Shown: piece by piece, positions 1 through 64,000 of the stretch
Layout: every line of letters begins with the position of its first letter
How positions within the stretch are numbered: position 1 is the first letter of the stretch
Notes under the pieces: model-generated
What the model was told of the DNA's origin: nothing
The model's input: only the letters and a program-made list of their open reading frames with translations
Databases searched by the model: none
Source: Planctomycetota bacterium
GTDB taxonomy: Bacteria > Planctomycetota > Phycisphaerae > Sedimentisphaerales > Anaerobacaceae
Direction of reading: 5' to 3'
DNA: 64,000 bases
Assembly (NCBI GenBank): GCA_030605475.1
Contig: JAUWIG010000050.1
Location: 1-64,000 of the forward strand
Program-made: the position numbers and the translations under genes

Positions 1-520
1 TTCCATGGGTCATTTCATGCGAATAAGGACAGATGTAGTTGTAATTACTGGTTACCTCCAAGTTGCCAAAACCAAAAATCGTTGCGAACGTAACACACGC
101 TGCGGTTGCTGATACCCTATCCCCGATATCTGACAGAACCCGATACAACAAAACTAACAGAGCCGCTGCGATAACCATGTTGCAGACAGCGAGTGTCATC
201 AAGCTCACACCAAACAGCCGAAACCAAAGTGAATTCAAATAAGGTGAAAGTGGCCCGTTAAAGTACGCTATGTCCGTATAAAGAACCTTCCCTTCGGCAA
301 GCTGCCAGGCCACGTACAGCTCCCTCCCGAAATCAATCAGCACGTCAGGCCAGGCACACCATTGCCACGCTAACATAGCAACGCTCACCATCGCTATCAC
401 CAGCGGCCCGGCCCAATGACCTAATCCAGATAGTCTCCCAGCATCCAAGCTACAGGGCTGTTCAGCTCCTGACTGACTACTGTTAGATTTTCTTTTTCTG
501 CTCTTAATTGGCTCTATCAT
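1..520 (-). CDS. Membrane glycosyltransferase-like protein, N-terminal fragment cut by the window edge
   Basis: An open frame runs from an ATG at 520 to the left edge without a stop, so only about 173 N-terminal residues are visible. A basic, Ser-rich start is followed by hydrophobic segments around residues 38-55 and 105-125. Between them lies D-x-x-R-E-L-Y-x-A-W-x-L-A-x-G-K-x-L-Y-x-D, and near the edge H-E-x-x-H-G. This arrangement (membrane anchor, acidic loop after TM1, 'LYxDIxYFNGPLSPY') is typical of GT-C fold, ArnT/PMT-like integral membrane glycosyltransferases that use polyprenyl-phosphate sugars. That family call is inference. It lies downstream of a nucleotide-sugar SDR on the same strand, which fits surface polysaccharide synthesis. 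No clear Shine-Dalgarno precedes the ATG. Confidence 0.6.
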   Translation of the reverse strand, partial: MIEPIKSRKRKSNSSQSGAEQPCSLDAGRLSGLGHWAGPLVIAMVSVAMLAWQWCAWPDVLIDFGRELYVAWQLAEGKVLYTDIAYFNGPLSPYLNSLWFRLFGVSLMTLAVCNMVIAAALLVLLYRVLSDIGDRVSATAACVTFATIFGFGNLEVTSNYNYICPYSHEMTHG

Positions 521-693
521 AGAAGAACTGTACTTCTTACTCCAGGGACCGATACTCAAAAAAACGTGTTTAGCTTTGTAGCAGCATCACACTGTCCTTT
601 ATGATGAGCCTGCCGCAACGCGCGACAGACCACACAAATCAGTATGTCCCCCGAAGCAAGCATGTCAACTCCAGCGGGAAACTATGCTCAACT

Positions 694-1644
694 TCACACT
701 ATTGCTTTGAAATATTCTATCGCTTTTCTCAAGCCATCTTCGAGCTTAGTTTTTGGTTCCCATCCCAATTGTCTTTTCGCCAGGTCTATAGCCGGCTGTC
801 TCTGATGGGGGTCATCCTTCGGAAGTGGCTCATAAACTATTTCAGATTTCGACTCCGTCAACTCAATAATTTTTTGAGCTAATTCCAGTATGCTAATCTC
901 ACTGGGGCTACCTAAATTGACCGGCCCAATGAAATCATCGGGACTGTTCATAAACCTTATCAGGCTGTCAATGAGGTCATCCACATAACAAAAACTTCTT
1001 GTCTGACTACCATCGCCATAGACAGTGATGTTTTGGTTTTGCAGAGCCTGGATTATAAAGTTACTGATAACACGTCCGTCATTCGGGTGCATTCGGGGCC
1101 CATAGGTATTAAATATTCTGGCCACTTTAATCTTAAGCTTGTGCTGACGATGATAATCAAAAAAAAGTGTCTCGGCGCACCTTTTTCCTTCATCATAGCA
1201 AGACCGCAATCCTATCGGATTTACATTGCCCCAGTAACTTTCATCTTGTGGATGAACCGCAGGGTCGCCATATACCTCAGACGTTGATGCTTGCAATATC
1301 CTGGCCTTTACTCGCTTTGCAAGGCCAAGCATATTAATTGCGCCGTGCACAGATGTCTTCGTGGTCTGAACCGGGTCAAACTGATAATGAATGGGTGAAG
1401 CCGGACATGCGAGGTTATAAATCTCATCAACTTCAACATAAAGTGGGAAGCAAATATCGTGCCGCAGGATTTCAAACATCGGGTTGGCGACCAAATGTGC
1501 AATGTTAGCCCGCCGGCCCGTATAGAAGTTGTCCACACAAACAACCTCATGGCCTTCATCAAGCAGCTTCTCGCAAAGATGCGAACCGATGAATCCCGCT
1601 CCACCTGTAACAAGAATGCGCTTGGCCAAACCGTAATTTTTCAT
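694..1644 (-). CDS. UDP-glucuronate decarboxylase-type SDR (NAD-dependent nucleotide-sugar epimerase/dehydratase)
   Basis: A 316-residue extended short-chain dehydrogenase, normal in length for bacterial UXS-type UDP-glucuronate decarboxylases (UDP-GlcA to UDP-xylose). The Rossmann motif GGAGFIG is at residues 14-20. TSEVYGDP is at 121-128 and the catalytic Tyr150-xxx-Lys154 (YDEGK) follows. '[17 protein letters not shown]' and the 'NLGSP' segment near the C terminus are strongly UXS-like. AAAGGG lies a suitable distance upstream of the ATG. The protein should be cytosolic and supply a sugar nucleotide for exopolysaccharide or LPS, consistent with the membrane glycosyltransferase just downstream. 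A related 4,6-dehydratase or epimerase activity cannot be excluded from sequence alone. Confidence 0.85.
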
Positions 1645-1783
1645 ACAAACCCTTTCTGTTTACGATTGCTTCAAAAAATATGGTCCCATGCTCGCCTCGA
1701 AAAACTACTAAAGTAGCATACAATTATTAGTGACTTACAACAAGTATTTTATCGCAAATACAGCACATGCGAAAGATTAACTA

Positions 1784-2866
1784 TTACTGCTGCTTCCCCA
1801 GATGCTCAGCTATTTTTTCGCCGTCTGGTCTTTCTATCACACCTCTGTCGGTGATGATTGCTGTGATATTTTCTGCATCTGTAACGTCAAAAGCTGGATT
1901 GTAAATATCGACTCCCTCTGGCGCGACCCTTCTATCACCAAAGAACTCCACCTCATCGGCTGGTCTTTGCTCGATAGGTATTTCTGCTCCGCTGTTTATA
2001 CTTAAATCGAAGGTGCTTGACGGCGCAGCTATATAAAAAGGTACGTTATTGTTCCTGGCAAGAACACTCAAGCTGTAAGTACCAATCTTATTTGCCGCAT
2101 CACCATTTGCTGTAATTCTATCGGCACCGGTTATCACCGCATCAATTTTGCCCTGCTTCATCAGCCACCCAGCCATATTATCGCATATAAGTATAACGTT
2201 AATGTCAGCCTGCTCTAACTCCCAAGCCGTCAATCTGGCCCCCTGCAATAATGGCCGGGTCTCGTCGACATAAACCTTGAATTTTCTGCCTCTCTTATGC
2301 GCCTCAAAAATCACCGACAAAGCCGTTCCTTGCCCCGCTGTCGCCAGAGCCCCTGCATTGCAATGCGTCAAAATACCAGCCCCTTGCTTGATAAACTTCT
2401 CACCATTTCCTCCAATCCGCCGACACATATCTACATCCTCCTGACAGATAGCGTTTGCCTCAGCTAAAACGGTTTCCCGCAGCGCCTGTAACTTTGCCCC
2501 CGGTGCCGAAGACACAAAACCCTGAGCACTTTGCCTGACCCTGTCCAGCGCCCGGAACAAATTCGACCCCGTTGGGCGGGATGAAGCCAAGTATTCACAG
2601 GATTTTGCCAGAACACAAAGTCCCCACTCCAAATCGTCCCTCATCCCTCGTCCTTCGTCCCTCGCCTGCATACCCAGGACAACGCCGTAAGCTCCCACAA
2701 CCCCTATAGCTGGGGCCCCACGCACGGCAAGCGTCTTTATCGCCTCATAAACCTGCTCAATATTTCTGCACTGCAATTTAACAAACTCGCCGGGCAATCG
2801 CCGCTGGTCTATGAGCTCCAAAAAACCATCAATACCACCAACCCATTTAAGCGTTTGAGCAATCAT
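1784..2866 (-). CDS. mtnA: S-methyl-5-thioribose-1-phosphate isomerase
   Basis: MtnA converts methylthioribose-1-phosphate to methylthioribulose-1-phosphate in methionine salvage; the fold is shared with eIF2B-type proteins. Visible motifs are RGAPAIG near the N terminus, SRPTGSNL, the THCNAG loop with the catalytic Cys, and ITGADRI with the catalytic Asp. I chose the ATG giving MIAQTLKW (360 aa). A longer frame reads 18 more codons into repeat-like DNA (GATACGAAATACG-type words) and overlaps the uvrA stop, so that extension is unlikely to be real. Residues around 92-101 (ARDEGRGMRD) come from a short word repeat inserted in the gene. No other methionine-salvage gene and no SAM riboswitch is visible nearby. 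Confidence 0.93.
   Translation of the reverse strand: MIAQTLKWVGGIDGFLELIDQRRLPGEFVKLQCRNIEQVYEAIKTLAVRGAPAIGVVGAYGVVLGMQARDEGRGMRDDLEWGLCVLAKSCEYLASSRPTGSNLFRALDRVRQSAQGFVSSAPGAKLQALRETVLAEANAICQEDVDMCRRIGGNGEKFIKQGAGILTHCNAGALATAGQGTALSVIFEAHKRGRKFKVYVDETRPLLQGARLTAWELEQADINVILICDNMAGWLMKQGKIDAVITGADRITANGDAANKIGTYSLSVLARNNNVPFYIAAPSSTFDLSINSGAEIPIEQRPADEVEFFGDRRVAPEGVDIYNPAFDVTDAENITAIITDRGVIERPDGEKIAEHLGKQQ
2635..2664 (-). repeat. Word repeat inside mtnA
   Basis: Overlapping words of the type TCCCTCGTCC/TTCGTCCCTCG occupy about 30 bp of coding sequence. They encode the hydrophilic stretch RDEGRGMRD, which I would not expect in an MtnA. It resembles the intergenic word repeats elsewhere in the window and stays in frame. 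Confidence 0.45.
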
Positions 2867-2909
2867 AATTCGTATCTCATATCTCGTAAAGCGTATCTTG
2901 TGTTTTGCT

Positions 2910-5783
2910 TCACGCCTCACGCAATTTGTCTTTCAAATACTTTGCTGTATAGCTCTTTTTGTTTTTGATAATTTCCTCCAAAGAACCTTCAGCGACGACT
3001 TCGCCGCCGGCGTCACCACCCTCGGGACCGAGGTCTATGATATAGTCAGCCATCTTGATAACGTCAAGATTATGCTCGATTACCACAACGGTATTACCCA
3101 TATCACACAGGCGCTGCAAGACATTTAAGAGATTGTGAATATCGGCAAAGTGCAACCCTGTTGTCGGCTCATCAAGCAGATACAAAGTATGCCCCGTGGC
3201 GGCTTTGCCCAACTCAGAGGCGAGCTTTACCCGCTGTGCCTCGCCGCCGGAAAGAGTCGTTGATGGCTGGCCTAACTGCATATACCCCAAACCAACATCA
3301 TTGAGCGTCCTCAAAAAACGCACTATCATCGGGAAATTCGCAAAAAAATCAAGCGCATCTTCTATTCTCATATCGAGCACGTCGGCGATATTTTTACCTT
3401 TGTAGGTAACCTGGAGAGTCTGCAGATTGAATCTTTTGCCTTTGCACTGCTGACAAGTTACATAAACATCGGGCAAAAAGTGCATCTCGATTTTTTTGGT
3501 TCCCTGTCCCTTGCAGTATTCACATCGCCCACCTTTAACATTGAAGCTGAATCGACCCGGCTTATAACCGCGAATCTTCGATTCCCGCGTCATCGAAAAT
3601 AATTTTCTTATCACGTCAAACACACCGGTATATGTCGCCGGATTGCTCCGCGGCGTCTTTCCGATTGGCGACTGGTCTATCTCTATAACTTTATCAATTT
3701 GCGAAGTGCCAAGAATGGTTTTGTGTTTGCCCGGCTTTCCCCGGGAATTGTAGAGCCGTCGCCTCAGAGCCCTCAACAAAATCTGACTCACCAAGGAGCT
3801 CTTGCCGGAGCCCGAAACACCCGTGACGCAGATAAATACACCAAGCGGAAATTTCACATCGATATTTTTAAGATTGTTCTCAGCAGCAGCCTTAACTTCG
3901 ACGCATCTTTTCAGGTTGTATTTGCGCCTTTTAACCGGCAGAGCTATTCTCTTCCTGCCGCTCAGATAATCGCCCGTCAGCGACCCGGCACAGCCAACAA
4001 CATCATCGAAACTACCCTGCACAACAACTTCGCCACCGTGTGCACCAGCCGCCGGCCCGATATCAATAATATAGTCCGCGTTTTTGATAATATCCTCATC
4101 ATGCTCAACGACTAAAACTGTATTGCCGAGTTTGCTAAGCCGCTTAAGTATACCTAACAATCGGTCATTGTCTCTCTTGTGCAGGCCTATCGTCGGCTCA
4201 TCAAGCACATAACAGACTCCGACTAAGCCACTGCCGACCTGCGTAGCCAGTCGAATCCGCTGGGCCTCACCGCCGGAAAGAGTACTACTCCTGCGGTCCA
4301 AAGTCAAATAGCCAAGCCCAACATCAACCATAAACTTCAGACGCGCTTTTATCTCCTTTAATACCTGAGCAGCAATCAGGGACTTTTCCTTATCCAATTC
4401 TAACTTATTGAAAAATTCCTGTGCCTTTTCAATACTCAACGAGGTCAATTGATGTATGTTTTTGTCCCCTATGGTCACAGCGACAGCTTCAGGCCGAAGT
4501 CGTGCCCCCTTGCAGCTTCGGCAAGGCAGCTCTCCAAAGTAGCTGTGCAACCTGGCCTTAACATATTCACTGCTGGTTGTCTTCCATCGTCGCCCAAGGT
4601 TTGGGATAACCCCTTCAAATGACAAACCGTATTTTTCCCTGTCAGCCATGGTCGTCCCGTACATCAGAATCCTTCTTATCTCCTTCGGTATCCGCTCAAA
4701 CGGTATCGATCTACTGATGCCGCACTTCTGACAAAACCTCTTTATAAGCCGGTTATAGAAAATATTCATTCTCTTGCCCCCTTTACGCCAGGCATCAACA
4801 GCGCCGTTCTCCAACGAGACACTTTTGTCCGGCACAATCAGGTCAGGGTCAAATTCCAGAACTGTCCCCAGGCCATCGCAGCTTTTGCAGGCACCGTATG
4901 GGCTGTTAAAGCTAAAAAGCCGAGGCGACAACTCCTCAAGCGATGCCTGCGGGTGTTCGGGGCAGGCGAACTTCTCGCTGTAGATAATCTCCTCCCACTT
5001 AGCATTGCCTCTGTCGTCCGTCGTCTGTCGTCCGTCGTTTTTACTTCCCTCCGGCTCCCCCACTAATACCAAAAGCACCCCATCAGCCAGCTTCAATGCC
5101 GTCTCCACCGAATCAGCTAATCGAATGCGAATCGTATCCTTCAGTACCAATCTATCAACAACCACTGCAATATCGTGCTTTTTGTTCTTGTTCAAAAGCG
5201 GGACTCTCTTCAAATCGCAAATTTCCCCGTCGATACGCACACGCACAAAGCCTTCACGTTGTATATTAGCAAAAATATCTTTGTGCTCACCCTTTTTGCC
5301 GCGAACCAGCGGCGCACAAATCTGCAATTTAGTACCCTCTGGTCGAGAAAATATCGACTCTACTATCTGCGAAGGGTGTTGGCTGGTAATCCGTTTACCG
5401 CATCTCCAGCAATGCGGCTGGCCCGCGCGAGCAAAAAGCAATCTGAAATAATCATAAATCTCAGTGGTGGTAGCCACCGTCGAGCGGGGATTACCGCCAG
5501 CCCTTCGCTGCTCAATCGCAATGGTAGGCGGCAGGCCGGTAATGTCGGACACAGCCGGCTTTTGCATTTGTTCGAGGAACTGCCTCGCGTACGCACTAAG
5601 CGATTCGACATATTTTCTCTTGCCCTCAGCATAAATCGTATCGAAGGCAAGGGAACTTTTGCCAGAACCGCTTATACCGGTAATTACCACAAGCTTATCA
5701 CGCGGAATGCTCAGGTTGATATTCTTGAGATTGTGTTCCGCCGCTCCTGTAATCCTGATCGCTTTTTCCGTCCGTTTTGCCAT
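2910..5783 (-). CDS. uvrA: Excinuclease ABC subunit A
   Basis: UvrA is the damage-recognition ATPase of nucleotide excision repair and loads UvrB on lesions. At 957 aa it is slightly longer than the usual ~940. It has two ABC modules: Walker A GISGSGKSS near residue 36 and GVSGSGKSS in the C-terminal half, and two LSGGEAQR signatures. Zinc-finger cysteine pairs are visible as CWRCG, as two CxxC pairs before the first signature, and as CEYC...CQQC in the C-terminal half. AAAGAGATAGT precedes the ATG. Near residues 248-257 the protein carries NDGRQTTDDRG, encoded by a perfect 14-bp tandem duplication that looks inserted. The gene is divergent from the Fic gene and directly precedes mtnA. Confidence 0.97.
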   Translation of the reverse strand: MAKRTEKAIRITGAAEHNLKNINLSIPRDKLVVITGISGSGKSSLAFDTIYAEGKRKYVESLSAYARQFLEQMQKPAVSDITGLPPTIAIEQRRAGGNPRSTVATTTEIYDYFRLLFARAGQPHCWRCGKRITSQHPSQIVESIFSRPEGTKLQICAPLVRGKKGEHKDIFANIQREGFVRVRIDGEICDLKRVPLLNKNKKHDIAVVVDRLVLKDTIRIRLADSVETALKLADGVLLVLVGEPEGSKNDGRQTTDDRGNAKWEEIIYSEKFACPEHPQASLEELSPRLFSFNSPYGACKSCDGLGTVLEFDPDLIVPDKSVSLENGAVDAWRKGGKRMNIFYNRLIKRFCQKCGISRSIPFERIPKEIRRILMYGTTMADREKYGLSFEGVIPNLGRRWKTTSSEYVKARLHSYFGELPCRSCKGARLRPEAVAVTIGDKNIHQLTSLSIEKAQEFFNKLELDKEKSLIAAQVLKEIKARLKFMVDVGLGYLTLDRRSSTLSGGEAQRIRLATQVGSGLVGVCYVLDEPTIGLHKRDNDRLLGILKRLSKLGNTVLVVEHDEDIIKNADYIIDIGPAAGAHGGEVVVQGSFDDVVGCAGSLTGDYLSGRKRIALPVKRRKYNLKRCVEVKAAAENNLKNIDVKFPLGVFICVTGVSGSGKSSLVSQILLRALRRRLYNSRGKPGKHKTILGTSQIDKVIEIDQSPIGKTPRSNPATYTGVFDVIRKLFSMTRESKIRGYKPGRFSFNVKGGRCEYCKGQGTKKIEMHFLPDVYVTCQQCKGKRFNLQTLQVTYKGKNIADVLDMRIEDALDFFANFPMIVRFLRTLNDVGLGYMQLGQPSTTLSGGEAQRVKLASELGKAATGHTLYLLDEPTTGLHFADIHNLLNVLQRLCDMGNTVVVIEHNLDVIKMADYIIDLGPEGGDAGGEVVAEGSLEEIIKNKKSYTAKYLKDKLREA
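5011..5038 (-). repeat. Perfect 14-bp tandem duplication inside uvrA
   Basis: CTGTCGTCCGTCGT occurs twice head to tail in the plus-strand orientation. It encodes the polar DGRQTTDDR segment between conserved UvrA blocks. Together with its flanks the insert keeps the reading frame open. Confidence 0.7.
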
Positions 5784-5938
5784 ACTATCTCTTTACCGGC
5801 ACAGGCAGCGCCTTTGCAAAAAATCCGCAATAACCCAAACTAGTAATTGTAACATAATAACACAAAAAGATAAAACGTTTTCCATTCAGCCAAATCTCAG
5901 AATCAGAAAAGGACTATCTATTTGCCAAGCAACTCCTT

Positions 5939-5968
5939 CGGGGAAATAGGCTAAAATAGACTTCCCCG
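5939..5968. other. Hairpin in the uvrA-fic intergenic region
   Basis: CGGGGAA and TTCCCCG form a perfect 7-bp inverted repeat around a 16-nt loop. No T-run follows on either strand, so a terminator is unlikely. The loop word ATAGGCTAAAAT recurs twice near 46850. Confidence 0.4.
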
Positions 5969-6021
5969 ATTGATAAAACCCCTATTATCGGAATAATCGC
6001 TACTCGTCTGTCTTATACTAA

Positions 6022-6115
6022 TTTAGTACTAAAATATTTAAATTTAGTATTTGACAGAAATTGAACACTACTATATACTAAATTTTAACAAATTAGTATA
6101 TAATTAGTATATTCA
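6022..6115 (+). promoter_or_regulatory. Sigma-70-type promoter with operator-like repeats upstream of the Fic gene
   Basis: TTGACA (6051-6056) and TATACT (6074-6079) are separated by 17 bp, a near-consensus sigma-70 promoter about 70 bp before the Fic start. It is flanked by a perfect 12-bp palindrome TTTAGTACTAAA (6022-6033). Downstream, TATACTAAATT faces AATTAGTATA, and ATTAGTATAT is directly repeated (around 6092 and 6103). These overlap or abut the promoter as operators would. Autoregulation by the winged-helix domain of the Fic protein is inference. Confidence 0.65.
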
Positions 6116-6145
6116 TAACTCTTTGGTATTACAGAGAATAGTACA

Positions 6146-7480
6146 ATGAAAATGCCCAAAACACCACCCAACGAGAAAAATCTTTGGGAACAAGTTAAAA
6201 AAAAACCTGAACGCTTTGAACTCATTTTTGAAGCAAGTTCCAGCCCGCTAGTTAAAGGGAAATACCTCCATTGGGACAAACTACCTTTTTACTCACCTCC
6301 GCAAGGCCTTTCCCACGAAGAGTGGTGGTTTGCCTTGAAGATACGCCGACGCAACTTGTTCAAGCGGCTACCGCTACTGGACAAAAAGGGAGAGCCATTT
6401 AAATATCTTGAGGTCGATCCAATCCCTGAAAGGGTGCACAAGATCGATCAAGCTACTGGAGGTTTCATTCAGATGCCTGAGCAAATCACAAACCCTTACA
6501 CCAGGGACCAATACTATGTGGGTTCTCTGATCCAAGAGGCGATTACGTCAAGTCAACTCGAAGGGGCAGCTACCACCCGAAAAGTTGCCAAAGAGATGAT
6601 TCGGACAGGGCGGCCTCCTCGCGACCGAAGCGAGCAAATGATACTCAATAATTTCAAGACCATGCAGCAAATAGGAAAACTCAAAGCCGAACCTTTATCT
6701 AAAGAGCTTGTGTTCAAGATTCACCGAATGATTACGGACAAAACATTGGGAGATTCATCTGAAACGGGCCGATTCCACAGGCCTGATGAACGTATAGTCG
6801 TTGGTAATATGTACAACGAGGTATTCCACGATCCACCCCCAGCCGAACAACTTGAAGATAGGATAACTGCTATGTGCGACTTCGCAAACGGCAAAACGCC
6901 TACCGGCTTTATTCACCCTGTCATCCGGTCCATTATTTTACACTTCTGGCTGGCCTACGACCACCCCTTTATCGATGGCAATGGCAGAGCAGCCAGAGCT
7001 TTATTTTACTGGTCGATGCTGCAACATGGCTTTTGGCTCTTTGAGTTCATCTCCATCTCGCAGATTATTCTCAAGGCACCTATCAAATACGCGAGCGCTT
7101 TCTTATACACAGAGACGGATGACAACGACCTGACTTACTTTATTCTCCACCAGCTTGAAGTAATTCGGCGTGCAATAGACCAACTCCACGAGTACATCAG
7201 ACGTCGAACTGAGAGGCTTCAAGCAGTCGAACGCGAATTGCGAGGGGTTGCCACGCTGAATTATCGGCAACGTGACTTAATTAGTCACGCTCTACGGCAT
7301 CCTCATCACAAATACACAATTAAGTCGCACCAGATAAGCCATAATGTTGTTTATCAGACAAGCCGACTTGATTTGCTTGACTTGGAAAACCGTGGCTTGC
7401 TCAACAGTCAAAAAATAGGGAGAACATGGTATTTCACGCCGGTGAGCGCCCTTGAAGAGAAACTGGCCAAGCTATCTTAA
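6146..7480 (+). CDS. Fic family protein with C-terminal winged-helix domain
   Basis: A 444-residue Fic-domain protein, predicted to transfer AMP (or another nucleotide moiety) from a nucleotide to a hydroxyl side chain of a target protein. The catalytic motif HPFIDGNGRAAR starts near residue 273. Upstream, near residue 135, SSQLEG matches the (S/T)xxxE(G/N) inhibitory helix, placing it in the class with an N-terminal intramolecular inhibitor. Residues from about 370 onward look like a winged helix-turn-helix (QISHNVVYQTSRLDLLDLENRGLL). This architecture is common in chromosomal Fic proteins without a separate antitoxin. It starts after AGAGAATAGTACA and is followed at 8 bp by nfi. The target is unknown. 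Confidence 0.92.
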   Translation: MKMPKTPPNEKNLWEQVKKKPERFELIFEASSSPLVKGKYLHWDKLPFYSPPQGLSHEEWWFALKIRRRNLFKRLPLLDKKGEPFKYLEVDPIPERVHKIDQATGGFIQMPEQITNPYTRDQYYVGSLIQEAITSSQLEGAATTRKVAKEMIRTGRPPRDRSEQMILNNFKTMQQIGKLKAEPLSKELVFKIHRMITDKTLGDSSETGRFHRPDERIVVGNMYNEVFHDPPPAEQLEDRITAMCDFANGKTPTGFIHPVIRSIILHFWLAYDHPFIDGNGRAARALFYWSMLQHGFWLFEFISISQIILKAPIKYASAFLYTETDDNDLTYFILHQLEVIRRAIDQLHEYIRRRTERLQAVERELRGVATLNYRQRDLISHALRHPHHKYTIKSHQISHNVVYQTSRLDLLDLENRGLLNSQKIGRTWYFTPVSALEEKLAKLS

Positions 7481-7488
7481 AGATTATC

Positions 7489-8205
7489 ATGCAAATGAAA
7501 AAGTTACATAACTGGAATCTGTCTTATTCTCAGGCAATAGCTCTTCAAAAAAGCCTCGCCTGTAAAGTGCAATTCACCCCTCTAAAAAACCTTCCAAAAC
7601 TGATTGCCGGTATTGATTGTGCCTTTAGCAGGGACAAGAAACGAATCATTGCGTGTGTGGTTGTTCTGAAGCTGCCGGCCTTTGAACCAATCGAAACAAC
7701 AACCGCATCACAAAAAGTTACCTTCCCCTACATTCCCGGCCTGCTCTCTTTTCGCGAAGCACCTGCCTGTATCGCCGCCGTCGAAAAACTCAAAATACAG
7801 CCGGATATATTTATCATCGACGGCCAGGGAATCGCCCATCCCCGCAGGCTCGGACTCGCCGCCCATCTCGGCCTCCTCTTCAACAAACCAACCATCGGCT
7901 GCGCAAAAAGCAGACTGACAGGAACTTTTGAAGAACCGCCACTTGAAAAGGGTACATACACCCTGCTAAAAGACAAAAAAAACCTCAAACACAATACGCA
8001 ATACGCGATACGCGATACGCAATACGAGATCATCGGCGCAGTAGTTCGAACACGCACCAACGTCAAGCCGCTCTTCGTCTCGCCAGGCAACAAGTGCACA
8101 CTAAAAGATGCAATCAAAATCACCCTCGCTTGCACAACCAAATACCGCCTCCCGGAACCTACCCGCCTCGCCCACCAGCTCGTCACCAAAAAACGTCAAA
8201 CGTGA
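7489..8205 (+). CDS. nfi: Endonuclease V (deoxyinosine 3' endonuclease)
   Basis: EndoV nicks DNA or RNA one phosphodiester 3' of inosine. Conserved blocks are GIDCAF near residue 42 (catalytic Asp), PYIPGLLSFRE (catalytic Glu) and DGQGIAHPRRLGLAAHLG (second acidic site), then GCAKSRL. The start is uncertain between two ATGs six bases apart and there is only a weak Shine-Dalgarno. Between the TLLKDKK segment and IIGAVVRT the protein has NTQYAIRDTQYE, encoded by an ATACGCAATACGCGATACG word repeat typical of intergenic DNA in this window. It enlarges a surface loop without breaking the frame. Convergent with the Gfo/Idh gene. Confidence 0.93.
   Translation: MQMKKLHNWNLSYSQAIALQKSLACKVQFTPLKNLPKLIAGIDCAFSRDKKRIIACVVVLKLPAFEPIETTTASQKVTFPYIPGLLSFREAPACIAAVEKLKIQPDIFIIDGQGIAHPRRLGLAAHLGLLFNKPTIGCAKSRLTGTFEEPPLEKGTYTLLKDKKNLKHNTQYAIRDTQYEIIGAVVRTRTNVKPLFVSPGNKCTLKDAIKITLACTTKYRLPEPTRLAHQLVTKKRQT
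7991..8030 (+). repeat. In-frame tandem-word repeat inside nfi
   Basis: Words ATACGCA and ATACGCG alternate for about 40 bp (CAATACGCAATACGCGATACG...). The same words occur before dnaK (47410-47436) and, in related form, near 2870, 18140, 23140 and 54925. The insert adds about 13 residues between two conserved EndoV strands. Confidence 0.75.
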
Positions 8206-8227
8206 AGAAAACAACGAGGTACCAGTT

Positions 8228-9298
8228 CTAATCCCACCTATGTTTTTTGGCAGCGGCCAGAATCATCTCAGCACATTCCATCGCTGCCAGAGCTTCCTCA
8301 GCACTAACCTCTGGGCTAAGTGTCCTATCCACAACAGCTTGCAGAAAAGCCTCCTGCTCAAGACGCAAAGGCTCCTTATCGTCTACGTGAAGTTCCTCGA
8401 TGTGCAGCAAGTCAGGCCAATCAACCGTTAAAAGGTTAAAATCTCCTGCTTCTTTACGTTCTCTTACCCACTTGACAACGTCAACATTGGGGGCAGCCTT
8501 AATGACAATTCCGCTCTTTTTAAAATAATCCATACTCAAATATGCTTGCCGACTGAACACCCGTATCTTTCTTTCGGTTTTCAAAGCCAGCCTCGAAGCG
8601 GTAATATTCGCGATACAGCCGTTCTCAAAAACAATCCTCGCATTGCAGATATCTTCCTTCTCATCGATGACACTGACGCCTACAGCATCTATTTTCTTAA
8701 TTTTGTCCCGCACCCAGGAAGCACTCCGCTTGGGTTCCCGCCTTGCGGGGTCCTGCTCTGCGTCCTGGTGCGGGACCGCCAAAGACAGAATAATATCTAT
8801 ATCATGTATCATCACATCCAGCACAACGCCGATATCATCCGAGCGGAACGGATACGGGCTGATGCGGTGGGCCTCGATAAACATAGGCTCAATATCGAGC
8901 CGCTTCATCGCCTGAACAACTGGATTGCAGCGTTCGGAATGCCCCACAGCTACAATGCAATTTTGGCTTTTCGCAAGCTCTACAATCTCTCTACCTTCTT
9001 TAACATCAGCCGCCAGAGGTTTTTCAATCATCACCGCAATATTGTTTTTGATAAAGCCCCTCGCCAGTTCCAGATGGTTCACCGTCGGAGCCGCTATCGT
9101 TACCGCATCAACCTTGCCCAACACATCCGCACAATCGGTAAAAGCTGAACAACTATATTGTTTGGCCAGGCGCCGGGCTTTGTCACCGTTACAATCGACC
9201 ACGGCAACAAAATCGCTTTGTGGCAATTGGTCGTAGACCTTCGCGTGAATCGCCCCCATTTTGCCTGCGCCCACAACGGCAGTGCGTATTTTATTCAT
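8228..9298 (-). CDS. Gfo/Idh/MocA family oxidoreductase
   Basis: An NAD(P)-binding oxidoreductase of about 356 aa beginning MNKIRTAVVGAGKMGAIH, the Rossmann signature. The family EKP motif (MIEKPLA) sits near residue 95 and the helix with conserved His (DVMIHDID) near 180. I prefer the ATG preceded by AAAGAGAG. A longer frame reads upstream into repeat-like DNA next to lpxA. The gene closes the lpxD-lpxC/fabZ-lpxA run and may act on a UDP-sugar or sugar lipid, but the substrate is unknown. Residues ~195-218 (PHQDAEQDPARREPKRSAS...) are encoded by a compound palindrome and interrupt the expected strand order; the conserved sequence resumes at KIDAVGVSVI. Confidence 0.85.
   Translation of the reverse strand: MNKIRTAVVGAGKMGAIHAKVYDQLPQSDFVAVVDCNGDKARRLAKQYSCSAFTDCADVLGKVDAVTIAAPTVNHLELARGFIKNNIAVMIEKPLAADVKEGREIVELAKSQNCIVAVGHSERCNPVVQAMKRLDIEPMFIEAHRISPYPFRSDDIGVVLDVMIHDIDIILSLAVPHQDAEQDPARREPKRSASWVRDKIKKIDAVGVSVIDEKEDICNARIVFENGCIANITASRLALKTERKIRVFSRQAYLSMDYFKKSGIVIKAAPNVDVVKWVRERKEAGDFNLLTVDWPDLLHIEELHVDDKEPLRLEQEAFLQAVVDRTLSPEVSAEEALAAMECAEMILAAAKKHRWD
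8705..8776. repeat. Compound palindromic element in frame inside the Gfo/Idh gene
   Basis: Outer arms GTCCCGCACCCAGGA (8705-8719) and TCCTGGTGCGGGAC (8763-8776) are complementary apart from one extra C. They enclose an inner palindrome GGGTTCCCGC-CTT-GCGGGGTCC (8732-8753). The outer arms recur between lptB and def (55705-55792). The element is 72 bp, a multiple of three, and is read through as about 24 hydrophilic residues. Confidence 0.8.
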
Positions 9299-9372
9299 AG
9301 CATCTCTCTTTCTAAGTGCACAAAGCACAAGCAGCCGTGTACTCTGGCGCACTTGTGCTCCCGTGCGCCTCT

Positions 9373-10182
9373 TCAACGTCTAAACTTTTCGAGGTATCTG
9401 CCGAACCGCTGTTCTCCGCTTTTGATTATCACATCAACCATTGCCCGAACATTTTCATCGAGCCCGTCCTCTTTAGCCAAAGCCTTCGCACTTTCCAGCA
9501 GAGAGCTGCCACTTTGGCGATAGAGCTTCTTGTATGCCTCAAGTATTCTCTGCTGTTGCTGCTCACTCAATCCAGCTCGCACCAAACCTCGTTTATTAAC
9601 ACCTCGAATTTTCGGCGGATAATGACCGCTGACAATCAAAAAAGGTGGAATATCGTGATTAATCCCGGCAAGACCTGCGGCGTAGCACCACTTGCCAATA
9701 GTTATAAACTGATGCAATAAAACCATACCGCTAAGCCAAACTCCCGTGCCAATCCTGCAATGCCCGCCTATCTGCACATAGTTACTCATAACAATTTTAT
9801 CTTCAAGTATGCAGTCATGTCCAATATGCACGCCGGTCATAAGCAAATTATCATTTCCTATTTTCGTAAATTCGCCGGGATATATGCTCAAATGGATGGT
9901 GACCTGCTCCCGAATGGTATTGTTATCACCGATTAAAAGTCCCCCAATCTCTTCATTCGAATTCATGCCCAGTATTTGCGGTCTGCCACCAATCACACAA
10001 TTGGCAAAAAAGTGGTTGTTTTTTCCAATTTCGACATCTTCGCCAATCACCACATTGGCTTCAAGTATTGTACCATCGCCGATTGAGACGCCGCTCTCAA
10101 TAACACAATTGGGCCCAACTACAACCCCCTCATCCAACTGGGTTTTCTTATGAACTACCGCACTGGGATGTATCTGGGTCAT
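9373..10182 (-). CDS. lpxA: Acyl-ACP--UDP-N-acetylglucosamine O-acyltransferase
   Basis: LpxA catalyses the first step of lipid A synthesis, 3-O-acylation of UDP-GlcNAc. The 269-residue length is typical. The N-terminal two thirds are left-handed beta-helix hexapeptide repeats (I-H-P-S-A-V-V, I-E-S-G-V-S-I, etc.), with the catalytic His in MTGVHIGHDC and the GLAGINHDIPPFLIVSGHYP segment before the C-terminal helices (RAGLSEQQQQRILEAYKKLYR). The gene is last of the lpxD-lpxC/fabZ-lpxA order and ends about 75 bp before the Gfo/Idh start. Confidence 0.96.
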   Translation of the reverse strand: MTQIHPSAVVHKKTQLDEGVVVGPNCVIESGVSIGDGTILEANVVIGEDVEIGKNNHFFANCVIGGRPQILGMNSNEEIGGLLIGDNNTIREQVTIHLSIYPGEFTKIGNDNLLMTGVHIGHDCILEDKIVMSNYVQIGGHCRIGTGVWLSGMVLLHQFITIGKWCYAAGLAGINHDIPPFLIVSGHYPPKIRGVNKRGLVRAGLSEQQQQRILEAYKKLYRQSGSSLLESAKALAKEDGLDENVRAMVDVIIKSGEQRFGRYLEKFRR

Positions 10183-10245
10183 CTTACGTTTTCTCTTACC
10201 TCCACTAAGGTTTTAACTTCACTGCCGGCTTCTGACTCCCGATTT

Positions 10246-11556
10246 TTATATCTTCTCATCATCCACAAGCATAAATTTGATTTGCGCTTCAGCTGCTACC
10301 GCCCCGCCAACCATTGCCCTGCACTGACACTGTGCGGTTCTTTTGCCCATTTTAACCGTCTCAGCGACAAGAGTAATCTGGTCGCCGGGGACAACAGCTT
10401 TACGCAATTTTACATCATCCATACCCAGAAGCACCGCCAACTTGCCGGTATGTTCCAGTTTCTGTGCGAACAACAAACCGGACACCTGCGCCATTGCTTC
10501 CACAACAAGAACGCCGGGCATAATAGGCGTGCCGGGGAAATGCCCCTGGAAAAATTGCTCATTGAAGCTCACATTTTTTATCCCTTTTATTCGCCTGTCA
10601 CCTTCAATTTCGATTACCTTATCCACCAGCAAAAACGGATACCTATGTGGCAAAATCTTTTGTATTCTGCGAATATCCAGGAGGGCATCAGTCCCGAATT
10701 TTGCCATACGCTCGGCCTGCTCGGCCGCTTCATACAATCTCCTTACAAGCTGCTGGTTCAATGAATGCCCGCTCTTGTAGGCCACAACTCTCCCTTTAAC
10801 CGCCCGACCCACTAACACAAGATCACCAATCAAATCAAGAATCTTATGCCTGGCACACTCGTCGGGAAATCTGAAAGTGTTCTTAATTGGTCCGTCCGAA
10901 CTAATAACCAGAATGTCACGAGGGCCAAGATGCGTTCCCATCCCGCGAGCCTGAAATTGTTTCGCTTCAGCTTCAAACAAAAAGGTTCTCGCCGATGCCA
11001 AATTCTTCTCAAAACCCTCCGGAGTCACCCGACAGCTAAAAATCTGCCTGCCAATACCGGTGTGACCGGCATAATCAAGATCGTAGGTGATATTTAATCC
11101 GTCATCGGCATATGGCAGGGCGTAAACACAAGCATCACCAGCGGTAACACTAATCGGCTCACTGATAACAAACTCTTTCCGGCCGGCTTGCTGCTCAACC
11201 AGCCCAATACGTTTGAGAACCTTGAAATACCCGGCACTGCTGCAATCTGGAGCCGGTAACTCAGGGCCGTCAACTTCTACAATCAGATTATCAATACCTA
11301 AACCGCCGATTGCAGCCAAACAATGCTCGATGGTCTCTATACTAACGGAAGCCTTCTTTATCGTCGTGCGGCGACTACGCTCAGCAAGATTGGCCGCAAC
11401 GGCACTAATCCGCACCGGCTCCTGAGTATCAGTCCGCACAAAAACTACACCGGTATCAGCAGGAGCAGGGCGAAAAACGACCTTCGCCTCCTTACCCCCG
11501 AACAAACCTTTACCGGAAATCCTGCCTTCACTCTTTATCGTCTTTTGCAGCTTCAA
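10246..11556 (-). CDS. Bifunctional UDP-3-O-acyl-GlcNAc deacetylase / 3-hydroxyacyl-ACP dehydratase (LpxC-FabZ fusion)
   Basis: The 436-residue protein joins two enzymes. Residues 1 to ~285 are LpxC, the zinc deacetylase that commits lipid A synthesis: zinc ligands EHCLAA near residue 77 and HKILDLIGD near 236, and SGH near 263. Residues ~293-436 are Fab[12 protein letters not shown], then [20 protein letters not shown] with catalytic His and Glu. Such fusions are known in Bacteroidota and other Gram-negatives and couple lipid A and fatty-acid flux. The start is a TTG inside the last codons of lpxD (29-bp overlap), preceded by AAGGAT, which suggests translational coupling. Confidence 0.95.
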
Positions 11557-12607
11557 GTCTTTTTATCCTTGTACTTAGTTGCTTTAACTGTTCAGCCAGC
11601 TTCGGCAATCGCCTCGTCAAACCAATTACCCTTAATGCCTCCGTTCTTTTAGTCGCAGGCGAACCGAATATTTGCTGCCCGGCTGCTATATTGTGCGTAA
11701 CTCCGGATTGAGCGCCGACTATTACGCCATCTCCTATCTCTATATTATCCGCCAGGCCCACCTGACCGCCCAAAACAACTCCGTCGCCCAGCTTACAACT
11801 GCCGGAAATACCAACCTGACCTGCTATCAGACATCTCCTGCCGATTACTACATTATGAGCGATTTGCACAAGGTTATCTATCTTTGTCCCGGCTCCAATT
11901 ACGGTATTTCCGAACTTTGCCCTGTCAACGCAGCAGTTAGCTCCTATCTCGACAAAGTCTTCTATCACCACACCGCCATTGTGCGGGATGAGTCTATGGG
12001 CACCATCGATAAGACAATAACCAAAACCGGTCGAGCCGATGGTGGTATTTGCCTGAATGACTACATTGTTACCAATTATGCAGTTGTGATAAACGACAAC
12101 GTTGCTGTCAAGGTGGCAATTGTCACCGAGCTTTGAATTTTGACCTATTTTGCATCCGCCGGCAATTACGCTGTTTAGCCCGATTTCAACTCCATCTTCA
12201 ATTACCACACACGCACCAATAGCAACACCCTTGCCTATCTTCACTACCCGACCAATCTTCGCAGTTGGGTCAATTCCTTCAGCTACAGCTCTCAATTTGG
12301 GCGCAAAAACATTTAAAGCTTTTATCAGGGCCGCATTAACATTTTTAACAATCAATTGCGGCTTGGCCAAACCTTCGATACGCCCGGCAACGATAACCGC
12401 CCCCGCACGTGACTTTTCAAGTTTTGGTATGTGCCTGGCATCTGTAAGGATTCCCGAACGCACTCCATAGCGTTCGGGGTCCCTAATAAAAGTAACTGTG
12501 CTCTCACCAGCCGTCTCTACCGGCCCCACAGCACTTATCGCCGCCGAGCCGTCACCGACTAACTCAGCGCCGATGCGCTGCGCCAGTTGTGCAACCGTTA
12601 ATCTCAT
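11528..12607 (-). CDS. lpxD: UDP-3-O-acylglucosamine N-acyltransferase
   Basis: LpxD adds the second acyl chain to lipid A precursors. The 359 aa comprise an N-terminal uridine-binding domain ([20 protein letters not shown]), a long left-handed beta-helix, the catalytic-type [30 protein letters not shown] region with His, and a C-terminal helix ([20 protein letters not shown]). Between the VTFIRDP segment and [14 protein letters not shown] the N-terminal domain contains [15 protein letters not shown], which coincides with a palindrome (see the repeat at 12448-12483). GAAGG precedes the ATG. Downstream lpxC-fabZ overlaps it by 29 bp. Confidence 0.95.
12448..12483. repeat. In-frame palindrome inside lpxD
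   Basis: CCCGAACGC (12453-12461) pairs with GCGTTCGGG (12470-12478), flanked by GGATT on the left and GTCCC on the right. This matches the GGGTTCCC...GGGGTCCC module. It encodes [12 protein letters not shown], read in the same phase as the Gfo/Idh copy. Confidence 0.7.
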
Positions 12608-12662
12608 TCTAAACCTTCTTATTCTGAGTTTTTAATTTTGAGTTTTTAGTTATAACTCAAAA

Positions 12663-13256
12663 CTATTTCCCTGCATCTATCCGAGCCATTACCTCACCAG
12701 TAACATCCAAACAGCCGTCGCTATACAGCAATTTATGTGTCCTGATGGTCAACATAAGCTCGTTGGCGCTTGTCGCAGGCAGTTTGAGCTCATCCTTTTC
12801 AAACACCAAATCCAGGCCCTTTTGCTTTGCAACCTCGCCGGCTTCCCGCACAATGTCTTTATAAAGCTCTTCGGTCCATTGTTGGTCTTTTAACTCTATC
12901 TGCTGCTTATGGAACTCCTGCTGAGCCTGCAGGTTGGCCTGTTTCTCTAACACTTCTCTCATCAATGCCAGATGGTCGCTGCTGCCTTCTTTTAACGTTC
13001 TGAGCCCTGCACTTTCAGCTTCAACCTCTTTGGCAAGCTTTTCCAATTCTGCAATCACTCTGTTTTGTTCAGCGACAGCTTCTTGCCTGTACCTGACATT
13101 TCTCTTACAATCCTCAAAGATTCTCCGAACACTGACAACACCAATTTTCGAGATGGATCTTTTGGCTTTCAACCCAGCTTGGCTACATTCATAGCCCATA
13201 AACAAAACAACAACACCTATCAGACAACTCAAAATGATAGCCGCTCTAACCTTCAT
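12663..13256 (-). CDS. OmpH/Skp-family periplasmic chaperone
   Basis: A 197-residue protein with a hydrophobic N terminus (residues 5-22, signal peptide or anchor). It continues with ISKIGVVSVRRIFEDC, the typical strand that opens OmpH/Skp domains, and a long charged helical region (residues ~50-135) matching the coiled-coil tentacles. Skp binds unfolded outer-membrane proteins in the periplasm and delivers them to BamA. Its place between bamA and lpxD is the classic bamA-skp-lpxD order. GAAGGATAAATT precedes the ATG. The C-terminal part (LMLTIRTHKLLYSDGCLDVTG) returns to the beta domain. Confidence 0.85.
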   Translation of the reverse strand: MKVRAAIILSCLIGVVVLFMGYECSQAGLKAKRSISKIGVVSVRRIFEDCKRNVRYRQEAVAEQNRVIAELEKLAKEVEAESAGLRTLKEGSSDHLALMREVLEKQANLQAQQEFHKQQIELKDQQWTEELYKDIVREAGEVAKQKGLDLVFEKDELKLPATSANELMLTIRTHKLLYSDGCLDVTGEVMARIDAGK

Positions 13257-13334
13257 AATTTATCCTTCCTTCACTAATAATTGCGTTCAGCATCTAATTT
13301 TTTCTATCTGCTACACGCCATCCCTACCAGCCAT

Positions 13335-15680
13335 TTAAAACAGCCGTCCCACAGAGAAACTGAAAACTTGCGTATCGTCTTCGTCATCTTTCATAAGCGG
13401 TACGGCAAGCTCAAACCTCATTGGCACAGGCCCAAACCACTGAGGAATCAGTATCTGTATACCCGTTCCGACCGCCGCACGGTAGTTTCCCGAATCAATC
13501 GCCCCGCCGTCAACGAAAAACAATGCCGCAAAATTGTCACTTACTAAAGGCACAACCACCTCAGCATTGGCCAAAAGTATCCAGTCACTGCCTATCGGGT
13601 CTTTTTTCTTCGCGCCTGCTACTGGTACACCACCTACTGTTGTTGGCACACCTCTGGTACTCACGCCACGATAATCAAAACCCCTGATGCCGTAAGTGCC
13701 CGAGCCACCGGCATAAAACTTCTCAAAAGGCGGGGCATCACCCACCACAGTCGCTGCATGAAACTTCGTCGCCAGAACAGTCTTTCGTCCAGCCAAGTCC
13801 TCATAAACGGCTCTGTACCGTCTGTAAGTCCCGCCCAATATTCCAAAAGTATGGTCGCCGCCGAACTGCTCGTAACTGGCATTAAAAATATAGCCCCTGC
13901 TCGGATTAAATCTGTCATCGGTAAGGTCTCTTCCGATGCCAAGCCTGACACCCGCAAGAGCATTGTTGCCTTTGACGGAATTGATTTCTTTAGGGGCATC
14001 GGAATCAATGCTGTCAACATCAACATTTTCTAATCTAAACCCGATACTCCTGCGCCAGCGGTTTTTATACCGCTTCTCGAACCCGATATACCCCCTTGTC
14101 CTGCCCTCATCATAGCTCTCTCTTTCCCTCTCGTAGCTTGAGCCGATTACATCCAGTGATATCGGTTTGTTCTGAAAGTATGGCTCGGTGAAACTAATCG
14201 AATATTCGCTGACTTCCGTACCCGGCTCCAGCGCGATTCTCAAACTCTGTCCGGCACCCTTGAAAGCCCGACCGGTGATAAATTCACCAAAGGTCTCCGG
14301 CCAATCTTTGATGTCGAAATTCCTCTGCTCAAAAACCAACTGGCCTATAACGCCGCTGTCGCTCGCCACGCCGGCACCGACCATTACCATACCAGTCTGG
14401 CCCTCAATAATACTCACCTGTGCATCCCTTTGGCCAAGCACTTCGCCGCTGGGTGTAATAGTTGCCGCCTCGGTCAATACCATCCTTCGTATCTCTTTTT
14501 CCAATTTACCGCTGCCATCCCCGCGGGCTATATCGGCGTTGTACCACCGACCCGGCTGGAAGTCATACTCATCCAACACCCGCCGAACGACCTTATCCTG
14601 CGTTTGCTCGTTGCCGGTTATGTTAATCCGGCCGATTCGAAAACGCTCCCCCTCGGTTATTCCAAATTCAACGTTGACCTCAGCTTTAGAAATAAACTTG
14701 ACGCTATGTCCAACCTTTGCATCAATAAAACCATTTTCACGGTAAAGCTTAAGCAGGCGATTAGCATCCGAACCGGCCTTTCGCTCACTATAGATTTGTC
14801 CCTGCTTCAATTTCAACTCTACCAACAGTTGGCTTTCTCTAAAGTGCTTATTACCTGTAAAAATAATTTCCCCAATGGTATAAACTGCCCCTTCATCAAT
14901 TGCGAAAGTAAGGCCAACTTTGCTTCTATCTCTATTGAACTCTCGTCTTGCCGCTATGCTGGCATCGAGAAAACCCCTTGCATAATAGACACTCTGCAGC
15001 CTTGTCACATCCGCAGCCACTTGCTCTTCATCGTAGTATCTCGGCCAAAGAAACCATTTCTTTTTCTTTGTCTTTACGGCCTTTCCAAGTGCCTTGGTTT
15101 CTATAGCACTATTACCACTGAACTTCACCGACTCGACCTTGGCCCTTGGCCCTTCATCAATTGTATAAATCAATTTGCCGTATGATAACTGCTCGGCATC
15201 AAGGGCCACTTGAACGAAAGCAAACCCCTTCTTGTGATAAAATTCGGTCAGAGCCACTCTGCCGGACTCAGCCAGAATTGGGTCAAAGTATTCACCTACC
15301 TTCAAATCCAGTTTTTTCCGGAGTTTTTCGGCTTTATACTTGCGATTACCGACAAGAACAATCGACCTAACAATATTCTTTTCGACAACGACAAATGTCA
15401 GCTGTATCTTGTCATCAACAGTGGCGGTATTATAATAGCTATATTCGACGCCGGACAACTCGGCTATTCGCTTCGCATCTTCAACTGCCACAGCCGGGTC
15501 AAACAACTCACCAACCCTGCTGCGAACTTTGGATAAAATCTCTGTGCTGCTTATACTCCTGTTGCCAACTGTCCGAATGTTGCCTATGGCGTATTGCGTT
15601 CCTGTCTGAGCAGGAGCATTACGCACAATCCCCAGAGAAAGCACAATCGATGCAAGAATACCAAAAAAGGGTTTTTCCAT
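13335..15680 (-). CDS. bamA: Outer membrane protein assembly factor BamA (Omp85 family)
   Basis: At 781 aa it is the normal size for BamA, which inserts beta-barrel proteins in the outer membrane. A signal peptide (residues 1-24, ending NAPAQ) precedes POTRA domains: IGNIRTVGNRSIS, VRSIVLVGNRKYK, VESVKFSGNSAIE, IGEIIFTGNKHF and IGRINITGNEQT, so five are visible. The C-terminal half is a beta-barrel with the GYIGFEKRYKNRWRRSIGF and KFYAGGSGTYGIRGFDYRG strands, the latter carrying the conserved RGF-type motif. It ends in FSFSVGRLF, an aromatic C-terminal strand. AGGAG lies 9 bp from the ATG. Followed directly by skp. Confidence 0.96.
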   Translation of the reverse strand: MEKPFFGILASIVLSLGIVRNAPAQTGTQYAIGNIRTVGNRSISSTEILSKVRSRVGELFDPAVAVEDAKRIAELSGVEYSYYNTATVDDKIQLTFVVVEKNIVRSIVLVGNRKYKAEKLRKKLDLKVGEYFDPILAESGRVALTEFYHKKGFAFVQVALDAEQLSYGKLIYTIDEGPRAKVESVKFSGNSAIETKALGKAVKTKKKKWFLWPRYYDEEQVAADVTRLQSVYYARGFLDASIAARREFNRDRSKVGLTFAIDEGAVYTIGEIIFTGNKHFRESQLLVELKLKQGQIYSERKAGSDANRLLKLYRENGFIDAKVGHSVKFISKAEVNVEFGITEGERFRIGRINITGNEQTQDKVVRRVLDEYDFQPGRWYNADIARGDGSGKLEKEIRRMVLTEAATITPSGEVLGQRDAQVSIIEGQTGMVMVGAGVASDSGVIGQLVFEQRNFDIKDWPETFGEFITGRAFKGAGQSLRIALEPGTEVSEYSISFTEPYFQNKPISLDVIGSSYERERESYDEGRTRGYIGFEKRYKNRWRRSIGFRLENVDVDSIDSDAPKEINSVKGNNALAGVRLGIGRDLTDDRFNPSRGYIFNASYEQFGGDHTFGILGGTYRRYRAVYEDLAGRKTVLATKFHAATVVGDAPPFEKFYAGGSGTYGIRGFDYRGVSTRGVPTTVGGVPVAGAKKKDPIGSDWILLANAEVVVPLVSDNFAALFFVDGGAIDSGNYRAAVGTGIQILIPQWFGPVPMRFELAVPLMKDDEDDTQVFSFSVGRLF

Positions 15681-15740
15681 GCATTTCCGCTCCTAAATTC
15701 GTGATCCGCGGCACGAGTCACGGCAACGGCCTGGTTAAAT

Positions 15741-15769
15741 GGTAATTGGTTAAATAGTTACCAGTTACC
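15741..15769. repeat. Hairpin of GGTAATTGGT words between dnaB and bamA
   Basis: GGTAATTGGT pairs with ACCAGTTACC (9 of 10). The ATTACCAATTACC word is also found upstream of the glmU-like gene (22290-22345) and near 47010-47040. There is no T-run, so it is not called a terminator. Confidence 0.5.
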
Positions 15770-15797
15770 AATCACCAGTTACCACTTAATAAGCTTT

Positions 15798-17300
15798 TTA
15801 TTCGATTCCATCCCTAAAATCGCCAAAATCGCTCTCTCCCACACCGAAGGACGCATTCTCAAACCGCATAATTTTTCTCCTAAATGTCAACTGAACTTTC
15901 CCAGTTGGGCCGTTACGCTGCTTGGCAACTATTACCTCAGCGGTATTCTCCTTGTGATCATCTTCACTACTGTAAATTGTACTGTCCTTCTTATCACTCA
16001 ACTCAAGCCTTTCAGAATGGCGATAATAATCTTCACGGTGCAGCAACAGCACAACATCAGCATCCTGCTCAATACTGCCGCTCTCCCGCAAATCGCTCAT
16101 CCTCGGCCGGTGGTCTTCCCTGCCCTCCGGAGACCGATTCAACTGGCTCAGGACAACAACAGGGATGTTCAACTCTCCTGCTAAGGCCTTGATATATCTT
16201 GAAATAATGGTGATTTCCTGCTGACGCGATTCAAACCGCCCAGAACCTCCGCTCATCAACTGCATGTAATCCACTATAATGCATCGTATATCGTACATGC
16301 TTTTGAGTCGCCTTGCCTTGGCGCGAAGTTCCAGCGGCGTCAGCAATGATGTATCATCGATATAAATCGGTACTTCATATAACTCACCGCAGGCTGCCTT
16401 CAGCTTCTCGTAATCGTCCTCATTGAGCAAACCCTTCCTGACTCGCTGGCTGTCAATTTCACTGATACTGCACAAAAATCTTTCAGCCAATTGCTGCCTG
16501 CCCATCTCCAATGAAAATACCGCAACCGGAACTTTCTCCACCAAACCGATATGCTCAGCGATATTGAGCGCCAGAGAGGTCTTACCCATACTCGGCCTGC
16601 CGGCAAGAATTATCATTTCGCCGTTCTGCAAACCACACATCAACTCATCAAGCTGACGGTACCCCGTCGCCAAGCCAGTAATAATCGCCCCATGGCGTTT
16701 CTCAATCAACTCGTAGACCGTTGTAATCAAGTCCTTCACTGGTACTGCTGAACCTCTGATTCTTCTGCTCGCAACCTCGAATATCTTTTGCTCTGCCTGG
16801 TCGAGTTTCTCTCTTGCCTCACCATCCCCTCTGTAGCCCATGTCTAAAATCTCATGGGCTGCCGCAATCATCTCGCGAAGAAGCTGCTTGTCCTTGATAA
16901 TACCAGCGTAGTACATCACATTCGCAGACGAAGGCACAGATTCCATAATTTTCGCGAGATATTCCACTCCCCCAACTTCCTCTAATTGTTTGCGCTTCTC
17001 AAGTTCATCACGAAGCAGTACCGCATCGACAACTATATCCTCACTTCTGCCTTTCTCATAGAGTGAAATCAGAGCATCAAATATCATCCGGTGCTCGACG
17101 CGGTAAAAGGCGTCTCTGCTCAGCTGCTCGACAACCTCACTGATGCACTCAGGGTCGATTATCATCGACCCCAACACCGCCGCCTCTGCCGCAAGCGATT
17201 CAGGCATAACCCGACTATCCAATCCTGCACCTGGATTTGGCGCCGAAGCCGTCCCGGCCATACTGCTCTTTCTTTTACTTGTCTTAGTCGGCTGGTTCAT
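15798..17300 (-). CDS. dnaB: Replicative DNA helicase
   Basis: DnaB is the hexameric 5'-3' helicase at the replication fork. The 500 aa hold an N-terminal DnaB domain (LAAEAAVLGSMIIDPECI) after a Ser/Pro/Gly-rich leader, a helical linker, and a RecA-like C-terminal domain. Walker A GRPSMGKTSLALN is near residue 236, followed by VFSLEMGRQQLAERF, the Walker B IIVDYMQLM, and the LSQLNRSPEGREDHRPRMSDLRESG arginine-finger region. GAGGAGATAA precedes the ATG and the start overlaps the rplI stop by 17 bp, so the genes are coupled. rpsF-ssb-rpsR-rplI-dnaB is a widely conserved order. Confidence 0.97.
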   Translation of the reverse strand: MNQPTKTSKRKSSMAGTASAPNPGAGLDSRVMPESLAAEAAVLGSMIIDPECISEVVEQLSRDAFYRVEHRMIFDALISLYEKGRSEDIVVDAVLLRDELEKRKQLEEVGGVEYLAKIMESVPSSANVMYYAGIIKDKQLLREMIAAAHEILDMGYRGDGEAREKLDQAEQKIFEVASRRIRGSAVPVKDLITTVYELIEKRHGAIITGLATGYRQLDELMCGLQNGEMIILAGRPSMGKTSLALNIAEHIGLVEKVPVAVFSLEMGRQQLAERFLCSISEIDSQRVRKGLLNEDDYEKLKAACGELYEVPIYIDDTSLLTPLELRAKARRLKSMYDIRCIIVDYMQLMSGGSGRFESRQQEITIISRYIKALAGELNIPVVVLSQLNRSPEGREDHRPRMSDLRESGSIEQDADVVLLLHREDYYRHSERLELSDKKDSTIYSSEDDHKENTAEVIVAKQRNGPTGKVQLTFRRKIMRFENASFGVGESDFGDFRDGIE

Positions 17301-17754
17301 TTATCTCCTCCTGCTCAGCCACAACAACAACGCTGACGGTAGCAGTTAAATCCTCAGCAAATTTAAGCGTCACAGTATAGGTTCCAACTTGCTTTATATG
17401 TTCGGGCAATTGCACAACATCGTCAGCAACTTCAAATCCCTGCTCACGCAGATTACCTGCTATCTCTTTGGCCCCGACCGAGCCGAATAAATGTCCCAGC
17501 TCGTTCGCCTTGGCAGCAACAACAGCCTCTGCTCCCTCCACCGCTGCCGCCGCCGCCTTGAGCCGTTTCCTTTCCTGTATCCTATGCTCTGCTCGCTTGG
17601 CCTTTTCTTTAGCCAGGGATTTCAAATTTGCCTCGGTCGGAACAGCTGCCAACCCCTGCGGCAGCAGGTAGTTTCTCGCATACCCCGTGTTGACTTCAAC
17701 TATATCTCCAAACCAACCAAGTTTTCTAACATCCTGACAAAGCAAAACCTTCAT
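17284..17754 (-). CDS. rplI: 50S ribosomal protein L9 (bL9)
   Basis: bL9 stabilises the L1 stalk region of the 50S subunit. The N-terminal domain MKVLLCQDVRKLGWFGDIVEVNTGYARNYLLP matches the family, followed by the long central helix and a C-terminal domain starting LFGSVGAKEIAGNL. I take the ATG preceded by AAAGGGAC; one codon upstream is a GTG that could also be used. The C terminus has an acidic tail (EQEEINEPAD). Confidence 0.96.
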   Translation of the reverse strand: MKVLLCQDVRKLGWFGDIVEVNTGYARNYLLPQGLAAVPTEANLKSLAKEKAKRAEHRIQERKRLKAAAAAVEGAEAVVAAKANELGHLFGSVGAKEIAGNLREQGFEVADDVVQLPEHIKQVGTYTVTLKFAEDLTATVSVVVVAEQEEINEPAD

Positions 17755-17823
17755 CACACGTCCCTTTCTGGATTACCTGGGTACCAGGTTATCAGACAGC
17801 CTTATCTCCTGATACACTGCCCT

Positions 17824-18123
17824 TTACGTAGTAAACGGCAATAGTGCCATATACCTGGCACGTTTAATCGCCTTTTTCACCTTTCTTTGGCAGCCGGCGC
17901 AATTGCCGCTGCGCTTGCGCGAGTATATCTTGCCGCGATTGGTTAAAAGTTTCTGCAGAGTCTCGACGCCCTTGTAGTCAACGTACTTTATACCTCTTCT
18001 GCAAAAACGACATTGCGTTTGTTCGCTCCGTAAGATACCTTTGGTCTTACGGGGTTCACGGGTACTTGAAAAACCGCCTTTTCTTTTACTATCATTTCTT
18101 CTATTGCTTGTTGGATTCATCAT
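17824..18123 (-). CDS. rpsR: 30S ribosomal protein S18 (bS18)
   Basis: The 99 aa include CRFCRRGIKYVDYKGVETLQKLLTNRGKIYSRKRSGNCAGCQRKVKKAIKRARYMALLPF, a clear bS18. The two CxxC pairs (CRFC and CAGC) make this the zinc-ribbon (C+) form. A basic, Ser/Arg-rich extension of about 35 residues precedes the core. Adjacent ssb and rpsF support the call. Confidence 0.96.
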   Translation of the reverse strand: MMNPTSNRRNDSKRKGGFSSTREPRKTKGILRSEQTQCRFCRRGIKYVDYKGVETLQKLLTNRGKIYSRKRSGNCAGCQRKVKKAIKRARYMALLPFTT

Positions 18124-18193
18124 TTACCTATCTATTTGTATCTCGTATCTTGCACTTTCTATCTCGCTCGATATGCGCTTCACAAGATACACA

Positions 18194-18619
18194 TTAAAAT
18201 GGTATATCATCTGTACTTTCCTGCTGCTCAACCTGAGCACCAGCTTCAGCTTGACTCTGCTCAGTTTGACTGTCATCTGACGGACCTGGTGGGCCGCCGA
18301 GAAACTGAAAGTTTTCCACTGTAACTCTGTGCCTGCTGCGCTTCGTGCCGTCCTGGGCCGTCCAACTATCGAAAGTCAGCCTGCCCTCCACAAACAGTGG
18401 CCGGCCTTTGCTCAGGTACTTATTTATATTCTCAGCCGTACGGCCAAACGCCCGGCAATCCACAAAGCAGACCTCATTCTTGTCTTGGCCATCCTTACCT
18501 GTCCACCTGCGGTTCACTGCCAGGCCGAAATCAACCACCGCCGTCTGGCTGGGCAGATACGACAACTGCGGGTCACGGGTCAGATTACCAATCAGCAAAA
18601 CTTTATTAAAATTAGCCAT
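18194..18619 (-). CDS. ssb: Single-stranded DNA-binding protein
   Basis: An OB-fold SSB of 141 aa beginning ANFNKVLLIGNLTRDPQL. The fold is complete (VDFGLAVNRRW, FVDCRAFGRTAENINKYLSKGRPLFVEGRL). A Gln/Glu/Ser-rich linker leads to the C-terminal tip DDIPF, which binds partner proteins. GAGAGGAG lies 7 bp upstream of the ATG. In the conserved rpsF-ssb-rpsR order. Confidence 0.97.
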   Translation of the reverse strand: MANFNKVLLIGNLTRDPQLSYLPSQTAVVDFGLAVNRRWTGKDGQDKNEVCFVDCRAFGRTAENINKYLSKGRPLFVEGRLTFDSWTAQDGTKRSRHRVTVENFQFLGGPPGPSDDSQTEQSQAEAGAQVEQQESTDDIPF

Positions 18620-18648
18620 ATTAAAACTCCTCTCTCGTAGTTCGTAGT

Positions 18649-19179
18649 CTACGAACTCATTTCAGTATCAGCCTCTTCCTGGCCCTGCTCAGCAACTGGT
18701 TCAGGGGCATTTTCTGCCTCGGTCTGCTCCGGCCGCTCCGACTCACTCACATCCCCAACCGTCCCAGCGGGCTGGGATTCCAATCCTTCAGCTTCCTTCA
18801 CTACTTCCTGAGCAATTTTTTGCCCGCGCTCTTCAGCCTGCAGCACGGGAGTATCTTTTTCAATATCTTCGTGGCCCATATGCTCGGCACTTAGAATCAA
18901 AACACGCAGAATTCGCTCCGAGAGTTGGACATCCCTTTCAATGTCCTGAATCTTCTCGCCATTAGCCCTGAAATAACAAAGGATATATGTCCCACGGCTG
19001 TGTCCTTTAATTTCGTAGGCAAGTTTGCGCTCATCCCATTTTCTAATCGAGACAATCTCACGCTCGGCTTTTTTCAATATGTTTTCGATGCCCGAAATAA
19101 CTCCGTCCCAATCTGATGCTGCCTGGGCCGAATCAACAAGAAACATAGCCTCGTATAGCTTCTTAGCAACAGTTTTCAA
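18649..19179 (-). CDS. rpsF: 30S ribosomal protein S6 (bS6), with long acidic tail
   Basis: Core bS6 occupies residues ~5-100 (YEAMFLVDSAQA, SIRKWDERKLAYEIKGHSRGTYILCYF). The remaining ~75 residues are an acidic Glu/Pro/Ser-rich tail, longer than usual. The start is TTG, chosen because GGAGG lies 8 bp upstream and the core begins immediately. Within the tail, ESQPAGTV is encoded by a short palindrome (18761-18781). The stop codon falls in a GTAGTCTACGAAC word. Confidence 0.94.
   Translation of the reverse strand: MKTVAKKLYEAMFLVDSAQAASDWDGVISGIENILKKAEREIVSIRKWDERKLAYEIKGHSRGTYILCYFRANGEKIQDIERDVQLSERILRVLILSAEHMGHEDIEKDTPVLQAEERGQKIAQEVVKEAEGLESQPAGTVGDVSESERPEQTEAENAPEPVAEQGQEEADTEMSS
18761..18781. 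repeat. Short palindrome in the rpsF tail
   Basis: GTCCCAGC-GG-GCTGGGATTCC is self-complementary in its core. On the coding strand it reads GGAATCCCAGC..GCTGGGAC, resembling the GGGTTCCC..GGGGTCCC modules of dnaA and mnmE, in the same codon phase (S-Q-P-A-G-T). Confidence 0.4.
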
Positions 19180-19202
19180 ACCGATTACCTCCTAATCAAT
19201 TG

Positions 19203-19769
19203 TCAGTTATTAAACTCATTCATAGCCGCCTCTACACCACGTTCAATCCAACAAAGCACAGCCTCTTTCGCCTTTTCAATCGCCTCATCCAGCAACAGCT
19301 TCTCCTGTTCCGTTGGCTTATCGAGAACGAAATCCACATCCGCTTCTTCACCACTTTGGCCAATGCCGATTCGGCAACGGGCTATACTCTCGGTATTGAG
19401 TTTTTCTATAATATCCGCCAAACCCTTGTGGCCGCCAGCCGAACCCTCTGCCCTAATGCGAATCCTGCCCGGCTCAAGAGCCATATCATCGGTTATCACA
19501 AGCAAATCGCCGCTGCCAAGCTTGTAAAAACCCACCGCCGTCGCAACGGCCTGACCACTTTGGTTTATAAATTGCCACGGCTTCAACAATATTAACTTTT
19601 TATCTGCAAATTCGCCCTCGCCGAAAATAGTACCGAATTTTTTCTTTCTTACGTCTATCTTCAATGCCGCAGCCAATGAATCTATTACTCTAAAACCGGC
19701 ATTATGCCTCGTATTAACATACTCGTCGCCAGGATTGCCCAGCCCGACAACCAATTTAATTTCAGCCAT
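19203..19769 (-). CDS. pth: Peptidyl-tRNA hydrolase
   Basis: Pth recycles tRNA from prematurely released peptidyl-tRNA. The 188 aa carry LVVGLGNPGDEYVNTRHNAGF with the catalytic His, the FINQSGQAV segment, VITDDMALEPGRIRIRAEGSAGGHKGL with the conserved Asp, and RCRIGIGQ. Located between rplY and rpsF, a common pairing of rplY with pth. Confidence 0.96.
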   Translation of the reverse strand: MAEIKLVVGLGNPGDEYVNTRHNAGFRVIDSLAAALKIDVRKKKFGTIFGEGEFADKKLILLKPWQFINQSGQAVATAVGFYKLGSGDLLVITDDMALEPGRIRIRAEGSAGGHKGLADIIEKLNTESIARCRIGIGQSGEEADVDFVLDKPTEQEKLLLDEAIEKAKEAVLCWIERGVEAAMNEFNN

Positions 19770-19843
19770 AGCATCTCAAATAAGCTAAAAACGCAACAGC
19801 CATACCTCATAGTTATGAACTACAAACTATGAACCACGAACTA

Positions 19844-20509
19844 CTATGTTTTTCGCTTTTCCGCCTTTTCCTCCGATGACCCTTCCTCAGCCTCCTTAAC
19901 CTCGCCAATCACTTCAGGAGCAGCTGGAACTTCCTCCTCAATCTCCTCGGTACTCTTGGCAGCAGCAACCAAACCACAGGTGAGCAACAGAGTCGATGGC
20001 GAGCTCACCAGCCTCACCCCATCTGGAAGTTCGATATCGCTGGCATGCAACGTATCACCAACCTCTATATCTTTCACCGAAACAACGATAGCTTCTGGAA
20101 TGTCAGTTACTCTGCACTCGATTTCCAACCTGTCTGTATGCTCCTCAACAATACCGCCTTCTTGTGCTCCTTTTGCTGTGCCTTTAAGCTCGATAGGGAC
20201 CGTTACCCTGACCGTCTCGCTTGCCTCAACTCGCATCAAATCCACATGAATGATATCTTTCCCCAGATAATCATATTGCAGCTCTTTAAAAATCATCGTT
20301 TCCTGCTTTTTGCCAATCTGCACACTAACAAGTCTTCGCCCGCTATGGAGCCCTTCTACCAGATTATGCCCATCTAACGAAATAGCGATTGGCTCTTTCT
20401 TATGCCCGTACACAACAGCTGGTATTCTGCCGAGTTGCCGCACTCTTTGAGCAGCCTTTGAGCCGGTATGCTCCCGAATTTGTGCCTTCAAAAGCAACGG
20501 TTTTCCCAT
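19844..20509 (-). CDS. rplY: 50S ribosomal protein L25 (bL25), Ctc/TL5 form
   Basis: bL25 binds 5S rRNA. The 221-residue protein has the N-terminal L25 domain (LKAQIREHTGSKAAQRVRQLGRIPAVVYG) and the C-terminal TL5/Ctc beta domain (VTVPIELKGTAKGAQEGGIVEEHTDRLEIEC, ending in VSSPSTLLLTC). A Glu-rich tail follows. GGGG-containing leader and ATG fit. The position between prs and pth is a conserved neighbourhood. Confidence 0.95.
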   Translation of the reverse strand: MGKPLLLKAQIREHTGSKAAQRVRQLGRIPAVVYGHKKEPIAISLDGHNLVEGLHSGRRLVSVQIGKKQETMIFKELQYDYLGKDIIHVDLMRVEASETVRVTVPIELKGTAKGAQEGGIVEEHTDRLEIECRVTDIPEAIVVSVKDIEVGDTLHASDIELPDGVRLVSSPSTLLLTCGLVAAAKSTEEIEEEVPAAPEVIGEVKEAEEGSSEEKAEKRKT

Positions 20510-20538
20510 CCTATCGTCCCCTTTTACGTTTCTTTGTT

Positions 20539-21492
20539 CTAAACATTGTTGAACAAGCTGCTAACCGATTCATTTCTATGAATTCTCTTTATCGCCTCAC
20601 CTAACATAGCCGAGACGGTTAAAACCTTGATATTATCATGCTTTTTGGCCCTTTCGCTCAACGGTATAGTATCAGTAACTACTACTTCATCAATCGGCGT
20701 CTGCCCCAGCCGTTCTAACGCCTGTTCCGCAAGAACACCATGCGTGGCGCCGACATATACTTTTTCAGCTCCCCGCTTCTTAACCAACTTGGCTGCACTG
20801 CACACCGTTCCAGCTGTGGCAACAATATCATCGCACATCAAAATATTTCTACCCTCCACCTCTCCGATAATCTCCAGAGCTTCGACCTCTCTGCCGCTCA
20901 TGCGCTTTTTGTGCACAATAGCCAGCTCCCCACCTAAACGTGAAGCGTATCTGGCTGCCATCTTCATGTTACCGACGTCCGGCGAAACTACCGTCAGTTT
21001 ATCTATCTTTTTGCCACGGAAATACTCACTCAACACCAGCTCGCCGGTCAGGTGGTCAACCGGTATATCGAAAAACCCCTGCAGTTGGCGTGCGTGCAGG
21101 TCTATCGCTAACACCCTGTCAGCCCCAGCGGTAGCAATAATATTTGCCACCAGCTTTGCAGTAATAGGAACTCGCCCTTCGTCTTTTCTATCCTGCCGAG
21201 CGTAGCCAAAATAAGGAATAACCGCCGTGATGCGATTGGCACTGGCCCTTCTAAGGCAATCCAGATAAATTAAAAGCTCTACCAAATGCTCATCAACAGG
21301 CCTGCAGGTTGACTGCATAACAAAGCAATCCCTGCCGCGAACATCATCCTCCACCCTGATGACCTTTTCGCCATCCGGAAATCTATCAATCTTTGCACCA
21401 CCTATCGGAATACCCAGGTACTTGCAAACCGCATCGGCTAACGCTACGTTACTGCTGCCGGAAAATATCTTTAGATTATCACTCGGAAACAT
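20539..21492 (-). CDS. prs: Ribose-phosphate pyrophosphokinase
   Basis: Prs makes PRPP from ribose-5-phosphate and ATP. The 317 aa include IFSGSSNVALADAV, RVEDDVRGRDCFVMQSTCRPVDEHLVELLI, the catalytic FGYARQDRK loop, and the PRPP-binding loop MCDDIVATAGTVCSAAKLVKKRGAEKV. The glmU-prs-rplY-pth order is conserved in many bacteria and links sugar-nucleotide and nucleotide precursor supply with translation. Confidence 0.96.
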   Translation of the reverse strand: MFPSDNLKIFSGSSNVALADAVCKYLGIPIGGAKIDRFPDGEKVIRVEDDVRGRDCFVMQSTCRPVDEHLVELLIYLDCLRRASANRITAVIPYFGYARQDRKDEGRVPITAKLVANIIATAGADRVLAIDLHARQLQGFFDIPVDHLTGELVLSEYFRGKKIDKLTVVSPDVGNMKMAARYASRLGGELAIVHKKRMSGREVEALEIIGEVEGRNILMCDDIVATAGTVCSAAKLVKKRGAEKVYVGATHGVLAEQALERLGQTPIDEVVVTDTIPLSERAKKHDNIKVLTVSAMLGEAIKRIHRNESVSSLFNNV

Positions 21493-21497
21493 TGCTC

Positions 21498-22271
21498 TTA
21501 GCCTTCCTGTATTTTTAACTTTGCATTTTTAATTTTTAACCTCTGCTGCATAATTTCACTTATCTCGCTAAGCTGTGTTCTATTGTTAACACTCATGGCC
21601 TCCTCAGGTCGCACCGCTGTAATAGCCACGACTTTATGGCCTGCCGCAATGATAATAGAAAGCACATCTGTCAGATAGTATTCTTTTTTGACATTACCAG
21701 GCTTAACCTTATCCAGCGCCTCGAAAAGAATCTTATTATTGAACAGATAATAGCTTGGGTTAACCTCTTTAATACTTAATTGTTCAGTCGTACAATCTTT
21801 ATGTTCCACGATACCCTGGATATTGCCGTCCGCATCCCTGACTATCCGCCCATATCCAGCCGGGTCGTCCAGAACAGCCGTTGCTAACGTCACCGCCGTC
21901 TCAGCACCGTGTTTTTCTATAAGTGTTTTTAACATTTCAGCCCGAACCAATGGCCCATCACCACAAAGTACCAGCGTTTCGCCCTCAAAATTACCGAGAT
22001 GTTCCTTACAGCAAAGGACCGCATGGGCCGTTCCCTTTTGCTCGGCTTGGTGGACCCAGATAATATCCTCAGCGTCTCCGAACCGCTCTCTCACCTGCTC
22101 AGCACCGTAACCAACCACAACATAAATCTCGGCAACCCCAGCCTCACGGCAGGCATCGAGCACATAGCTAAGCATAGGTCGCCCGCATATCTCATGCAGC
22201 ACTTTCGGAATATCCGTGTTCATTCTGATGCTAATCCCCGCTGCCAATATTATTGCCACTCTCTCGGCCAT
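21498..22271 (-). CDS. GlmU-like nucleotidyltransferase, uridylyltransferase domain only
   Basis: The protein (257 aa from ATG 22271) matches the N-terminal half of GlmU: ILAAGISIRM...PKVLHEICGRPML, QKGTAHAV, LCGDGPL and GYGRIVRD. It lacks the left-handed beta-helix acetyltransferase half, so it should make UDP-GlcNAc from GlcNAc-1-P while the acetyl transfer must come from elsewhere. Its position next to prs is the normal glmU site. An upstream TTG frame exists but lies in ATTGGTGATTGG words. The C-terminal KIKNAKLKIQEG is encoded by AAAATTAAAAATGC words, so the end of the gene may have been rewritten by a repeat. Confidence 0.88.
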   Translation of the reverse strand: MAERVAIILAAGISIRMNTDIPKVLHEICGRPMLSYVLDACREAGVAEIYVVVGYGAEQVRERFGDAEDIIWVHQAEQKGTAHAVLCCKEHLGNFEGETLVLCGDGPLVRAEMLKTLIEKHGAETAVTLATAVLDDPAGYGRIVRDADGNIQGIVEHKDCTTEQLSIKEVNPSYYLFNNKILFEALDKVKPGNVKKEYYLTDVLSIIIAAGHKVVAITAVRPEEAMSVNNRTQLSEISEIMQQRLKIKNAKLKIQEG

Positions 22272-22370
22272 TGCCTCTTTGCTTTTTTCAATCACCAATC
22301 ACCAATTACCATTTACCAATTACCAATAATCAATAATCATTAATCATTAATCAATAATCATTTAAAGACC

Positions 22371-22441
22371 TACCCGACCAGGATTCGAACCTGGAACGTG
22401 GGCACCAAAAGCCCATGTGTTACCTATTACACCATCGGGTA
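22371..22441 (-). tRNA. tRNA-Gln (anticodon UUG)
   Basis: On the minus strand a complete cloverleaf can be drawn: acceptor TACCCGA/TCGGGTA, D arm, anticodon stem TGGGC/GCCCA with loop TTTTGGT (anticodon TTG), and T arm CCAGGTTCGAATCCTGG. CCA is not encoded. It lies about 100 bp upstream of the glmU-like gene on the same strand. Confidence 0.97.
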
Positions 22442-23331
22442 ATATTTAATCGTTAGTATAGCATGTCATTCCTGCGAAAGCAGGAATCTACTCACTAAAT
22501 ACTATTCACTAACGACCATTCACTATCTGTCACGGAGACCGTCTTGTTGTCGGCCCGATTTGGCTCTGTCGGAGGCTTGAGTCAACCACGCCGTGATACT
22601 GCTGACCCCAAAAAGAGTCTTGAGTTTCCACTTATAACTCAAAACTTAGCACTCAACACTCAAAACTATTCTACCCCGTGCGACAGAGCAATCTAATAAT
22701 TGCAGAACTATAACCGATTCAAACAAGAAATCAAATGTTTTTCAACTTTTAGCAAAAAATGCTCATATCCGTGCCGAAAATGCACTTTTTTCGCAAAAAA
22801 GCGATGCCCCGCAATCTCTACGCCTTATGTTTAGCCCCGTTGCTTGCGACGGGGGCATTCTTACTGCCGACAAAGCAATCTCAACCAAACATTAGTCAAT
22901 AGTCAATAGTAAATAGCAAATCAAAATGCCCAGGCCTGCCGGGGGGTTCTTGTCGTTATATTTAGCCCCCACCCCGCGCGGTGGGGGTCAATTACTTTCC
23001 GTTTACCCGTCCCCGCCATTTATCCGCCGTAGCCTTGGCAAAGGGGGAAGCATACTACACACTCCGTCATCCCGACCGAAGCGGAGGGACCTATTAAAAA
23101 ATGTCATTCCTGCGCAGGCAGGAATCCACGCGAGATACGCTTCACGAGATAAGAGATACGAATTCTGTCCGGTAGAGTTGTCTTTGAATTTCCTTATTTT
23201 CGGGACTTGCGGTTTGGTTTGATTTTATGTATTGTATTTGCTGCGGGAATTGCGGTTTTGGGTAGTGCGTGGTTGGAACGTGGGATATTTGAAAAGACAA
23301 CGATTAACCCAAATTTATTCAGAGGTACGGC
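22442..23331. other. Gene-free region rich in short palindromes
   Basis: No convincing gene is seen here. It contains two ATTCCTGC/GCAGGAAT hairpins (22465-22488 with GAAA loop; 23102-23128), GCCCCGT/ACGGGGGC (22834-22856) and CCCCCACC/GGTGGGGG (about 22976-22998). The last two both follow a TTATRTTTAGCCCC flank. TCACGG (22530-22535) and CCGTGA (22591-22596) could close a larger fold. GTCATCCCGACCGAAGCGGA-type and GATACGCTTCACGAGATA-type words also occur. The last ~150 bp are A/T-rich and probably hold the promoter of the downstream nuclease gene. Confidence 0.6.
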
Positions 23332-24996
23332 ATGGAAAGTCAATTGAGTGAATTGAGAACAAGACATACTAAGAGTGGAATTGCGAAATATGAAGTCGAA
23401 ATATGGCATGAAGGGTCGAACAAATACAAATTGGTAAAGGGAGATTCACCTCAGGTTGTTATTCATAAAGCTCGTTCAGAAATGGCTCAATGGGATAAGA
23501 TTTGGGCGAAGAAGGAGGCCACTGCACAAAGGGCAAGAACGGCTGAAGAGAAGAAAAGGATTGCTAAAGAACGTACACTACAAGCCCAAAAGTCTCTCAA
23601 ATATCTCGAAAGAATATTAGCGCATGCTTTGGATATTTGCAGTGCAATTGACTGGGAAACATTTAAAAACAATTCTGACTACCTAGAGCCAAAGCCAGAT
23701 AAACCGAATTTGCCTCGAAAGCCAGAAATGTCAGACAGAAAATACAAGGTCAAACTTAGTATTCTTGATAGAATCTTTAGTTCGCGAAGATTTGCGAAAG
23801 AATATAAGGCACAGTCTCTTTATAAGACAGATATCGCCAAGTACAAAAAAGAGATTGCGATCATCAAAGAAAAATATGAAGTTGCTGCTAAGAACTGGTT
23901 GACACAACGTCAAGAGTACATAAAACATCGTGACGAAAACAATAGAGAAATTGACAAAAAGAAGAAGAAATATTTCGCTGGTGACACTGAGGCTTTGTTG
24001 TATTACTGTGATATGGTTCTCAGAAATTCAGAATATCCGGACTATTTTCCTCAGTCGTGGGAGCCAGACTATAACGCTGACAACGGCCTTCTAATTGTAG
24101 ATTACGAGCTTCCATCGCCTTCAATCATAGTTACCTTAAGTGAAGTTAAGTATATACAGTCGCGCAACGAATTGGTCGAGAGTCACATTTCAAAAGTTCA
24201 ACTCAATAAATTGTATGATAGTGTTCTTTACCAGATCTCGATAAGAACTATTCATGAGCTTTACCAAGCAGACGAAACCGGGGCGATCAAATCAATTGTA
24301 TTTAATGGGTATGTACACTCAATTGACCCAGCAACTGGTCAAGAGACATTCGGGTGCGTTCTTTCACTCCAAGCTAACAAGGATGAATTTGAGCTGATAA
24401 ACTTGAAAGGGGTAGAACCAAAGGCTTGTTTTAGGAAACTGAAAGGTGTAGGGAGTTCAAAGCTACATAGTATAACACCTGTTGCCCCAATTATCCATAT
24501 CGACCGAACTGATAAGCGCTTTGTTGCTTCACATGGTGTCGTGGATACTTTACAAGAGGGTGAGAACTTGGCAGCAATGGATTGGGAGGACTTTGAACAT
24601 CTAATTCGGGAAATATTCGAGAAAGAGTTTGCCGGTGCTGGGGGTGAAGTTAAGGTAACGAGAGCAAGTCGTGACGGCGGAATTGACGCAGTAGCATTCG
24701 ACCCTGATCCAATTCGTGGAGGTAAGATTGCAATTCAAGCGAAACGATACACGAATACAGTTGGTGTTTCAGCTGTCCGTGACTTATATGGAACCCTAGT
24801 CAATGAAGGTGCAAATAAGGGGATTCTCGTTACCACTTCTAATTTCGGCCCCGACGCATATGAATTTGCAAAGGGAAAACCAATTTCTTTGCTCAATGGT
24901 AGCAACTTGCTTCATCTTTTACAACGGCATGGTTACAAAGCTAAGATCGACATCAGTGAGGCTAGGAAGATTCTGGATGAGAGGGGGAGAGAGTGA
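23332..24996 (+). CDS. Mrr-type restriction endonuclease-domain protein with N-terminal coiled coil
   Basis: A 554-residue protein. The C-terminal region (~414-540) is a Mrr_cat-like nuclease of the PD-(D/E)xK superfamily: LAAMDWEDFEHLIREIFEKEF, then DGGIDAVAFD (catalytic Asp) and IQAKRY (QxK variant), then GILVTTSNFGPDA. Residues ~60-215 are charged and helical, with coiled-coil character and KKKKK-type stretches. A middle domain (~245-400) precedes the nuclease. AGAGG precedes the ATG. It faces the TIR-like gene, with 74 bp between the stops. Predicted to cleave DNA, perhaps modified DNA, in defence; the trigger is unknown. Base composition is A/T-richer than the housekeeping genes by eye, consistent with transfer. 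Confidence 0.85.
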   Translation: MESQLSELRTRHTKSGIAKYEVEIWHEGSNKYKLVKGDSPQVVIHKARSEMAQWDKIWAKKEATAQRARTAEEKKRIAKERTLQAQKSLKYLERILAHALDICSAIDWETFKNNSDYLEPKPDKPNLPRKPEMSDRKYKVKLSILDRIFSSRRFAKEYKAQSLYKTDIAKYKKEIAIIKEKYEVAAKNWLTQRQEYIKHRDENNREIDKKKKKYFAGDTEALLYYCDMVLRNSEYPDYFPQSWEPDYNADNGLLIVDYELPSPSIIVTLSEVKYIQSRNELVESHISKVQLNKLYDSVLYQISIRTIHELYQADETGAIKSIVFNGYVHSIDPATGQETFGCVLSLQANKDEFELINLKGVEPKACFRKLKGVGSSKLHSITPVAPIIHIDRTDKRFVASHGVVDTLQEGENLAAMDWEDFEHLIREIFEKEFAGAGGEVKVTRASRDGGIDAVAFDPDPIRGGKIAIQAKRYTNTVGVSAVRDLYGTLVNEGANKGILVTTSNFGPDAYEFAKGKPISLLNGSNLLHLLQRHGYKAKIDISEARKILDERGRE

Positions 24997-25070
24997 ATGG
25001 CACCTTATGTAATAGAGCCTGTTGAAAAAATTGATTGAGCAGTGGGAATAAATTACTGGTCTAAATTGTT

Positions 25071-26024
25071 CTACTTTTCTTTATTTTCTAATTTTTCCAA
25101 TTCTCTTTGGACGTCCTCAACCGTGAAAATACGAATATCGTAGTCGCGGACATTATGAAGAGCCCCATTAACGGATCGTTTGTCCTTATCACCTGTTACA
25201 ATGCACCATATCTCTAGGCGATCAAGTAAGTTCTCAAAAAGAACAGCTTGTCCTTCCGTAACGACGCCTGCGTCTAATCGTGTACCAATTGAAGAACGCC
25301 TTTCATTTAGAATTTCCCTCAACATCTGTATTCGCCATATCACAATCTCTGGACGAAACATTGTGAAATTGCCGAAGAACATGTAGTTTAAACCCGAAAA
25401 GTCATTTAATAAATTAAATCCTAAGGGAGACGCAAGCTGATAGAAAATTTTCTCTACTTCACTATTGATCGGTGTCACAAGAGCCTTCCTTGCAATTAGA
25501 AAGGCCTGAAGTATCTGGTCAAGTTCGAACAAAGAAGTCACCTCTTGACGCGTTTCCTCAATAGCTTGCTCAATAGCTTTTGTGGCCTTCTGTTCAAAAT
25601 TTTTATTTGTATATTTAATGGTGTCTAGTCCTGCAACGTTAAATGGGAGCTTTTGCGATGCTCGCTGAAATGGAATTACATACTTGTTAAAACCAAGCAT
25701 CAGGCCATATTCCATGTTAACATTTGCATTTGGGACTTCTTGATTGTCTTTTTCCTCATTGTTTAGCAAAACGATGCAAAACTGAGACGTAATAATCTTG
25801 GAACAAATTTTAGCACAAAAAGCGTTCTGGGCAGGTGCAAGTGAACCACCCGCCTCTACGGGGTGAATGCCTTTTTTTTCGAGGATATTCCGGAGAATTG
25901 TCATTTCTAGTTGGCTTTCCTCGAAACCGTAAGCAATAAAGCAGCTCCGAGTTGAAGAAAATACAAAGTCACATCGGGGAAGACCAATACCACATAATTC
26001 ATTCCGCCGAATTCGCTTATCCAT
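25071..26024 (-). CDS. TIR-like / nucleotide-binding-fold protein, possible defence effector
   Basis: The 317 residues start after a strong GGGAGG site. Residues ~28-160 look like a small Rossmann or flavodoxin-like TIR-type domain. CFIAYGFEE opens it with a strand and loop. Then come RNILEKKGIHPVEAGGSLAPAQ, the CIVLLNNEEKD strand, and NANVNMEYGLMLGFNKYVIPF, where the Glu in N-V-x-x-E-x-G sits where TIR NADases and deoxyribosyltransferase-like enzymes carry their catalytic Glu. The C-terminal half (~180-317) is helical and not recognised. NAD or nucleotide cleavage is inference. It is convergent with the Mrr-type gene. An uncharacterised DUF without enzymatic activity is the alternative. Confidence 0.6.
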   Translation of the reverse strand: MDKRIRRNELCGIGLPRCDFVFSSTRSCFIAYGFEESQLEMTILRNILEKKGIHPVEAGGSLAPAQNAFCAKICSKIITSQFCIVLLNNEEKDNQEVPNANVNMEYGLMLGFNKYVIPFQRASQKLPFNVAGLDTIKYTNKNFEQKATKAIEQAIEETRQEVTSLFELDQILQAFLIARKALVTPINSEVEKIFYQLASPLGFNLLNDFSGLNYMFFGNFTMFRPEIVIWRIQMLREILNERRSSIGTRLDAGVVTEGQAVLFENLLDRLEIWCIVTGDKDKRSVNGALHNVRDYDIRIFTVEDVQRELEKLENKEK

Positions 26025-26829
26025 TTTATACCTCCCGGATTAAAATTTCTTATAGCTTATTTCCAAATTATAAAATTTATAGATAAGAAGTAAAGGTTGA
26101 TTTAATAGATTTGTACTTCGTATTTTCGGCCGCGTTTTTATTTGATTATTGATTATTTTGAGATTTCTTCGCTGCGCTCAGAATGACAGGGGAGGTTATC
26201 CTGCGAAGACCCCGCACCAATTTGCAGCAGTCGCCTAATTCGTGCGTGGCACGTGATTTTTCTCAGCCATATTGGTTAAATTGCCAAAATCCGCCGGAGT
26301 TTACCCGCCGTTTGTCTTGCGGGCGGGGCGAAACCAAAATTTCCTAATCCGTCAAATCAAAAACAGCCCTGATTCGTTTGGCGAGATACCTTGGGCCTTA
26401 GGTCGAAATACGATTTTAATCCCTCTCACCCTCCGCTTTCAAATAACCACCTCCCCTAAACCCCCGATTCTTAATATAGTACATTAGTATATACGCATAT
26501 ACTAATATGCTTCCTGTCGCCACCCCAGCACAACCCGCACGCTTCAAAACCTGCATCCAAAAACCCCATAATCTGCGTCAAATTTTCAATCAAAAACGCA
26601 GCTACCTACCAGCAAAAATCCATTTTTTCAAAAATTTTTTTATCTCTCTCCATATAAGTATTTACAAATTTATTGCCTCCGAAAAAGCCATTATTTTAGC
26701 ATCAGATGCGCATGTTCGCCCTACTAAGGGGGACGCCTGCCCTGTGGGATGCGCCGTTTGCTATCCCATCGGGGTCTTTTTTCGAAATGCCCTGAAAAAA
26801 AGTCAATCGTAAATTCGGAGGTCCTTACA
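26025..26829. other. Gene-free A/T-rich region with palindromes
   Basis: No gene is supported. The left part should hold the promoter of the TIR-like gene. Around 26160-26350 there are GCTGCGCTCAGAATGACA-type words and a CCCGCC...GGCGGG-type palindrome. At 26483-26506 there is a perfect ATTAGTATAT palindrome. The segment 26719-26778 holds GGGAT/ATCCC and CCCT/AGGG hairpins just before the 26830 gene. Confidence 0.55.
26483..26506. repeat. Perfect 10-bp inverted repeat ATTAGTATAT-ACGC-ATATACTAAT
   Basis: The arms match the ATTAGTATAT direct repeats in the Fic promoter region (6092-6115). Either a shared operator or a dispersed repeat would explain this. Confidence 0.6.
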
Positions 26830-27402
26830 ATGGCAACAGAAGCTCAGTTAATCGCCAACCGGCGTAACGCACAAAAATCGACAGGCCCACTCACCCCCCA
26901 AGGAAAGGCCGCCGTCTCACAAAACGCCGTAAAACACGGCCTGTTGGCCCGCCACGACGTAATCAGCTCAGAAAGCCAGGCCGACTTCGACCTCTACCGC
27001 CGGCAGTTGCTCGCCGAGCTGGCCCCCGTCAGCCCAATGGAATCTATGCTCGCAGAACGCATTGTCACTCTCTCATGGCGGCTAAAACGCGTTGGACGCA
27101 TTCAGAACCAGACCATCGACGCCCTGAACGCACGTAATACCTCCAGCCCACTAACAAAACTCACCAAATCCCTGTCTTTCAATATCGCCGGCAAATCGCT
27201 AAGCAATGCGGGCGGCTTTAACGGCGAGCTAACTCTCGGCCGTTTGGCCATAAAGGACTTCTCAAATGCAAGGGTCCTCGACCGACTCTTAATGTATGAA
27301 CGACGAATCGAGCACAGTCTCTACAGAACGCTACTCGAGCTTCAAAGACTCCACCTCATCAGAAAGCTGGACCCGGGATGTGAAATGCCAGTTAACCAAT
27401 GA
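26830..27402 (+). CDS. Conserved planctomycete hypothetical protein ('NRRNAQKSTGP' type)
   Basis: A 190-residue protein starting MATEAQLIANRRNAQKSTGP and continuing LTPQGKAAVSQNAVKHGLL. I recognise this N-terminal signature as common in planctomycete and related genomes, but no function is known to me. A helical region follows (LLAELAPVSPMESMLAERIVTLSWRLKR), then a low-conservation middle and a C-terminal helix (LLMYERRIEHSLYRTLLELQRLHL). GGAGG lies 7 bp from the ATG, so an upstream extension of the frame is not used. It stands alone between repeat-rich stretches. Confidence 0.8.
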   Translation: MATEAQLIANRRNAQKSTGPLTPQGKAAVSQNAVKHGLLARHDVISSESQADFDLYRRQLLAELAPVSPMESMLAERIVTLSWRLKRVGRIQNQTIDALNARNTSSPLTKLTKSLSFNIAGKSLSNAGGFNGELTLGRLAIKDFSNARVLDRLLMYERRIEHSLYRTLLELQRLHLIRKLDPGCEMPVNQ

Positions 27403-27525
27403 ACCATTTAACCACTCACAACGTACCACGAAATATTTATCCGCCTCTGGCGGACTCAACTGGCGCTTCACGCTTCACGAGATGCTATTCACTAAATACT
27501 ATCGACTAATGACTAACGACTAATA

Positions 27526-27630
27526 AAAACAAACCCAATTTCCTGGATGCTCAAATGAACATAAGTTCTGTTTTAACAAAGTATTATGAAAATGTACGCC
27601 CTCACAGACGCGGGGAAAACAAACCCAATC
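27526..27630 (+). repeat. Dispersed ~100-bp repeat, copy 1
   Basis: AAAACAAACCCAATTT...GGATGCTCAAATGAACRTAA...TTATGAAAAT is shared with 47054-47170. Differences accumulate mostly as substitutions. Both copies contain an ATG-initiated frame (MN-x-x-S...TK-x-YEN...GENKPNQ). In this copy the frame then runs into DNA antisense to ftsK, so it is not called as a gene. Confidence 0.7.
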
Positions 27631-27744
27631 AAACCCAATCCCCCAACCCCCGTTTTTACCCGCCTATGGCGGGTTTACCCCAAAAATCAGGGTATCTGTG
27701 GTTAAATTTCCCCCGTTTTTTCAAATTCTGGATAATTTTACTTC

Positions 27745-30156
27745 TCAATCTCCTTCCTCATCGACGGCAACATACCCTCGCTGCCCCTCTATATAAGCCG
27801 GCTCGGACGAATCCTCATCTTCAGCCAAATCTTTATACCCCGCTTCGGCATCAGCCTCCATCCTATCGCGGATACGCTCATATTCCTCGAGTGTCATCAG
27901 AACTTCCCGTGCCTGACTGCCCTTGTACTCTCCGAGAATACCCGATGCCGCCATCATCTCAATCATCCGCGAAGCACGGGCATAACCAATACTTAGTCTG
28001 CGCTGCAGCAGTGAGACGCTCCCACGCCTGCTATCCAGAACAACCCGCACCGCTTCATCAAACAACTCATCCCTGGCCATCTCAGAAGTATCTATGCGAT
28101 TGAGCTGTATAAGCTCCGGATGGAATTGTGGCTCGGCAACTTCCTTAAGATACTTAACTATTGGCTTTATCTCTGCCTCGTCAACAAAAGTCCCCTGTGC
28201 ACGAACCAAATCACTTGTTCCTGGTTTGAGAAAGAGCATATCCCCCTCGCCCAGCAGAGTTTCAGCCCCGTTCTGGTCGAGGATAATTCGGCTGTCCATC
28301 TTTGCGGCAACTCGAAACCCAATCCTGGTCGGCATATTTGACTTTATCAGGCCGGTTACAACCGTCGCCTGCGGCCGCTGAGTAGCCAACACAATATGAA
28401 TACCAACGGCCCGGCTCTTCTGTGCAAGACGAACAATATAAGCCTCTATCTCCTTGGCAGCGGTCATCATCAAATCAGCCAACTCATCAATCACGATGAC
28501 GATATAGGGCAGTTTCTTCGGAATCTTTTCCTCTTCATCGGGACCACTTGGGCCGAACCGCTCAAGAATCTCCTCGTCACCAAGGCTATTATACTCGGCA
28601 ACATTCTTTACTCTGGCCTCGGCCAAAAGCGAGTACCGCTCATCCATCTTCACCGTCGCCCATTCCAGTATCGCAACAGCACGCTGGGTATCAGTGACTA
28701 TAGGCCCCATCAAGTGGGGAATCACATTAAAGACAGTCATCTCGACCATCTTGGGGTCAATCAAAATTAGCTTTAGCTGGTCCGGTCGTTTTGTAAGCAG
28801 TATTCCAGTGATAATAGAGTTGATACAGACGCTCTTTCCCGACCCCGTAGTCCCAGCAATAAGCAAATGCGGCATCTCTGTCAAATCCGAAACAAGCGCT
28901 TCTCCTGCCGAATCCTTACCCAGAAACAGCGGAATCTCCATCTTTGCCGGCTTACTACCCGCCAGTTGCATTATATCCTTCATACGAACTTTTTCTTTTT
29001 CACTGTTCGGCACCTCAATGCCTATCGTATGCTTGCCAGGCAAAGGAGCTACAACACGAACCGCACCAGCACCCAGTGCACGAGCCATATCGTTGGCAAG
29101 AGTGCTAATCTGGCTGACCTTCACGCCCGCCGCAAGCTCCAACTCAAACATCGTTATAACAGGCCCCGTATCAGCTGTAACCACACGAGCATTAATATTA
29201 AACTCACCAAGCAATTTCTCTAGCGCAGCGGCCTTTGCCTTGACAACCTTACTCTGCACCGCAGCAAAACTATATTCCGGCTCAGCCAGCAATTCCAAAG
29301 GCGGCAGTGTGTAATCCTCATAGCTCGTAGGCGCATACGCCTTGGCCGGCTTGTGCACTTGCGGTGACATCAGCTTCAATCGGCTCGACTCTCCCGTCCC
29401 AGCAGGGCCAACTGCGTCATCAACTCCATCTTCAAGCCTAACATCCAAAGCCGCACGCAAAACCCCTGGTCCGACAGGCAATGGCTTTTGCCTTGGAGTT
29501 CCCCTTTTGCGACTTATCGCAAAATGAGGTCCCCTGGCACTTAATTTCCGCCAAATCTCGTTTAGAACATCCGATTGCTTTTTCGCTGCTGACCACGCCG
29601 GTACCGCCACACCAGCTACCTTCTTCAACACAAAACCAAACCAGCCCAGTACCGCCAGAACCAAACTGTCTGCTAATAGAACAATCCCAACAATCCAGAT
29701 AGCTGTGATTAATATGAAGGTACCAAACCGGGCAAAATGGCTCTGCAAAAAGTGCGCCGCCCCAACACCAAGCACCCCGCCGGAACCAATCGGAAAACCA
29801 TAGCCCCTGTAAGGCCAAAAAAGATAAAAAGTGGTCGAAGTCGCCACGGTCAGCAAACCCAACCCAACCACTCGCAAAACTGACTGACCTACAAGCCAAT
29901 GTGCCAACTTTGCAACGAGAAAACAAACCGCCGAAACCAATATGACAAACACCCCCGGCCCAACATAGTACATCAGATAATACGCACAAAAAGCCCCTAT
30001 TGAGCCACACCAGTTAGCTGGCGGGTCATTATGAGGGTAAGCAAACCTGCTCGGCCAATCACCGATATCAAAGCTAATACAACTGCACAAAAACATCAAC
30101 AGCACGGCAATTCCAAGACATTCGACTGCTTTTCTTTCTGACTTTCTCTCTTTCAC
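27745..30156 (-). CDS. ftsK: DNA translocase FtsK
   Basis: FtsK couples chromosome segregation to division. Four or five TM segments lie in residues ~12-185. A short linker precedes the alpha/beta motor: VRVVAPLPGKHTIGIEVPN, Walker A AGTTGSGKSVCINS and Walker B YIVIVIDELADLMM, then QRPQATVVTGLIKSNMPTRIGFRV. The gamma winged helix is C-terminal (RRLSIGYARASRMIEMM). At 803 aa it is normal in size for FtsK/SpoIIIE. The linker contains RGPHFAISRKRGTP, encoded by a hairpin (29495-29534) nearly identical to intergenic elements in this window. It ends in an acidic tail. Confidence 0.96.
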   Translation of the reverse strand: MKERKSERKAVECLGIAVLLMFLCSCISFDIGDWPSRFAYPHNDPPANWCGSIGAFCAYYLMYYVGPGVFVILVSAVCFLVAKLAHWLVGQSVLRVVGLGLLTVATSTTFYLFWPYRGYGFPIGSGGVLGVGAAHFLQSHFARFGTFILITAIWIVGIVLLADSLVLAVLGWFGFVLKKVAGVAVPAWSAAKKQSDVLNEIWRKLSARGPHFAISRKRGTPRQKPLPVGPGVLRAALDVRLEDGVDDAVGPAGTGESSRLKLMSPQVHKPAKAYAPTSYEDYTLPPLELLAEPEYSFAAVQSKVVKAKAAALEKLLGEFNINARVVTADTGPVITMFELELAAGVKVSQISTLANDMARALGAGAVRVVAPLPGKHTIGIEVPNSEKEKVRMKDIMQLAGSKPAKMEIPLFLGKDSAGEALVSDLTEMPHLLIAGTTGSGKSVCINSIITGILLTKRPDQLKLILIDPKMVEMTVFNVIPHLMGPIVTDTQRAVAILEWATVKMDERYSLLAEARVKNVAEYNSLGDEEILERFGPSGPDEEEKIPKKLPYIVIVIDELADLMMTAAKEIEAYIVRLAQKSRAVGIHIVLATQRPQATVVTGLIKSNMPTRIGFRVAAKMDSRIILDQNGAETLLGEGDMLFLKPGTSDLVRAQGTFVDEAEIKPIVKYLKEVAEPQFHPELIQLNRIDTSEMARDELFDEAVRVVLDSRRGSVSLLQRRLSIGYARASRMIEMMAASGILGEYKGSQAREVLMTLEEYERIRDRMEADAEAGYKDLAEDEDSSEPAYIEGQRGYVAVDEEGD
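29495..29534. repeat. In-frame TTTTGCGA hairpin inside ftsK
   Basis: TTTTGCGA (29505-29512) and TCGCAAAA (29517-29524) form a perfect 8-bp stem with loop CTTA, flanked by GGAGTTCCCC and TGAGGTCCCC. The core is almost base-for-base the same as the lptB-def intergenic copy (55731-55752). It is also close to the mcsA-mcsB copy (43081-43108). Confidence 0.85.
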
Positions 30157-30347
30157 GCCACCAATTCCCTCCCAGGTCCGATAAAAAACTCGTCTTTAAG
30201 AACAGCTATCTTTTCGCCCGCCGAAGGGCCTAACTTATATCGGCAGGGCTTCTCACTTTTCTGCAAAATTGCCCGCTCAAAATCCACCTCCATTGCCGGC
30301 GAAGCAATGCAATCCCGCGCAGAAACTATGAACCGGTTTCTACCCAA
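30153..30347 (-). CDS. Doubtful small ORF overlapping the ftsK start
   Basis: A 64-codon frame with a TTG start overlaps the ftsK ATG by 4 bp (ATGA), a coupling-like arrangement. However, no good Shine-Dalgarno precedes the TTG, the sequence matches nothing I know, and the DNA contains a CATTGC/GCAATG hairpin and a TCTCACTTTTCTGCAAAATT half-element. It may be ftsK leader DNA rather than a gene. Confidence 0.25.
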   Translation of the reverse strand: MGRNRFIVSARDCIASPAMEVDFERAILQKSEKPCRYKLGPSAGEKIAVLKDEFFIGPGRELVA

Positions 30348-30451
30348 CCTCTACGCGGATTAAAAATGAAATGCATTCGGATTTTCGTGTCTCGTCGTTA
30401 GTATCTCATATCTTCGTCGAGATACAATTCACGATTCACAAGATATGAATT

Positions 30452-31156
30452 TTAATACTTTGCTCCGATTTTAACCGGCGTTTTTCCCACTTGCCCCCGA
30501 CACCTTTCGCAATTGCACGCCCCAACCAGTCTCAGATGTGACGTCCCCGCAAGTTTTTTAGTCTCAACCAATTTCGCGCCTTTGGCCTTCATCTTGCGAA
30601 ATGCCAGCTTTGACTCCCTCTTATTATGCGAACCAACCGCATCAGTTACAACGCACACTCTCCTGCCTCGCTGCAGTAATCCCAATGCCGTTGCCTTAAC
30701 AGCGCCTTCGGCACTGGCTCCTATCAAAACAAACTCACTAGCCCGCACTTCACTGAGCAACCTCTCAATCCGAGGCTCATCAAACGGGTCAAGGCACCGC
30801 TTATGGAGAATAATCTGCCTATGCCGTCGCAGTATATCCGCAGGCAAATCAGTGCTGCCATCTGCCGGGAAACTGGCCCGATTGCTCAGCAGTGTGTACC
30901 GTATCTTTTTTTGCCCGTCCGTGCCGTCAAGGCAGTAGTTGACTGTACCAGGACCGTTGCTATTGGAGTAAACCTCGCATATCGAAACTATCGGGATATT
31001 TCTATATCTCGCCCAGGCCATCGTCCTGCGAATATGCGCCAAAACCCTCCTGTGGTTTCTTATACACGCATTACCTCCAGCCAGGAAGTAATCTCTTTGC
31101 GTATTGATATCTATCAGAATCCGCCTGCGCCGCGCTCCAATTAATTGCCGAATCAT
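30452..31156 (-). CDS. Isochorismatase-like (cysteine hydrolase fold) protein lacking the cysteine
   Basis: A 234-residue protein with the isochorismatase-family layout: LIDINTQRDYF with the conserved Asp near residue 16, ILHKRCLDPF with the conserved Lys near 114, and the strand-loop FVLIGASAEGAVKATALGLLQRGRRV. In active members the last segment reads G-x-x-T-x-x-C-V; here the nucleophile position is Ala. Either it is a pseudoenzyme or it uses different chemistry. The C-terminal ~25 residues add CNCERC, a possible metal-binding pair. GAGGAAAAT lies upstream of the ATG. It stands alone downstream of repeat-rich DNA and 295 bp from the divergent trmB. Confidence 0.75.
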   Translation of the reverse strand: MIRQLIGARRRRILIDINTQRDYFLAGGNACIRNHRRVLAHIRRTMAWARYRNIPIVSICEVYSNSNGPGTVNYCLDGTDGQKKIRYTLLSNRASFPADGSTDLPADILRRHRQIILHKRCLDPFDEPRIERLLSEVRASEFVLIGASAEGAVKATALGLLQRGRRVCVVTDAVGSHNKRESKLAFRKMKAKGAKLVETKKLAGTSHLRLVGACNCERCRGQVGKTPVKIGAKY

Positions 31157-31191
31157 TTTTCAGATTTTCCTCTTACGCCCAGTGGTTCGGT

Positions 31192-31273
31192 GGGCTCCAT
31201 TTTTGCATTACATCGCAAAGTGAGAACACTGTCCTATAATCCCGCACGAGCCTAAGCTCAATTGGTAGGGGAC
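31192..31273. repeat. Intergenic hairpin of the TTTGC family plus partial CCCGCAC arm
   Basis: CATTTTTGC faces GCAAAGTG across ATTACATC. The right-hand part shares CGAGCCTAAGCTCAATTGGT with the element at 55705-55792. It lies between the isochorismatase-like gene and trmB, where no gene is visible. Confidence 0.6.
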
Positions 31274-31451
31274 ACACCAACGCGCGGTGGCCTCCATCTT
31301 CTTATCGAATAGCCGCCGCATGGACTTTAATTGCAATTAAGCCAAAAAGCAACTTCTATCCTCGCCCAAAACGCTATTTTCTTGTATAATACGACCATTG
31401 AGCTACCTGATATTCTATAAACTTGTGTTTTTTTTGGACTTGATTTAACTA

Positions 31452-32075
31452 ATGGCCAGAATCTTAAAGGACTATCCTTCAGTCGCACTAAAACCAGAAG
31501 ATTTGGATGGCAAAATTGATTTTGGCCGGATTTTCGGACGTTCCGGCCCCGTCCACATTGAAATCGGCTCCGGCCGAGCCACCTTCCTGCTAAACCAGGC
31601 TAAAGCCCACCCGCAGGTCAATTTCCTCGGAATTGAACGGGCTGGCAAATTCTATCGCTACGGCGTCGACCGCATCGGACGATGGGCCCTGAGCAACGCG
31701 CGGATAATTCGCACAGACGCAGCCAGTTTCTTAGCTGATTTTATCCCGGATAACTCCATAGACCGTTTCCACATCTATTTCCCGGACCCCTGGCCCAAAA
31801 AACGCCACCACAAAAGACGCCTCCTCGTCCCCGTCAATCTCGAACAGCTCCTGCGCTGCCTGAAGCCGGACGGAATAATCAAAGTAGTTACCGACCACGC
31901 TGAGTATTTTGAACAAATACAGAAAGTAATATCCGCTCAAAGCAGCAAACTTGAAAAAATCGAATTTCATCCCACCGCCGGCGCAGACCAGGGCGAATGG
32001 GTCGGCACAAACTTTGAAAGAAAATACCTCAAAGAAAAAAGACCAATCTTTTGTATCGCCGTAAGGAAAACATAA
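31452..32075 (+). CDS. trmB: tRNA (guanine-N7-)-methyltransferase
   Basis: TrmB forms m7G46 in the tRNA variable loop. The 207 aa include the SAM motif IEIGSGRATFLL, LGIERAGKFYRYG and the diagnostic IYFPDPWPKKRHHKRRL catalytic segment. Then come LKPDGIIKVVTDHAEYF and TNFERKYLKEKRPIFCIAV. A TATAAT hexamer lies about 65 bp upstream, without a good -35. Convergent with the pectate lyase gene, whose terminator hairpin lies between them. Confidence 0.96.
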   Translation: MARILKDYPSVALKPEDLDGKIDFGRIFGRSGPVHIEIGSGRATFLLNQAKAHPQVNFLGIERAGKFYRYGVDRIGRWALSNARIIRTDAASFLADFIPDNSIDRFHIYFPDPWPKKRHHKRRLLVPVNLEQLLRCLKPDGIIKVVTDHAEYFEQIQKVISAQSSKLEKIEFHPTAGADQGEWVGTNFERKYLKEKRPIFCIAVRKT

Positions 32076-32142
32076 ACCTGATTCGCAATATGAACAACAT
32101 CATCCTGCCACCAGGATGGTAGCGGTACAAATTTGACCCCAG

Positions 32143-32181
32143 CCAAAAAAAAGCGTGGCGGCCATAAAAACCGCCACGCTT
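32143..32181 (-). terminator. Rho-independent terminator of the pectate lyase gene
   Basis: AAGCGTGGCGG (32151-32161) and CCGCCACGCTT (32171-32181) form a perfect 11-bp stem with a 9-nt loop. On the minus strand it is followed by a run of eight Ts. It may also stop trmB transcription from the other side. Confidence 0.9.
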
Positions 32182-32216
32182 GAAAAGCTTCTGCCTCGCA
32201 GACAACTGAACGGTTA

Positions 32217-35200
32217 CTACCACGGAATTCCGTTAATGTATTCTTCGATGTTGGTGTAACCGTCACTGTCCCGGTCACCTGCGCTGTCGTCAACATCCGG
32301 ATTCAATCCTCTTGCGGTTTCCCAGTCATCCGGCATTCCGTCATCGTCGCTGTCGGTCGGCGGGGAGCCGCCGGAGAGATTTGGCCAGCCGCCAACCTCG
32401 GACGGGTTATCGATGAAGCCGCCGGTCCCATTCAGGACGTCGTCAATTATGCGTTCGTCCACAGAGTCCTGCTGTGGCAGCGTAGCGCCGCAATCGGCAA
32501 GTACGTCGTCATACACGTCAAACACGGAGTCTGTCGTTACAGATGGGACGTCGTAGGGCGAGGTCGCCTGCTCATCGGCAAGGTCGGGATTGTTTACGAC
32601 GAGCCATTCGTCGCCGGTGCCGTCCGGCCGATATGGCCCGATGTTATCATCCACGTACACGCCAAGATAGCATTCGTTATCGCCTCTTAATCCGACGGAG
32701 TATTTCGTGCTGCCCTCAGGGCCGTTCTTCACATAGTTGCCAACCCAGTTGAGATAGATGGCATTACCGCCTCCGTAGTGCCCGATGGAGCCGCACCAAC
32801 TGTGGAAGTCATAGACGATGTTGTTGCGGAAGTCCACCAGGCCGCCATGGATGCGAGGATTTCGTTCGTCGTTATGGGCAAAGATACAGTGGTGGATGGT
32901 TATATCGGTATTGCCGTTGTTGTCCAGGAAGCCGCAACTGTGGTGCCCTTCGAAGCCAGCCTCATAAAGCCCCTCGGAGATGATACATCGCTGGAGTGTG
33001 AGGTCAGTGGCATCGCCTCCCATATCAACATTCTCATCCGTAGCCCAGGACATTGAGCAGTGGTCGAGTATTACGTTGTAGAAGGCTCCGCCTTCCCCAC
33101 GATTATGCACAGCCTCGACTCTTACGTCGGTTCCACCACCTCCCGTACCTGGTCGGAATCGCATATGGCGGATGACTATGTCGTGTGAGCGGACCTCAAG
33201 GGGCCAATTCTTGATGCAGATGCCGCCCGGAGAGGTCTGCCCGGCAATGGTAATATAGGGGTCGGTAATATCGATTCCCTCCGAGAGACTGATGGTACCG
33301 CTGACCTCAAAGACCACTATACGTGGTCCTGAAGCTTCACAGGCCTCACGGAAGCTTCCCGCGCCGTCGTCGTTGCGATTGGTGACCTTGATGACCGTAC
33401 CGCCTCGGCCGCCGATGGTGTCCGCACCGAACCCCTCAGCGCCCGGGAAGGCCATTACAGGTCCTTCGGGGCGAGTGGTAAAGCTCCAGACATCACCGGT
33501 CGTCGTGCCATAGGCGTTCTTCTCATCGATGCGCCAGTAGTAAGTGGTCTCGTAGTCCATAGTGCCGGGGTCATAAGTGGTGGAGGTCTGGTTGCCTTTG
33601 GACTCTCCCGAATCCGGCGTCGAATCTGTGCCGAAATAGACATCGTGTGAAGTCGCACCGGAGCCGGCGCTCCAGAGCAGGTTCGCATTTACGCTCACAC
33701 TGCCTGCCTGGTGCGAAGGACTCGGGCTGCTTGCCTGTCCGGGTGGCTGAGGCTCCTCGGTTGTAAAGCTCCACACGCTACCGGTTGTCGTGCCGGCGGC
33801 ATTGACCTCATCAATCCGCCAGTAGTAGGTGGTTTCGTAAGCCATTGTGCCGGGGTCATAGGTAGTGCCGGCCTGATTGCCTTTGAACTCAGTTGAATCC
33901 GGCGTTGAATCCGTGCCAAAGTACACATCATGTGATGTTGCACCGGAACCAGCACTCCAGCTCAAATCAGCTTCTATATCTACATCTGTAGCACCGTTGG
34001 AAGGAGACGGATTGCCTGCCTGACCTGGTGGTGGCGGCGGCTCTTCCGTCGTCAAGCTCCACACATTGCCGGTTGTCGTACCGCCGGCATTGACCTCATC
34101 AATACGCCAGTAGTAGGTCGTATTGTAGGCCATAGTACCTGGGTCAAAAGTAGTACCGGCCTGGTTGCCCTGGAACTCACCTGAATCCGGCATTGAATCC
34201 GTACCGAAGTACACATCGTGGCTGTCGGTATCGGAACCAGCCGTCCAGCTCAAATCTGCACTTATGCTCACATCAGTTGCACCGTTGGCCGGGCTCGGAC
34301 TGCTCGCCTGGCCGGGAAGCGGAAGGGTTGTAAAGCTCCAGACAACACCGGTTGTAGTGCCAGCCTCATTCTTCTCATCAATCCGCCAGTAGTAGGTGGT
34401 GCCGGCATTCATCGTGCCGGGGTCATAGGTGGTTGCGGTCTGGTTGTGGATAAAAGCTGGCGGACTGCTCGTGCCGAAGTAAACATCGTGTGATGTAGCA
34501 CCGGAACCAGCCGTCCAGCTAAGATTTTCGTTTATGCTTACCTCTGTTATCCCATCGTCCGGAGACGGATCGCCGGCCTGACCGGGTGCCGAAAGAGTCG
34601 TAAAGCTCCAGACCGGGCCTGGCCAGACATTGGTCTCGTCGATTTCATCGACGCTCCAGTAGTATGTGGTGTTGTACTGCAGGTCGGGGTCGTAGGAGGT
34701 TGCAGTCTGGTTGCCCATAAACTCAGGCGATGAATGGTCGGCATCGGCTACGGAGTCATAGTTGGTACCGAGGTACACATCGTGCGAGTCTGCCCAATCT
34801 CCCGCTTCCCAGCTAAGGACCGCATCAATGGCCACACCTGTGGCTTCATCAGCCGGATTCGGATTGCTCGCCTGACCGGGTATCGTGACGACGTGGACAG
34901 CGTCGACCCAGGCTTCTCCGCCAAAGAGGGTATCTCTGTCGGCGTATAGAGTTGCGGTGCCGGTTGACGGGTCATACTCGACAAGGTCGCCTTTTCTAAA
35001 GGACACGCCGCCTATCGATGAGTTGTAGTCGGTTGACAGTATTAGCTTGCCGTCGTCCTTAACACATGCCCCAGAGAGATTTGCGCTGCTCCCAAAGAGA
35101 TTATGGTCGAAATACAGGCTTGCAGAGACATCATCGCAGTTGCTGGAGGTAAGGTCGCCGGTTATCTCGACGAGGTCGCCGCGGTCGTACGTGTTGCCGC

Positions 35201-37061
35201 TGCCACAGGGAATTTCACAACCGGTGTATGTGACCGAGATTATTATATCGTTGCTGCCGATGCAATGAACGGCATCAAGGTTTCTGTTGCCGCCACCGAT
35301 CAGAGACTGACCATTAAAGAACAGTCTCGCCTCACCTGCCGCAAGGCCGTCTACTGTGGTGTCGCCTGGATTGAACTCGACCACGTTAGCGGCATAGGCA
35401 TAAAACGAGTTGCTGCCGAACAATGCACCATAAAGGGTTGATAAGAGGACATTGCCGTTATCAAGGACACAAAACGCATCGACATTGTAGTTTCCGTTGA
35501 TGAAATCCTCCCGTTGCAGGAACATAGTTGCGGTGACCGGGCCGTCGACGAAGTCACCAGTTGCCTCAGCCAGGTCGGTGGAGTCGATGCTAAGCGTACC
35601 GCCTACCGTCTCATTCACGTATGTTGAGAGGATGATAGTTTCTTCCTCCGCCACCGCTGTCGTCGTCGTGAAACTCCACACCACACCGGTGGTCGTACCA
35701 TTGGCATTGACCTCGTCAATTCGCCAGTAATAAGTTGTATCCTCAGTCATCGTAGCGGGGTCATAGGTGGTTGAGGTCTGGTTGCCCTGGAACGTACCCG
35801 GACTGCTCGTGCCGAAATAGACATCGTGTGATGTTGCACCGGAACCAGCAGTCCAGCTCAAATCTGCTGTTGTATTTACGTTTGTCGCCCCGTTGGCCGG
35901 GCTTGGATTGCTCGCCTGGTCGGGTGGTGGAGGTGGTGCCTCCGATTCGGTCGTAAAGCTCCAGACGTCACCGGTGGTTGTGCCCTGGGCATTGACCTCG
36001 TCGATACGCCAGTAGTAGGTGGTATCGTTAGCCATAGTGCCGGGGTCATAGGTGGTTGAAGTCTGGTTGCCTTTGGACTCACCTGAATCCGGCGTAGAAT
36101 CAGTGCCGAAATACACATCGTGCGACGTCGCACCGGAGCCAGCGGTCCAACTCAAATCTGCTGTTGTGCTTACATTTGTAGCAGTGTTGGCCGGGCTTGG
36201 ATTGCTCGCCTGACCAGGAGGCCCAGGCGGTGCCCCGATGACGTGGACAGCGTCGACCCAGGCATCTCCACCAAAGAGGGTATCTCGGTCGGCGTATAGA
36301 GTTGCCGTGTCGCTCACAGGGTCATACTCGACAACGTCACCTTTTCTAAAGGACAGGCCGCCGATAGATGAGTTGTATCCGGTTGACAGTATTAGCTTGC
36401 CGTCCTTAATACTTACCCCGGTGAGATCTGCGTTGTTCCCGAAGAGATTATGGTCGAGATACAGGCTTGCAGAGATATCAGCACAGTTGCTGGAAGTTAG
36501 GTCGCCTGTTATCTCGATGAGGTCGCTGCGGTTGTACGTGTTGCCGCTGCCACAGGGAATTTCACAACCAGTGTATTGAACTGAGATTATTATGTCGTTA
36601 CTGCCGATGTAATGAACGGCATCAACGCCTTTTTGGCCGCCACCGATCAGAGACTGGCCATTAAAGAACAGTCTTGCCTCACCTGCCGCAAGGCCGTCTA
36701 CTGTGGTGTCACCTGGATTGAACTCGACCACGTTAGAGCCATAGGCAAACAACGAGTTGCTGCCGAATCTTGCACCATAAAGGGTTGATAAAAGGACATT
36801 ACCGTTATCAAGGACACAAAGCGCATTGACATTGTAGTTTCCGTTGAGGAAATCCTCCCGTTGCAGGAACATAGTTGCGGTGACCGGGCCGTCGACGAGG
36901 TCTCCACTTGCCTCGGCCAGGTCGGTGGAGTCGATGCTAAGCGTACCGCCTACCGTCTCATTCGCATATGTTGAGAGGATGATAGTTTCATCGGCCGCAG
37001 CGCCGCTGACCATACCCAACACTAAAACAAACGAAATTAGACATACCAATTTTTTACACAT
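32217..37061 (-). CDS. Secreted multidomain pectate lyase with duplicated N-terminal domain and Fn3-like repeats
   Basis: This is a 1614-residue exported protein. The ATG giving MCKKLVCLISFVLVLGMVSGAAA is preceded by GAGGAGA, and cleavage is likely after AAA. An unknown beta-rich domain (ETIILSTY...VDAVHV) occurs twice, at about residues 25-278 and 474-728. Two Fn3-like modules lie between the copies and five follow (to ~1200), each with the pattern QASNPSPANGAT...DLSW-AGS..SHDVYFGT...YYWRIDE.N..GTTTG.VWSFTT. Residues ~1200-1560 are a PL1-like parallel beta-helix (AFPGAEGFGADTIGGRGG, ITIAGQTSPGG, ILDHCSMSWATDENVD). The C terminus has Asp-rich calcium-type repeats (DSDDDGMPDDWE, DRDSDGYTNIEEY), often seen as a sorting or docking segment. 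It should act on pectin outside the cell. Confidence 0.9.
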   Translation of the reverse strand: MCKKLVCLISFVLVLGMVSGAAADETIILSTYANETVGGTLSIDSTDLAEASGDLVDGPVTATMFLQREDFLNGNYNVNALCVLDNGNVLLSTLYGARFGSNSLFAYGSNVVEFNPGDTTVDGLAAGEARLFFNGQSLIGGGQKGVDAVHYIGSNDIIISVQYTGCEIPCGSGNTYNRSDLIEITGDLTSSNCADISASLYLDHNLFGNNADLTGVSIKDGKLILSTGYNSSIGGLSFRKGDVVEYDPVSDTATLYADRDTLFGGDAWVDAVHVIGAPPGPPGQASNPSPANTATNVSTTADLSWTAGSGATSHDVYFGTDSTPDSGESKGNQTSTTYDPGTMANDTTYYWRIDEVNAQGTTTGDVWSFTTESEAPPPPPDQASNPSPANGATNVNTTADLSWTAGSGATSHDVYFGTSSPGTFQGNQTSTTYDPATMTEDTTYYWRIDEVNANGTTTGVVWSFTTTTAVAEEETIILSTYVNETVGGTLSIDSTDLAEATGDFVDGPVTATMFLQREDFINGNYNVDAFCVLDNGNVLLSTLYGALFGSNSFYAYAANVVEFNPGDTTVDGLAAGEARLFFNGQSLIGGGNRNLDAVHCIGSNDIIISVTYTGCEIPCGSGNTYDRGDLVEITGDLTSSNCDDVSASLYFDHNLFGSSANLSGACVKDDGKLILSTDYNSSIGGVSFRKGDLVEYDPSTGTATLYADRDTLFGGEAWVDAVHVVTIPGQASNPNPADEATGVAIDAVLSWEAGDWADSHDVYLGTNYDSVADADHSSPEFMGNQTATSYDPDLQYNTTYYWSVDEIDETNVWPGPVWSFTTLSAPGQAGDPSPDDGITEVSINENLSWTAGSGATSHDVYFGTSSPPAFIHNQTATTYDPGTMNAGTTYYWRIDEKNEAGTTTGVVWSFTTLPLPGQASSPSPANGATDVSISADLSWTAGSDTDSHDVYFGTDSMPDSGEFQGNQAGTTFDPGTMAYNTTYYWRIDEVNAGGTTTGNVWSLTTEEPPPPPGQAGNPSPSNGATDVDIEADLSWSAGSGATSHDVYFGTDSTPDSTEFKGNQAGTTYDPGTMAYETTYYWRIDEVNAAGTTTGSVWSFTTEEPQPPGQASSPSPSHQAGSVSVNANLLWSAGSGATSHDVYFGTDSTPDSGESKGNQTSTTYDPGTMDYETTYYWRIDEKNAYGTTTGDVWSFTTRPEGPVMAFPGAEGFGADTIGGRGGTVIKVTNRNDDGAGSFREACEASGPRIVVFEVSGTISLSEGIDITDPYITIAGQTSPGGICIKNWPLEVRSHDIVIRHMRFRPGTGGGGTDVRVEAVHNRGEGGAFYNVILDHCSMSWATDENVDMGGDATDLTLQRCIISEGLYEAGFEGHHSCGFLDNNGNTDITIHHCIFAHNDERNPRIHGGLVDFRNNIVYDFHSWCGSIGHYGGGNAIYLNWVGNYVKNGPEGSTKYSVGLRGDNECYLGVYVDDNIGPYRPDGTGDEWLVVNNPDLADEQATSPYDVPSVTTDSVFDVYDDVLADCGATLPQQDSVDERIIDDVLNGTGGFIDNPSEVGGWPNLSGGSPPTDSDDDGMPDDWETARGLNPDVDDSAGDRDSDGYTNIEEYINGIPW

Positions 37062-37934
37062 AATAGTTCTCCTCAAAAAATATTATCAAAATTTCCGCAA
37101 GATATACGGTTTCAATACTGTTTCTCACAAATACTTTTCTTCATTCCTCCATCTTTGATTTTCACCTCCTTTCTCCCCCAAAGTGTTAAATTTTTACTCA
37201 CATTCAATCCAAAACCAAACATTTAACCGTGTATCTTGCACACTACGAACATAGTATTTTGAGTAAAGACTTTGGGCACACTTGCTGGATTGCTTCAAAC
37301 AACTATCTCGATTTATCATGCTATGCTCCCCCGCCCCATGGGAGACACATAGCTTACCTAAGATGTCATGACAATGCCTTATACGTTTTTAGTATGACAA
37401 TCAAGATACGCAACGTTGGAAATGCATCTCCTCACATCCGTCATCCATTACAAGCTACAAAGGCGTCTTTTTCTTTTTAACTACTTTAACCCTAATAATT
37501 GCCTCAATCTATACAGCCTATTTTCTATGTCAAGTAGAAAAATTTAATTTTCTGGCCGTAATCTTACGCCAGTATCCCATCGAATAAAACCAGCGGCATT
37601 TCCTGCAAACTTATAACCCCTTATAGTGAAGGAGGTTATAATTGCCTCACTCGCTTAAACCTTCGTCTCGCCCTGCTGCTGAAGAATTTCCGTTTCTTTT
37701 TTTCAAAATTCCCTCCTTGCCTGTGACGACCGTATGACACGGTTTTCGAAAAAAGGCTTACCGCAAAATTTTTGCAATACCTGTGGTCCGACTGCCGTCC
37801 AATCAGCTAAAACCAAATATTAAAAGCCGTTATTGACGAAACAGGGCTGTTCGATTATCTTAACTACCTGGAAATGCCCCTTCGAGAAATTAGAATAGCA
37901 ACGGGTAGCAAAACTTTTTAGCGAGACTCTTACA
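37062..37934. other. Gene-poor region between the pectate lyase gene and aspS
   Basis: No convincing gene is seen. It holds the upstream region of the pectate lyase gene and a strong hairpin at 37611-37641. TTGACG (37833-37838) and TATCTT (37856-37861), 17 bp apart, are a weak candidate promoter for aspS. Short open frames without start codons (for example 37813-37921, reading ...VIDETGLFDYLNYLEMPLREI) could be remnants of a decayed gene. Confidence 0.5.
37611..37641. other. Strong hairpin with an embedded Shine-Dalgarno-like sequence
   Basis: TTATAACC-CCTT pairs with AAGG-A-GGTTATAA around loop ATAGTG, with one bulged A. The right arm contains AAGGAGG, a full match to the anti-Shine-Dalgarno, followed by a TTG-initiated frame of about 31 codons. 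No function is assigned. Confidence 0.5.
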
Positions 37935-39749
37935 ATGCTTAAAAGAACACATAATTGCGGCCAACTTCGGCTTGAAGACGCCGGCAAAAAGGTGACTTTG
38001 GCCGGCTGGGTACATTCCTATCGCGACCACGGCAATTTGATATTCATCGACCTGCGTGATAAAGAAGGCCTGACCCAATTAGTTTTTAATCCCGAAACTC
38101 AGCCCGAAGCCCACAAGCTGGCAGAGACAGCCCGCCACGAATGGGTAATAGCCGCCAAAGGAGTGATTCAGCCGCGAAGCGAAGGTATGGAAAACCCGAA
38201 ACTGCCAACCGGCCAAATCGAAGTCTCTGTACAGCAACTGGAAATCCTAAATCGCTCCAAGACCCCGCCGTTTGAAATCGAAAACGCCCAAAAGACAAAC
38301 GAGGAGCTCCGACTCACAACCCGGTATATCGACCTGCGTCGGCCTGAAATGCAGCGGAAACTACACACACGCCATCGGGTAACCAAACTTGTGCGGGACT
38401 ACTTCGACCGACTGGGCTTCTGGGAGATTGAAACGCCGATGTTAGCCAAGAGCACGCCGGAAGGTGCAAGGGACTTTCTCGTGCCCAGTAGACTGCACAA
38501 GAACTGTTTCTATGCCCTGCCGCAATCACCACAACTGTTTAAGCAGATTCTAATGATAAGCGGCATCGATAAATACTTCCAGATAGTGCGGTGCTTCCGC
38601 GATGAAGACCCCCGCGCGGACCGACAGGCTGAATTTACACAGATAGATGTCGAGATGAGCTTCGTCGATAGTAATGATGTTATCGGCGTCCATGAAAATC
38701 TAATAGCAAAAATCTGGAAAGGGATTCTGGACGTAGACGTGGTGGCACCGATGCGGCGAATAAGCTACAAAGATGCGATTGACCATTACGGCACTGATAG
38801 GCCGGACTTACGCTTCGATATGAAGCTCAAAAATATATCCGATATCGCAAAACAAAGCAGCTTCAAAGTATTTACTTCAGCTATTGAAAAAGGTGGGATA
38901 GTAAAAGGGCTTTGCGCACCAGGCGGCGATAAATATTCCAGAAGTGATATTGAAAAAACACTGACCGAATTTGTCGGCGACTATGGTGCAAAAGGGTTAG
39001 CGTGGCTCAAGGCCAAAAAAGAAAACGAAAAACTGACGCTGGCCGGCAGTATCGCCAAGTTCTTCAGCGCCGAGCAGCTACAGCAGATAATCGAACGCTT
39101 CGACGCAAAAGAGGGTGATTTGCTTTTGTTTGTCGCTGATGATGAAAAAACAACCAACAAGGCGTTAGCGCCGCTGCGCTGCAAACTGGCTAAAGAACTG
39201 AAGCTATACGATGAAAAAAGCTTCGACTTTGTCTGGGTGGTGGACTTTCCACTGTTTGAGTGGAATGAGGACGAAAAGCGTTACGACTCACTGCACCACC
39301 CGTTCACCGCACCTGTACAGGAGGACTTGGACAAACTCGATAGCGACCCTGCCAATATTCGTTCACAGGCCTACGATATTGTCATCAACGGCTCAGAGGT
39401 TGGGGGCGGCAGTATTCGTATCCACAATCCAAAAATCCAGCAAAAGGTCTTTGAGCTGCTCAAAATCTCAAAGAAGCAGGCACAGCAGCGGTTCGGCTTC
39501 TTTTTAAAGGCCTTAGAATACGGTGCTCCACCACACGGCGGAATAGCACTGGGTCTCGACAGATTGGTTATGCTGCTTACCGGAACGAACAATATCAGGG
39601 ACGTTATCGCCTTCCCGAAAACCCAGCGGGGCCAGTGCCTCTTAACCGATGCGCCGAGTGAAGTGAACCAGAGACAGCTCGACGAGCTGAACCTCAGAAC
39701 GCAAAAGCACCTGCACGCAATCGAGCAGAAACCAGATGAGCAAAAGTAA
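37935..39749 (+). CDS. aspS: Aspartyl-tRNA synthetase
   Basis: A class II synthetase of 604 aa, the usual bacterial AspRS size. An N-terminal OB fold (MLKRTHNCGQLRLEDAGKKVTLAGWVHSYRDHGNLIFIDLRDKEG) binds the anticodon. Motif 2 is FRDEDPRADRQAEFTQIDVEMSF, the bacterial GAD insert domain lies in the middle, and motif 3 is GLDRLVMLLTG. The segment DVIAFPKTQRGQCLLTDAPSEV is the bacterial C-terminal signature. It may be discriminating or non-discriminating; sequence reading does not decide. A histidine kinase gene follows 86 bp downstream. Confidence 0.97.
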   Translation: MLKRTHNCGQLRLEDAGKKVTLAGWVHSYRDHGNLIFIDLRDKEGLTQLVFNPETQPEAHKLAETARHEWVIAAKGVIQPRSEGMENPKLPTGQIEVSVQQLEILNRSKTPPFEIENAQKTNEELRLTTRYIDLRRPEMQRKLHTRHRVTKLVRDYFDRLGFWEIETPMLAKSTPEGARDFLVPSRLHKNCFYALPQSPQLFKQILMISGIDKYFQIVRCFRDEDPRADRQAEFTQIDVEMSFVDSNDVIGVHENLIAKIWKGILDVDVVAPMRRISYKDAIDHYGTDRPDLRFDMKLKNISDIAKQSSFKVFTSAIEKGGIVKGLCAPGGDKYSRSDIEKTLTEFVGDYGAKGLAWLKAKKENEKLTLAGSIAKFFSAEQLQQIIERFDAKEGDLLLFVADDEKTTNKALAPLRCKLAKELKLYDEKSFDFVWVVDFPLFEWNEDEKRYDSLHHPFTAPVQEDLDKLDSDPANIRSQAYDIVINGSEVGGGSIRIHNPKIQQKVFELLKISKKQAQQRFGFFLKALEYGAPPHGGIALGLDRLVMLLTGTNNIRDVIAFPKTQRGQCLLTDAPSEVNQRQLDELNLRTQKHLHAIEQKPDEQK

Positions 39750-39835
39750 CGGCTGCGCCCAAAACCAAAGCGATGAATGGCGAAAAAGATAAAAAATTTG
39801 CTTAAACTTCTCGCACGAAAATAGGTTCTGATTTT

Positions 39836-41446
39836 ATGCGAAAGTATATACATCGTATTTATCATAAGATTTTGGTGTTTTTGCACTTATCGCCTCTTTC
39901 ATTGGCGGAAAAGTGCAGGATTGCGTTCGGGGCAGCGGTAATTTTGGTACTGGCTTTAGCACTTCTTCTGCCATACATCTGGATGGGGCAACTTACAAAA
40001 AAGGCTACCCTTGATGCAGGGCGGGCCAAAGCTGAGACGCTGCTCAATCGGCACTTTCAACTAAAAGATACCAGCGAAACAGCCCTTGCACCATTAGACA
40101 ATACCGGAGCAGCGCTGGATGTGAACGACCACAAGATACGCTGGATTCGTTTCACAGAGGAAGAAGAAAGCCAACTCCAGCAGTTAACCAAAGAGCAGAA
40201 AGAGATGATTGAATCTCTAAAAGACCGGGAGGACAGAGATGATAATATCCTTTTGGCGAAAAAAAACGGTATTTTTCACAGCAACTATGTGCGAATTTTC
40301 AGGGCGACTGATAGCTGTATAAGCTGCCATAATCCGCAGGGGTCCGCCAGCGCTTTTGGGCGCAACGAGCCGATAGGGGCTGTCGTTATACAAAGGCCCG
40401 CCGGCGAAATCAGCAAAATAATCCTTATCAATCGTCTCTGGATAACCGTCGCTGGACTAATCGCCGGCACCGGGGCTATCGTTGCATTCTATTGGATTAC
40501 ACAGAGAGTAATATTGCGGCCTATCCGACAGCTTAGGGCTATGGCAAACAACGTCGCTGAGGGAAATCTCAATATCAGAAGCAATATAAAGACACGGGAT
40601 GAATACGAAAAGCTCGCAAATGCCTTTAACCACATGCTCGATGGCCTGCAAGGGACACAGGGGAAACTACGACAGGCAAATATACAGCTCGACAACAAAA
40701 TTGCTGAGCTTTCCGAGAGAAATATTGAACTGTTCAAGGCCAACAAAGTAAAGGGCGAATTCCTGGCCAACATCTCACACGAGTTCAGAACACCGCTAAA
40801 CGCCATACTGGGCTTTGCCGAAATACTGCGGGAAAAGCCACAACTGCTAAAAAGCGACAAAGGACGAAGGTACGCACAGAACATTATCACCAGCGGACAA
40901 AGACTCTTAAATATGATTAACGACCTGCTCGAGCTGGCAAAGACCGAGGCGGGCAAAATGAAACTGCACGTAGAAAAAACCAACATCTCGGAATTATGCA
41001 GGGCATTGGTGGCGTCTTTTTCAGAGATGACAAGAAAGAAGAAAATCAAGGTCAAACTAACCGCCGATGATAATATTCCTGAACTTATGACAGATGCCGG
41101 TAAGGTACAGCAGGTACTGTATAACTTTCTAAGCAATGCGGTAAAGTTCACGCCGCAGCGCGGCAGGATCGAAATTCAAGCCACTATGCCGGATGAAAAG
41201 ACAGTGCGGTTAGCGGTCAGCGATACCGGCTGCGGCATCGCCGAGCCTGACAAGAAAAAGATATTCGAGAAATTCCGGCAGGCTGACGGCTCTATAACCC
41301 GCCAATCGACCGGCAGCGGTCTTGGCCTTACTATCAGCAAAGAATTGACCGCTATGCTCGCGGGCAGCATTGGAATGGAAAGCGAGCCCGGTAAAGGCTC
41401 AACTTTCTGGCTCGATATACCTGTAATGCTCACAAAAGACGAGTAA
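39836..41446 (+). CDS. Membrane sensor histidine kinase with a c-type haem motif in the sensor domain
   Basis: At 536 aa: TM1 ~28-50, an extracytoplasmic sensor ~51-198, TM2 ~200-222, HAMP ~222-275 (PIRQLRAMANNVAEGNLN), then HisKA with NISHEFRTPLNA near residue 314. The ATPase domain carries the N box (QQVLYNFLSNAVKF), G1 (VSDTGCGIAE) and G2 (TGSGLGLTIS). In the sensor, near residue 161, is SCISCHNPQG, a CxxCH haem-attachment motif as in DUF3365-type sensors, suggesting redox, NO or gas sensing. AGG precedes the ATG by a long spacer. No response regulator lies adjacent, so the partner is elsewhere. An HPK with a degenerate haem site is the alternative. Confidence 0.88.
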   Translation: MRKYIHRIYHKILVFLHLSPLSLAEKCRIAFGAAVILVLALALLLPYIWMGQLTKKATLDAGRAKAETLLNRHFQLKDTSETALAPLDNTGAALDVNDHKIRWIRFTEEEESQLQQLTKEQKEMIESLKDREDRDDNILLAKKNGIFHSNYVRIFRATDSCISCHNPQGSASAFGRNEPIGAVVIQRPAGEISKIILINRLWITVAGLIAGTGAIVAFYWITQRVILRPIRQLRAMANNVAEGNLNIRSNIKTRDEYEKLANAFNHMLDGLQGTQGKLRQANIQLDNKIAELSERNIELFKANKVKGEFLANISHEFRTPLNAILGFAEILREKPQLLKSDKGRRYAQNIITSGQRLLNMINDLLELAKTEAGKMKLHVEKTNISELCRALVASFSEMTRKKKIKVKLTADDNIPELMTDAGKVQQVLYNFLSNAVKFTPQRGRIEIQATMPDEKTVRLAVSDTGCGIAEPDKKKIFEKFRQADGSITRQSTGSGLGLTISKELTAMLAGSIGMESEPGKGSTFWLDIPVMLTKDE

Positions 41447-41511
41447 CGCATCTCGTGAATCGTGAATAGTGAACCGAAGCACGAACAACGAATCGCAAAC
41501 CACGAACTAAT

Positions 41512-41539
41512 TTGACCCGCCCGGCATTTGTGGTATAAT
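41512..41539 (+). promoter_or_regulatory. Sigma-70-type promoter of coaD
   Basis: TTGACC and a consensus TATAAT are 16 bp apart, and the -10 is preceded by TGG, an extended -10. The ATG of coaD lies about 27 bp downstream. The upstream flank is a GAACxACGAAC-type word repeat. Confidence 0.75.
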
Positions 41540-41565
41540 GACCTTCTAAGGGAAAAGGTACACCA

Positions 41566-42057
41566 ATGGGTAAAAAATTTATAAGAGCGCTTTTTCCAGG
41601 TTCGTTCGACCCGATTACAAACGGACACCTGGATGTTATCAACCGCGGCATAAAGCTCTTTGACGAGCTTATCATCGCGGTCGGGCGAAGTCCCATTAAA
41701 AACCCACTCTTTACCCCCGAAGAGCGAGTGGAGATGATTGCAGAACTGGTAGCCGATATACCGGGCGTTTCGGTAGAAAGCTTTGATGGGCTGACGGTTA
41801 AATACGCCGCCAAAAAAAAGGCTGATGTCATCCTGCGTGGTTTGCGAAGTCTTACTGACATACACTACGAGCTTAAACTCGCTATGACCAACCGGTCTGT
41901 GGCTGGCATAGAAACCGTCTTTGTTATGACAAGTGAGCAGTATGGCTTTACCAGCTCAACCCTGATTCGCGAGGTGGCTACACTGGGCGGTGACGTCTCA
42001 AACCTGATTCCGAAAACTATCTATAATCGTCTGCAACAACGCCTTAAAAAGTCTTGA
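41566..42057 (+). CDS. coaD: Phosphopantetheine adenylyltransferase
   Basis: CoaD transfers AMP to 4'-phosphopantetheine in coenzyme A synthesis. At 163 aa it matches the family: ALFPGSFDPITNGHLDVI (T/HxGH nucleotidyltransferase motif), VGRSPIKNPLFTPEERVEMI, ILRGLRSLTDIHYE and the C-terminal SSTLIREVATLGGDVS. It has its own strong promoter immediately upstream. Confidence 0.97.
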   Translation: MGKKFIRALFPGSFDPITNGHLDVINRGIKLFDELIIAVGRSPIKNPLFTPEERVEMIAELVADIPGVSVESFDGLTVKYAAKKKADVILRGLRSLTDIHYELKLAMTNRSVAGIETVFVMTSEQYGFTSSTLIREVATLGGDVSNLIPKTIYNRLQQRLKKS

Positions 42058-42128
42058 GTTTTAAGCGTTGAGCGTTCAATTATAACCCAAAATTCAAAAC
42101 CAAAAAGTACTCAAACTGGAGTTTCGCT

Positions 42129-42494
42129 TTGTTTACAGTTAGTGTCGAAACAAACTTTCGTGCATCGCATCAATTGACCTTGCCGGACGGCTTAAAGGAG
42201 CCGTTGCACCAGCATAACTGGATGGTTGCCGCCGATGTCAGCAGCGACAAACTCAATAGTATGGGATTTGTTACGGATTTTCGCTGGCTCAAAGCAATGC
42301 TCGATAACATCATAGCTGAGTTTGGTGATATCCCACTGGACAGAATCAGTTATTTCCAGCGGAACAGTTCTTCAGCTGAAATGATAGCAAAATACATATA
42401 CGAAAAACTTGAGCCGAAACTGCCCAAAGCCGTTAAACTCAACCACATCAGGGTTGTTGAGGAGCCGGGCTGCTCGGCAAAATTCGGCAAATAG
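42129..42494 (+). CDS. 6-pyruvoyl-tetrahydropterin synthase / QueD family protein
   Basis: A 121-residue T-fold protein. Zinc ligands are visible as His in FRASHQL and HQH in EPLHQHNWMV. Also present are FVTDFRWLKAMLDNIIAEF and the closing IRVVEEPGCSAKF (family E-xx-x-x-A-x-F). The start is TTG, chosen because GGAG lies 8 bp upstream and the T-fold strand FTVSVETNF begins at once. The catalytic Cys normally four residues before the first His of the HGH motif is absent (KEPLH), so the reaction may differ from QueD. No other queuosine gene is nearby. Confidence 0.8.
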   Translation: MFTVSVETNFRASHQLTLPDGLKEPLHQHNWMVAADVSSDKLNSMGFVTDFRWLKAMLDNIIAEFGDIPLDRISYFQRNSSSAEMIAKYIYEKLEPKLPKAVKLNHIRVVEEPGCSAKFGK

Positions 42495-42523
42495 CAGAAT
42501 CATCCTGCAGTGAGTCTCCAAAT

Positions 42524-42556
42524 TTGACGATATTTTCAATTGGATTCTGGTATAAT
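42524..42556 (+). promoter_or_regulatory. Extended -10 promoter of mcsA
   Basis: TGGTATAAT (extended -10, TATAAT at 42551-42556) lies 20 bp before the mcsA start. TTGACG at 42524-42529 is 21 bp upstream of the -10, too far for a normal -35, so the promoter probably depends on the TG extension. Confidence 0.6.
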
Positions 42557-42576
42557 GTATGTAAAGGTTTAATTAT

Positions 42577-43074
42577 ATGCAATGTGAGAACTGTCAAAAA
42601 AATGAGGCGACTATCCATTTGACTGAGATTGTCGAGGGAGTGCGCACTGAAATGCATCTCTGTGAGCGCTGCGCCGCCGAGCAGGGTATAGCCGTCAAGA
42701 GTCAAATCCCTATAAATGAACTGCTTGGCAGTCTGCTTGCCTCCCAGCCGTCAGACGAGGAGCTGTTCGGCCTTTCGGATAAGGAACTCTCATGCCCACA
42801 CTGCGGCTTTACGCTGGAGCAATACCGCAAAGAAGGAGTCCTGGGCTGTCCCTATGATTATGAGGTCTTTGAGAAAGCGCTTCTACCGCTTATCAAAAAA
42901 ACTCACGATGGCAAAACGACCCACTGCGGCAAAGTGCCCTCAAAAATGTCGGAGGATGCAAAAAAGCAGATAGAGCTCTCAAACCTGCGTCAACAACTGG
43001 AAACCGCGGTGCAAAGCGAAGATTACGAACTGGCAGCCAAGCTGCGGGACAAAATAAAGAAGCGTGAAACGTGA
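42577..43074 (+). CDS. mcsA: McsA-like protein with UVR motif (activator of McsB)
   Basis: At 165 aa it contains paired zinc-binding cysteines (CENCQKNEATIHLTEI...LCERCAAEQ; CPHCGFTLEQYRKEGVLGCPYDYEVF) and a C-terminal UVR motif (LRQQLETAVQSEDYELAAKLRDKIKK). McsA activates the arginine kinase McsB, whose gene follows directly. In Firmicutes the pair marks proteins for ClpCP and belongs to the CtsR stress regulon; no CtsR or ClpC gene is in this window. AAAGG lies 9 bp upstream of the ATG. Confidence 0.92.
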   Translation: MQCENCQKNEATIHLTEIVEGVRTEMHLCERCAAEQGIAVKSQIPINELLGSLLASQPSDEELFGLSDKELSCPHCGFTLEQYRKEGVLGCPYDYEVFEKALLPLIKKTHDGKTTHCGKVPSKMSEDAKKQIELSNLRQQLETAVQSEDYELAAKLRDKIKKRET

Positions 43075-43076
43075 AG

Positions 43077-43113
43077 GAACCCCATTTTGTAATAAGCCGC
43101 AAAATGGGAACTA
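43077..43113. repeat. TTTTGC-family hairpin between mcsA and mcsB
   Basis: CCCATTTTG (43081-43089) and CAAAATGGG (43100-43108) form a perfect 9-bp stem, flanked by GGAAC and GAACT. It starts three bases after the mcsA stop and ends 29 bp before the mcsB ATG. Same family as the ftsK and lptB-def copies. Confidence 0.8.
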
Positions 43114-43141
43114 TGAAGAGTATAGCAGAAGAGATGAGAGT

Positions 43142-44266
43142 ATGAAGCTGACAGATATAAGTAGGGACATAAACCAATGGTTTGACGGATCAGGACCATT
43201 GGCAGATATCGTGATATCATCGCGCATTCGGCTTGCAAGGAATTTAGCAGGGTACAAATTCCTGAGCCGATGCGCAACAGAGGAAAAATCTGAGATACTC
43301 AACAAAATAAGAGACATCCTGACGTCGCTGGAACTCGGCGATAAAATCGCTTATATAAGAGTCGACAAGGCACCGGTACTCGACAGACACTTCCTCGTCG
43401 AAAGGCATCTAATCAGCAGACATCACGCTTTCGGAAAGGGGCCAAGAGGGGTCGTTATCGCACAACGCGAAGCTTTCACCGCTATGATTAACGAAGAGGA
43501 CCATCTGAGAATCCAAATCCTAAAAGGCGGCCTGCGCTTAAGACAATGCCATGAGCAGATAAGCCATATCGACGATATGATAGAGCAGAAAGCCGAGTAT
43601 GCCTTCAATTCCCGATATGGATACCTTACAGCCTGTCCGACCAATCTGGGAACAGGTATAAGGGTTTCGGTAATGCTGCATCTGCCTGCGCTGAAGATGA
43701 CCGGACAAATAGAAAAGTTCTTAAATGCCTCAAGAGATATGAGCTTGGCCGTGCGGGGCCTCTTCGGCGAAGGTACCGAGGCGGCAGGCGATTTCTATCA
43801 GCTCTCAAATCAAATGACACTCGGCATATCAGAGACCGATATCGTCTCGCAATTTGAAAACACCATCATACCCGAAATCGTCGAATACGAAAACGCAGCC
43901 AGAAATCAACTGCTCTCGAAGCAGAGCGATGTCCTTGACGACAAAATCTCTCGGGCAATGGCTCTGCTAAAAAACGCCCATTTGATAAGTTCGCAGGAGG
44001 CGTTGTTCCTGCTGAGCCATTTGCGGCTGGGCATCAATATGCACGACCATATGGGAGCCTCAACGCCTGCGATAGAGAGACTCTGCACGCTCAGTGGCAG
44101 CGGCGGCGACACAGGTAAAGAGCAAGGCCTTTCCATTACCACTATAAATCGGCTGTTTATGCTAACTCTACCGGCCCATCTGCAATTAAACTACGGAAAA
44201 CCGCTGGACCCCACCCACAGAGACGCACTTCGAGCCAAAATTATCCGCTCAACACTCAACGGTTAG
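43142..44266 (+). CDS. mcsB: Protein arginine kinase
   Basis: A 374-residue ATP:guanido phosphotransferase-fold kinase that phosphorylates arginine side chains. Motifs: ISSRIRLARNLAGYKF, VIAQREAFTAMINEEDHLRIQ, GYLTACPTNLGTGIRVSVMLHLPAL and NQMTLGISETDIVSQFE. The C-terminal ~110 residues are the McsB-specific extension (LRLGINMHDH). I start at the ATG after GAGATGAG. An upstream in-frame extension would run through the hairpin element and is rejected. mcsB occurs outside Firmicutes in some lineages, and together with mcsA it makes a complete pair. Confidence 0.94.
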   Translation: MKLTDISRDINQWFDGSGPLADIVISSRIRLARNLAGYKFLSRCATEEKSEILNKIRDILTSLELGDKIAYIRVDKAPVLDRHFLVERHLISRHHAFGKGPRGVVIAQREAFTAMINEEDHLRIQILKGGLRLRQCHEQISHIDDMIEQKAEYAFNSRYGYLTACPTNLGTGIRVSVMLHLPALKMTGQIEKFLNASRDMSLAVRGLFGEGTEAAGDFYQLSNQMTLGISETDIVSQFENTIIPEIVEYENAARNQLLSKQSDVLDDKISRAMALLKNAHLISSQEALFLLSHLRLGINMHDHMGASTPAIERLCTLSGSGGDTGKEQGLSITTINRLFMLTLPAHLQLNYGKPLDPTHRDALRAKIIRSTLNG

Positions 44267-44579
44267 TGAATAATGTATAGTAATGTCATTCCTGCGGAAG
44301 TAGGAATCCAAGCCCTTCCGGTCAGCACTATGTCCAATTCTATCGGCAATCTTTAACTGTGATTGGTGTGATATGCCATATATGAAGTTTAATCTATCGT
44401 AGATAAAGCGTTATCCGTAATAAATAAGGCTTAATATGTCGCAGATGAAGCGTGATTTGCCACAGATGAAGCGTTATCTGCCATAAATGAAGCGCCAGTT
44501 GTAGCATATTAAGCGTGATATGTTGCAAACGAAGCGAAGCAATCTATTTACACTCGACTAACGGCCAACAAAACGGTTT
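44267..44579. other. Intergenic region with ATTCCTGC hairpin and 21-bp tandem array
   Basis: No gene is supported. ATTCCTGC-GGAA-GTAGGAAT (44288-44307) is a third copy of the hairpin found at 22465 and 23102. The rest is mostly the tandem array described separately. Confidence 0.6.
44368..44535 (+). repeat. Degenerate 21-bp tandem repeat, eight units
   Basis: Eight contiguous 21-bp units share the form RTKATNTGCCRYADATGAAGC, best in units 4-6 (GTGATTTGCCACAGATGAAG, GTTATCTGCCATAAATGAAG). The period is exactly seven codons (one frame reads MKRDLPQ-MKRYLP), but in-frame stops break it. No spacers are present, so it is not a CRISPR. Confidence 0.85.
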
Positions 44580-44807
44580 TCACTTGTGCATAGCTGAATC
44601 GAAAAAACTCCTCATAGCTAATCGGTAGGCTTCCTTAATAAGCGCCTTGAACCAAGCTCGTATGCGCCAGAGTTTACCACGAGCAGTCTCCGGCTCTGTT
44701 TCTGCTGGCAGTTTGGCAATATCTTGTTTGACTTGACTTAGCGCAAGCTCGATATTAGCATCAGAATAAATCTCTTTATTAGTATTGCCACTTTTGAAAA
44801 TTGCGAA
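44580..44807 (-). pseudogene. Possible gene remnant downstream of the membrane-anchored Mrr gene
   Basis: A 75-codon open frame without any usable start codon reads ...SDANIELALSQVKQD...ARGKLWRIRAWFKALIKEAYRLAMRSFFDSAMHK and stops with TGA. Its composition looks protein-like (amphipathic helices). It overlaps the end of the nuclease gene by 29 bp in another frame. It could be the tail of a decayed gene or separated from the nuclease by a frameshift. I do not recognise the family. Confidence 0.35.
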
Positions 44808-45411
44808 TTATTCTCGGATTGTGCGTAATCATCAACTTGGCAAGTTCTTCCCCATCGATCAATCTCAACCCTTTACGTTGTTTGGCCCAATCTCTAGCAG
44901 CAGGAGAAAAGGTGGAACTTGTAACAAAAATACCATTGTCAAAGTTACCAACGAAAGATCCGTAAAATTCTCGCACCATGTGCTCTGGAATAATATTCTT
45001 ATTATACCTCTTGCACTGAATTGCAGTTTTCTTGTTTTGTTGTGTGGCGACTAGATCTATACCTCGGTCACCAGATCGGGGAGTTATAAACACTTTATAA
45101 CCACGAGCTAAAAATAAAGAGCCTACGGCAAATTCGAAGTTTTCGGGTTTGATTCGCTTTAATCCAGATAAAGTCTTCGTTTCTTGTCTTAATCGCTCCG
45201 ATTCTTCTTCTCTCCGCTTTACTTCCCACTCAGCTTTTTGTTTCTCTTCTTGAGCAAATATCTCATATTCCGATATTTTGTCCGAAGGAGCATAGGTAAT
45301 TGCTTCTTCCGGACTATCAGGGAGCGTTGTGTAATTATTTGGTTCTTCCGCATTTTCCCAAAATGTTTTGTAAAGACCATAACCTATTAAAAATAGATAA
45401 AACCAGTTCAT
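44779..45411 (-). CDS. Membrane-anchored Mrr-type restriction endonuclease-domain protein
   Basis: A 210-residue protein: a single N-terminal TM (residues ~3-17, FYLFLIGYGLYKTF), a charged helical linker (KISEYEIFAQEEKQKAEWEVKRREEESERLRQE), then a Mrr_cat domain (~85-200). The nuclease core is FEFAVGSLFLARGYKVFITPRSGDRGIDLVATQ with catalytic Asp, IQCKRY (QxK), and GIFVTSSTFSPAARDWAKQ. It probably acts on DNA at the inner membrane, for example incoming DNA; that is inference. GGGAGG lies upstream of the ATG. It follows the DUF4145-like gene by about 50 bp on the same strand. Confidence 0.85.
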   Translation of the reverse strand: MNWFYLFLIGYGLYKTFWENAEEPNNYTTLPDSPEEAITYAPSDKISEYEIFAQEEKQKAEWEVKRREEESERLRQETKTLSGLKRIKPENFEFAVGSLFLARGYKVFITPRSGDRGIDLVATQQNKKTAIQCKRYNKNIIPEHMVREFYGSFVGNFDNGIFVTSSTFSPAARDWAKQRKGLRLIDGEELAKLMITHNPRIIRNFQKWQY

Positions 45412-45461
45412 CTTTTTACTTGCCTCCCAAAATATAGAGTTCTATCTCTAAAACACTTCAA

Positions 45462-45938
45462 TTAAATTCCTGGAATCAAAAAAGACTCGAACATACCCCT
45501 AAAATCTGTATCTTGCTCGAGTATCCCATTTATCTGTTGGTATTTTGTTGGAACTCCAAGTCCGTACTTCCTAACGCACCAAGTTAAAATGTTGTGCATT
45601 TTCACAAGACATACGTCTGCATCGTATTCTCTGCTCCAGCCTTCATGATTTGCCAAGTTTCTTTTTCTGTGTATATACTTCATCGCCTGAAAGACATTCT
45701 TTGGACAAACATCCTTTCGCTTCAACGAATCCAAGTAGTCACACAACCTTGCCTCAAATAGAAAATGCATGTTCTCTTTTATGCTCACGTGATGAACAAT
45801 CAGGTCTTCGAATGCAGCCCCTATCTTTAATATACACCCATGAGCATCTTTCAAAAAATACAGATATTCCTCAGCAAGGTGTAGGTCCTCAACAACCGAT
45901 GGTGCAAATCCTCTTCCAAAATCAAAATTCCGGTACAT
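45462..45938 (-). CDS. DUF4145-like helical protein, probable partner of the downstream nuclease
   Basis: A 158-residue all-helical protein. The pattern LKIGAAFEDLIVHHV...LCDYLDSLKRKDVCPKNVFQAMKYIHRKRNLANHEG resembles the DUF4145 / HsdR N-terminal helical domain with its conserved (R/K)NxAxHEG segment. Such domains accompany nucleases in restriction and defence loci. AAGGAG precedes the ATG at a good distance. Encoded just upstream of the membrane Mrr gene, so a two-gene unit is likely. The family assignment is by pattern only. Confidence 0.6.
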   Translation of the reverse strand: MYRNFDFGRGFAPSVVEDLHLAEEYLYFLKDAHGCILKIGAAFEDLIVHHVSIKENMHFLFEARLCDYLDSLKRKDVCPKNVFQAMKYIHRKRNLANHEGWSREYDADVCLVKMHNILTWCVRKYGLGVPTKYQQINGILEQDTDFRGMFESFLIPGI

Positions 45939-46374
45939 GGCTAACTCCTTTAAATTTTTAACAGTTCTTCATAACACCAAAAAAACAACGTCCTTCTATA
46001 ATATAAGGGTAAAATCTTGCTGACTCCTCTGTCCTGCCCTATCTTTAGACCTGTTATACTGCTCCCCTCTACCCTTGGGTCTAAGACCTCATGTAATACT
46101 TAATTTGACCCTCGGGAGCCTTGGTAGATACTAAAATCCCTACCTCTATATACCCCTCTCAACCAGACCAAAAATTTGCATATTTTTTTATTTTTTTTTC
46201 AAAAAAATACCAGCCCAGAGGGTGTTTCATTTGATTTGCAGGCATTTCGCCATCTTGTCTGGCCCTCTCTTTTTTACTCAAACAGTCCTTCTCGTATCGA
46301 ACTCCCTGTTCCATAAGATCCTTGATAGAATTAATCACTTGAAACCTGTTCCAATAGCGTCTGTTTTGTATTTT

Positions 46375-46433
46375 GGGAAAACTAGGGAAAACTAGGGAAA
46401 ACTAGAAGGAAAACTAGAAAACTAGTAAAACTA
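46375..46433 (+). repeat. GGGAAAACTA tandem repeat
   Basis: Three perfect 10-bp units GGGAAAACTA are followed by degenerate units of 8-12 bp ending in AAACTA. A further GGGGAAAACTAGGGACAG copy lies about 15-25 bp downstream. Confidence 0.8.
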
Positions 46434-46623
46434 GGGACAGTCACCTATTTAGGGGAAAACTAGGGACAGCCACCTATTAATGGATGGAGACAGTACGCAA
46501 AAACGTTGATTGTCCCTAATAATATCCAGCATCGCTTGTCCGCCATAACTTCAGCGACGGCGGGAGAATCCAGCATCCAGTATCGAAAATCAAGCATCCG
46601 GAATCCAACTTTAGTTCACTTTA

Positions 46624-46683
46624 CCCCGTTAGAAATATTCATTTTTGTCGGATTCTATTATCACTTCGTAATTTCTAACGGGG
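46624..46683. repeat. Intergenic palindromic element with CCCCGTTAGAAAT arms
   Basis: CCCCGTTAGAAAT (46624-46636) and ATTTCTAACGGGG (46671-46683) are perfect 13-bp inverted repeats. The right arm is identical over 13 bases to 57425-57437 inside rsmB, and a relaxed copy lies at 63481-63510. Confidence 0.9.
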
Positions 46684-46802
46684 TTTAGGCACTTTAGCTC
46701 ACTTTAGCTCACTCCTCACTAACGATTATCCAGCATCTCGGAGCTCTGCGGAGACCCCTTAGGGGGAGAATCCAGAATCACAACGGTTAATAAAAAATAT
46801 AC

Positions 46803-46831
46803 TTGACGCATAACATTTAATATTGTATAAT
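46803..46831 (+). promoter_or_regulatory. Strong sigma-70-type promoter
   Basis: TTGACG and consensus TATAAT are separated by exactly 17 bp in A/T-rich DNA. The only ORF directly downstream is the 40-codon frame at 46903. dnaK lies a further 440 bp on. Confidence 0.75.
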
Positions 46832-46902
46832 ATATATCAAACTAATAGGCTAAAATAGGCTAAAATGGTCAATAATCAATAATAAATCAGGAGGAGTTCC
46901 TC

Positions 46903-47025
46903 ATGGCTACCGGGTTTCTACCAATGCCGTCAGGCATCCTGTGGATAACAATTAACCTTGGAGCGAAGCCTGCCCCCTACCTGTTTGTGGGGGGCGGAAA
47001 CCCCTTAGGGGAATTAACCAATTAA
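46903..47025 (+). CDS. Candidate small protein of 40 residues
   Basis: AGGAGGA lies 7 bp before an ATG, the best Shine-Dalgarno in this region, and a near-consensus promoter is about 70 bp upstream. The frame encodes a short, largely hydrophobic peptide (MATGFLPMPSG, then ILWITINLG, ending GNPLGELTN). The last third overlaps a CCCCTTAGGGG palindrome. It is unrelated to anything I recognise. It could be a leader peptide, a small membrane peptide, or a repeat-borne frame. Confidence 0.45.
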   Translation: MATGFLPMPSGILWITINLGAKPAPYLFVGGGNPLGELTN

Positions 47026-47053
47026 CCAATCAACCAATTTTAACAAATTATGC

Positions 47054-47170
47054 AAAACAAACCCAATTTACCGGATGCTCAAATGAACGTAAATTCAGCT
47101 ATAACAAAGGATTATGAAAATAAATCCAATTGGAAACTTGGTGAAAACAAACCCAATCAAAGCCAATTTC
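47054..47170 (+). repeat. Dispersed ~100-bp repeat, copy 2
   Basis: Matches 27526-27630 over AAAACAAACCCAATTT, GGATGCTCAAATGAAC and ATTATGAAAAT. Here the ATG frame at 47083 encodes a complete 36-residue peptide (MNVNSAITKDYENKSN..., ENKPNQSQF) before TAA. Confidence 0.7.
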
Positions 47171-47356
47171 AAACGGGGACACTTACTCATTAACCGGATG
47201 AATCAGATTTGTTGTGTTTACGGCTTAACTGTATCGTTCGACTCTGCCAAAATGGCACAATAAACCGACAATTAGAACCCGAAAAACTTACAGCGAAAAA
47301 CCTAACTACCTAAAACACAAGAGGTTAAGTGTGTCGAATCGGCTCGGCCCCACAAC

Positions 47357-47372
47357 TGGCACAGAGTTTGCA
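47357..47372 (+). promoter_or_regulatory. Sigma-54-type (-24/-12) promoter upstream of dnaK
   Basis: TGGCAC-AGAGT-TTGCA matches the RpoN consensus TGGCACG-N4-TTGCW at all invariant positions, with GG and GC at the correct 10-bp offset. The predicted start near 47383 leaves an ~80-nt leader to dnaK. No CIRCE element is visible in the same region. No enhancer or activator gene has been identified. Confidence 0.6.
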
Positions 47373-47462
47373 GTTTCTATTGGTTGTTAGTATTTTGTCT
47401 TGCGTAGAACCCAATACGCAATACGATATACGCAATCCGAAAATAACGAAAGGAAGTTAATT

Positions 47463-49403
47463 ATGGCCAAAATCATTGGAATAGATTTAGGAACGACAAA
47501 TTCCGTGGTTGCTGTGATGGAAGGCTCCTCGCCAAAGGTTCTAATCAACTCTTCCGGCTCACGGTTGACCCCTTCGGTGGTCGGCTTCACCGACAAGGGT
47601 GAAAGGCTGGTCGGTCAGATCGCACGCCATCAGCAGGTAACCAACCCCGAAAACACAGTATTCTCAATCAAGCGCTTTATGGGCCGACGACATAATGAGG
47701 TCTCAGAGGAAGAAAAAATAGTCCCTTACAAAATAACCGGCGGCGCAGATGAACTGGTTAAGGTCGATGTCCGCGGCAAGAAATACACCCCGCCCGAAAT
47801 TTCAGCTATGGTCTTGCAGGATTTGAAAAAGACTGCCGAGGACTATTTGGGCGAAAAAGTCGCCGATGCTGTTATTACCGTGCCAGCTTACTTTAACGAC
47901 TCGCAACGCCAGGCAACAAAAGACGCAGGCAAAATAGCAGGGCTAAACGTTCGAAGGATTATAAACGAACCCACTGCAGCAGCGCTTGCCTATGGTGTTG
48001 AGAAGAAAAAGGATGAGAAGGTTGCGGTTTTCGACTTCGGCGGCGGGACCTTTGACATTTCTATCCTCGATATCGGAGGCTTCGAAGAACAGACCGGCGT
48101 CATCGACGTCATCGCAACCAACGGCGACACGCACCTTGGCGGCGATGACCTGGACGAGGTGCTGATAAATCATCTGGCCGACGAATTCAAAAAGACTGAG
48201 GGCATCGACTTGCGTCAGGACCCGATGGCTCATCAACGGCTCAAAGAGGCTGCCGAAAAGGCAAAGTGCGAATTGAGTACCCAGCTTGAGACTACGGTGA
48301 ATCTGCCGTTTATCACCGCTGATGCCTCAGGTCCCAAGCATCTGCAGATTACCATCAGCCGCAGCAAGTTCGAGTCACTTGCCGAGCCAATTCTCGAAAG
48401 ACTCAAAGCCCCCTGTCTCAAAGCGCTGAAAGACGCAAAACTCACCGGTAGTGACATCTCTGAAACTCTGCTCGTCGGCGGTTCTACAAGAATCCCGAAA
48501 GTGCAGGAAATTGTCAAAGACATCTTCAGCAAGGAGCCAAACAAGGGCATCAATCCTGATGAAGTGGTAGCTCAGGGAGCTGCCCTGCAGGGCGCGGTTC
48601 TGGCCGGCGATGCAGGCGTAAAGGACATCTTACTTCTGGACGTGACCCCACTTTCGCTTGGTGTCGAGACATTGGGCGGTGTTATGACAAGACTGATTGA
48701 GCGCAACACTACGATTCCCACCAGCAAAAAAGAGGTCTTCTCGACCGCCGCGGACAACCAGACTACAGTTGACATCCACGTTTTGCAGGGTGAGAGGGAA
48801 TTTGCCAGGGACAATCGCACGCTCGGCAGGTTTCAGCTTACCGAAATTCCTTCGGCTCCGAGAGGTATTCCTCAAATTGAGGTTGCATTTGATATTAATG
48901 CCGATGGCATTTTGGAAGTTTCGGCCAAAGACCTGGGCACAGGCAAGCAGCAGTCGATTGAAATTAAATCCAGTTCAGGCTTAAATGAAGAAGAGATTAA
49001 CAAGATGACCAAAGAGGCCGAGAACCATGCTGAGGAAGACAAGAAAAAAAGACAGGTTGTCGACCTAAAGAACCAGGCTGACCAGTTAATCTACTCAACA
49101 GAAAAGACACTCAAAGAGCACGGCGACAAGGTCTCTGCCGAGACTCGCGGCAATATAGAAAATGCAATCAACAACCTGAAGGAAGCTGTGAAAGGTGAAG
49201 ACGCTGATGCGATAAAAAAAGCCATTGAAAACCTCGGCACTGCCAGCCAGGAATTGGGCAAGGTACTTTATGAAGAGGCAGCTAAAAAGCAGGCGGCATC
49301 AGGCCAGGCTGGTCAGACACCACCTCCGCCGCCCGAAGGCGAAGTTAAAAGAAAAGGCGGAGACGATGTAATCGACGCCGAATTTGAAGCCAAAAACAAA
49401 TAA
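47463..49403 (+). CDS. dnaK: Chaperone protein DnaK (Hsp70)
   Basis: DnaK is the ATP-driven cytosolic folding chaperone. At 646 aa it has the normal layout: [63 protein letters not shown], the [16 protein letters not shown] loop, then the substrate-binding domain ([22 protein letters not shown]) and a Gly/Gln/Pro C-terminal tail ending [12 protein letters not shown]. The ATG is preceded by AAAGGAAG. An in-frame upstream extension consists of the GATATACGCAATCC word repeat and is not used. grpE and dnaJ are not adjacent. Confidence 0.98.
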
Positions 49404-49511
49404 CCAAAAAACAAACGGTTTTTGACTCCTTAAATCAACTGCTGAACTTCAAAGCAGTAATTGCAAAAAAGCCGGAGTGAGCAAGCTTAAAGATTTTGGG
49501 GTACATCAAAA

Positions 49512-49549
49512 AAATCGAAAGCCCGGAATTAGCTTCTCACCCGGCTTTC
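49512..49549 (-). terminator. Terminator-like hairpin between dnaK and the pseudopilin gene
   Basis: GAAAGCC and GGCTTTC form a 7-bp stem extended by GG/CC after a mismatch. On the minus strand it is followed by GATTTTTTTGATG. It lies 8 bp past the pseudopilin stop and may also serve dnaK. Confidence 0.7.
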
Positions 49550-49556
49550 AGCGTTT

Positions 49557-50300
49557 CTAAATCCGCGGCCAGTCCCGGCCCTTGATGCCCCCAACCGTCA
49601 AGTTCGCATCCGGCAACCCGTCATTAGCTTCGCGAATCCGCCCGGCCTGAAGGTAACGAACCTGTCCGTCAGCGAAGAGGTAATTGCGACAGCCCTGCCA
49701 GCCCCACCATCCGGGGTCTTTACTTTTTATGCGATAATGATTGCTGTTCCATTCCCCGACAAGAATCTTTCCGGACGGCTTGGCCACATTAGAACATCGT
49801 TGCGGCACAGACGGCTGGACTTTGTTCTTGTCGTAGGTATCGCTTGGGCTGTTCATATCGTCGATTTGTTCAGGGCTGTGGTAGAAGGCCATCGAGTAGG
49901 CGTAACTGGTGGCTTCATACTCGTCCTTCTCGGTGCGGTCTTGAGGACAGAACAGAACCGAAGGATTGTCCTTGTTGATATTGGTTTCCAGATAAGGCTC
50001 GACAAACGCTCGCCAGCCACGCCCCATCCACAGCCAATAGGGATTGTTCGGGTCTTCTGAGACGGGGTCCTGGGTGCAGGGATACGTGTCATCATTTCCA
50101 CTTAGGTATAAGTGCATAGCCATATCAATTTGCCTGAGGTTGTGTGCACACTTGAGACGCATCGCCATAGACCTGGCCCTTCCAAGCGACGGCATAAGTA
50201 TGGAAAGCAAAAGCGCAATGGTCGCTATGACAACGAGCAGCTCCACAAGGCTGAAGCCAGGCCCAAGCCCCTTCCTAATTCTTTCACAGATGCAGCCCAT
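49557..50300 (-). CDS. Type II secretion-type pseudopilin with H-X9-DG-like C-terminal motif
   Basis: A 247-residue protein with a prepilin N terminus: GFSLVELLVVIATIALLLSILMPSLGRAR, cleaved after the Gly at residue 15, then KCAHNLRQIDMAMHLYLSGNDDTYP. The C-terminal CRNYLFADGQVRYL corresponds to the family's H/N-x-x-F-x-DG motif. Planctomycetes carry many such proteins, thought to form or decorate pseudopili. The function of this copy is unknown. It has its own terminator and is not inside a secretion operon. Confidence 0.88.
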   Translation of the reverse strand: MGCICERIRKGLGPGFSLVELLVVIATIALLLSILMPSLGRARSMAMRLKCAHNLRQIDMAMHLYLSGNDDTYPCTQDPVSEDPNNPYWLWMGRGWRAFVEPYLETNINKDNPSVLFCPQDRTEKDEYEATSYAYSMAFYHSPEQIDDMNSPSDTYDKNKVQPSVPQRCSNVAKPSGKILVGEWNSNHYRIKSKDPGWWGWQGCRNYLFADGQVRYLQAGRIREANDGLPDANLTVGGIKGRDWPRI

Positions 50301-50326
50301 ACCATTTTCTTACGTTTAAGAACAAT

Positions 50327-51760
50327 TTATTTGCCTATACAGAAGTGCTTGAATATATTTTCCAATATCTGCTCGTCGATGTGCTGCTGCTCGATATTCG
50401 ATAATGTCTGGTAAGCTGCCCGAAGCATCATTGCGGTAACTTCATCGTTGTCGGCCTTCAATTCATTGATGGATTCGCCGATATTCTCAATCGCCTCGGT
50501 AACTGCCTGCTTATGACGGGCGGTAAGTGCAACCCCATTTCCCGAGGTCTCGGAAAACAGTAAAGCCGCTGGTTCTGCTGCTGGGCCAAGCGCCAACTCA
50601 ATCGTTTTTCCGTCGATTGTCTCTCGCAGCAGCTCTACGCCGGCACCGGTCTTTGCACTTGTCGCGATAAACTCAGCGCCGAACAACTCCTTTAGCTCGG
50701 CAATGCGCTTAATCAATAAATCCTCTGAGAGTAAATCCGATTTGCTTGCCACTGGTATCAAAACTCTTGCCTGGGTTCCCGCGGAGCGGGGCCCCTCTAT
50801 AAGTTCGCGTATCGAAATATCTTCCGCCCAGTCCGCTTTTGATATATCGACGCAAAACACAACTACAGAGCTGTTTTGCAGCGCCTCGATAGCTGCCTGC
50901 TGTGCCAATTCATCAAGGATATTATTCGGCTCAGACATTAATCCTGCACAATCAAACAGTACACACTGACAATGGTCAAGCGTCAACAAACCAGCCAAGA
51001 CATCTCTGGTAGTCTTGCGCTGCTCCGAGACAATACTTCTTGCCCTGCCGAGCAGCTTGTTTAGCAAACTGCTCTTTCCGGCATTAGGCACACCTGCGAT
51101 TCCCACTGCCGGCAGGTCAATCACCGACTCGTAGCTGATACTACCGGATAGCAACTGCTCAAGCCGACCTTTTATCTCGGCAAGTCTTTCTATCGCCTCG
51201 CAAGTGGTTATAAACTCTATATCCTCCTGACTAAAATCCAGTCCCGCTTCGATTAAGCTAAGACAATCCATTATTTCTGCGCGCACTTTCGCTGTGGTTT
51301 GGGCTAATCGGCCAGCAAGGAGTTTTTCAGCAGCGGCCAACTGGAACTTGTTACTGCTGACAATGATTTCGTTTACGGCCTCGGCTTGGGCCAAATCGAT
51401 TTTGCCATTAAGATAGCTCCTCGCGGTAAATTCCCCGGGCCCAGCCATTCGAAGGCCCTTAGCCAGCAAGCCACCTACTAAGGCCTCTGTAACTCTTGGG
51501 TTTGTATGAATGTGAATCTCTGCGAGCGTCTCGCCGGTATAAGAATGCGGGGCCAAAAACAGATACAGCTTCGCATCGATTTTCAATCCAGCAGCAACAG
51601 CCACGTTACCTGATATTAAGCAGGGTCTGTCTCTTGGAATTGACGAAATGAAAATCTGCGAGACTTTATCGACTGTGTCGGGCCCGGTCATCCGAACAAT
51701 CGCCCTTTGCCCTGAGGTCGGAGAACTGACCGCCACGATAGTGTCATTAAGCTCATACAT
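50327..51760 (-). CDS. mnmE: tRNA uridine-5-carboxymethylaminomethyl(34) synthesis GTPase MnmE
   Basis: MnmE acts with MnmG to modify wobble uridine. At 477 aa: an N-terminal folate-binding domain (DTIVAVSSP...IVRMTGP), a helical domain, an embedded G domain (GVPNAGKSSLLNKLLG, DCAGL, VASKSD for guanine binding), and the C-terminal FCIGK with the catalytic Cys. In the G domain, just before the SKSD strand, it contains EGPRSAGTQA, encoded by a palindrome. The start ATG has only a weak Shine-Dalgarno. Follows yidC, as in many bacteria. Confidence 0.96.
   Translation of the reverse strand: MYELNDTIVAVSSPTSGQRAIVRMTGPDTVDKVSQIFISSIPRDRPCLISGNVAVAAGLKIDAKLYLFLAPHSYTGETLAEIHIHTNPRVTEALVGGLLAKGLRMAGPGEFTARSYLNGKIDLAQAEAVNEIIVSSNKFQLAAAEKLLAGRLAQTTAKVRAEIMDCLSLIEAGLDFSQEDIEFITTCEAIERLAEIKGRLEQLLSGSISYESVIDLPAVGIAGVPNAGKSSLLNKLLGRARSIVSEQRKTTRDVLAGLLTLDHCQCVLFDCAGLMSEPNNILDELAQQAAIEALQNSSVVVFCVDISKADWAEDISIRELIEGPRSAGTQARVLIPVASKSDLLSEDLLIKRIAELKELFGAEFIATSAKTGAGVELLRETIDGKTIELALGPAAEPAALLFSETSGNGVALTARHKQAVTEAIENIGESINELKADNDEVTAMMLRAAYQTLSNIEQQHIDEQILENIFKHFCIGK
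50773..50795. repeat. In-frame palindrome inside mnmE
   Basis: GGGTTCCCGC-GGA-GCGGGGCCCC is a near-perfect palindrome. On the coding strand it reads E-G-P-R-S-A-G-T-Q, in the same phase and with the same residue pattern as the dnaA copy (E-G-S-R-Q-A-G-S-Q). Confidence 0.8.
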
Positions 51761-51814
51761 TTGGAATTGAGGCTGCTTTCAGGTATTGGTACCAAATTCA
51801 ATTTGCCCTGTGCA

Positions 51815-53818
51815 TTAGAAATTCCGGTAGAAGGGCTTAGGTTTTTTCTTTCTGGCCTTGCCGCCGGTTCTGCTCGTTACCGCAACTAAACCCTTCAATT
51901 CGGCCTTTTCTTTTTCGCGAATATGCTTGCGAATGACCTGCTGCTCAATAACGCCAGCAAAGGTACTTGCCATAATATACAGATTCAATCCCGACGGGGC
52001 CTTGTAGAGCATCAGCGGGAACAGTAACGGCATCATAATCATCATCATTTTCTGCTGCTGAGCAGCCTGTGGACTGGCCGATGCCGCCGTCTGGGACGGC
52101 ATCAATTTCTGCTGCAGATAAAACGCCACACCCATCAAAATCGGCAAAAGATTCAGCGAATCTATCTTCCAGCCCAATAACGGTATAGTTACCGTTGCAA
52201 ACCTAACCAAGGCGTCCGGGGCTGAAAGGTCGGTAATCCAAAACGGCAAAAACGCTGCGCCTCGCAGTTCAATGCTGGCATATATCGCGCTATACAACGC
52301 AATCCAAAGAGGCATTTGCACAATCATCGGCAGCATTCCCATAATCGGAGAGGCACCCTGCTCCCTGTAAAGCACCATTAGCTGCTTGTTCTGTTCGGCC
52401 TTGTTGTTAGCGTATTTTTTCTTTATCTGTTCGGCCTTGGGGGCTATCTTGCTGAATTTGCTCATCGAGACCTGGCTCTTTTTGGTAAGCGGATGTATAG
52501 CAATGCGAATCAGGAAAACTAATATGATAATTACCACGCCATAATTTGGCATAAAGCCATACATCCATTTCATTGTCGCCAATATCCCGAAGGCCAGCGG
52601 GCTTATAATGCTCGCCGGGCAACAGCAGGCCAGAAAATCTATCGTCTGGACAAAACCCAGATTTCTATACAACTGGATTTTATCGAAAAGGCTTTTATCC
52701 TTAGGTCCAAGATAAAACTGGAAGTTATATGTTTTTGTGCTGTCGGCCTGGCCAACTGACGCCAGCGTGCTTGATATTATTTTCAAATCCAGTCCGACGG
52801 CCTCATCGCCAGTATCGGCAAGGCCGTCGAGATTGTAGTACCGGCCTGTTTCGTCTATCACCCAATCACAGAAATTTTTACCCTCGTCCGGAATGGGCAC
52901 CAGTATGGCGGCAAAATATTTATTTGTCGCAGCAGCCCAGAGAAAATTGCCGCCGTTTCTTATCAGTCTTCTATCCCGGGCCGTTTTTGCCTTGCTAAGC
53001 TTTTTGACATCCAGTCTTGCGCTGGTCACCTGGCCCTGCGAATCTCTAAAGGCGGCTATGACTTTTCTCATATCGGACCTGACGCCCTCCCTGCCGAGCC
53101 CGACCGGCCCAACCAAATTGAAACGCACTTTCTGCTCAGTAGCCGACAGATTTTCAACAGTTAAGTCGTACTCAAAATGGTAACTACCAGGAACAACCTT
53201 ATAGGCTTTAATCAATTTCATAACCGGCTCACCAGCCCCGTTTTTAATAACCGCCTCGAACTGGGCCGTCTGGGAGCCGTCATAGCCCTTTTCAACATCG
53301 TAGCTTTTCCAGTGCAGGTCATTCAGACGCAACAGCAGTTGCTGTTCGACAAATATGAACTCCTTATTAGCCATCGACATAATTCCGTCCACAGGCGAAA
53401 GAATCGCCAACGGCTGAGGGTCTTTATAATCACGGTCATCAAATCCGGTAGCGCGGCCTTTGTTATCAGGTCCATTGCTAAAGGTGGCTTTCCTGATAGC
53501 CGCACCTTTTGAACTCAATTCCAACTGGAACTTGAAGCCGGTATCGGCGCTTTCGGTGTTTGGGTCTGCGGCACCAAGCATAATGCTTTTGGCTGGTGCG
53601 TTATCAGCATGGAAAGTGGTAAAGTCAGCCGCTTTCAGCTGGGCGCTTTCTTCAATAGGAACATTTGTGGCGCTGGATTTATCATCAACCACCGTCTGCT
53701 GCAGCAGGATACAGGATTGCCCAACAGGCCAGCCAAATTCAAAAAGTCCGGATTCGGCAACAAGCCAGCCACAAAACAAACAAAAGCCAACCACAACCAA
53801 GGTCAAAGTAATTCTCAT
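51815..53818 (-). CDS. yidC: Membrane protein insertase YidC
   Basis: YidC inserts and folds inner-membrane proteins. At 667 aa it has an N-terminal TM (residues ~4-20), a large periplasmic beta domain (~90-380: FQLELSSKGAAIRKATFSNG), and the conserved 60KD_IMP core with TM segments including FMPNYGVVIIILVFLIRIAIHPLTKKSQVSMSK, GMLPMIVQMPLWIALYSAI and APSGLNLYIMASTFAGVIEQQVI. It ends in a Lys-rich tail (GGKARKKKPK) that can contact ribosomes. AGGATATAAG precedes the ATG. Next to mnmE, the common yidC-mnmE neighbourhood, but rnpA and rpmH are not here. Confidence 0.96.
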   Translation of the reverse strand: MRITLTLVVVGFCLFCGWLVAESGLFEFGWPVGQSCILLQQTVVDDKSSATNVPIEESAQLKAADFTTFHADNAPAKSIMLGAADPNTESADTGFKFQLELSSKGAAIRKATFSNGPDNKGRATGFDDRDYKDPQPLAILSPVDGIMSMANKEFIFVEQQLLLRLNDLHWKSYDVEKGYDGSQTAQFEAVIKNGAGEPVMKLIKAYKVVPGSYHFEYDLTVENLSATEQKVRFNLVGPVGLGREGVRSDMRKVIAAFRDSQGQVTSARLDVKKLSKAKTARDRRLIRNGGNFLWAAATNKYFAAILVPIPDEGKNFCDWVIDETGRYYNLDGLADTGDEAVGLDLKIISSTLASVGQADSTKTYNFQFYLGPKDKSLFDKIQLYRNLGFVQTIDFLACCCPASIISPLAFGILATMKWMYGFMPNYGVVIIILVFLIRIAIHPLTKKSQVSMSKFSKIAPKAEQIKKKYANNKAEQNKQLMVLYREQGASPIMGMLPMIVQMPLWIALYSAIYASIELRGAAFLPFWITDLSAPDALVRFATVTIPLLGWKIDSLNLLPILMGVAFYLQQKLMPSQTAASASPQAAQQQKMMMIMMPLLFPLMLYKAPSGLNLYIMASTFAGVIEQQVIRKHIREKEKAELKGLVAVTSRTGGKARKKKPKPFYRNF

Positions 53819-53839
53819 AATCTTATATCCTGCATCTTA

Positions 53840-53886
53840 TATCTCGTTACGAGTATCGAGTATCGAGCATCGAGTATCGAGAAACG
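53840..53886. repeat. GAGTATCGAGCATCGAG word repeat upstream of yidC
   Basis: Overlapping words GAGTATC and GAGCATC run for about 45 bp (ACGAGTATCGAGTATCGAGC...). Similar CATCCAGTATC words occur near 46570. No coding role is seen. Confidence 0.75.
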
Positions 53887-53889
53887 AGT

Positions 53890-54666
53890 TTATCTTCCGT
53901 CCCGCAGCCGTTCCGCATGGAAGTTATCCAATCGCTCAATCTCCAATATCTTTTTTGCTGTGGTCTCGAAATCGTATTCCAGCCGCACAAAGTTCACCTC
54001 ATTCTCATCGACATACACATAGCTTGCACGGCTGTCTTTGTCCCTTGGCTGTCCAACAGAGCCGATATTGATAATTGCCTTCTCGTCATCGATAATTGGA
54101 TAAACATTGCCGAGCTCCTCGGGCAGATAGAAATCCGGCTCATCGAGAAACACGCCAGGCAGATGCGTATGGCCGACAAAACAGATATGCTTGACCCGCT
54201 CGAACAGAACCCGAACCTTCATCGGATTGGTGTAAACATCATCGGGAAAGATATATTCATTAATCGGTTTCCTTGGCGAGGCGTGAACAAAATCCATTAT
54301 CGCCGCGTTTGCTCCCAGTTTTGTTTTGAGCATCCGCCGCATCGGCAGTGTGCCCAAAAAGCTCCAGTGTATGTCGCGGGACTGTTTTTCTTCTTCTGTT
54401 TCCAAAACTTCGCGGGTCCAAAAGCTTGCCTGCTCTGCTCCGTAGTTGAAATTTGTCGGCTCGTAAAAGACCGCATAATCGTGGTTGCCCAGAACGCACC
54501 ACTTGGTTTTCTCTATAATCAAATCCAGACATTCCTTGGGGTTTGGCCCATAGCCGATTACATCACCGAGGCAGTAAATCGTCCTGATGCCACGCTTTTC
54601 AATATCAGCCAGAACCGTCATCAGGGCCTCCAGATTCGAATGTATATCACTTATAACCGCAAACAT
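53890..54666 (-). CDS. Calcineurin-like metallophosphoesterase
   Basis: At 258 aa from the ATG preceded by GAGGG. Metal-binding motifs appear in order: SDIHSNLEAL (D-x-H), CLGDVIGYGPNP (GD-x-x-G), VLGNHDYAV (GNHD), and CFVGHTHLPGVF (GHTH), then INIGSVGQPRD. This is the YfcE/MJ0936-type cytosolic phosphoesterase pattern, acting on small phosphodiesters or phosphoproteins; the substrate cannot be told. The C terminus VRLEYDFETTAKKILEIERLDNF... is ordinary for the family. The gene is upstream of yidC across a word-repeat spacer. Confidence 0.9.
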   Translation of the reverse strand: MFAVISDIHSNLEALMTVLADIEKRGIRTIYCLGDVIGYGPNPKECLDLIIEKTKWCVLGNHDYAVFYEPTNFNYGAEQASFWTREVLETEEEKQSRDIHWSFLGTLPMRRMLKTKLGANAAIMDFVHASPRKPINEYIFPDDVYTNPMKVRVLFERVKHICFVGHTHLPGVFLDEPDFYLPEELGNVYPIIDDEKAIINIGSVGQPRDKDSRASYVYVDENEVNFVRLEYDFETTAKKILEIERLDNFHAERLRDGR

Positions 54667-54865
54667 ACGCACCCTCAAATAAACAAAACAAGCCTTATCT
54701 CACTCAAAAAATCATTTAATAGCAAAAAACCCGCAAAAATACCAGAATATTTATTGGCATTTCTCGCATTCTCGTGAAGTATATTTCACATCTCGCTTTA
54801 CTGTTCACGAAATACGCTATTTGCTTGCTCTGGCCGTAGGTATTGTTATAATACCGCATACGAAA

Positions 54866-54911
54866 GGGGGCCCTGGGACGCCATTTGCGATGTAATGCAA
54901 AATGGGGCCCC
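54866..54911. repeat. Intergenic GGGGCCC...GGGGCCCC palindromic element
   Basis: GGGGGCCC on the left and GGGGCCCC on the right enclose CATTTGCGATGTAATGCAAAATG, an imperfect TTTGC hairpin. In reverse orientation the inner part resembles 31199-31222. It lies 30 bp before the lptB start. Confidence 0.7.
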
Positions 54912-54940
54912 AACCCGGATACGAAATATGAGATACGAAA

Positions 54941-55690
54941 ATGGTAGGTATGACTCTTCTTGAAACTCGTGGGCTGGTAAAAAAGTATTCCGGCCGGGCC
55001 GTCGTCAACGAAATATCCATTACGATTGCTCAGCGTACTATTGTCGGACTTCTGGGCCGAAATGGTGCCGGAAAAACCACCACCTTTAGAATGATTATGG
55101 GGATGATTGCCCCAGACAGCGGTGCGGTGGTTTTTGATGGATGCGATATCACAAAACTGCCGATGTACAAACGAGCCCGTCTGGGTATTGGCTATCTTTC
55201 ACAGGAGCCGAGCATCTTTCAACGCCTGAGCGTCAGGGACAATCTCTATGCAATTCTGGAAACGATGTCCATCACCAAGACCGAACGCGAGCGCAAAGCC
55301 GATATGCTCATTGAGCGTTTCGCACTAAGCGAGGTCTCTTCAAGCCAGGGCCGATTCCTATCCGGCGGCGAACGCAGAAAACTCGAAATCGCCCGTGCTA
55401 TGGTAACAGACCCTTCGTTGATTCTGCTGGACGAGCCATTTAGCGGCGTTGACCCTATTGCCGTTGAGGATTTGCAGCACGAAATCCGCCGGCTCGTCGC
55501 CTCCGGCGTAAGTATCCTTATTACCGACCATAACGTCGAGAGGACGCTGGAAGTGGTTGATAAGGCATACATAATCGACCACGGCAAGACGATAGGTGCC
55601 GGCTCACCAGCCGAAATTATTCGCAACCAGACCGTTAAAAAACTCTACCTGGGCAATATATTTGCCGGCAAAGAGTTCGACGATAAGTAA
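54941..55690 (+). CDS. lptB: LPS export ABC transporter ATP-binding protein
   Basis: LptB powers LPS extraction from the inner membrane by LptFG. At 249 aa: Walker A GRNGAGKTTTFRMIMG, the LptB-type switch LGIGYLSQEPSIFQRLSVRDNL, signature LSGGERRKLEIARAM, Walker B LILLDEPFSGVDPIAVEDLQ and the ITDHNVE His switch. Two nearby ATGs are possible (54941 and 54950). A lipid A block elsewhere in the window fits the LPS export role. lptA/C/F/G are not adjacent. Confidence 0.94.
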   Translation: MVGMTLLETRGLVKKYSGRAVVNEISITIAQRTIVGLLGRNGAGKTTTFRMIMGMIAPDSGAVVFDGCDITKLPMYKRARLGIGYLSQEPSIFQRLSVRDNLYAILETMSITKTERERKADMLIERFALSEVSSSQGRFLSGGERRKLEIARAMVTDPSLILLDEPFSGVDPIAVEDLQHEIRRLVASGVSILITDHNVERTLEVVDKAYIIDHGKTIGAGSPAEIIRNQTVKKLYLGNIFAGKEFDDK

Positions 55691-55704
55691 CAGGCAGCGT
55701 GAAG

Positions 55705-55792
55705 CGTCCCGCACCTACTAGGGGCCCCCATTTTGCGACTTATTGCAAAATGGGAACCCAGACGCGAGCCTAAGCCCAATTGGTGCGGGACG
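55705..55792. repeat. 88-bp compound palindromic element between lptB and def
   Basis: CGTCCCGCACC (55705-55715) and GGTGCGGGACG (55782-55792) are perfect 11-bp inverted ends. Inside are GGGGCCCCC, the TTTTGCGACTTATTGCAAAA hairpin core and GGGAACCC. The outer ends match the Gfo/Idh insert and the core matches the ftsK insert, so this looks like a full-length version of the element. Confidence 0.85.
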
Positions 55793-55810
55793 ATATCTTG
55801 GATATAAGAA

Positions 55811-56338
55811 ATGATAGACATCGAAAAATGTCGAATAACGCGTTATCCGGCTGATGTTTTGGCCCGGCGCGCCCAACTGGTTGAGAAAATCGACAATAAT
55901 ATCCGCCAGCTGGTAGAGAAGATGACAAATATTATGCTGGAAAACAAAGGTATCGGCTTGGCAGGACCGCAGGTAGGTGTGGCGCTGCGGATTTTTATCA
56001 TATCACTCGATGCAACAAAAGAAGCTGTCAAAGTCTATATAAACCCAACCGTTACCCCAACCGACGAACTTGACTCAATGGACGAAGGGTGCCTGTCGGT
56101 ACCGGGGATTCATACGAAAATTCGAAGGTACAAAAAATGCAAAGTGACCGCCACTGACCTAAACGGCAATGAATTTACCGAAGAAGCTGAAGGGCTTTAC
56201 GCACGGTGCCTGCAACACGAGTACGACCACATCGAGGGGATGACTATCGCCGACCGTATGGGCTCAGCAGCCAAAATCGCACACCGAAAACAGCTTAAAA
56301 AACTTAGAGAAAACCACGAAAAACCCGCAAAAGAATAA
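55811..56338 (+). CDS. def: Peptide deformylase
   Basis: Def removes the N-formyl group from nascent proteins. At 175 aa with the three motifs: GIGLAGPQVGV, EGCLSVPG (metal-binding Cys) and QHEYDHIEG (HExxH). GGATATAAG precedes the ATG. Followed 54 bp downstream by fmt, the classic def-fmt-rsmB order. Confidence 0.97.
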   Translation: MIDIEKCRITRYPADVLARRAQLVEKIDNNIRQLVEKMTNIMLENKGIGLAGPQVGVALRIFIISLDATKEAVKVYINPTVTPTDELDSMDEGCLSVPGIHTKIRRYKKCKVTATDLNGNEFTEEAEGLYARCLQHEYDHIEGMTIADRMGSAAKIAHRKQLKKLRENHEKPAKE

Positions 56339-56392
56339 AAAATCAAACAATCGAAAGGCCGAAGCTCTCGATTGAATTTAGGATGAATAACA

Positions 56393-57346
56393 ATGAAAAT
56401 AGTATATCTCGGCAGCGGTGAATTCGGCATCAAGTGTCTAAATGCCCTGGCCGAATCGAAACACAGCCTCCGATTTATTGTTACTCAATCACCACACCCG
56501 GCCGGCAGGGGGAGAAAACACAGACCCACACCGGTCGCCCTCTGGGCAAACACCCATTCGATACCCTTTATTGAAACAGAAGACGTAAACACGCCGCAGG
56601 TCATTGATAAAATTGCAACCTATGAGCCGGATTTGATTGTGGTGATCGCGTTCGGCCAAAAAATCAGTAATCGACTAATAAATCTGCCGCCCAAAGGCGC
56701 CATAAATGTTCACGCCTCTTTGCTCCCGAAATACCGCGGAGCCGCACCGATAAATTGGGCGATAATCAATGGCGAAAATCGAACCGGCATCAGTATAATC
56801 ACCTTAGCTGAGAAAATGGACGCCGGCGACATCTGTGCACAAACAAAAACCGATATCGGCCTCGACGAAACAGCGGGTGAACTTCACGACAAATTAGTCC
56901 GAATGGCAGCACCATTATTGGTGGAAACGATAGACAAAATAGCCGACGGCTCAATTGTCTATACCGAGCAGAACCATTCTAAAGCCACACCGGCACCGAA
57001 ACTGAAAAAATCAGACGGCTTTCTGAACTTCAGCGAACCTGCCGAGTCTTTACGAAGAAAGATACTCGGCTTCTGGCCTTGGCCCGGTGCCTCGGCCATT
57101 TATGTTTCAAAAAAAACCACAAAGTCTGTACGGGTAACCGTAGCGAAGGCCTGCGTGGTCGAGACCTCAAATCCAGATAGATTGCCCACGGGAATACTCG
57201 ATGAAAACCTCAACATCATCTGTGGCCAAGACGCCTTGAAGATTACAAAAATCAAGCCGGACGGCTCCGGTCTTATGGACTTCAAGGACTTCGTTAACGG
57301 CCGAGCAACTCGCCCCGGCGATACATTTATAAAGATAGACAACTAA
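56393..57346 (+). CDS. fmt: Methionyl-tRNA formyltransferase
   Basis: Fmt formylates initiator Met-tRNA. At 317 aa: MKIVYLGSGEFGIKCLNAL, the 10-formyl-THF site GAINVHASLLPKYRGAAPINWAIINGE (catalytic Asn-His), DAGDICAQ, and the C-terminal OB domain with FWPWPGASAIY. TTAGGATG precedes the ATG. rsmB begins three bases after the fmt stop, so translation is probably coupled. Confidence 0.97.
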   Translation: MKIVYLGSGEFGIKCLNALAESKHSLRFIVTQSPHPAGRGRKHRPTPVALWANTHSIPFIETEDVNTPQVIDKIATYEPDLIVVIAFGQKISNRLINLPPKGAINVHASLLPKYRGAAPINWAIINGENRTGISIITLAEKMDAGDICAQTKTDIGLDETAGELHDKLVRMAAPLLVETIDKIADGSIVYTEQNHSKATPAPKLKKSDGFLNFSEPAESLRRKILGFWPWPGASAIYVSKKTTKSVRVTVAKACVVETSNPDRLPTGILDENLNIICGQDALKITKIKPDGSGLMDFKDFVNGRATRPGDTFIKIDN

Positions 57347-57349
57347 AAT

Positions 57350-58789
57350 ATGGCCGGCCAAAAACCAACAACTGCTCGCCACGTTAGAAATTCTGCGAAC
57401 GGGCACCATCCTACAAAAGGGAAGATTTCTAACGGGGCTCGCAATATCGCAACGGCCGTCTTAAATCAATTCGACCCGGAGCGCAACTACGCCAGCCCAA
57501 TCTTAAATAAACTATTGCAACAAACAAACGAGAAGCAACGGGCCACCGACCTCGTCTTCGGTACTATAAGAAACGCTAATGCCATTGATATGGTGATAGC
57601 CAAATTGGCTGACTGTCCGGTCGAAAGGATACCTGCTAAACTGCTCAATACCATCCGCATTGGGACCTATGAACTTATCTATAGCCCTGCAACCGCTGAA
57701 TATTCAATCGTCAACGAAGCGGTCGAAGATGCCAAAGCCATTACCGGCAAAAAACAGACCGGCTTTGTAAATGCGGTGCTGCGGCAAATCACCAGGCACC
57801 TGACAAATCGCCAAATCCTGCTATCAGAAGCTAACGCCAAAAGAACCATGCCGCAAACGCTTTTGACCGGCTGTGAATTTGACAGTTGTCTTTTGCCAGA
57901 CCCAAAAACTTCACCAGCTGATTATTTCAGTACCGCTTTCTCACTACCCAAATGGCTCATAGCCGATTGGCTGACCGAATTTGGCTTGGAGAAAACCCGC
58001 CAAATTTGCTTCGCAAGTAATCGAAAGCCGAGTATTTACATCAGGCCCAATAGATTGAAAACGACAATACAGGAAATTGCCGAAAAATTCCGTCAGGCAG
58101 GCATTGACTTTGAAATATCAACCGACGAATCGATGCTAAAAATCAAAAGTCCCAGAACGGTAGCGAAACTGCCCGGCTTCGCAGAAGGGCTTTTTAGTGT
58201 CCAGGATATGACAGCTTCGCAGCCGCTACGCCTTCTGGAGCCGCAGCCGACTCAGACAATCCTCGACCTCTGCGCCGCACCGGGCGTAAAGACAACGCAA
58301 TTAGCGGAACTAACCGGCGATAAGGCAAAGATTATCGCAACCGATATTAACAGCAAACGACTGGAAAAGGTCAAAGAAAACATCACCCGGCTCAGGCTAA
58401 ACAGTATAAGTGTCGTTGCATATGAAGACCTGAGGCGAAAAGCCGCTGAAATCGGTTCCTTTGACGCGATTCTGCTGGATGTGCCGTGCTCAAATACCGG
58501 CGTACTGGCAAAACGGCCCGAGGTCCGCTATAGAATAAAACCAAAGGCAATACAAGACTTGACAAAAACACAAAGTAAACTTTTGGAGGCCGCTGCAACA
58601 ATGATAAAGCCGCAGGGTAAAATCTGCTACAGCACCTGCAGTATCAAAGCAAGCGAAAATAACAAGCCTGTAAGACAATTCTTACAGAAATGCCCAAACT
58701 TCAAACTCGAATCCGAACAGCTCACCCTGCCGTCGGCGGCAGGGTTTGACCACGATGGTGGTTACGTGGCAATCACCATAAAAGAATAG
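57350..58789 (+). CDS. rsmB: 16S rRNA (cytosine-967-C5)-methyltransferase
   Basis: RsmB (Sun/Fmu) methylates C967. At 479 aa: an N-terminal NusB-like domain (NIATAVLNQFDPERNYASPILNKLL) and a C-terminal Rossmann methyltransferase with LDLCAAPGVKTTQLAEL, LLDVPCSNTGVLAKRPEVRYR (catalytic PC motif) and YSTCSI (second Cys). The first ~35 residues precede the NusB domain and include VRNSANGHH...GKISNGA, encoded by a palindromic element. Without it the gene would still start at the same ATG. No Shine-Dalgarno is visible; coupling to fmt is likely. Confidence 0.95.
   Translation: MAGQKPTTARHVRNSANGHHPTKGKISNGARNIATAVLNQFDPERNYASPILNKLLQQTNEKQRATDLVFGTIRNANAIDMVIAKLADCPVERIPAKLLNTIRIGTYELIYSPATAEYSIVNEAVEDAKAITGKKQTGFVNAVLRQITRHLTNRQILLSEANAKRTMPQTLLTGCEFDSCLLPDPKTSPADYFSTAFSLPKWLIADWLTEFGLEKTRQICFASNRKPSIYIRPNRLKTTIQEIAEKFRQAGIDFEISTDESMLKIKSPRTVAKLPGFAEGLFSVQDMTASQPLRLLEPQPTQTILDLCAAPGVKTTQLAELTGDKAKIIATDINSKRLEKVKENITRLRLNSISVVAYEDLRRKAAEIGSFDAILLDVPCSNTGVLAKRPEVRYRIKPKAIQDLTKTQSKLLEAAATMIKPQGKICYSTCSIKASENNKPVRQFLQKCPNFKLESEQLTLPSAAGFDHDGGYVAITIKE
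57382..57437. repeat. In-frame GTTAGAAAT palindromic element inside rsmB
   Basis: CGTTAGAAAT (57382-57391) and ATTTCTAACG (57425-57434) are perfect inverted repeats. The right arm extends to ATTTCTAACGGGG, identical to the intergenic copy at 46671-46683. GCTCGC flanks both sides (57374-57379 and 57437-57442), like a short target duplication. Confidence 0.85.
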
Positions 58790-59082
58790 CACATAGTCAT
58801 AGCGTTCAGCGAATAGAAAAATAAAAACTAAACGTATATGTTGAACGCTAAAATTTGGAAATCCAATTCACAGCTTTTCCACAAAGCGAACTTACGATGT
58901 GCAAAACCTGCTTAAAAAAAAAAAATTTCGTGCGCAAAGTCAACACCAACCGCAACCTCTGTTAAGTGGAAAAGAAATTTTTAAAATGGGATTGACTTGT
59001 TTCGACACCACCCAATAATTACCACTAATGGATTTGATTTCCGCTGAAAAGTAAACTGTCGATTCAGCAGGAGAGAGTGTTA
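58790..59082 (+). promoter_or_regulatory. dnaA upstream region with DnaA-box-like sites and promoter
   Basis: TTTTCCACA at 58875-58883 matches a relaxed DnaA box (TTWTNCACA). AGTGGAAAA at 58965-58973 is a near-match in reverse. TTGACT (58992-58997) and AATAAT (59014-59019) with 16-bp spacing form a plausible dnaA promoter, and GGAG lies 9 bp from the ATG. A/T-rich tracts occur near 58915 and 58975. This suits dnaA autoregulation. Whether it is also the origin is not shown; dnaN is not adjacent. Confidence 0.5.
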
Positions 59083-60516
59083 ATGCAGGGCACAATCACG
59101 GATGAGGGTTCCCGCCAGGCGGGGTCCCAAATAAGTGCTATCAACGAGGCTCTCGCTGAGAAGGTGGGACCACAAAAGTATCGGATCTGGTTCAAAAATT
59201 CAACCAGACTGACACTTGCCGAAGGATATTTGAAAGTTGGTGTTCCAAACCTTTTCATAGCAAGCTGGATTGAAAACCATTTTTCAAACGAAATCAACCA
59301 CGCGGTTCGGGTGGTTACTGGTGGTAGCCGAAAGATTACCTTCACCATCGACTCAGAGCTCTCCGGCCACCAGAGGCGAACGCAACTGGATTCGCAGGCA
59401 CAGTTAGTGGAAAAAGCCCAGAATCGAACGCACAGCAGGAAAACCAAGGTACAGCCGCCCACAAAGAAAAAACTGAAATTAAGTCTGGAAACATTCGTTG
59501 TCGGCTCGTCGAACGAATTAGCCTACAACGCTGCAAAAGCGGTCGTCAGAGAACAACAATGCCCGTTTAATCCGCTGTTTATTCACGGAGGATACGGGGT
59601 CGGAAAAACCCATCTGCTGCAAGGGATTTGCAATGCAGTGGGAAAAAACCGACCCAAAACTAATTGGCTATATCTCGCAGCGGAGGATTTCGCCAATCAG
59701 TTCGTGCTGGCCTTGAAGACAAAAAAGCTGGAGGCTTTTAGACGCCGAATGCGACAAACGGACTTGTTAGCCATCGACGACATTCACTTCTTGGCCAGCA
59801 AATCCGCTACCCAGGAGGAATTCCTGCACACCTTCAATACCATCGACCTCGCAGGAAAACAGGTTGTTATGGCATCCGACGCACATCCTAAAATGATTGG
59901 ACAACTATCCGAAAAACTCGTCAACCGATTCGTCTCCGGGATGGTTGTCAAGATTGAACCGCCTGACTTCCAGACCCGATGCCAAATCTGCAAGCAATAC
60001 GCAACAACGATGAGAAAACATATCCCCGAAAACGTAATACGATACACTGCCGAAAATCTGCGGACCAATGTGCGAGAACTGGAAGGGGCTCTGCTGAAAT
60101 TAATCGCTTTCTCCTCACTGCAAAACGAAAAAATCAACCTGTATATGGCCAAAGAGGTTCTGGCTGAACACCTGGCCAGGACAGACCCGATTGTGCACAT
60201 ATCAGATATCGAATCGGCCGTCGCCACCTATTTCGGGATAACGCCGGCAAATATACACTCCTCCAGGAAAAACAGGACCGTAGCGCTGGCCAGGCATTTT
60301 AGTATGTACCTGGCCAGAAAGCACACCAATATGTCGTCCCCGGAGATAGGCAGATTTATGGGCAATAAAAATCACGCCACGGTACTTTTAGCCTGCAAAA
60401 AGATCAAAGACCAAATCAAGCGAAATGTGGAATTGCACTGGTACGGCTCGGCTGGGAACAAAATCTCCAAAGCCAGAACCGTGCTTGCCAAGCTTGAAGA
60501 GAGCATCTCCGGCTAA
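59083..60516 (+). CDS. dnaA: Chromosomal replication initiator protein DnaA
   Basis: At 477 aa: domain I (INEALAEKVGPQKYRIWFKNSTRL...VGVPNLFIASWIENHF), a Lys/Gln-rich linker, the AAA+ domain with Walker A HGGYGVGKTHLLQGI near residue 169 and Walker B LLAIDDIHFL, and domain IV with the box-binding motif MSSPEIGRFMGNKNHATVLLACKKI. Sensor residues follow in SEKLVNRFVSGMVVKIEPP. The ATG follows GGAG; a GTG two codons upstream is the alternative. Residues 8-16 (EGSRQAGSQ) come from a palindrome inserted just before domain I. No replication gene follows; the gene ends at a terminator. Confidence 0.96.
   Translation: MQGTITDEGSRQAGSQISAINEALAEKVGPQKYRIWFKNSTRLTLAEGYLKVGVPNLFIASWIENHFSNEINHAVRVVTGGSRKITFTIDSELSGHQRRTQLDSQAQLVEKAQNRTHSRKTKVQPPTKKKLKLSLETFVVGSSNELAYNAAKAVVREQQCPFNPLFIHGGYGVGKTHLLQGICNAVGKNRPKTNWLYLAAEDFANQFVLALKTKKLEAFRRRMRQTDLLAIDDIHFLASKSATQEEFLHTFNTIDLAGKQVVMASDAHPKMIGQLSEKLVNRFVSGMVVKIEPPDFQTRCQICKQYATTMRKHIPENVIRYTAENLRTNVRELEGALLKLIAFSSLQNEKINLYMAKEVLAEHLARTDPIVHISDIESAVATYFGITPANIHSSRKNRTVALARHFSMYLARKHTNMSSPEIGRFMGNKNHATVLLACKKIKDQIKRNVELHWYGSAGNKISKARTVLAKLEESISG
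59106..59128. repeat. In-frame palindrome at the start of dnaA
   Basis: GGGTTCCCGCC-A-GGCGGGGTCCC is nearly fully self-complementary. It is read as E-G-S-R-Q-A-G-S-Q and lies about 25 bp inside the gene. Confidence 0.85.
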
Positions 60517-60606
60517 ACACATCATTCAGATACGTCAACTTACGTCACAGCGAGTAATGTACGTGAAAAATCTGCCAAATACCGGGGCGCAAAAAAAATA
60601 AAAGCA

Positions 60607-60650
60607 AGCGGCAGCATCGCTTACGCCGATGCCGCCGCCAAAATTTTTTG
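60607..60650 (+). terminator. Rho-independent terminator of dnaA
   Basis: GCGGCAGCATCG and CGATGCCGCCGC form a 12-bp stem with one mismatch, followed after CAAAA by TTTTTT. It lies about 95 bp past the dnaA stop. AAAGGAGGAA, a Shine-Dalgarno-like word with no start codon, follows at 60650-60660. From there to 60903 I see nothing except the leader of the next gene. Confidence 0.75.
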
Positions 60651-60903
60651 AAAGGAGGAACTTTTTCTTTTTCACTATCATTTACGCCACCGCTGTAAAA
60701 CAGTTCGGCAAATTTTAAAAAAATGCCAAAAATCTTTAAAAAGCTAATCTTAGCCGTTCAACGCCATCAAATCCCGCCTGCAAAAAAACAGACAACCCCA
60801 AAGCTAACACCAAAAAGGCAAACACAGACTAAGGATTTGCGGTTAATGTCTATTCTGCTAAAATCATCGGCGAACCAATAACAACCTACCACAGGAGCGT
60901 AAA

Positions 60904-61374
60904 ATGGAATATTCGGTAGGCAAAGCAGGTCGAATAATCGCGGCACGGCTGTTCGAAGGCGAAGATATTTACGAATCAATCGAAGAAATCGCAAAAAAAG
61001 AGAACATCAAATCGGCTGCGGTGCTGATTACCGGCGGATTCAGGAAAGCTAACGTTGTCGTCGGCCCGAAGACAGAGCAGCCGAAAATCGTCGGCAACTT
61101 CAAAGATTTCGCCGGACCGGGTGAAATACTCGGCGTAGGAACAATATATTGCGATGATGAGGGGCCAAAACTGCATACCCATACCGCAATCGGCAAAGAC
61201 AACAAAACAATTATCGGCTGTCCACGCGGCGGGGCAAAAACGTTCCTGATTCTGGAAGTTACGATAATCGAAATCGATGGGCTAAAAGCCAGCCGCAAAT
61301 TCGACAAAAACACAGGCCTCAAACTTCTGCGATTTGAACAAAAACAGCTATTCCTCTTCGAGAGCACCGCTTAG
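60904..61374 (+). CDS. PPC/DUF296 domain protein
   Basis: A 156-residue PCC-type protein: SVGKAGRIIAARLFEGEDIYESIEEIAKKENIKSAAVLITGGFRKANV, GEILGVGTI, PKLHTHTAIG and a closing strand (TGLKLLRFEQKQLFLF). Plant members bind A/T-rich DNA through an AT-hook, which is absent here. Bacterial single-domain members form trimers of unknown function, with the THTA-type His cluster perhaps binding metal. AGGAG lies at good distance upstream of the ATG. Stands alone. Confidence 0.85.
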   Translation: MEYSVGKAGRIIAARLFEGEDIYESIEEIAKKENIKSAAVLITGGFRKANVVVGPKTEQPKIVGNFKDFAGPGEILGVGTIYCDDEGPKLHTHTAIGKDNKTIIGCPRGGAKTFLILEVTIIEIDGLKASRKFDKNTGLKLLRFEQKQLFLFESTA

Positions 61375-61401
61375 CAAGGCTAAACCATATTAAAATAGCT
61401 A

Positions 61402-61980
61402 TTATTCCCTCTGGCTAATCTCTTTAACACCCTTCTGGTCAACTTCTTTAACACGACCGAACCATACAAATGAAATAAGGATTAAAAAGGCGCCAGCCAA
61501 AAATAAAATTATCCGCCTGCGAGGTTCGCCGCATCGGTCGAGCCAGTCCGGTATCATCGGCTCGACAACTTTGTGACTGGGTTCCCAAACACCCTTTTTG
61601 GCATTTGTGGTCTCACTTAAATCCTCCATTAAGGCTCTCCTGACAGCGGCTAATTGCTCGGCTGTTGCTTTTGGGTAAATGGTGTTTGCATCCGCAGGCT
61701 CGGTGCCGAGTACAGCAGGAGCAACGCGCTTGACAAGATTGGGGTCTTTTCGTAACTGCTGCAACAGCGCATCATAGTCAACATTTAAGGATTTCAGCCG
61801 GGTTGTGCCTTCTTGCTTTGCCTTTAACAGTTGACTTTTATGATAACGTCCAACTAATTCACCGCAGATGATAGAGATGTACATCGCTGTTGCGCCGATG
61901 CTAAAAAAGACAACAAAACAGAATGCTCGGATAATATTTTGCTTTCGCATAACCCAGACTAAAAAACCCAGCAGGCACAA
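61402..61980 (-). CDS. Membrane protein with two TM segments, function unknown
   Basis: A 192-residue frame from a TTG with GGAGG just upstream; an ATG ten codons later (61950) is the alternative. TM1 at ~18-42 (IIRAFCFVVFFSIGATAMYISIICG), a ~110-residue soluble region (charged, helical; LQQLRKDPNLVKRVAPAVLG), TM2 at ~158-175 (IILFLAGAFLILISFVWF). I do not recognise the family. Convergent with the PPC-domain gene and downstream of enolase on the same strand. Confidence 0.7.
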   Translation of the reverse strand: MCLLGFLVWVMRKQNIIRAFCFVVFFSIGATAMYISIICGELVGRYHKSQLLKAKQEGTTRLKSLNVDYDALLQQLRKDPNLVKRVAPAVLGTEPADANTIYPKATAEQLAAVRRALMEDLSETTNAKKGVWEPSHKVVEPMIPDWLDRCGEPRRRIILFLAGAFLILISFVWFGRVKEVDQKGVKEISQRE

Positions 61981-62003
61981 TTATCCTCCCTCCACCGAAA
62001 AAC

Positions 62004-62040
62004 GGCTCTCACTTTGCAAAAAGATGGCAAAATGAGAACC
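62004..62040. repeat. TTTGC-family hairpin between enolase and the membrane protein gene
   Basis: TCTCACTTTGC pairs with GCAAAATGAGA (one mismatch) around AAAAAGATG. Same outer word (GAGAACC) and TTTGC core as the other copies. Confidence 0.7.
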
Positions 62041-62079
62041 TAAGTTTTGCACCTGCCACCTTAAAGCCCGTTTTGGTTT

Positions 62080-63450
<1,371 letters not shown>

Positions 63451-63714
63451 CTACTTATTTTTGCCAACCTCGTCAAGACTGTTAGAGACTTTTTCCATTG
63501 GGTCTCTAACGGCGTCAAGACCTGATTTCAGAAACTTTCTCCTCAGCCACCAACAGAGAATATTCAAAACGCCAATCAAAACAAACGCATAGAAAAGCCA
63601 CTGGTGCGACTTGGCAATGAATGCGACCATACCTGCTATCATAGCAAGTCCGCCGATACCCTGCCACCACAAAGCCAAAACTATCCCTGCTAAAGTGATT
63701 AAAAAGCTTGTCAA
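63451..63714 (-). CDS. Small membrane protein, 3' part of a frameshifted gene
   Basis: The 87-codon frame begins at a TTG that directly follows an in-frame TAA, so it is probably not an independent start. TM segments are ~4-30 (ITLAGIVLALWWQGIGGLAMIAG) and ~38-56. WWQGIGG fits the small membrane proteins of the DUF7670-like type that I associate with an RxxARxxGSL N terminus, which is present in the upstream frame. Residues 64-80 (LDAVRDPMEKVSNSLDEV) carry a GTTAGAGAC/GTCTCTAAC palindrome flanked by direct repeats. Confidence 0.6.
   Translation of the reverse strand: MTSFLITLAGIVLALWWQGIGGLAMIAGMVAFIAKSHQWLFYAFVLIGVLNILCWWLRRKFLKSGLDAVRDPMEKVSNSLDEVGKNK
63471..63521. repeat. GTTAGAGAC palindrome with 9-bp flanking direct repeats
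   Basis: GTTAGAGAC (63481-63489) and GTCTCTAAC (63502-63510) are perfect inverted repeats. CGTCAAGAC occurs on both sides (63471-63479 and 63513-63521), as a target duplication would. It encodes V-R-D...V-S-N, matching V-R-N...I-S-N of the rsmB element. Confidence 0.7.
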
Positions 63715-63904
63715 TTAGAAACAATTCTCCGGCCTTTAGCTTAAACGGATTATCCAGCCCTTCACCACTGAGAGTCTCGCCAACGAAAATAAACAACACC
63801 AAAGCTGCTAAAAGGCTTCCCAATATTCTGGCCACCCAGCGAACAAAGGTTATGCCACAGTTTCTTAATTTTAGAACACTATTCACTTCCAACTCTTCTT
63901 GCAA
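63696..63904 (-). CDS. 5' part of the frameshifted membrane protein gene
   Basis: From a TTG (63904) or an in-frame GTG six codons later, the frame reads RNCGITFVRWVARILGSLLAALVLFIFVGETLSGEG...KLKAGELFLIDKL. It then leaves the pattern. Dropping one base from the A5 run at 63701-63705 would join it to ITLAGIVLALWWQGIGG of the downstream frame, giving one protein of ~150 aa with three TM segments. A homopolymer sequencing error or a true frameshift would look the same here. Confidence 0.55.
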
Positions 63905-64000
63905 TCACTTATTGCTAATACATAAGCTATTATGTCAAAAGCTGCTTGTAAAGCGAGAGGTGGTTATTTCCCAAACGACACAGGACGATAGGCGTTCGGT

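Follow-up and report, generated by a model that had tools for sequence, protein, structure and literature searches.

A palindromic element inserted in frame in rsmB of a Planctomycetota bacterium, very probably mobile, and its relatives in several phyla

The palindrome near the start of rsmB in this genome is very probably a non-autonomous, MITE-like mobile element of about 60 bp, presumably moved in trans and preserving the reading frame of its host gene. Copies are dispersed over the genome, flanked by target duplications and in places nested, their sites are empty in relatives, and those in genes keep the frame. The window referred to below is the whole 64,000-nucleotide stretch of DNA that was analysed.

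The rsmB insertion and its family in the genome

The rsmB product presents three Pfam domains, NusB (residues 30-149), the RsmF-B ferredoxin-like domain (200-271) and Methyltr_RsmB-F (295-462). NusB begins immediately past the insert, at the residue where the alignment with E. coli RsmB (1SQF) also starts, and the palindrome is thus translated ahead of this domain, as had been proposed from the letters of the window. That sequence-only reading had placed it at 57382-57437; the location is right and the exact element slightly wider (Table 1). Read in frame, the element is VRNSANGHHPTKGKISNG, and together its 59 bp and a duplication of 4 bp make an insertion of 63 bp, i.e. 21 codons (HVRNSANGHHPTKGKISNGAR). 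The GCTCGC reported on both sides is present, and the best-supported duplicated core inside this longer repeat is CTCG.

The N terminus of the protein is MAGQKPTTAR-HVRNSANGHHPTKGKISNGAR-NIATAVLNQFDP, while a relative of the same family, given as an example without the insert, has MTGRSSKTAR-EIATAALNQFDP. In the rsmB DNA of 7 of 7 aligned relatives the empty site is clean and the 63 bp are unique to the window genome. The insert peptide is missing from all 29 relatives' RsmB N termini examined, so that an orthologue with the peptide, named beforehand as evidence against an insertion, was not found among them. A search of viral contigs with the RsmB N terminus gave no match. The 21 residues added ahead of the NusB domain probably do not abolish RsmB function.

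Table 1 Features in the window, and loci of the copies in prepilin motifs
Feature	Position or locus	Strand	Basis
rsmB (16S rRNA m5C967 methyltransferase), 479 aa, in-frame insert	57350..58789	+	Pfam, 1SQF alignment
Palindromic element in rsmB, 59 bp, CCACGTTAGAAAT...ATTTCTAACGGGG	57379..57437	+	no counterpart in relatives' rsmB
Left CTCG target-site duplication, rsmB copy (wider direct repeat GCTCGC 57374-57379)	57375..57378	+	
Right CTCG target-site duplication, rsmB copy (wider direct repeat GCTCGC 57437-57442)	57438..57441	+	
Second copy of the same family, intergenic and 60 bp long (core of 52 bp, not divisible by 3)	46624..46683	-	
Left TTTA target-site duplication, intergenic copy	46620..46623	+	
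Right TTTA target-site duplication, intergenic copy	46684..46687	+	
Third, shorter copy GTTAGAGACTTTTTCCATTGGGTCTCTAAC, core 63481-63510 (30 bp)	63477..63514	-	covariance model match, 20.5 bits, E 0.005
Prepilin-motif copies	L278, L280, L283, L287 (relatives); L134, L157, L159 (other genomes)		

The right arm ATTTCTAACGGGG is exact at 46671-46683 and 57425-57437, and both copies have the matching left arm that had been described, perfect in the intergenic copy (CCCCGTTAGAAAT at 46624) and with one mismatch in rsmB (CCACGTTAGAAAT at 57379). The window contains GTTAGAAAT...ATTTCTAAC pairs at 46628-46679 and 57383-57433 and nowhere else, and no such pair arose in 100 dinucleotide shuffles. Both copies fold, as DNA, chiefly via their outer stems. 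The proposal that the loops differ and the arms alone are conserved is partly wrong, the interior being conserved in this genome: the 46.6-kb copy, once reverse-complemented, shares TTCTATAAC..GTAATAATATGGTACAAAAAGGGAAA with the rsmB copy, in one family, and another subfamily keeps its fold (see below). A covariance model built from 12 copies recovers both, plus the third copy, which has the arms GTTAGAGAC...GTCTCTAAC and TCAA duplications at 63473-63476 and 63515-63518, and which, 9 codons ahead of the stop, lies open in the frame of a small ORF on the minus strand (63454-63714).

The genome scan suggested by the sequence-only reading yielded many further copies. In the window genome (2.4 Mb, 58 contigs) the exact paired pattern was found 12 times and the reversed control 0 times, single arms with at most 1 mismatch gave 131 matches against 5, and the covariance model gave 97 matches with both strands counted. 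At least 57 paired copies were collected from the matches listed and from stretches of the genome, 3 of them in the window.

The copies share the layout YNNR-[C/T]CCCGTTAGAAxT…AxTTCTAACGGG[G/A]-YNNR, with arms of 13 bp and an element of about 60 bp, typically 59 or 62 bp. The cores collected measure 21-96 bp and the elements about 32-80 bp as a rule, reaching about 104 bp when nested, as at L233:1486-1581 and L260:1526-1621, where each element has its own duplication. The constant part of the arms is CCCCGTTAG/CTAACGGGG; the inner part (GTTAGAAAT, GTTAGAAGT, GTTAGAAAC, GTTAGAGAC) is variable yet complementary.

Flanking duplications proved far more frequent than chance allows. A perfect 4-bp direct repeat stands beside [C/T]CCC…GGG[G/A] in 96 of 175 copies (56 distinct ones of the own genome and 119 from other genomes), with 10.5 expected. 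Among the 56 own-genome copies a perfect 5-base repeat was present at the best offset in 15, compared with an expectation of 1.3 based on mismatched flank pairs; the observed repeat level was matched in 0 of 20,000 flank permutations. Over the 175 copies the target consensus is R-YNNR-Y, the commonest targets being TAAA, TGAA and TTTA, and the outermost element base pair is mostly C:G or T:A. A duplication of 4 bp fits best, but a weak correlation between the outer base and the flanking target base (p = 0.001 and 0.006) suggests that some duplications may be of 5 bp.

Several copies with TGAA duplications (L124, L176, L267 and others) lie at apparent start codons, with ATGAA as target. Such a duplication can yield a second ATGAA, and a start codon may then stand on both sides of the element.

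Two other kinds of repeat were seen. One, dispersed and intergenic, measures up to about 450 bp, has copies about 70-88% identical and occurs in the window (46994-47169, 27526-27639) and outside it (L215:7517-7987, L218:1159-1635, L241, L262, L214:3461-3876). Some of its copies start with CCCCGTTAGAAAT and finish in a short palindrome, and it appears non-coding; considered as an autonomous element with an arm at each end, it was rejected, as it appears to be an intergenic mosaic with no coding region. Long internal direct repeats (about 72-86% identity) at 33475-37008 of the window probably mark a repeat-protein gene region.

In-frame residence, distribution and folded structure

The core length is a multiple of three in 63 of 64 in-frame copies in long ORFs versus 54 of 113 elsewhere (Fisher p = 6e-14; window genome plus contig collection), and only 2 of 193 copies, a set that includes a few from relatives, are apparent gene-breaking insertions. 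Intergenic copies are also enriched in multiple-of-three cores (34/59, p = 1.5e-4), for which one explanation would be that many donor copies sit in genes. On each strand one frame is blocked by the TAG and TAA of the arms and two stay open, with xPVRN…ISNGx (frame 0) and xPLEI…LTGx (frame 2) as the encoded peptides.

The hosts are widely assorted and the gene names among them include tsaD, pgk, gatB, polA, trpE and fusA. Pfam identified RsmB, 2-oxoacid dehydrogenase E2, glycogen debranching enzyme, TrpE, HypF, TsaD, HemD, MoeA, phosphofructokinase and ComEC in the own genome, and GatB, a HypE-like AIRS protein, RACo, a class II aminoacyl-tRNA synthetase, ETF, phosphoglycerate kinase (PGK), DNA polymerase I and queuine tRNA-ribosyltransferase in other genomes. 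When aligned with solved structures from the PDB, the insert corresponds to an exact 19-residue gap in PGK and, in TsaD, to a gap separating aligned blocks. An in-frame copy in a genome of the Patescibacteria group (L341:1501-1563) lies directly ahead of INIIDTPGHVD, a motif from which the host gene reads as elongation factor G. In two Phycisphaerae MAGs (L100 and L210) the element occupies the identical position in a HypE/AIRS-like gene, probably an old insertion retained through divergence.

Within prepilin genes 7 copies reside in the motif GFTLIELL or in one much like it, which looks like an insertion hot spot; Pfam N_methyl matches 5 of the 7, 1 of these under the curated cut-off. The right arm, read L-T-G, restores the G ahead of FT (..G-FTPLE...LTG-FTLIELL..), i.e. 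the cleavage-site glycine, and the prepilin peptidase site is therefore kept.

A scan of GTDB contigs gave at least 114 loci, among the matches listed in Phycisphaerae, Sedimentisphaerales, Omnitrophota, Elusimicrobiota, many Patescibacteria, Desulfobacterota/Deltaproteobacteria, WOR-3, Nitrospirota and a few others. Prevalence of the exact pattern is low and patchy: it was found in 6 of 60 family or order relatives and in 4 of 392 Planctomycetota (window genome included in both), in 15 of 380 genomes from the phylum of a Kaiserbacteria (Patescibacteria) genome, and in 3 viral contigs. The reversed-pattern control was 0 in each genome searched with the paired pattern. The viral contigs L326 and L327 have the same copy, close to a small ORF and flanked by TTCA duplications. 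As the source genomes are MAGs, some of the cross-phylum matches could be binning errors; wholesale binning error is disfavoured because several genomes (UBA1562, JACQWV, JACPHD) have their own loop families, spread over many contigs.

A subfamily common to Patescibacteria and Planctomycetota forms a perfect three-way junction, with a 12-bp outer stem and two inner hairpins, and folding energies as DNA of -28.7 and -29.8 kcal/mol (z about -10). In an alignment of 16 such sequences 97.2% of cells pair, 13 of the 15 inner pairs have changes on both sides, and the covariation score is 0.388 compared with 0.132 when shuffled and at most 0.081 when slid. Since the 16 sequences were hand-picked for the fold, the alignment demonstrates its conservation in this subfamily but not in every copy.

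Mechanism and alternative explanations

We propose that the ends, [C/T]CCCGTTAGAAxT and its inverse, would be recognised by a trans-acting enzyme, which in some subfamilies might also read the folded element. The presence of a target duplication is what suggests such an enzyme. It would cut an R-YNNR-Y site with a 4-bp stagger and insert the element, and gap repair would leave the central 4 bp duplicated. As element plus duplication is usually a multiple of three and, on either strand, two of the three frames run through both arms without a stop, insertions in genes could survive as short extra peptides at tolerant sites, frame-shifting ones being removed by selection. A broader interpretation, which we advance tentatively as possible rather than probable, is a cross-phylum class of gene-invading mobile palindromes in which recognition would involve the invariant CCCGTTAG ends and, for some lineages, the DNA fold of a three-way junction, and in which the length, 4-bp duplication included, would be tuned to a multiple of three so that the palindromes reside mostly in functioning genes.

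The mobiliser was sought in the carriers, although not exhaustively. No autonomous copy, i.e. no long element with the same ends, turned up in carrier contigs totalling about 0.8 Mb or in stretches of the own genome, and no arm pair spanned a transposase ORF in the fetched loci. Arms are nearly always paired (3 unpaired versus 324 paired matches). Transposases of the DDE_Tnp_1_4, DDE_Tnp_1, DDE_5 (PF13546) and DDE_Tnp_1_2 (PF13586) types are absent or rare in carrier genomes, and those of DDE_Tnp_1_4 and DDE_Tnp_1, the two families whose loci were checked for arms, are not flanked by them. IS1380, DDE_Tnp_1, DDE_5 and DDE_Tnp_1_2, being absent, rare or unlinked in carriers, were rejected as partners. 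No transposition event was seen between near-identical strains.

Y1_Tnp genes, present in 9 of 11 carriers (no match in G018 and G065), speak for a REP-type repeat that a RAYT / Y1 tyrosine transposase would move by way of single-stranded hairpins. Short palindromes fit this explanation, and the covarying inner stems of one subfamily's three-way junction indicate that a structure may be recognised. We nevertheless consider it unlikely, since elements lie within about 1.5 kb of only 1 of the 30 Y1_Tnp loci and flank none of them, and since 4-bp target duplications, which Y1 transposases are not expected to produce, are present. A GTAG or CGTC tag as defined in PMC3733652 was not found either. 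An integron-like attC site, moved by a site-specific recombinase that reads folded DNA, is suggested by the likeness of GTTAGAA to the attC GTTRRRY core and by the subfamily whose structure is more conserved than its sequence. It is highly improbable: the core order is inverted in all copies (GTTAG...CTAAC, not RYYYAAC...GTTRRRY), there are no cassettes, and the short duplications flanking the copies are of varied sequence.

Perfectly conserved arms, covarying inner helices and copies that adjoin genes would also suit a functional hairpin (RNA regulator, terminator or translated leader) held at its sites by selection and not mobile. This is largely refuted because the sites are empty in relatives; moreover, copies are strewn over unrelated genes and intergenic DNA on both strands, target duplications flank them, and Rfam gave no match other than a tRNA, so that we give this reading very little weight, about as little as the attC one or marginally more. 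Chance similarity or a low-complexity coincidence, for which the weakness of a case built on two copies in one window might speak, has a negligible probability, being ruled out by the shuffles and the reversed control. The mobile element moved in trans remains by far the best explanation.

Relation to known systems and significance

The ends of piggyBac/IS1380 elements begin with CCC, have an arm with TAGAAA and are flanked by a 4-bp duplication of the YNNR type (TTAA for piggyBac). From this description the elements found here would share all three features; they differ in that the IS1380-type transposase PF13701 is found in 0 of 11 carrier genomes. With the MITEs RUP, Correia/NEMIS and ERIC they have in common small size, terminal inverted repeats, target duplications and the lack of a transposase gene. 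They are MITEs by definition (short, terminal inverted repeats, target duplication) save for a known partner: no IS partner was found here, unlike RUP, which is tied to an IS family, and in-frame residence in essential genes is common rather than exceptional. Most bacterial MITEs end in TA according to PMC2229807. GTAG- and CGTC-tagged REPs are likewise short palindromes, found in several phyla and some of them intragenic, and those of the CGTC type have no dedicated transposase (PMC3733652); in contrast, the present elements have no unpaired tag, their ends are paired and target duplications are present.

In behaviour the elements come closest to the Rickettsia palindromic elements (RPE; Ogata et al. 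2000; PMC2229807, PMC10969869) and to the protein-coding palindromic repeats of Wolbachia (Ogata et al. 2005, cited in PMC2229807), which are also palindromic and non-autonomous, intergenic as well as in frame in conserved genes, and add a peptide. RPEs measure 105-146 bp or about 150 bp, and their target duplication is entered as '?' in PMC2229807. The elements here are in-frame palindromic repeats too, but they are shorter than 105-150 bp, have clear 4-bp duplications and R-YNNR-Y targets, occur in phyla outside the Rickettsia lineage and, in one subfamily, form the covarying three-way junction; they are not classed as RPE, being set apart by size. In a literature search of incomplete coverage, none of the matches listed describes the arm sequences or the peptides that they encode, all of them being unrelated.

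A 2024 review considered a similar process in other prokaryotes as merely conceivable (PMC10969869). In-frame protein-coding palindromes, so far those of Rickettsia and Wolbachia, are now documented in several uncultured phyla, together with target-site duplications, empty sites and very basic host genes such as those for EF-G, GatB, DNA polymerase I and phosphoglycerate kinase. The movement of the element is now testable, dozens of copies being listed with precise ends and targets. The family also accounts for stretches that recur in proteins predicted from these phyla, 'xPVRN…ISNGxK' and 'FTPLE…LTGFT', and such element-encoded stretches can mislead gene models and structure predictions.
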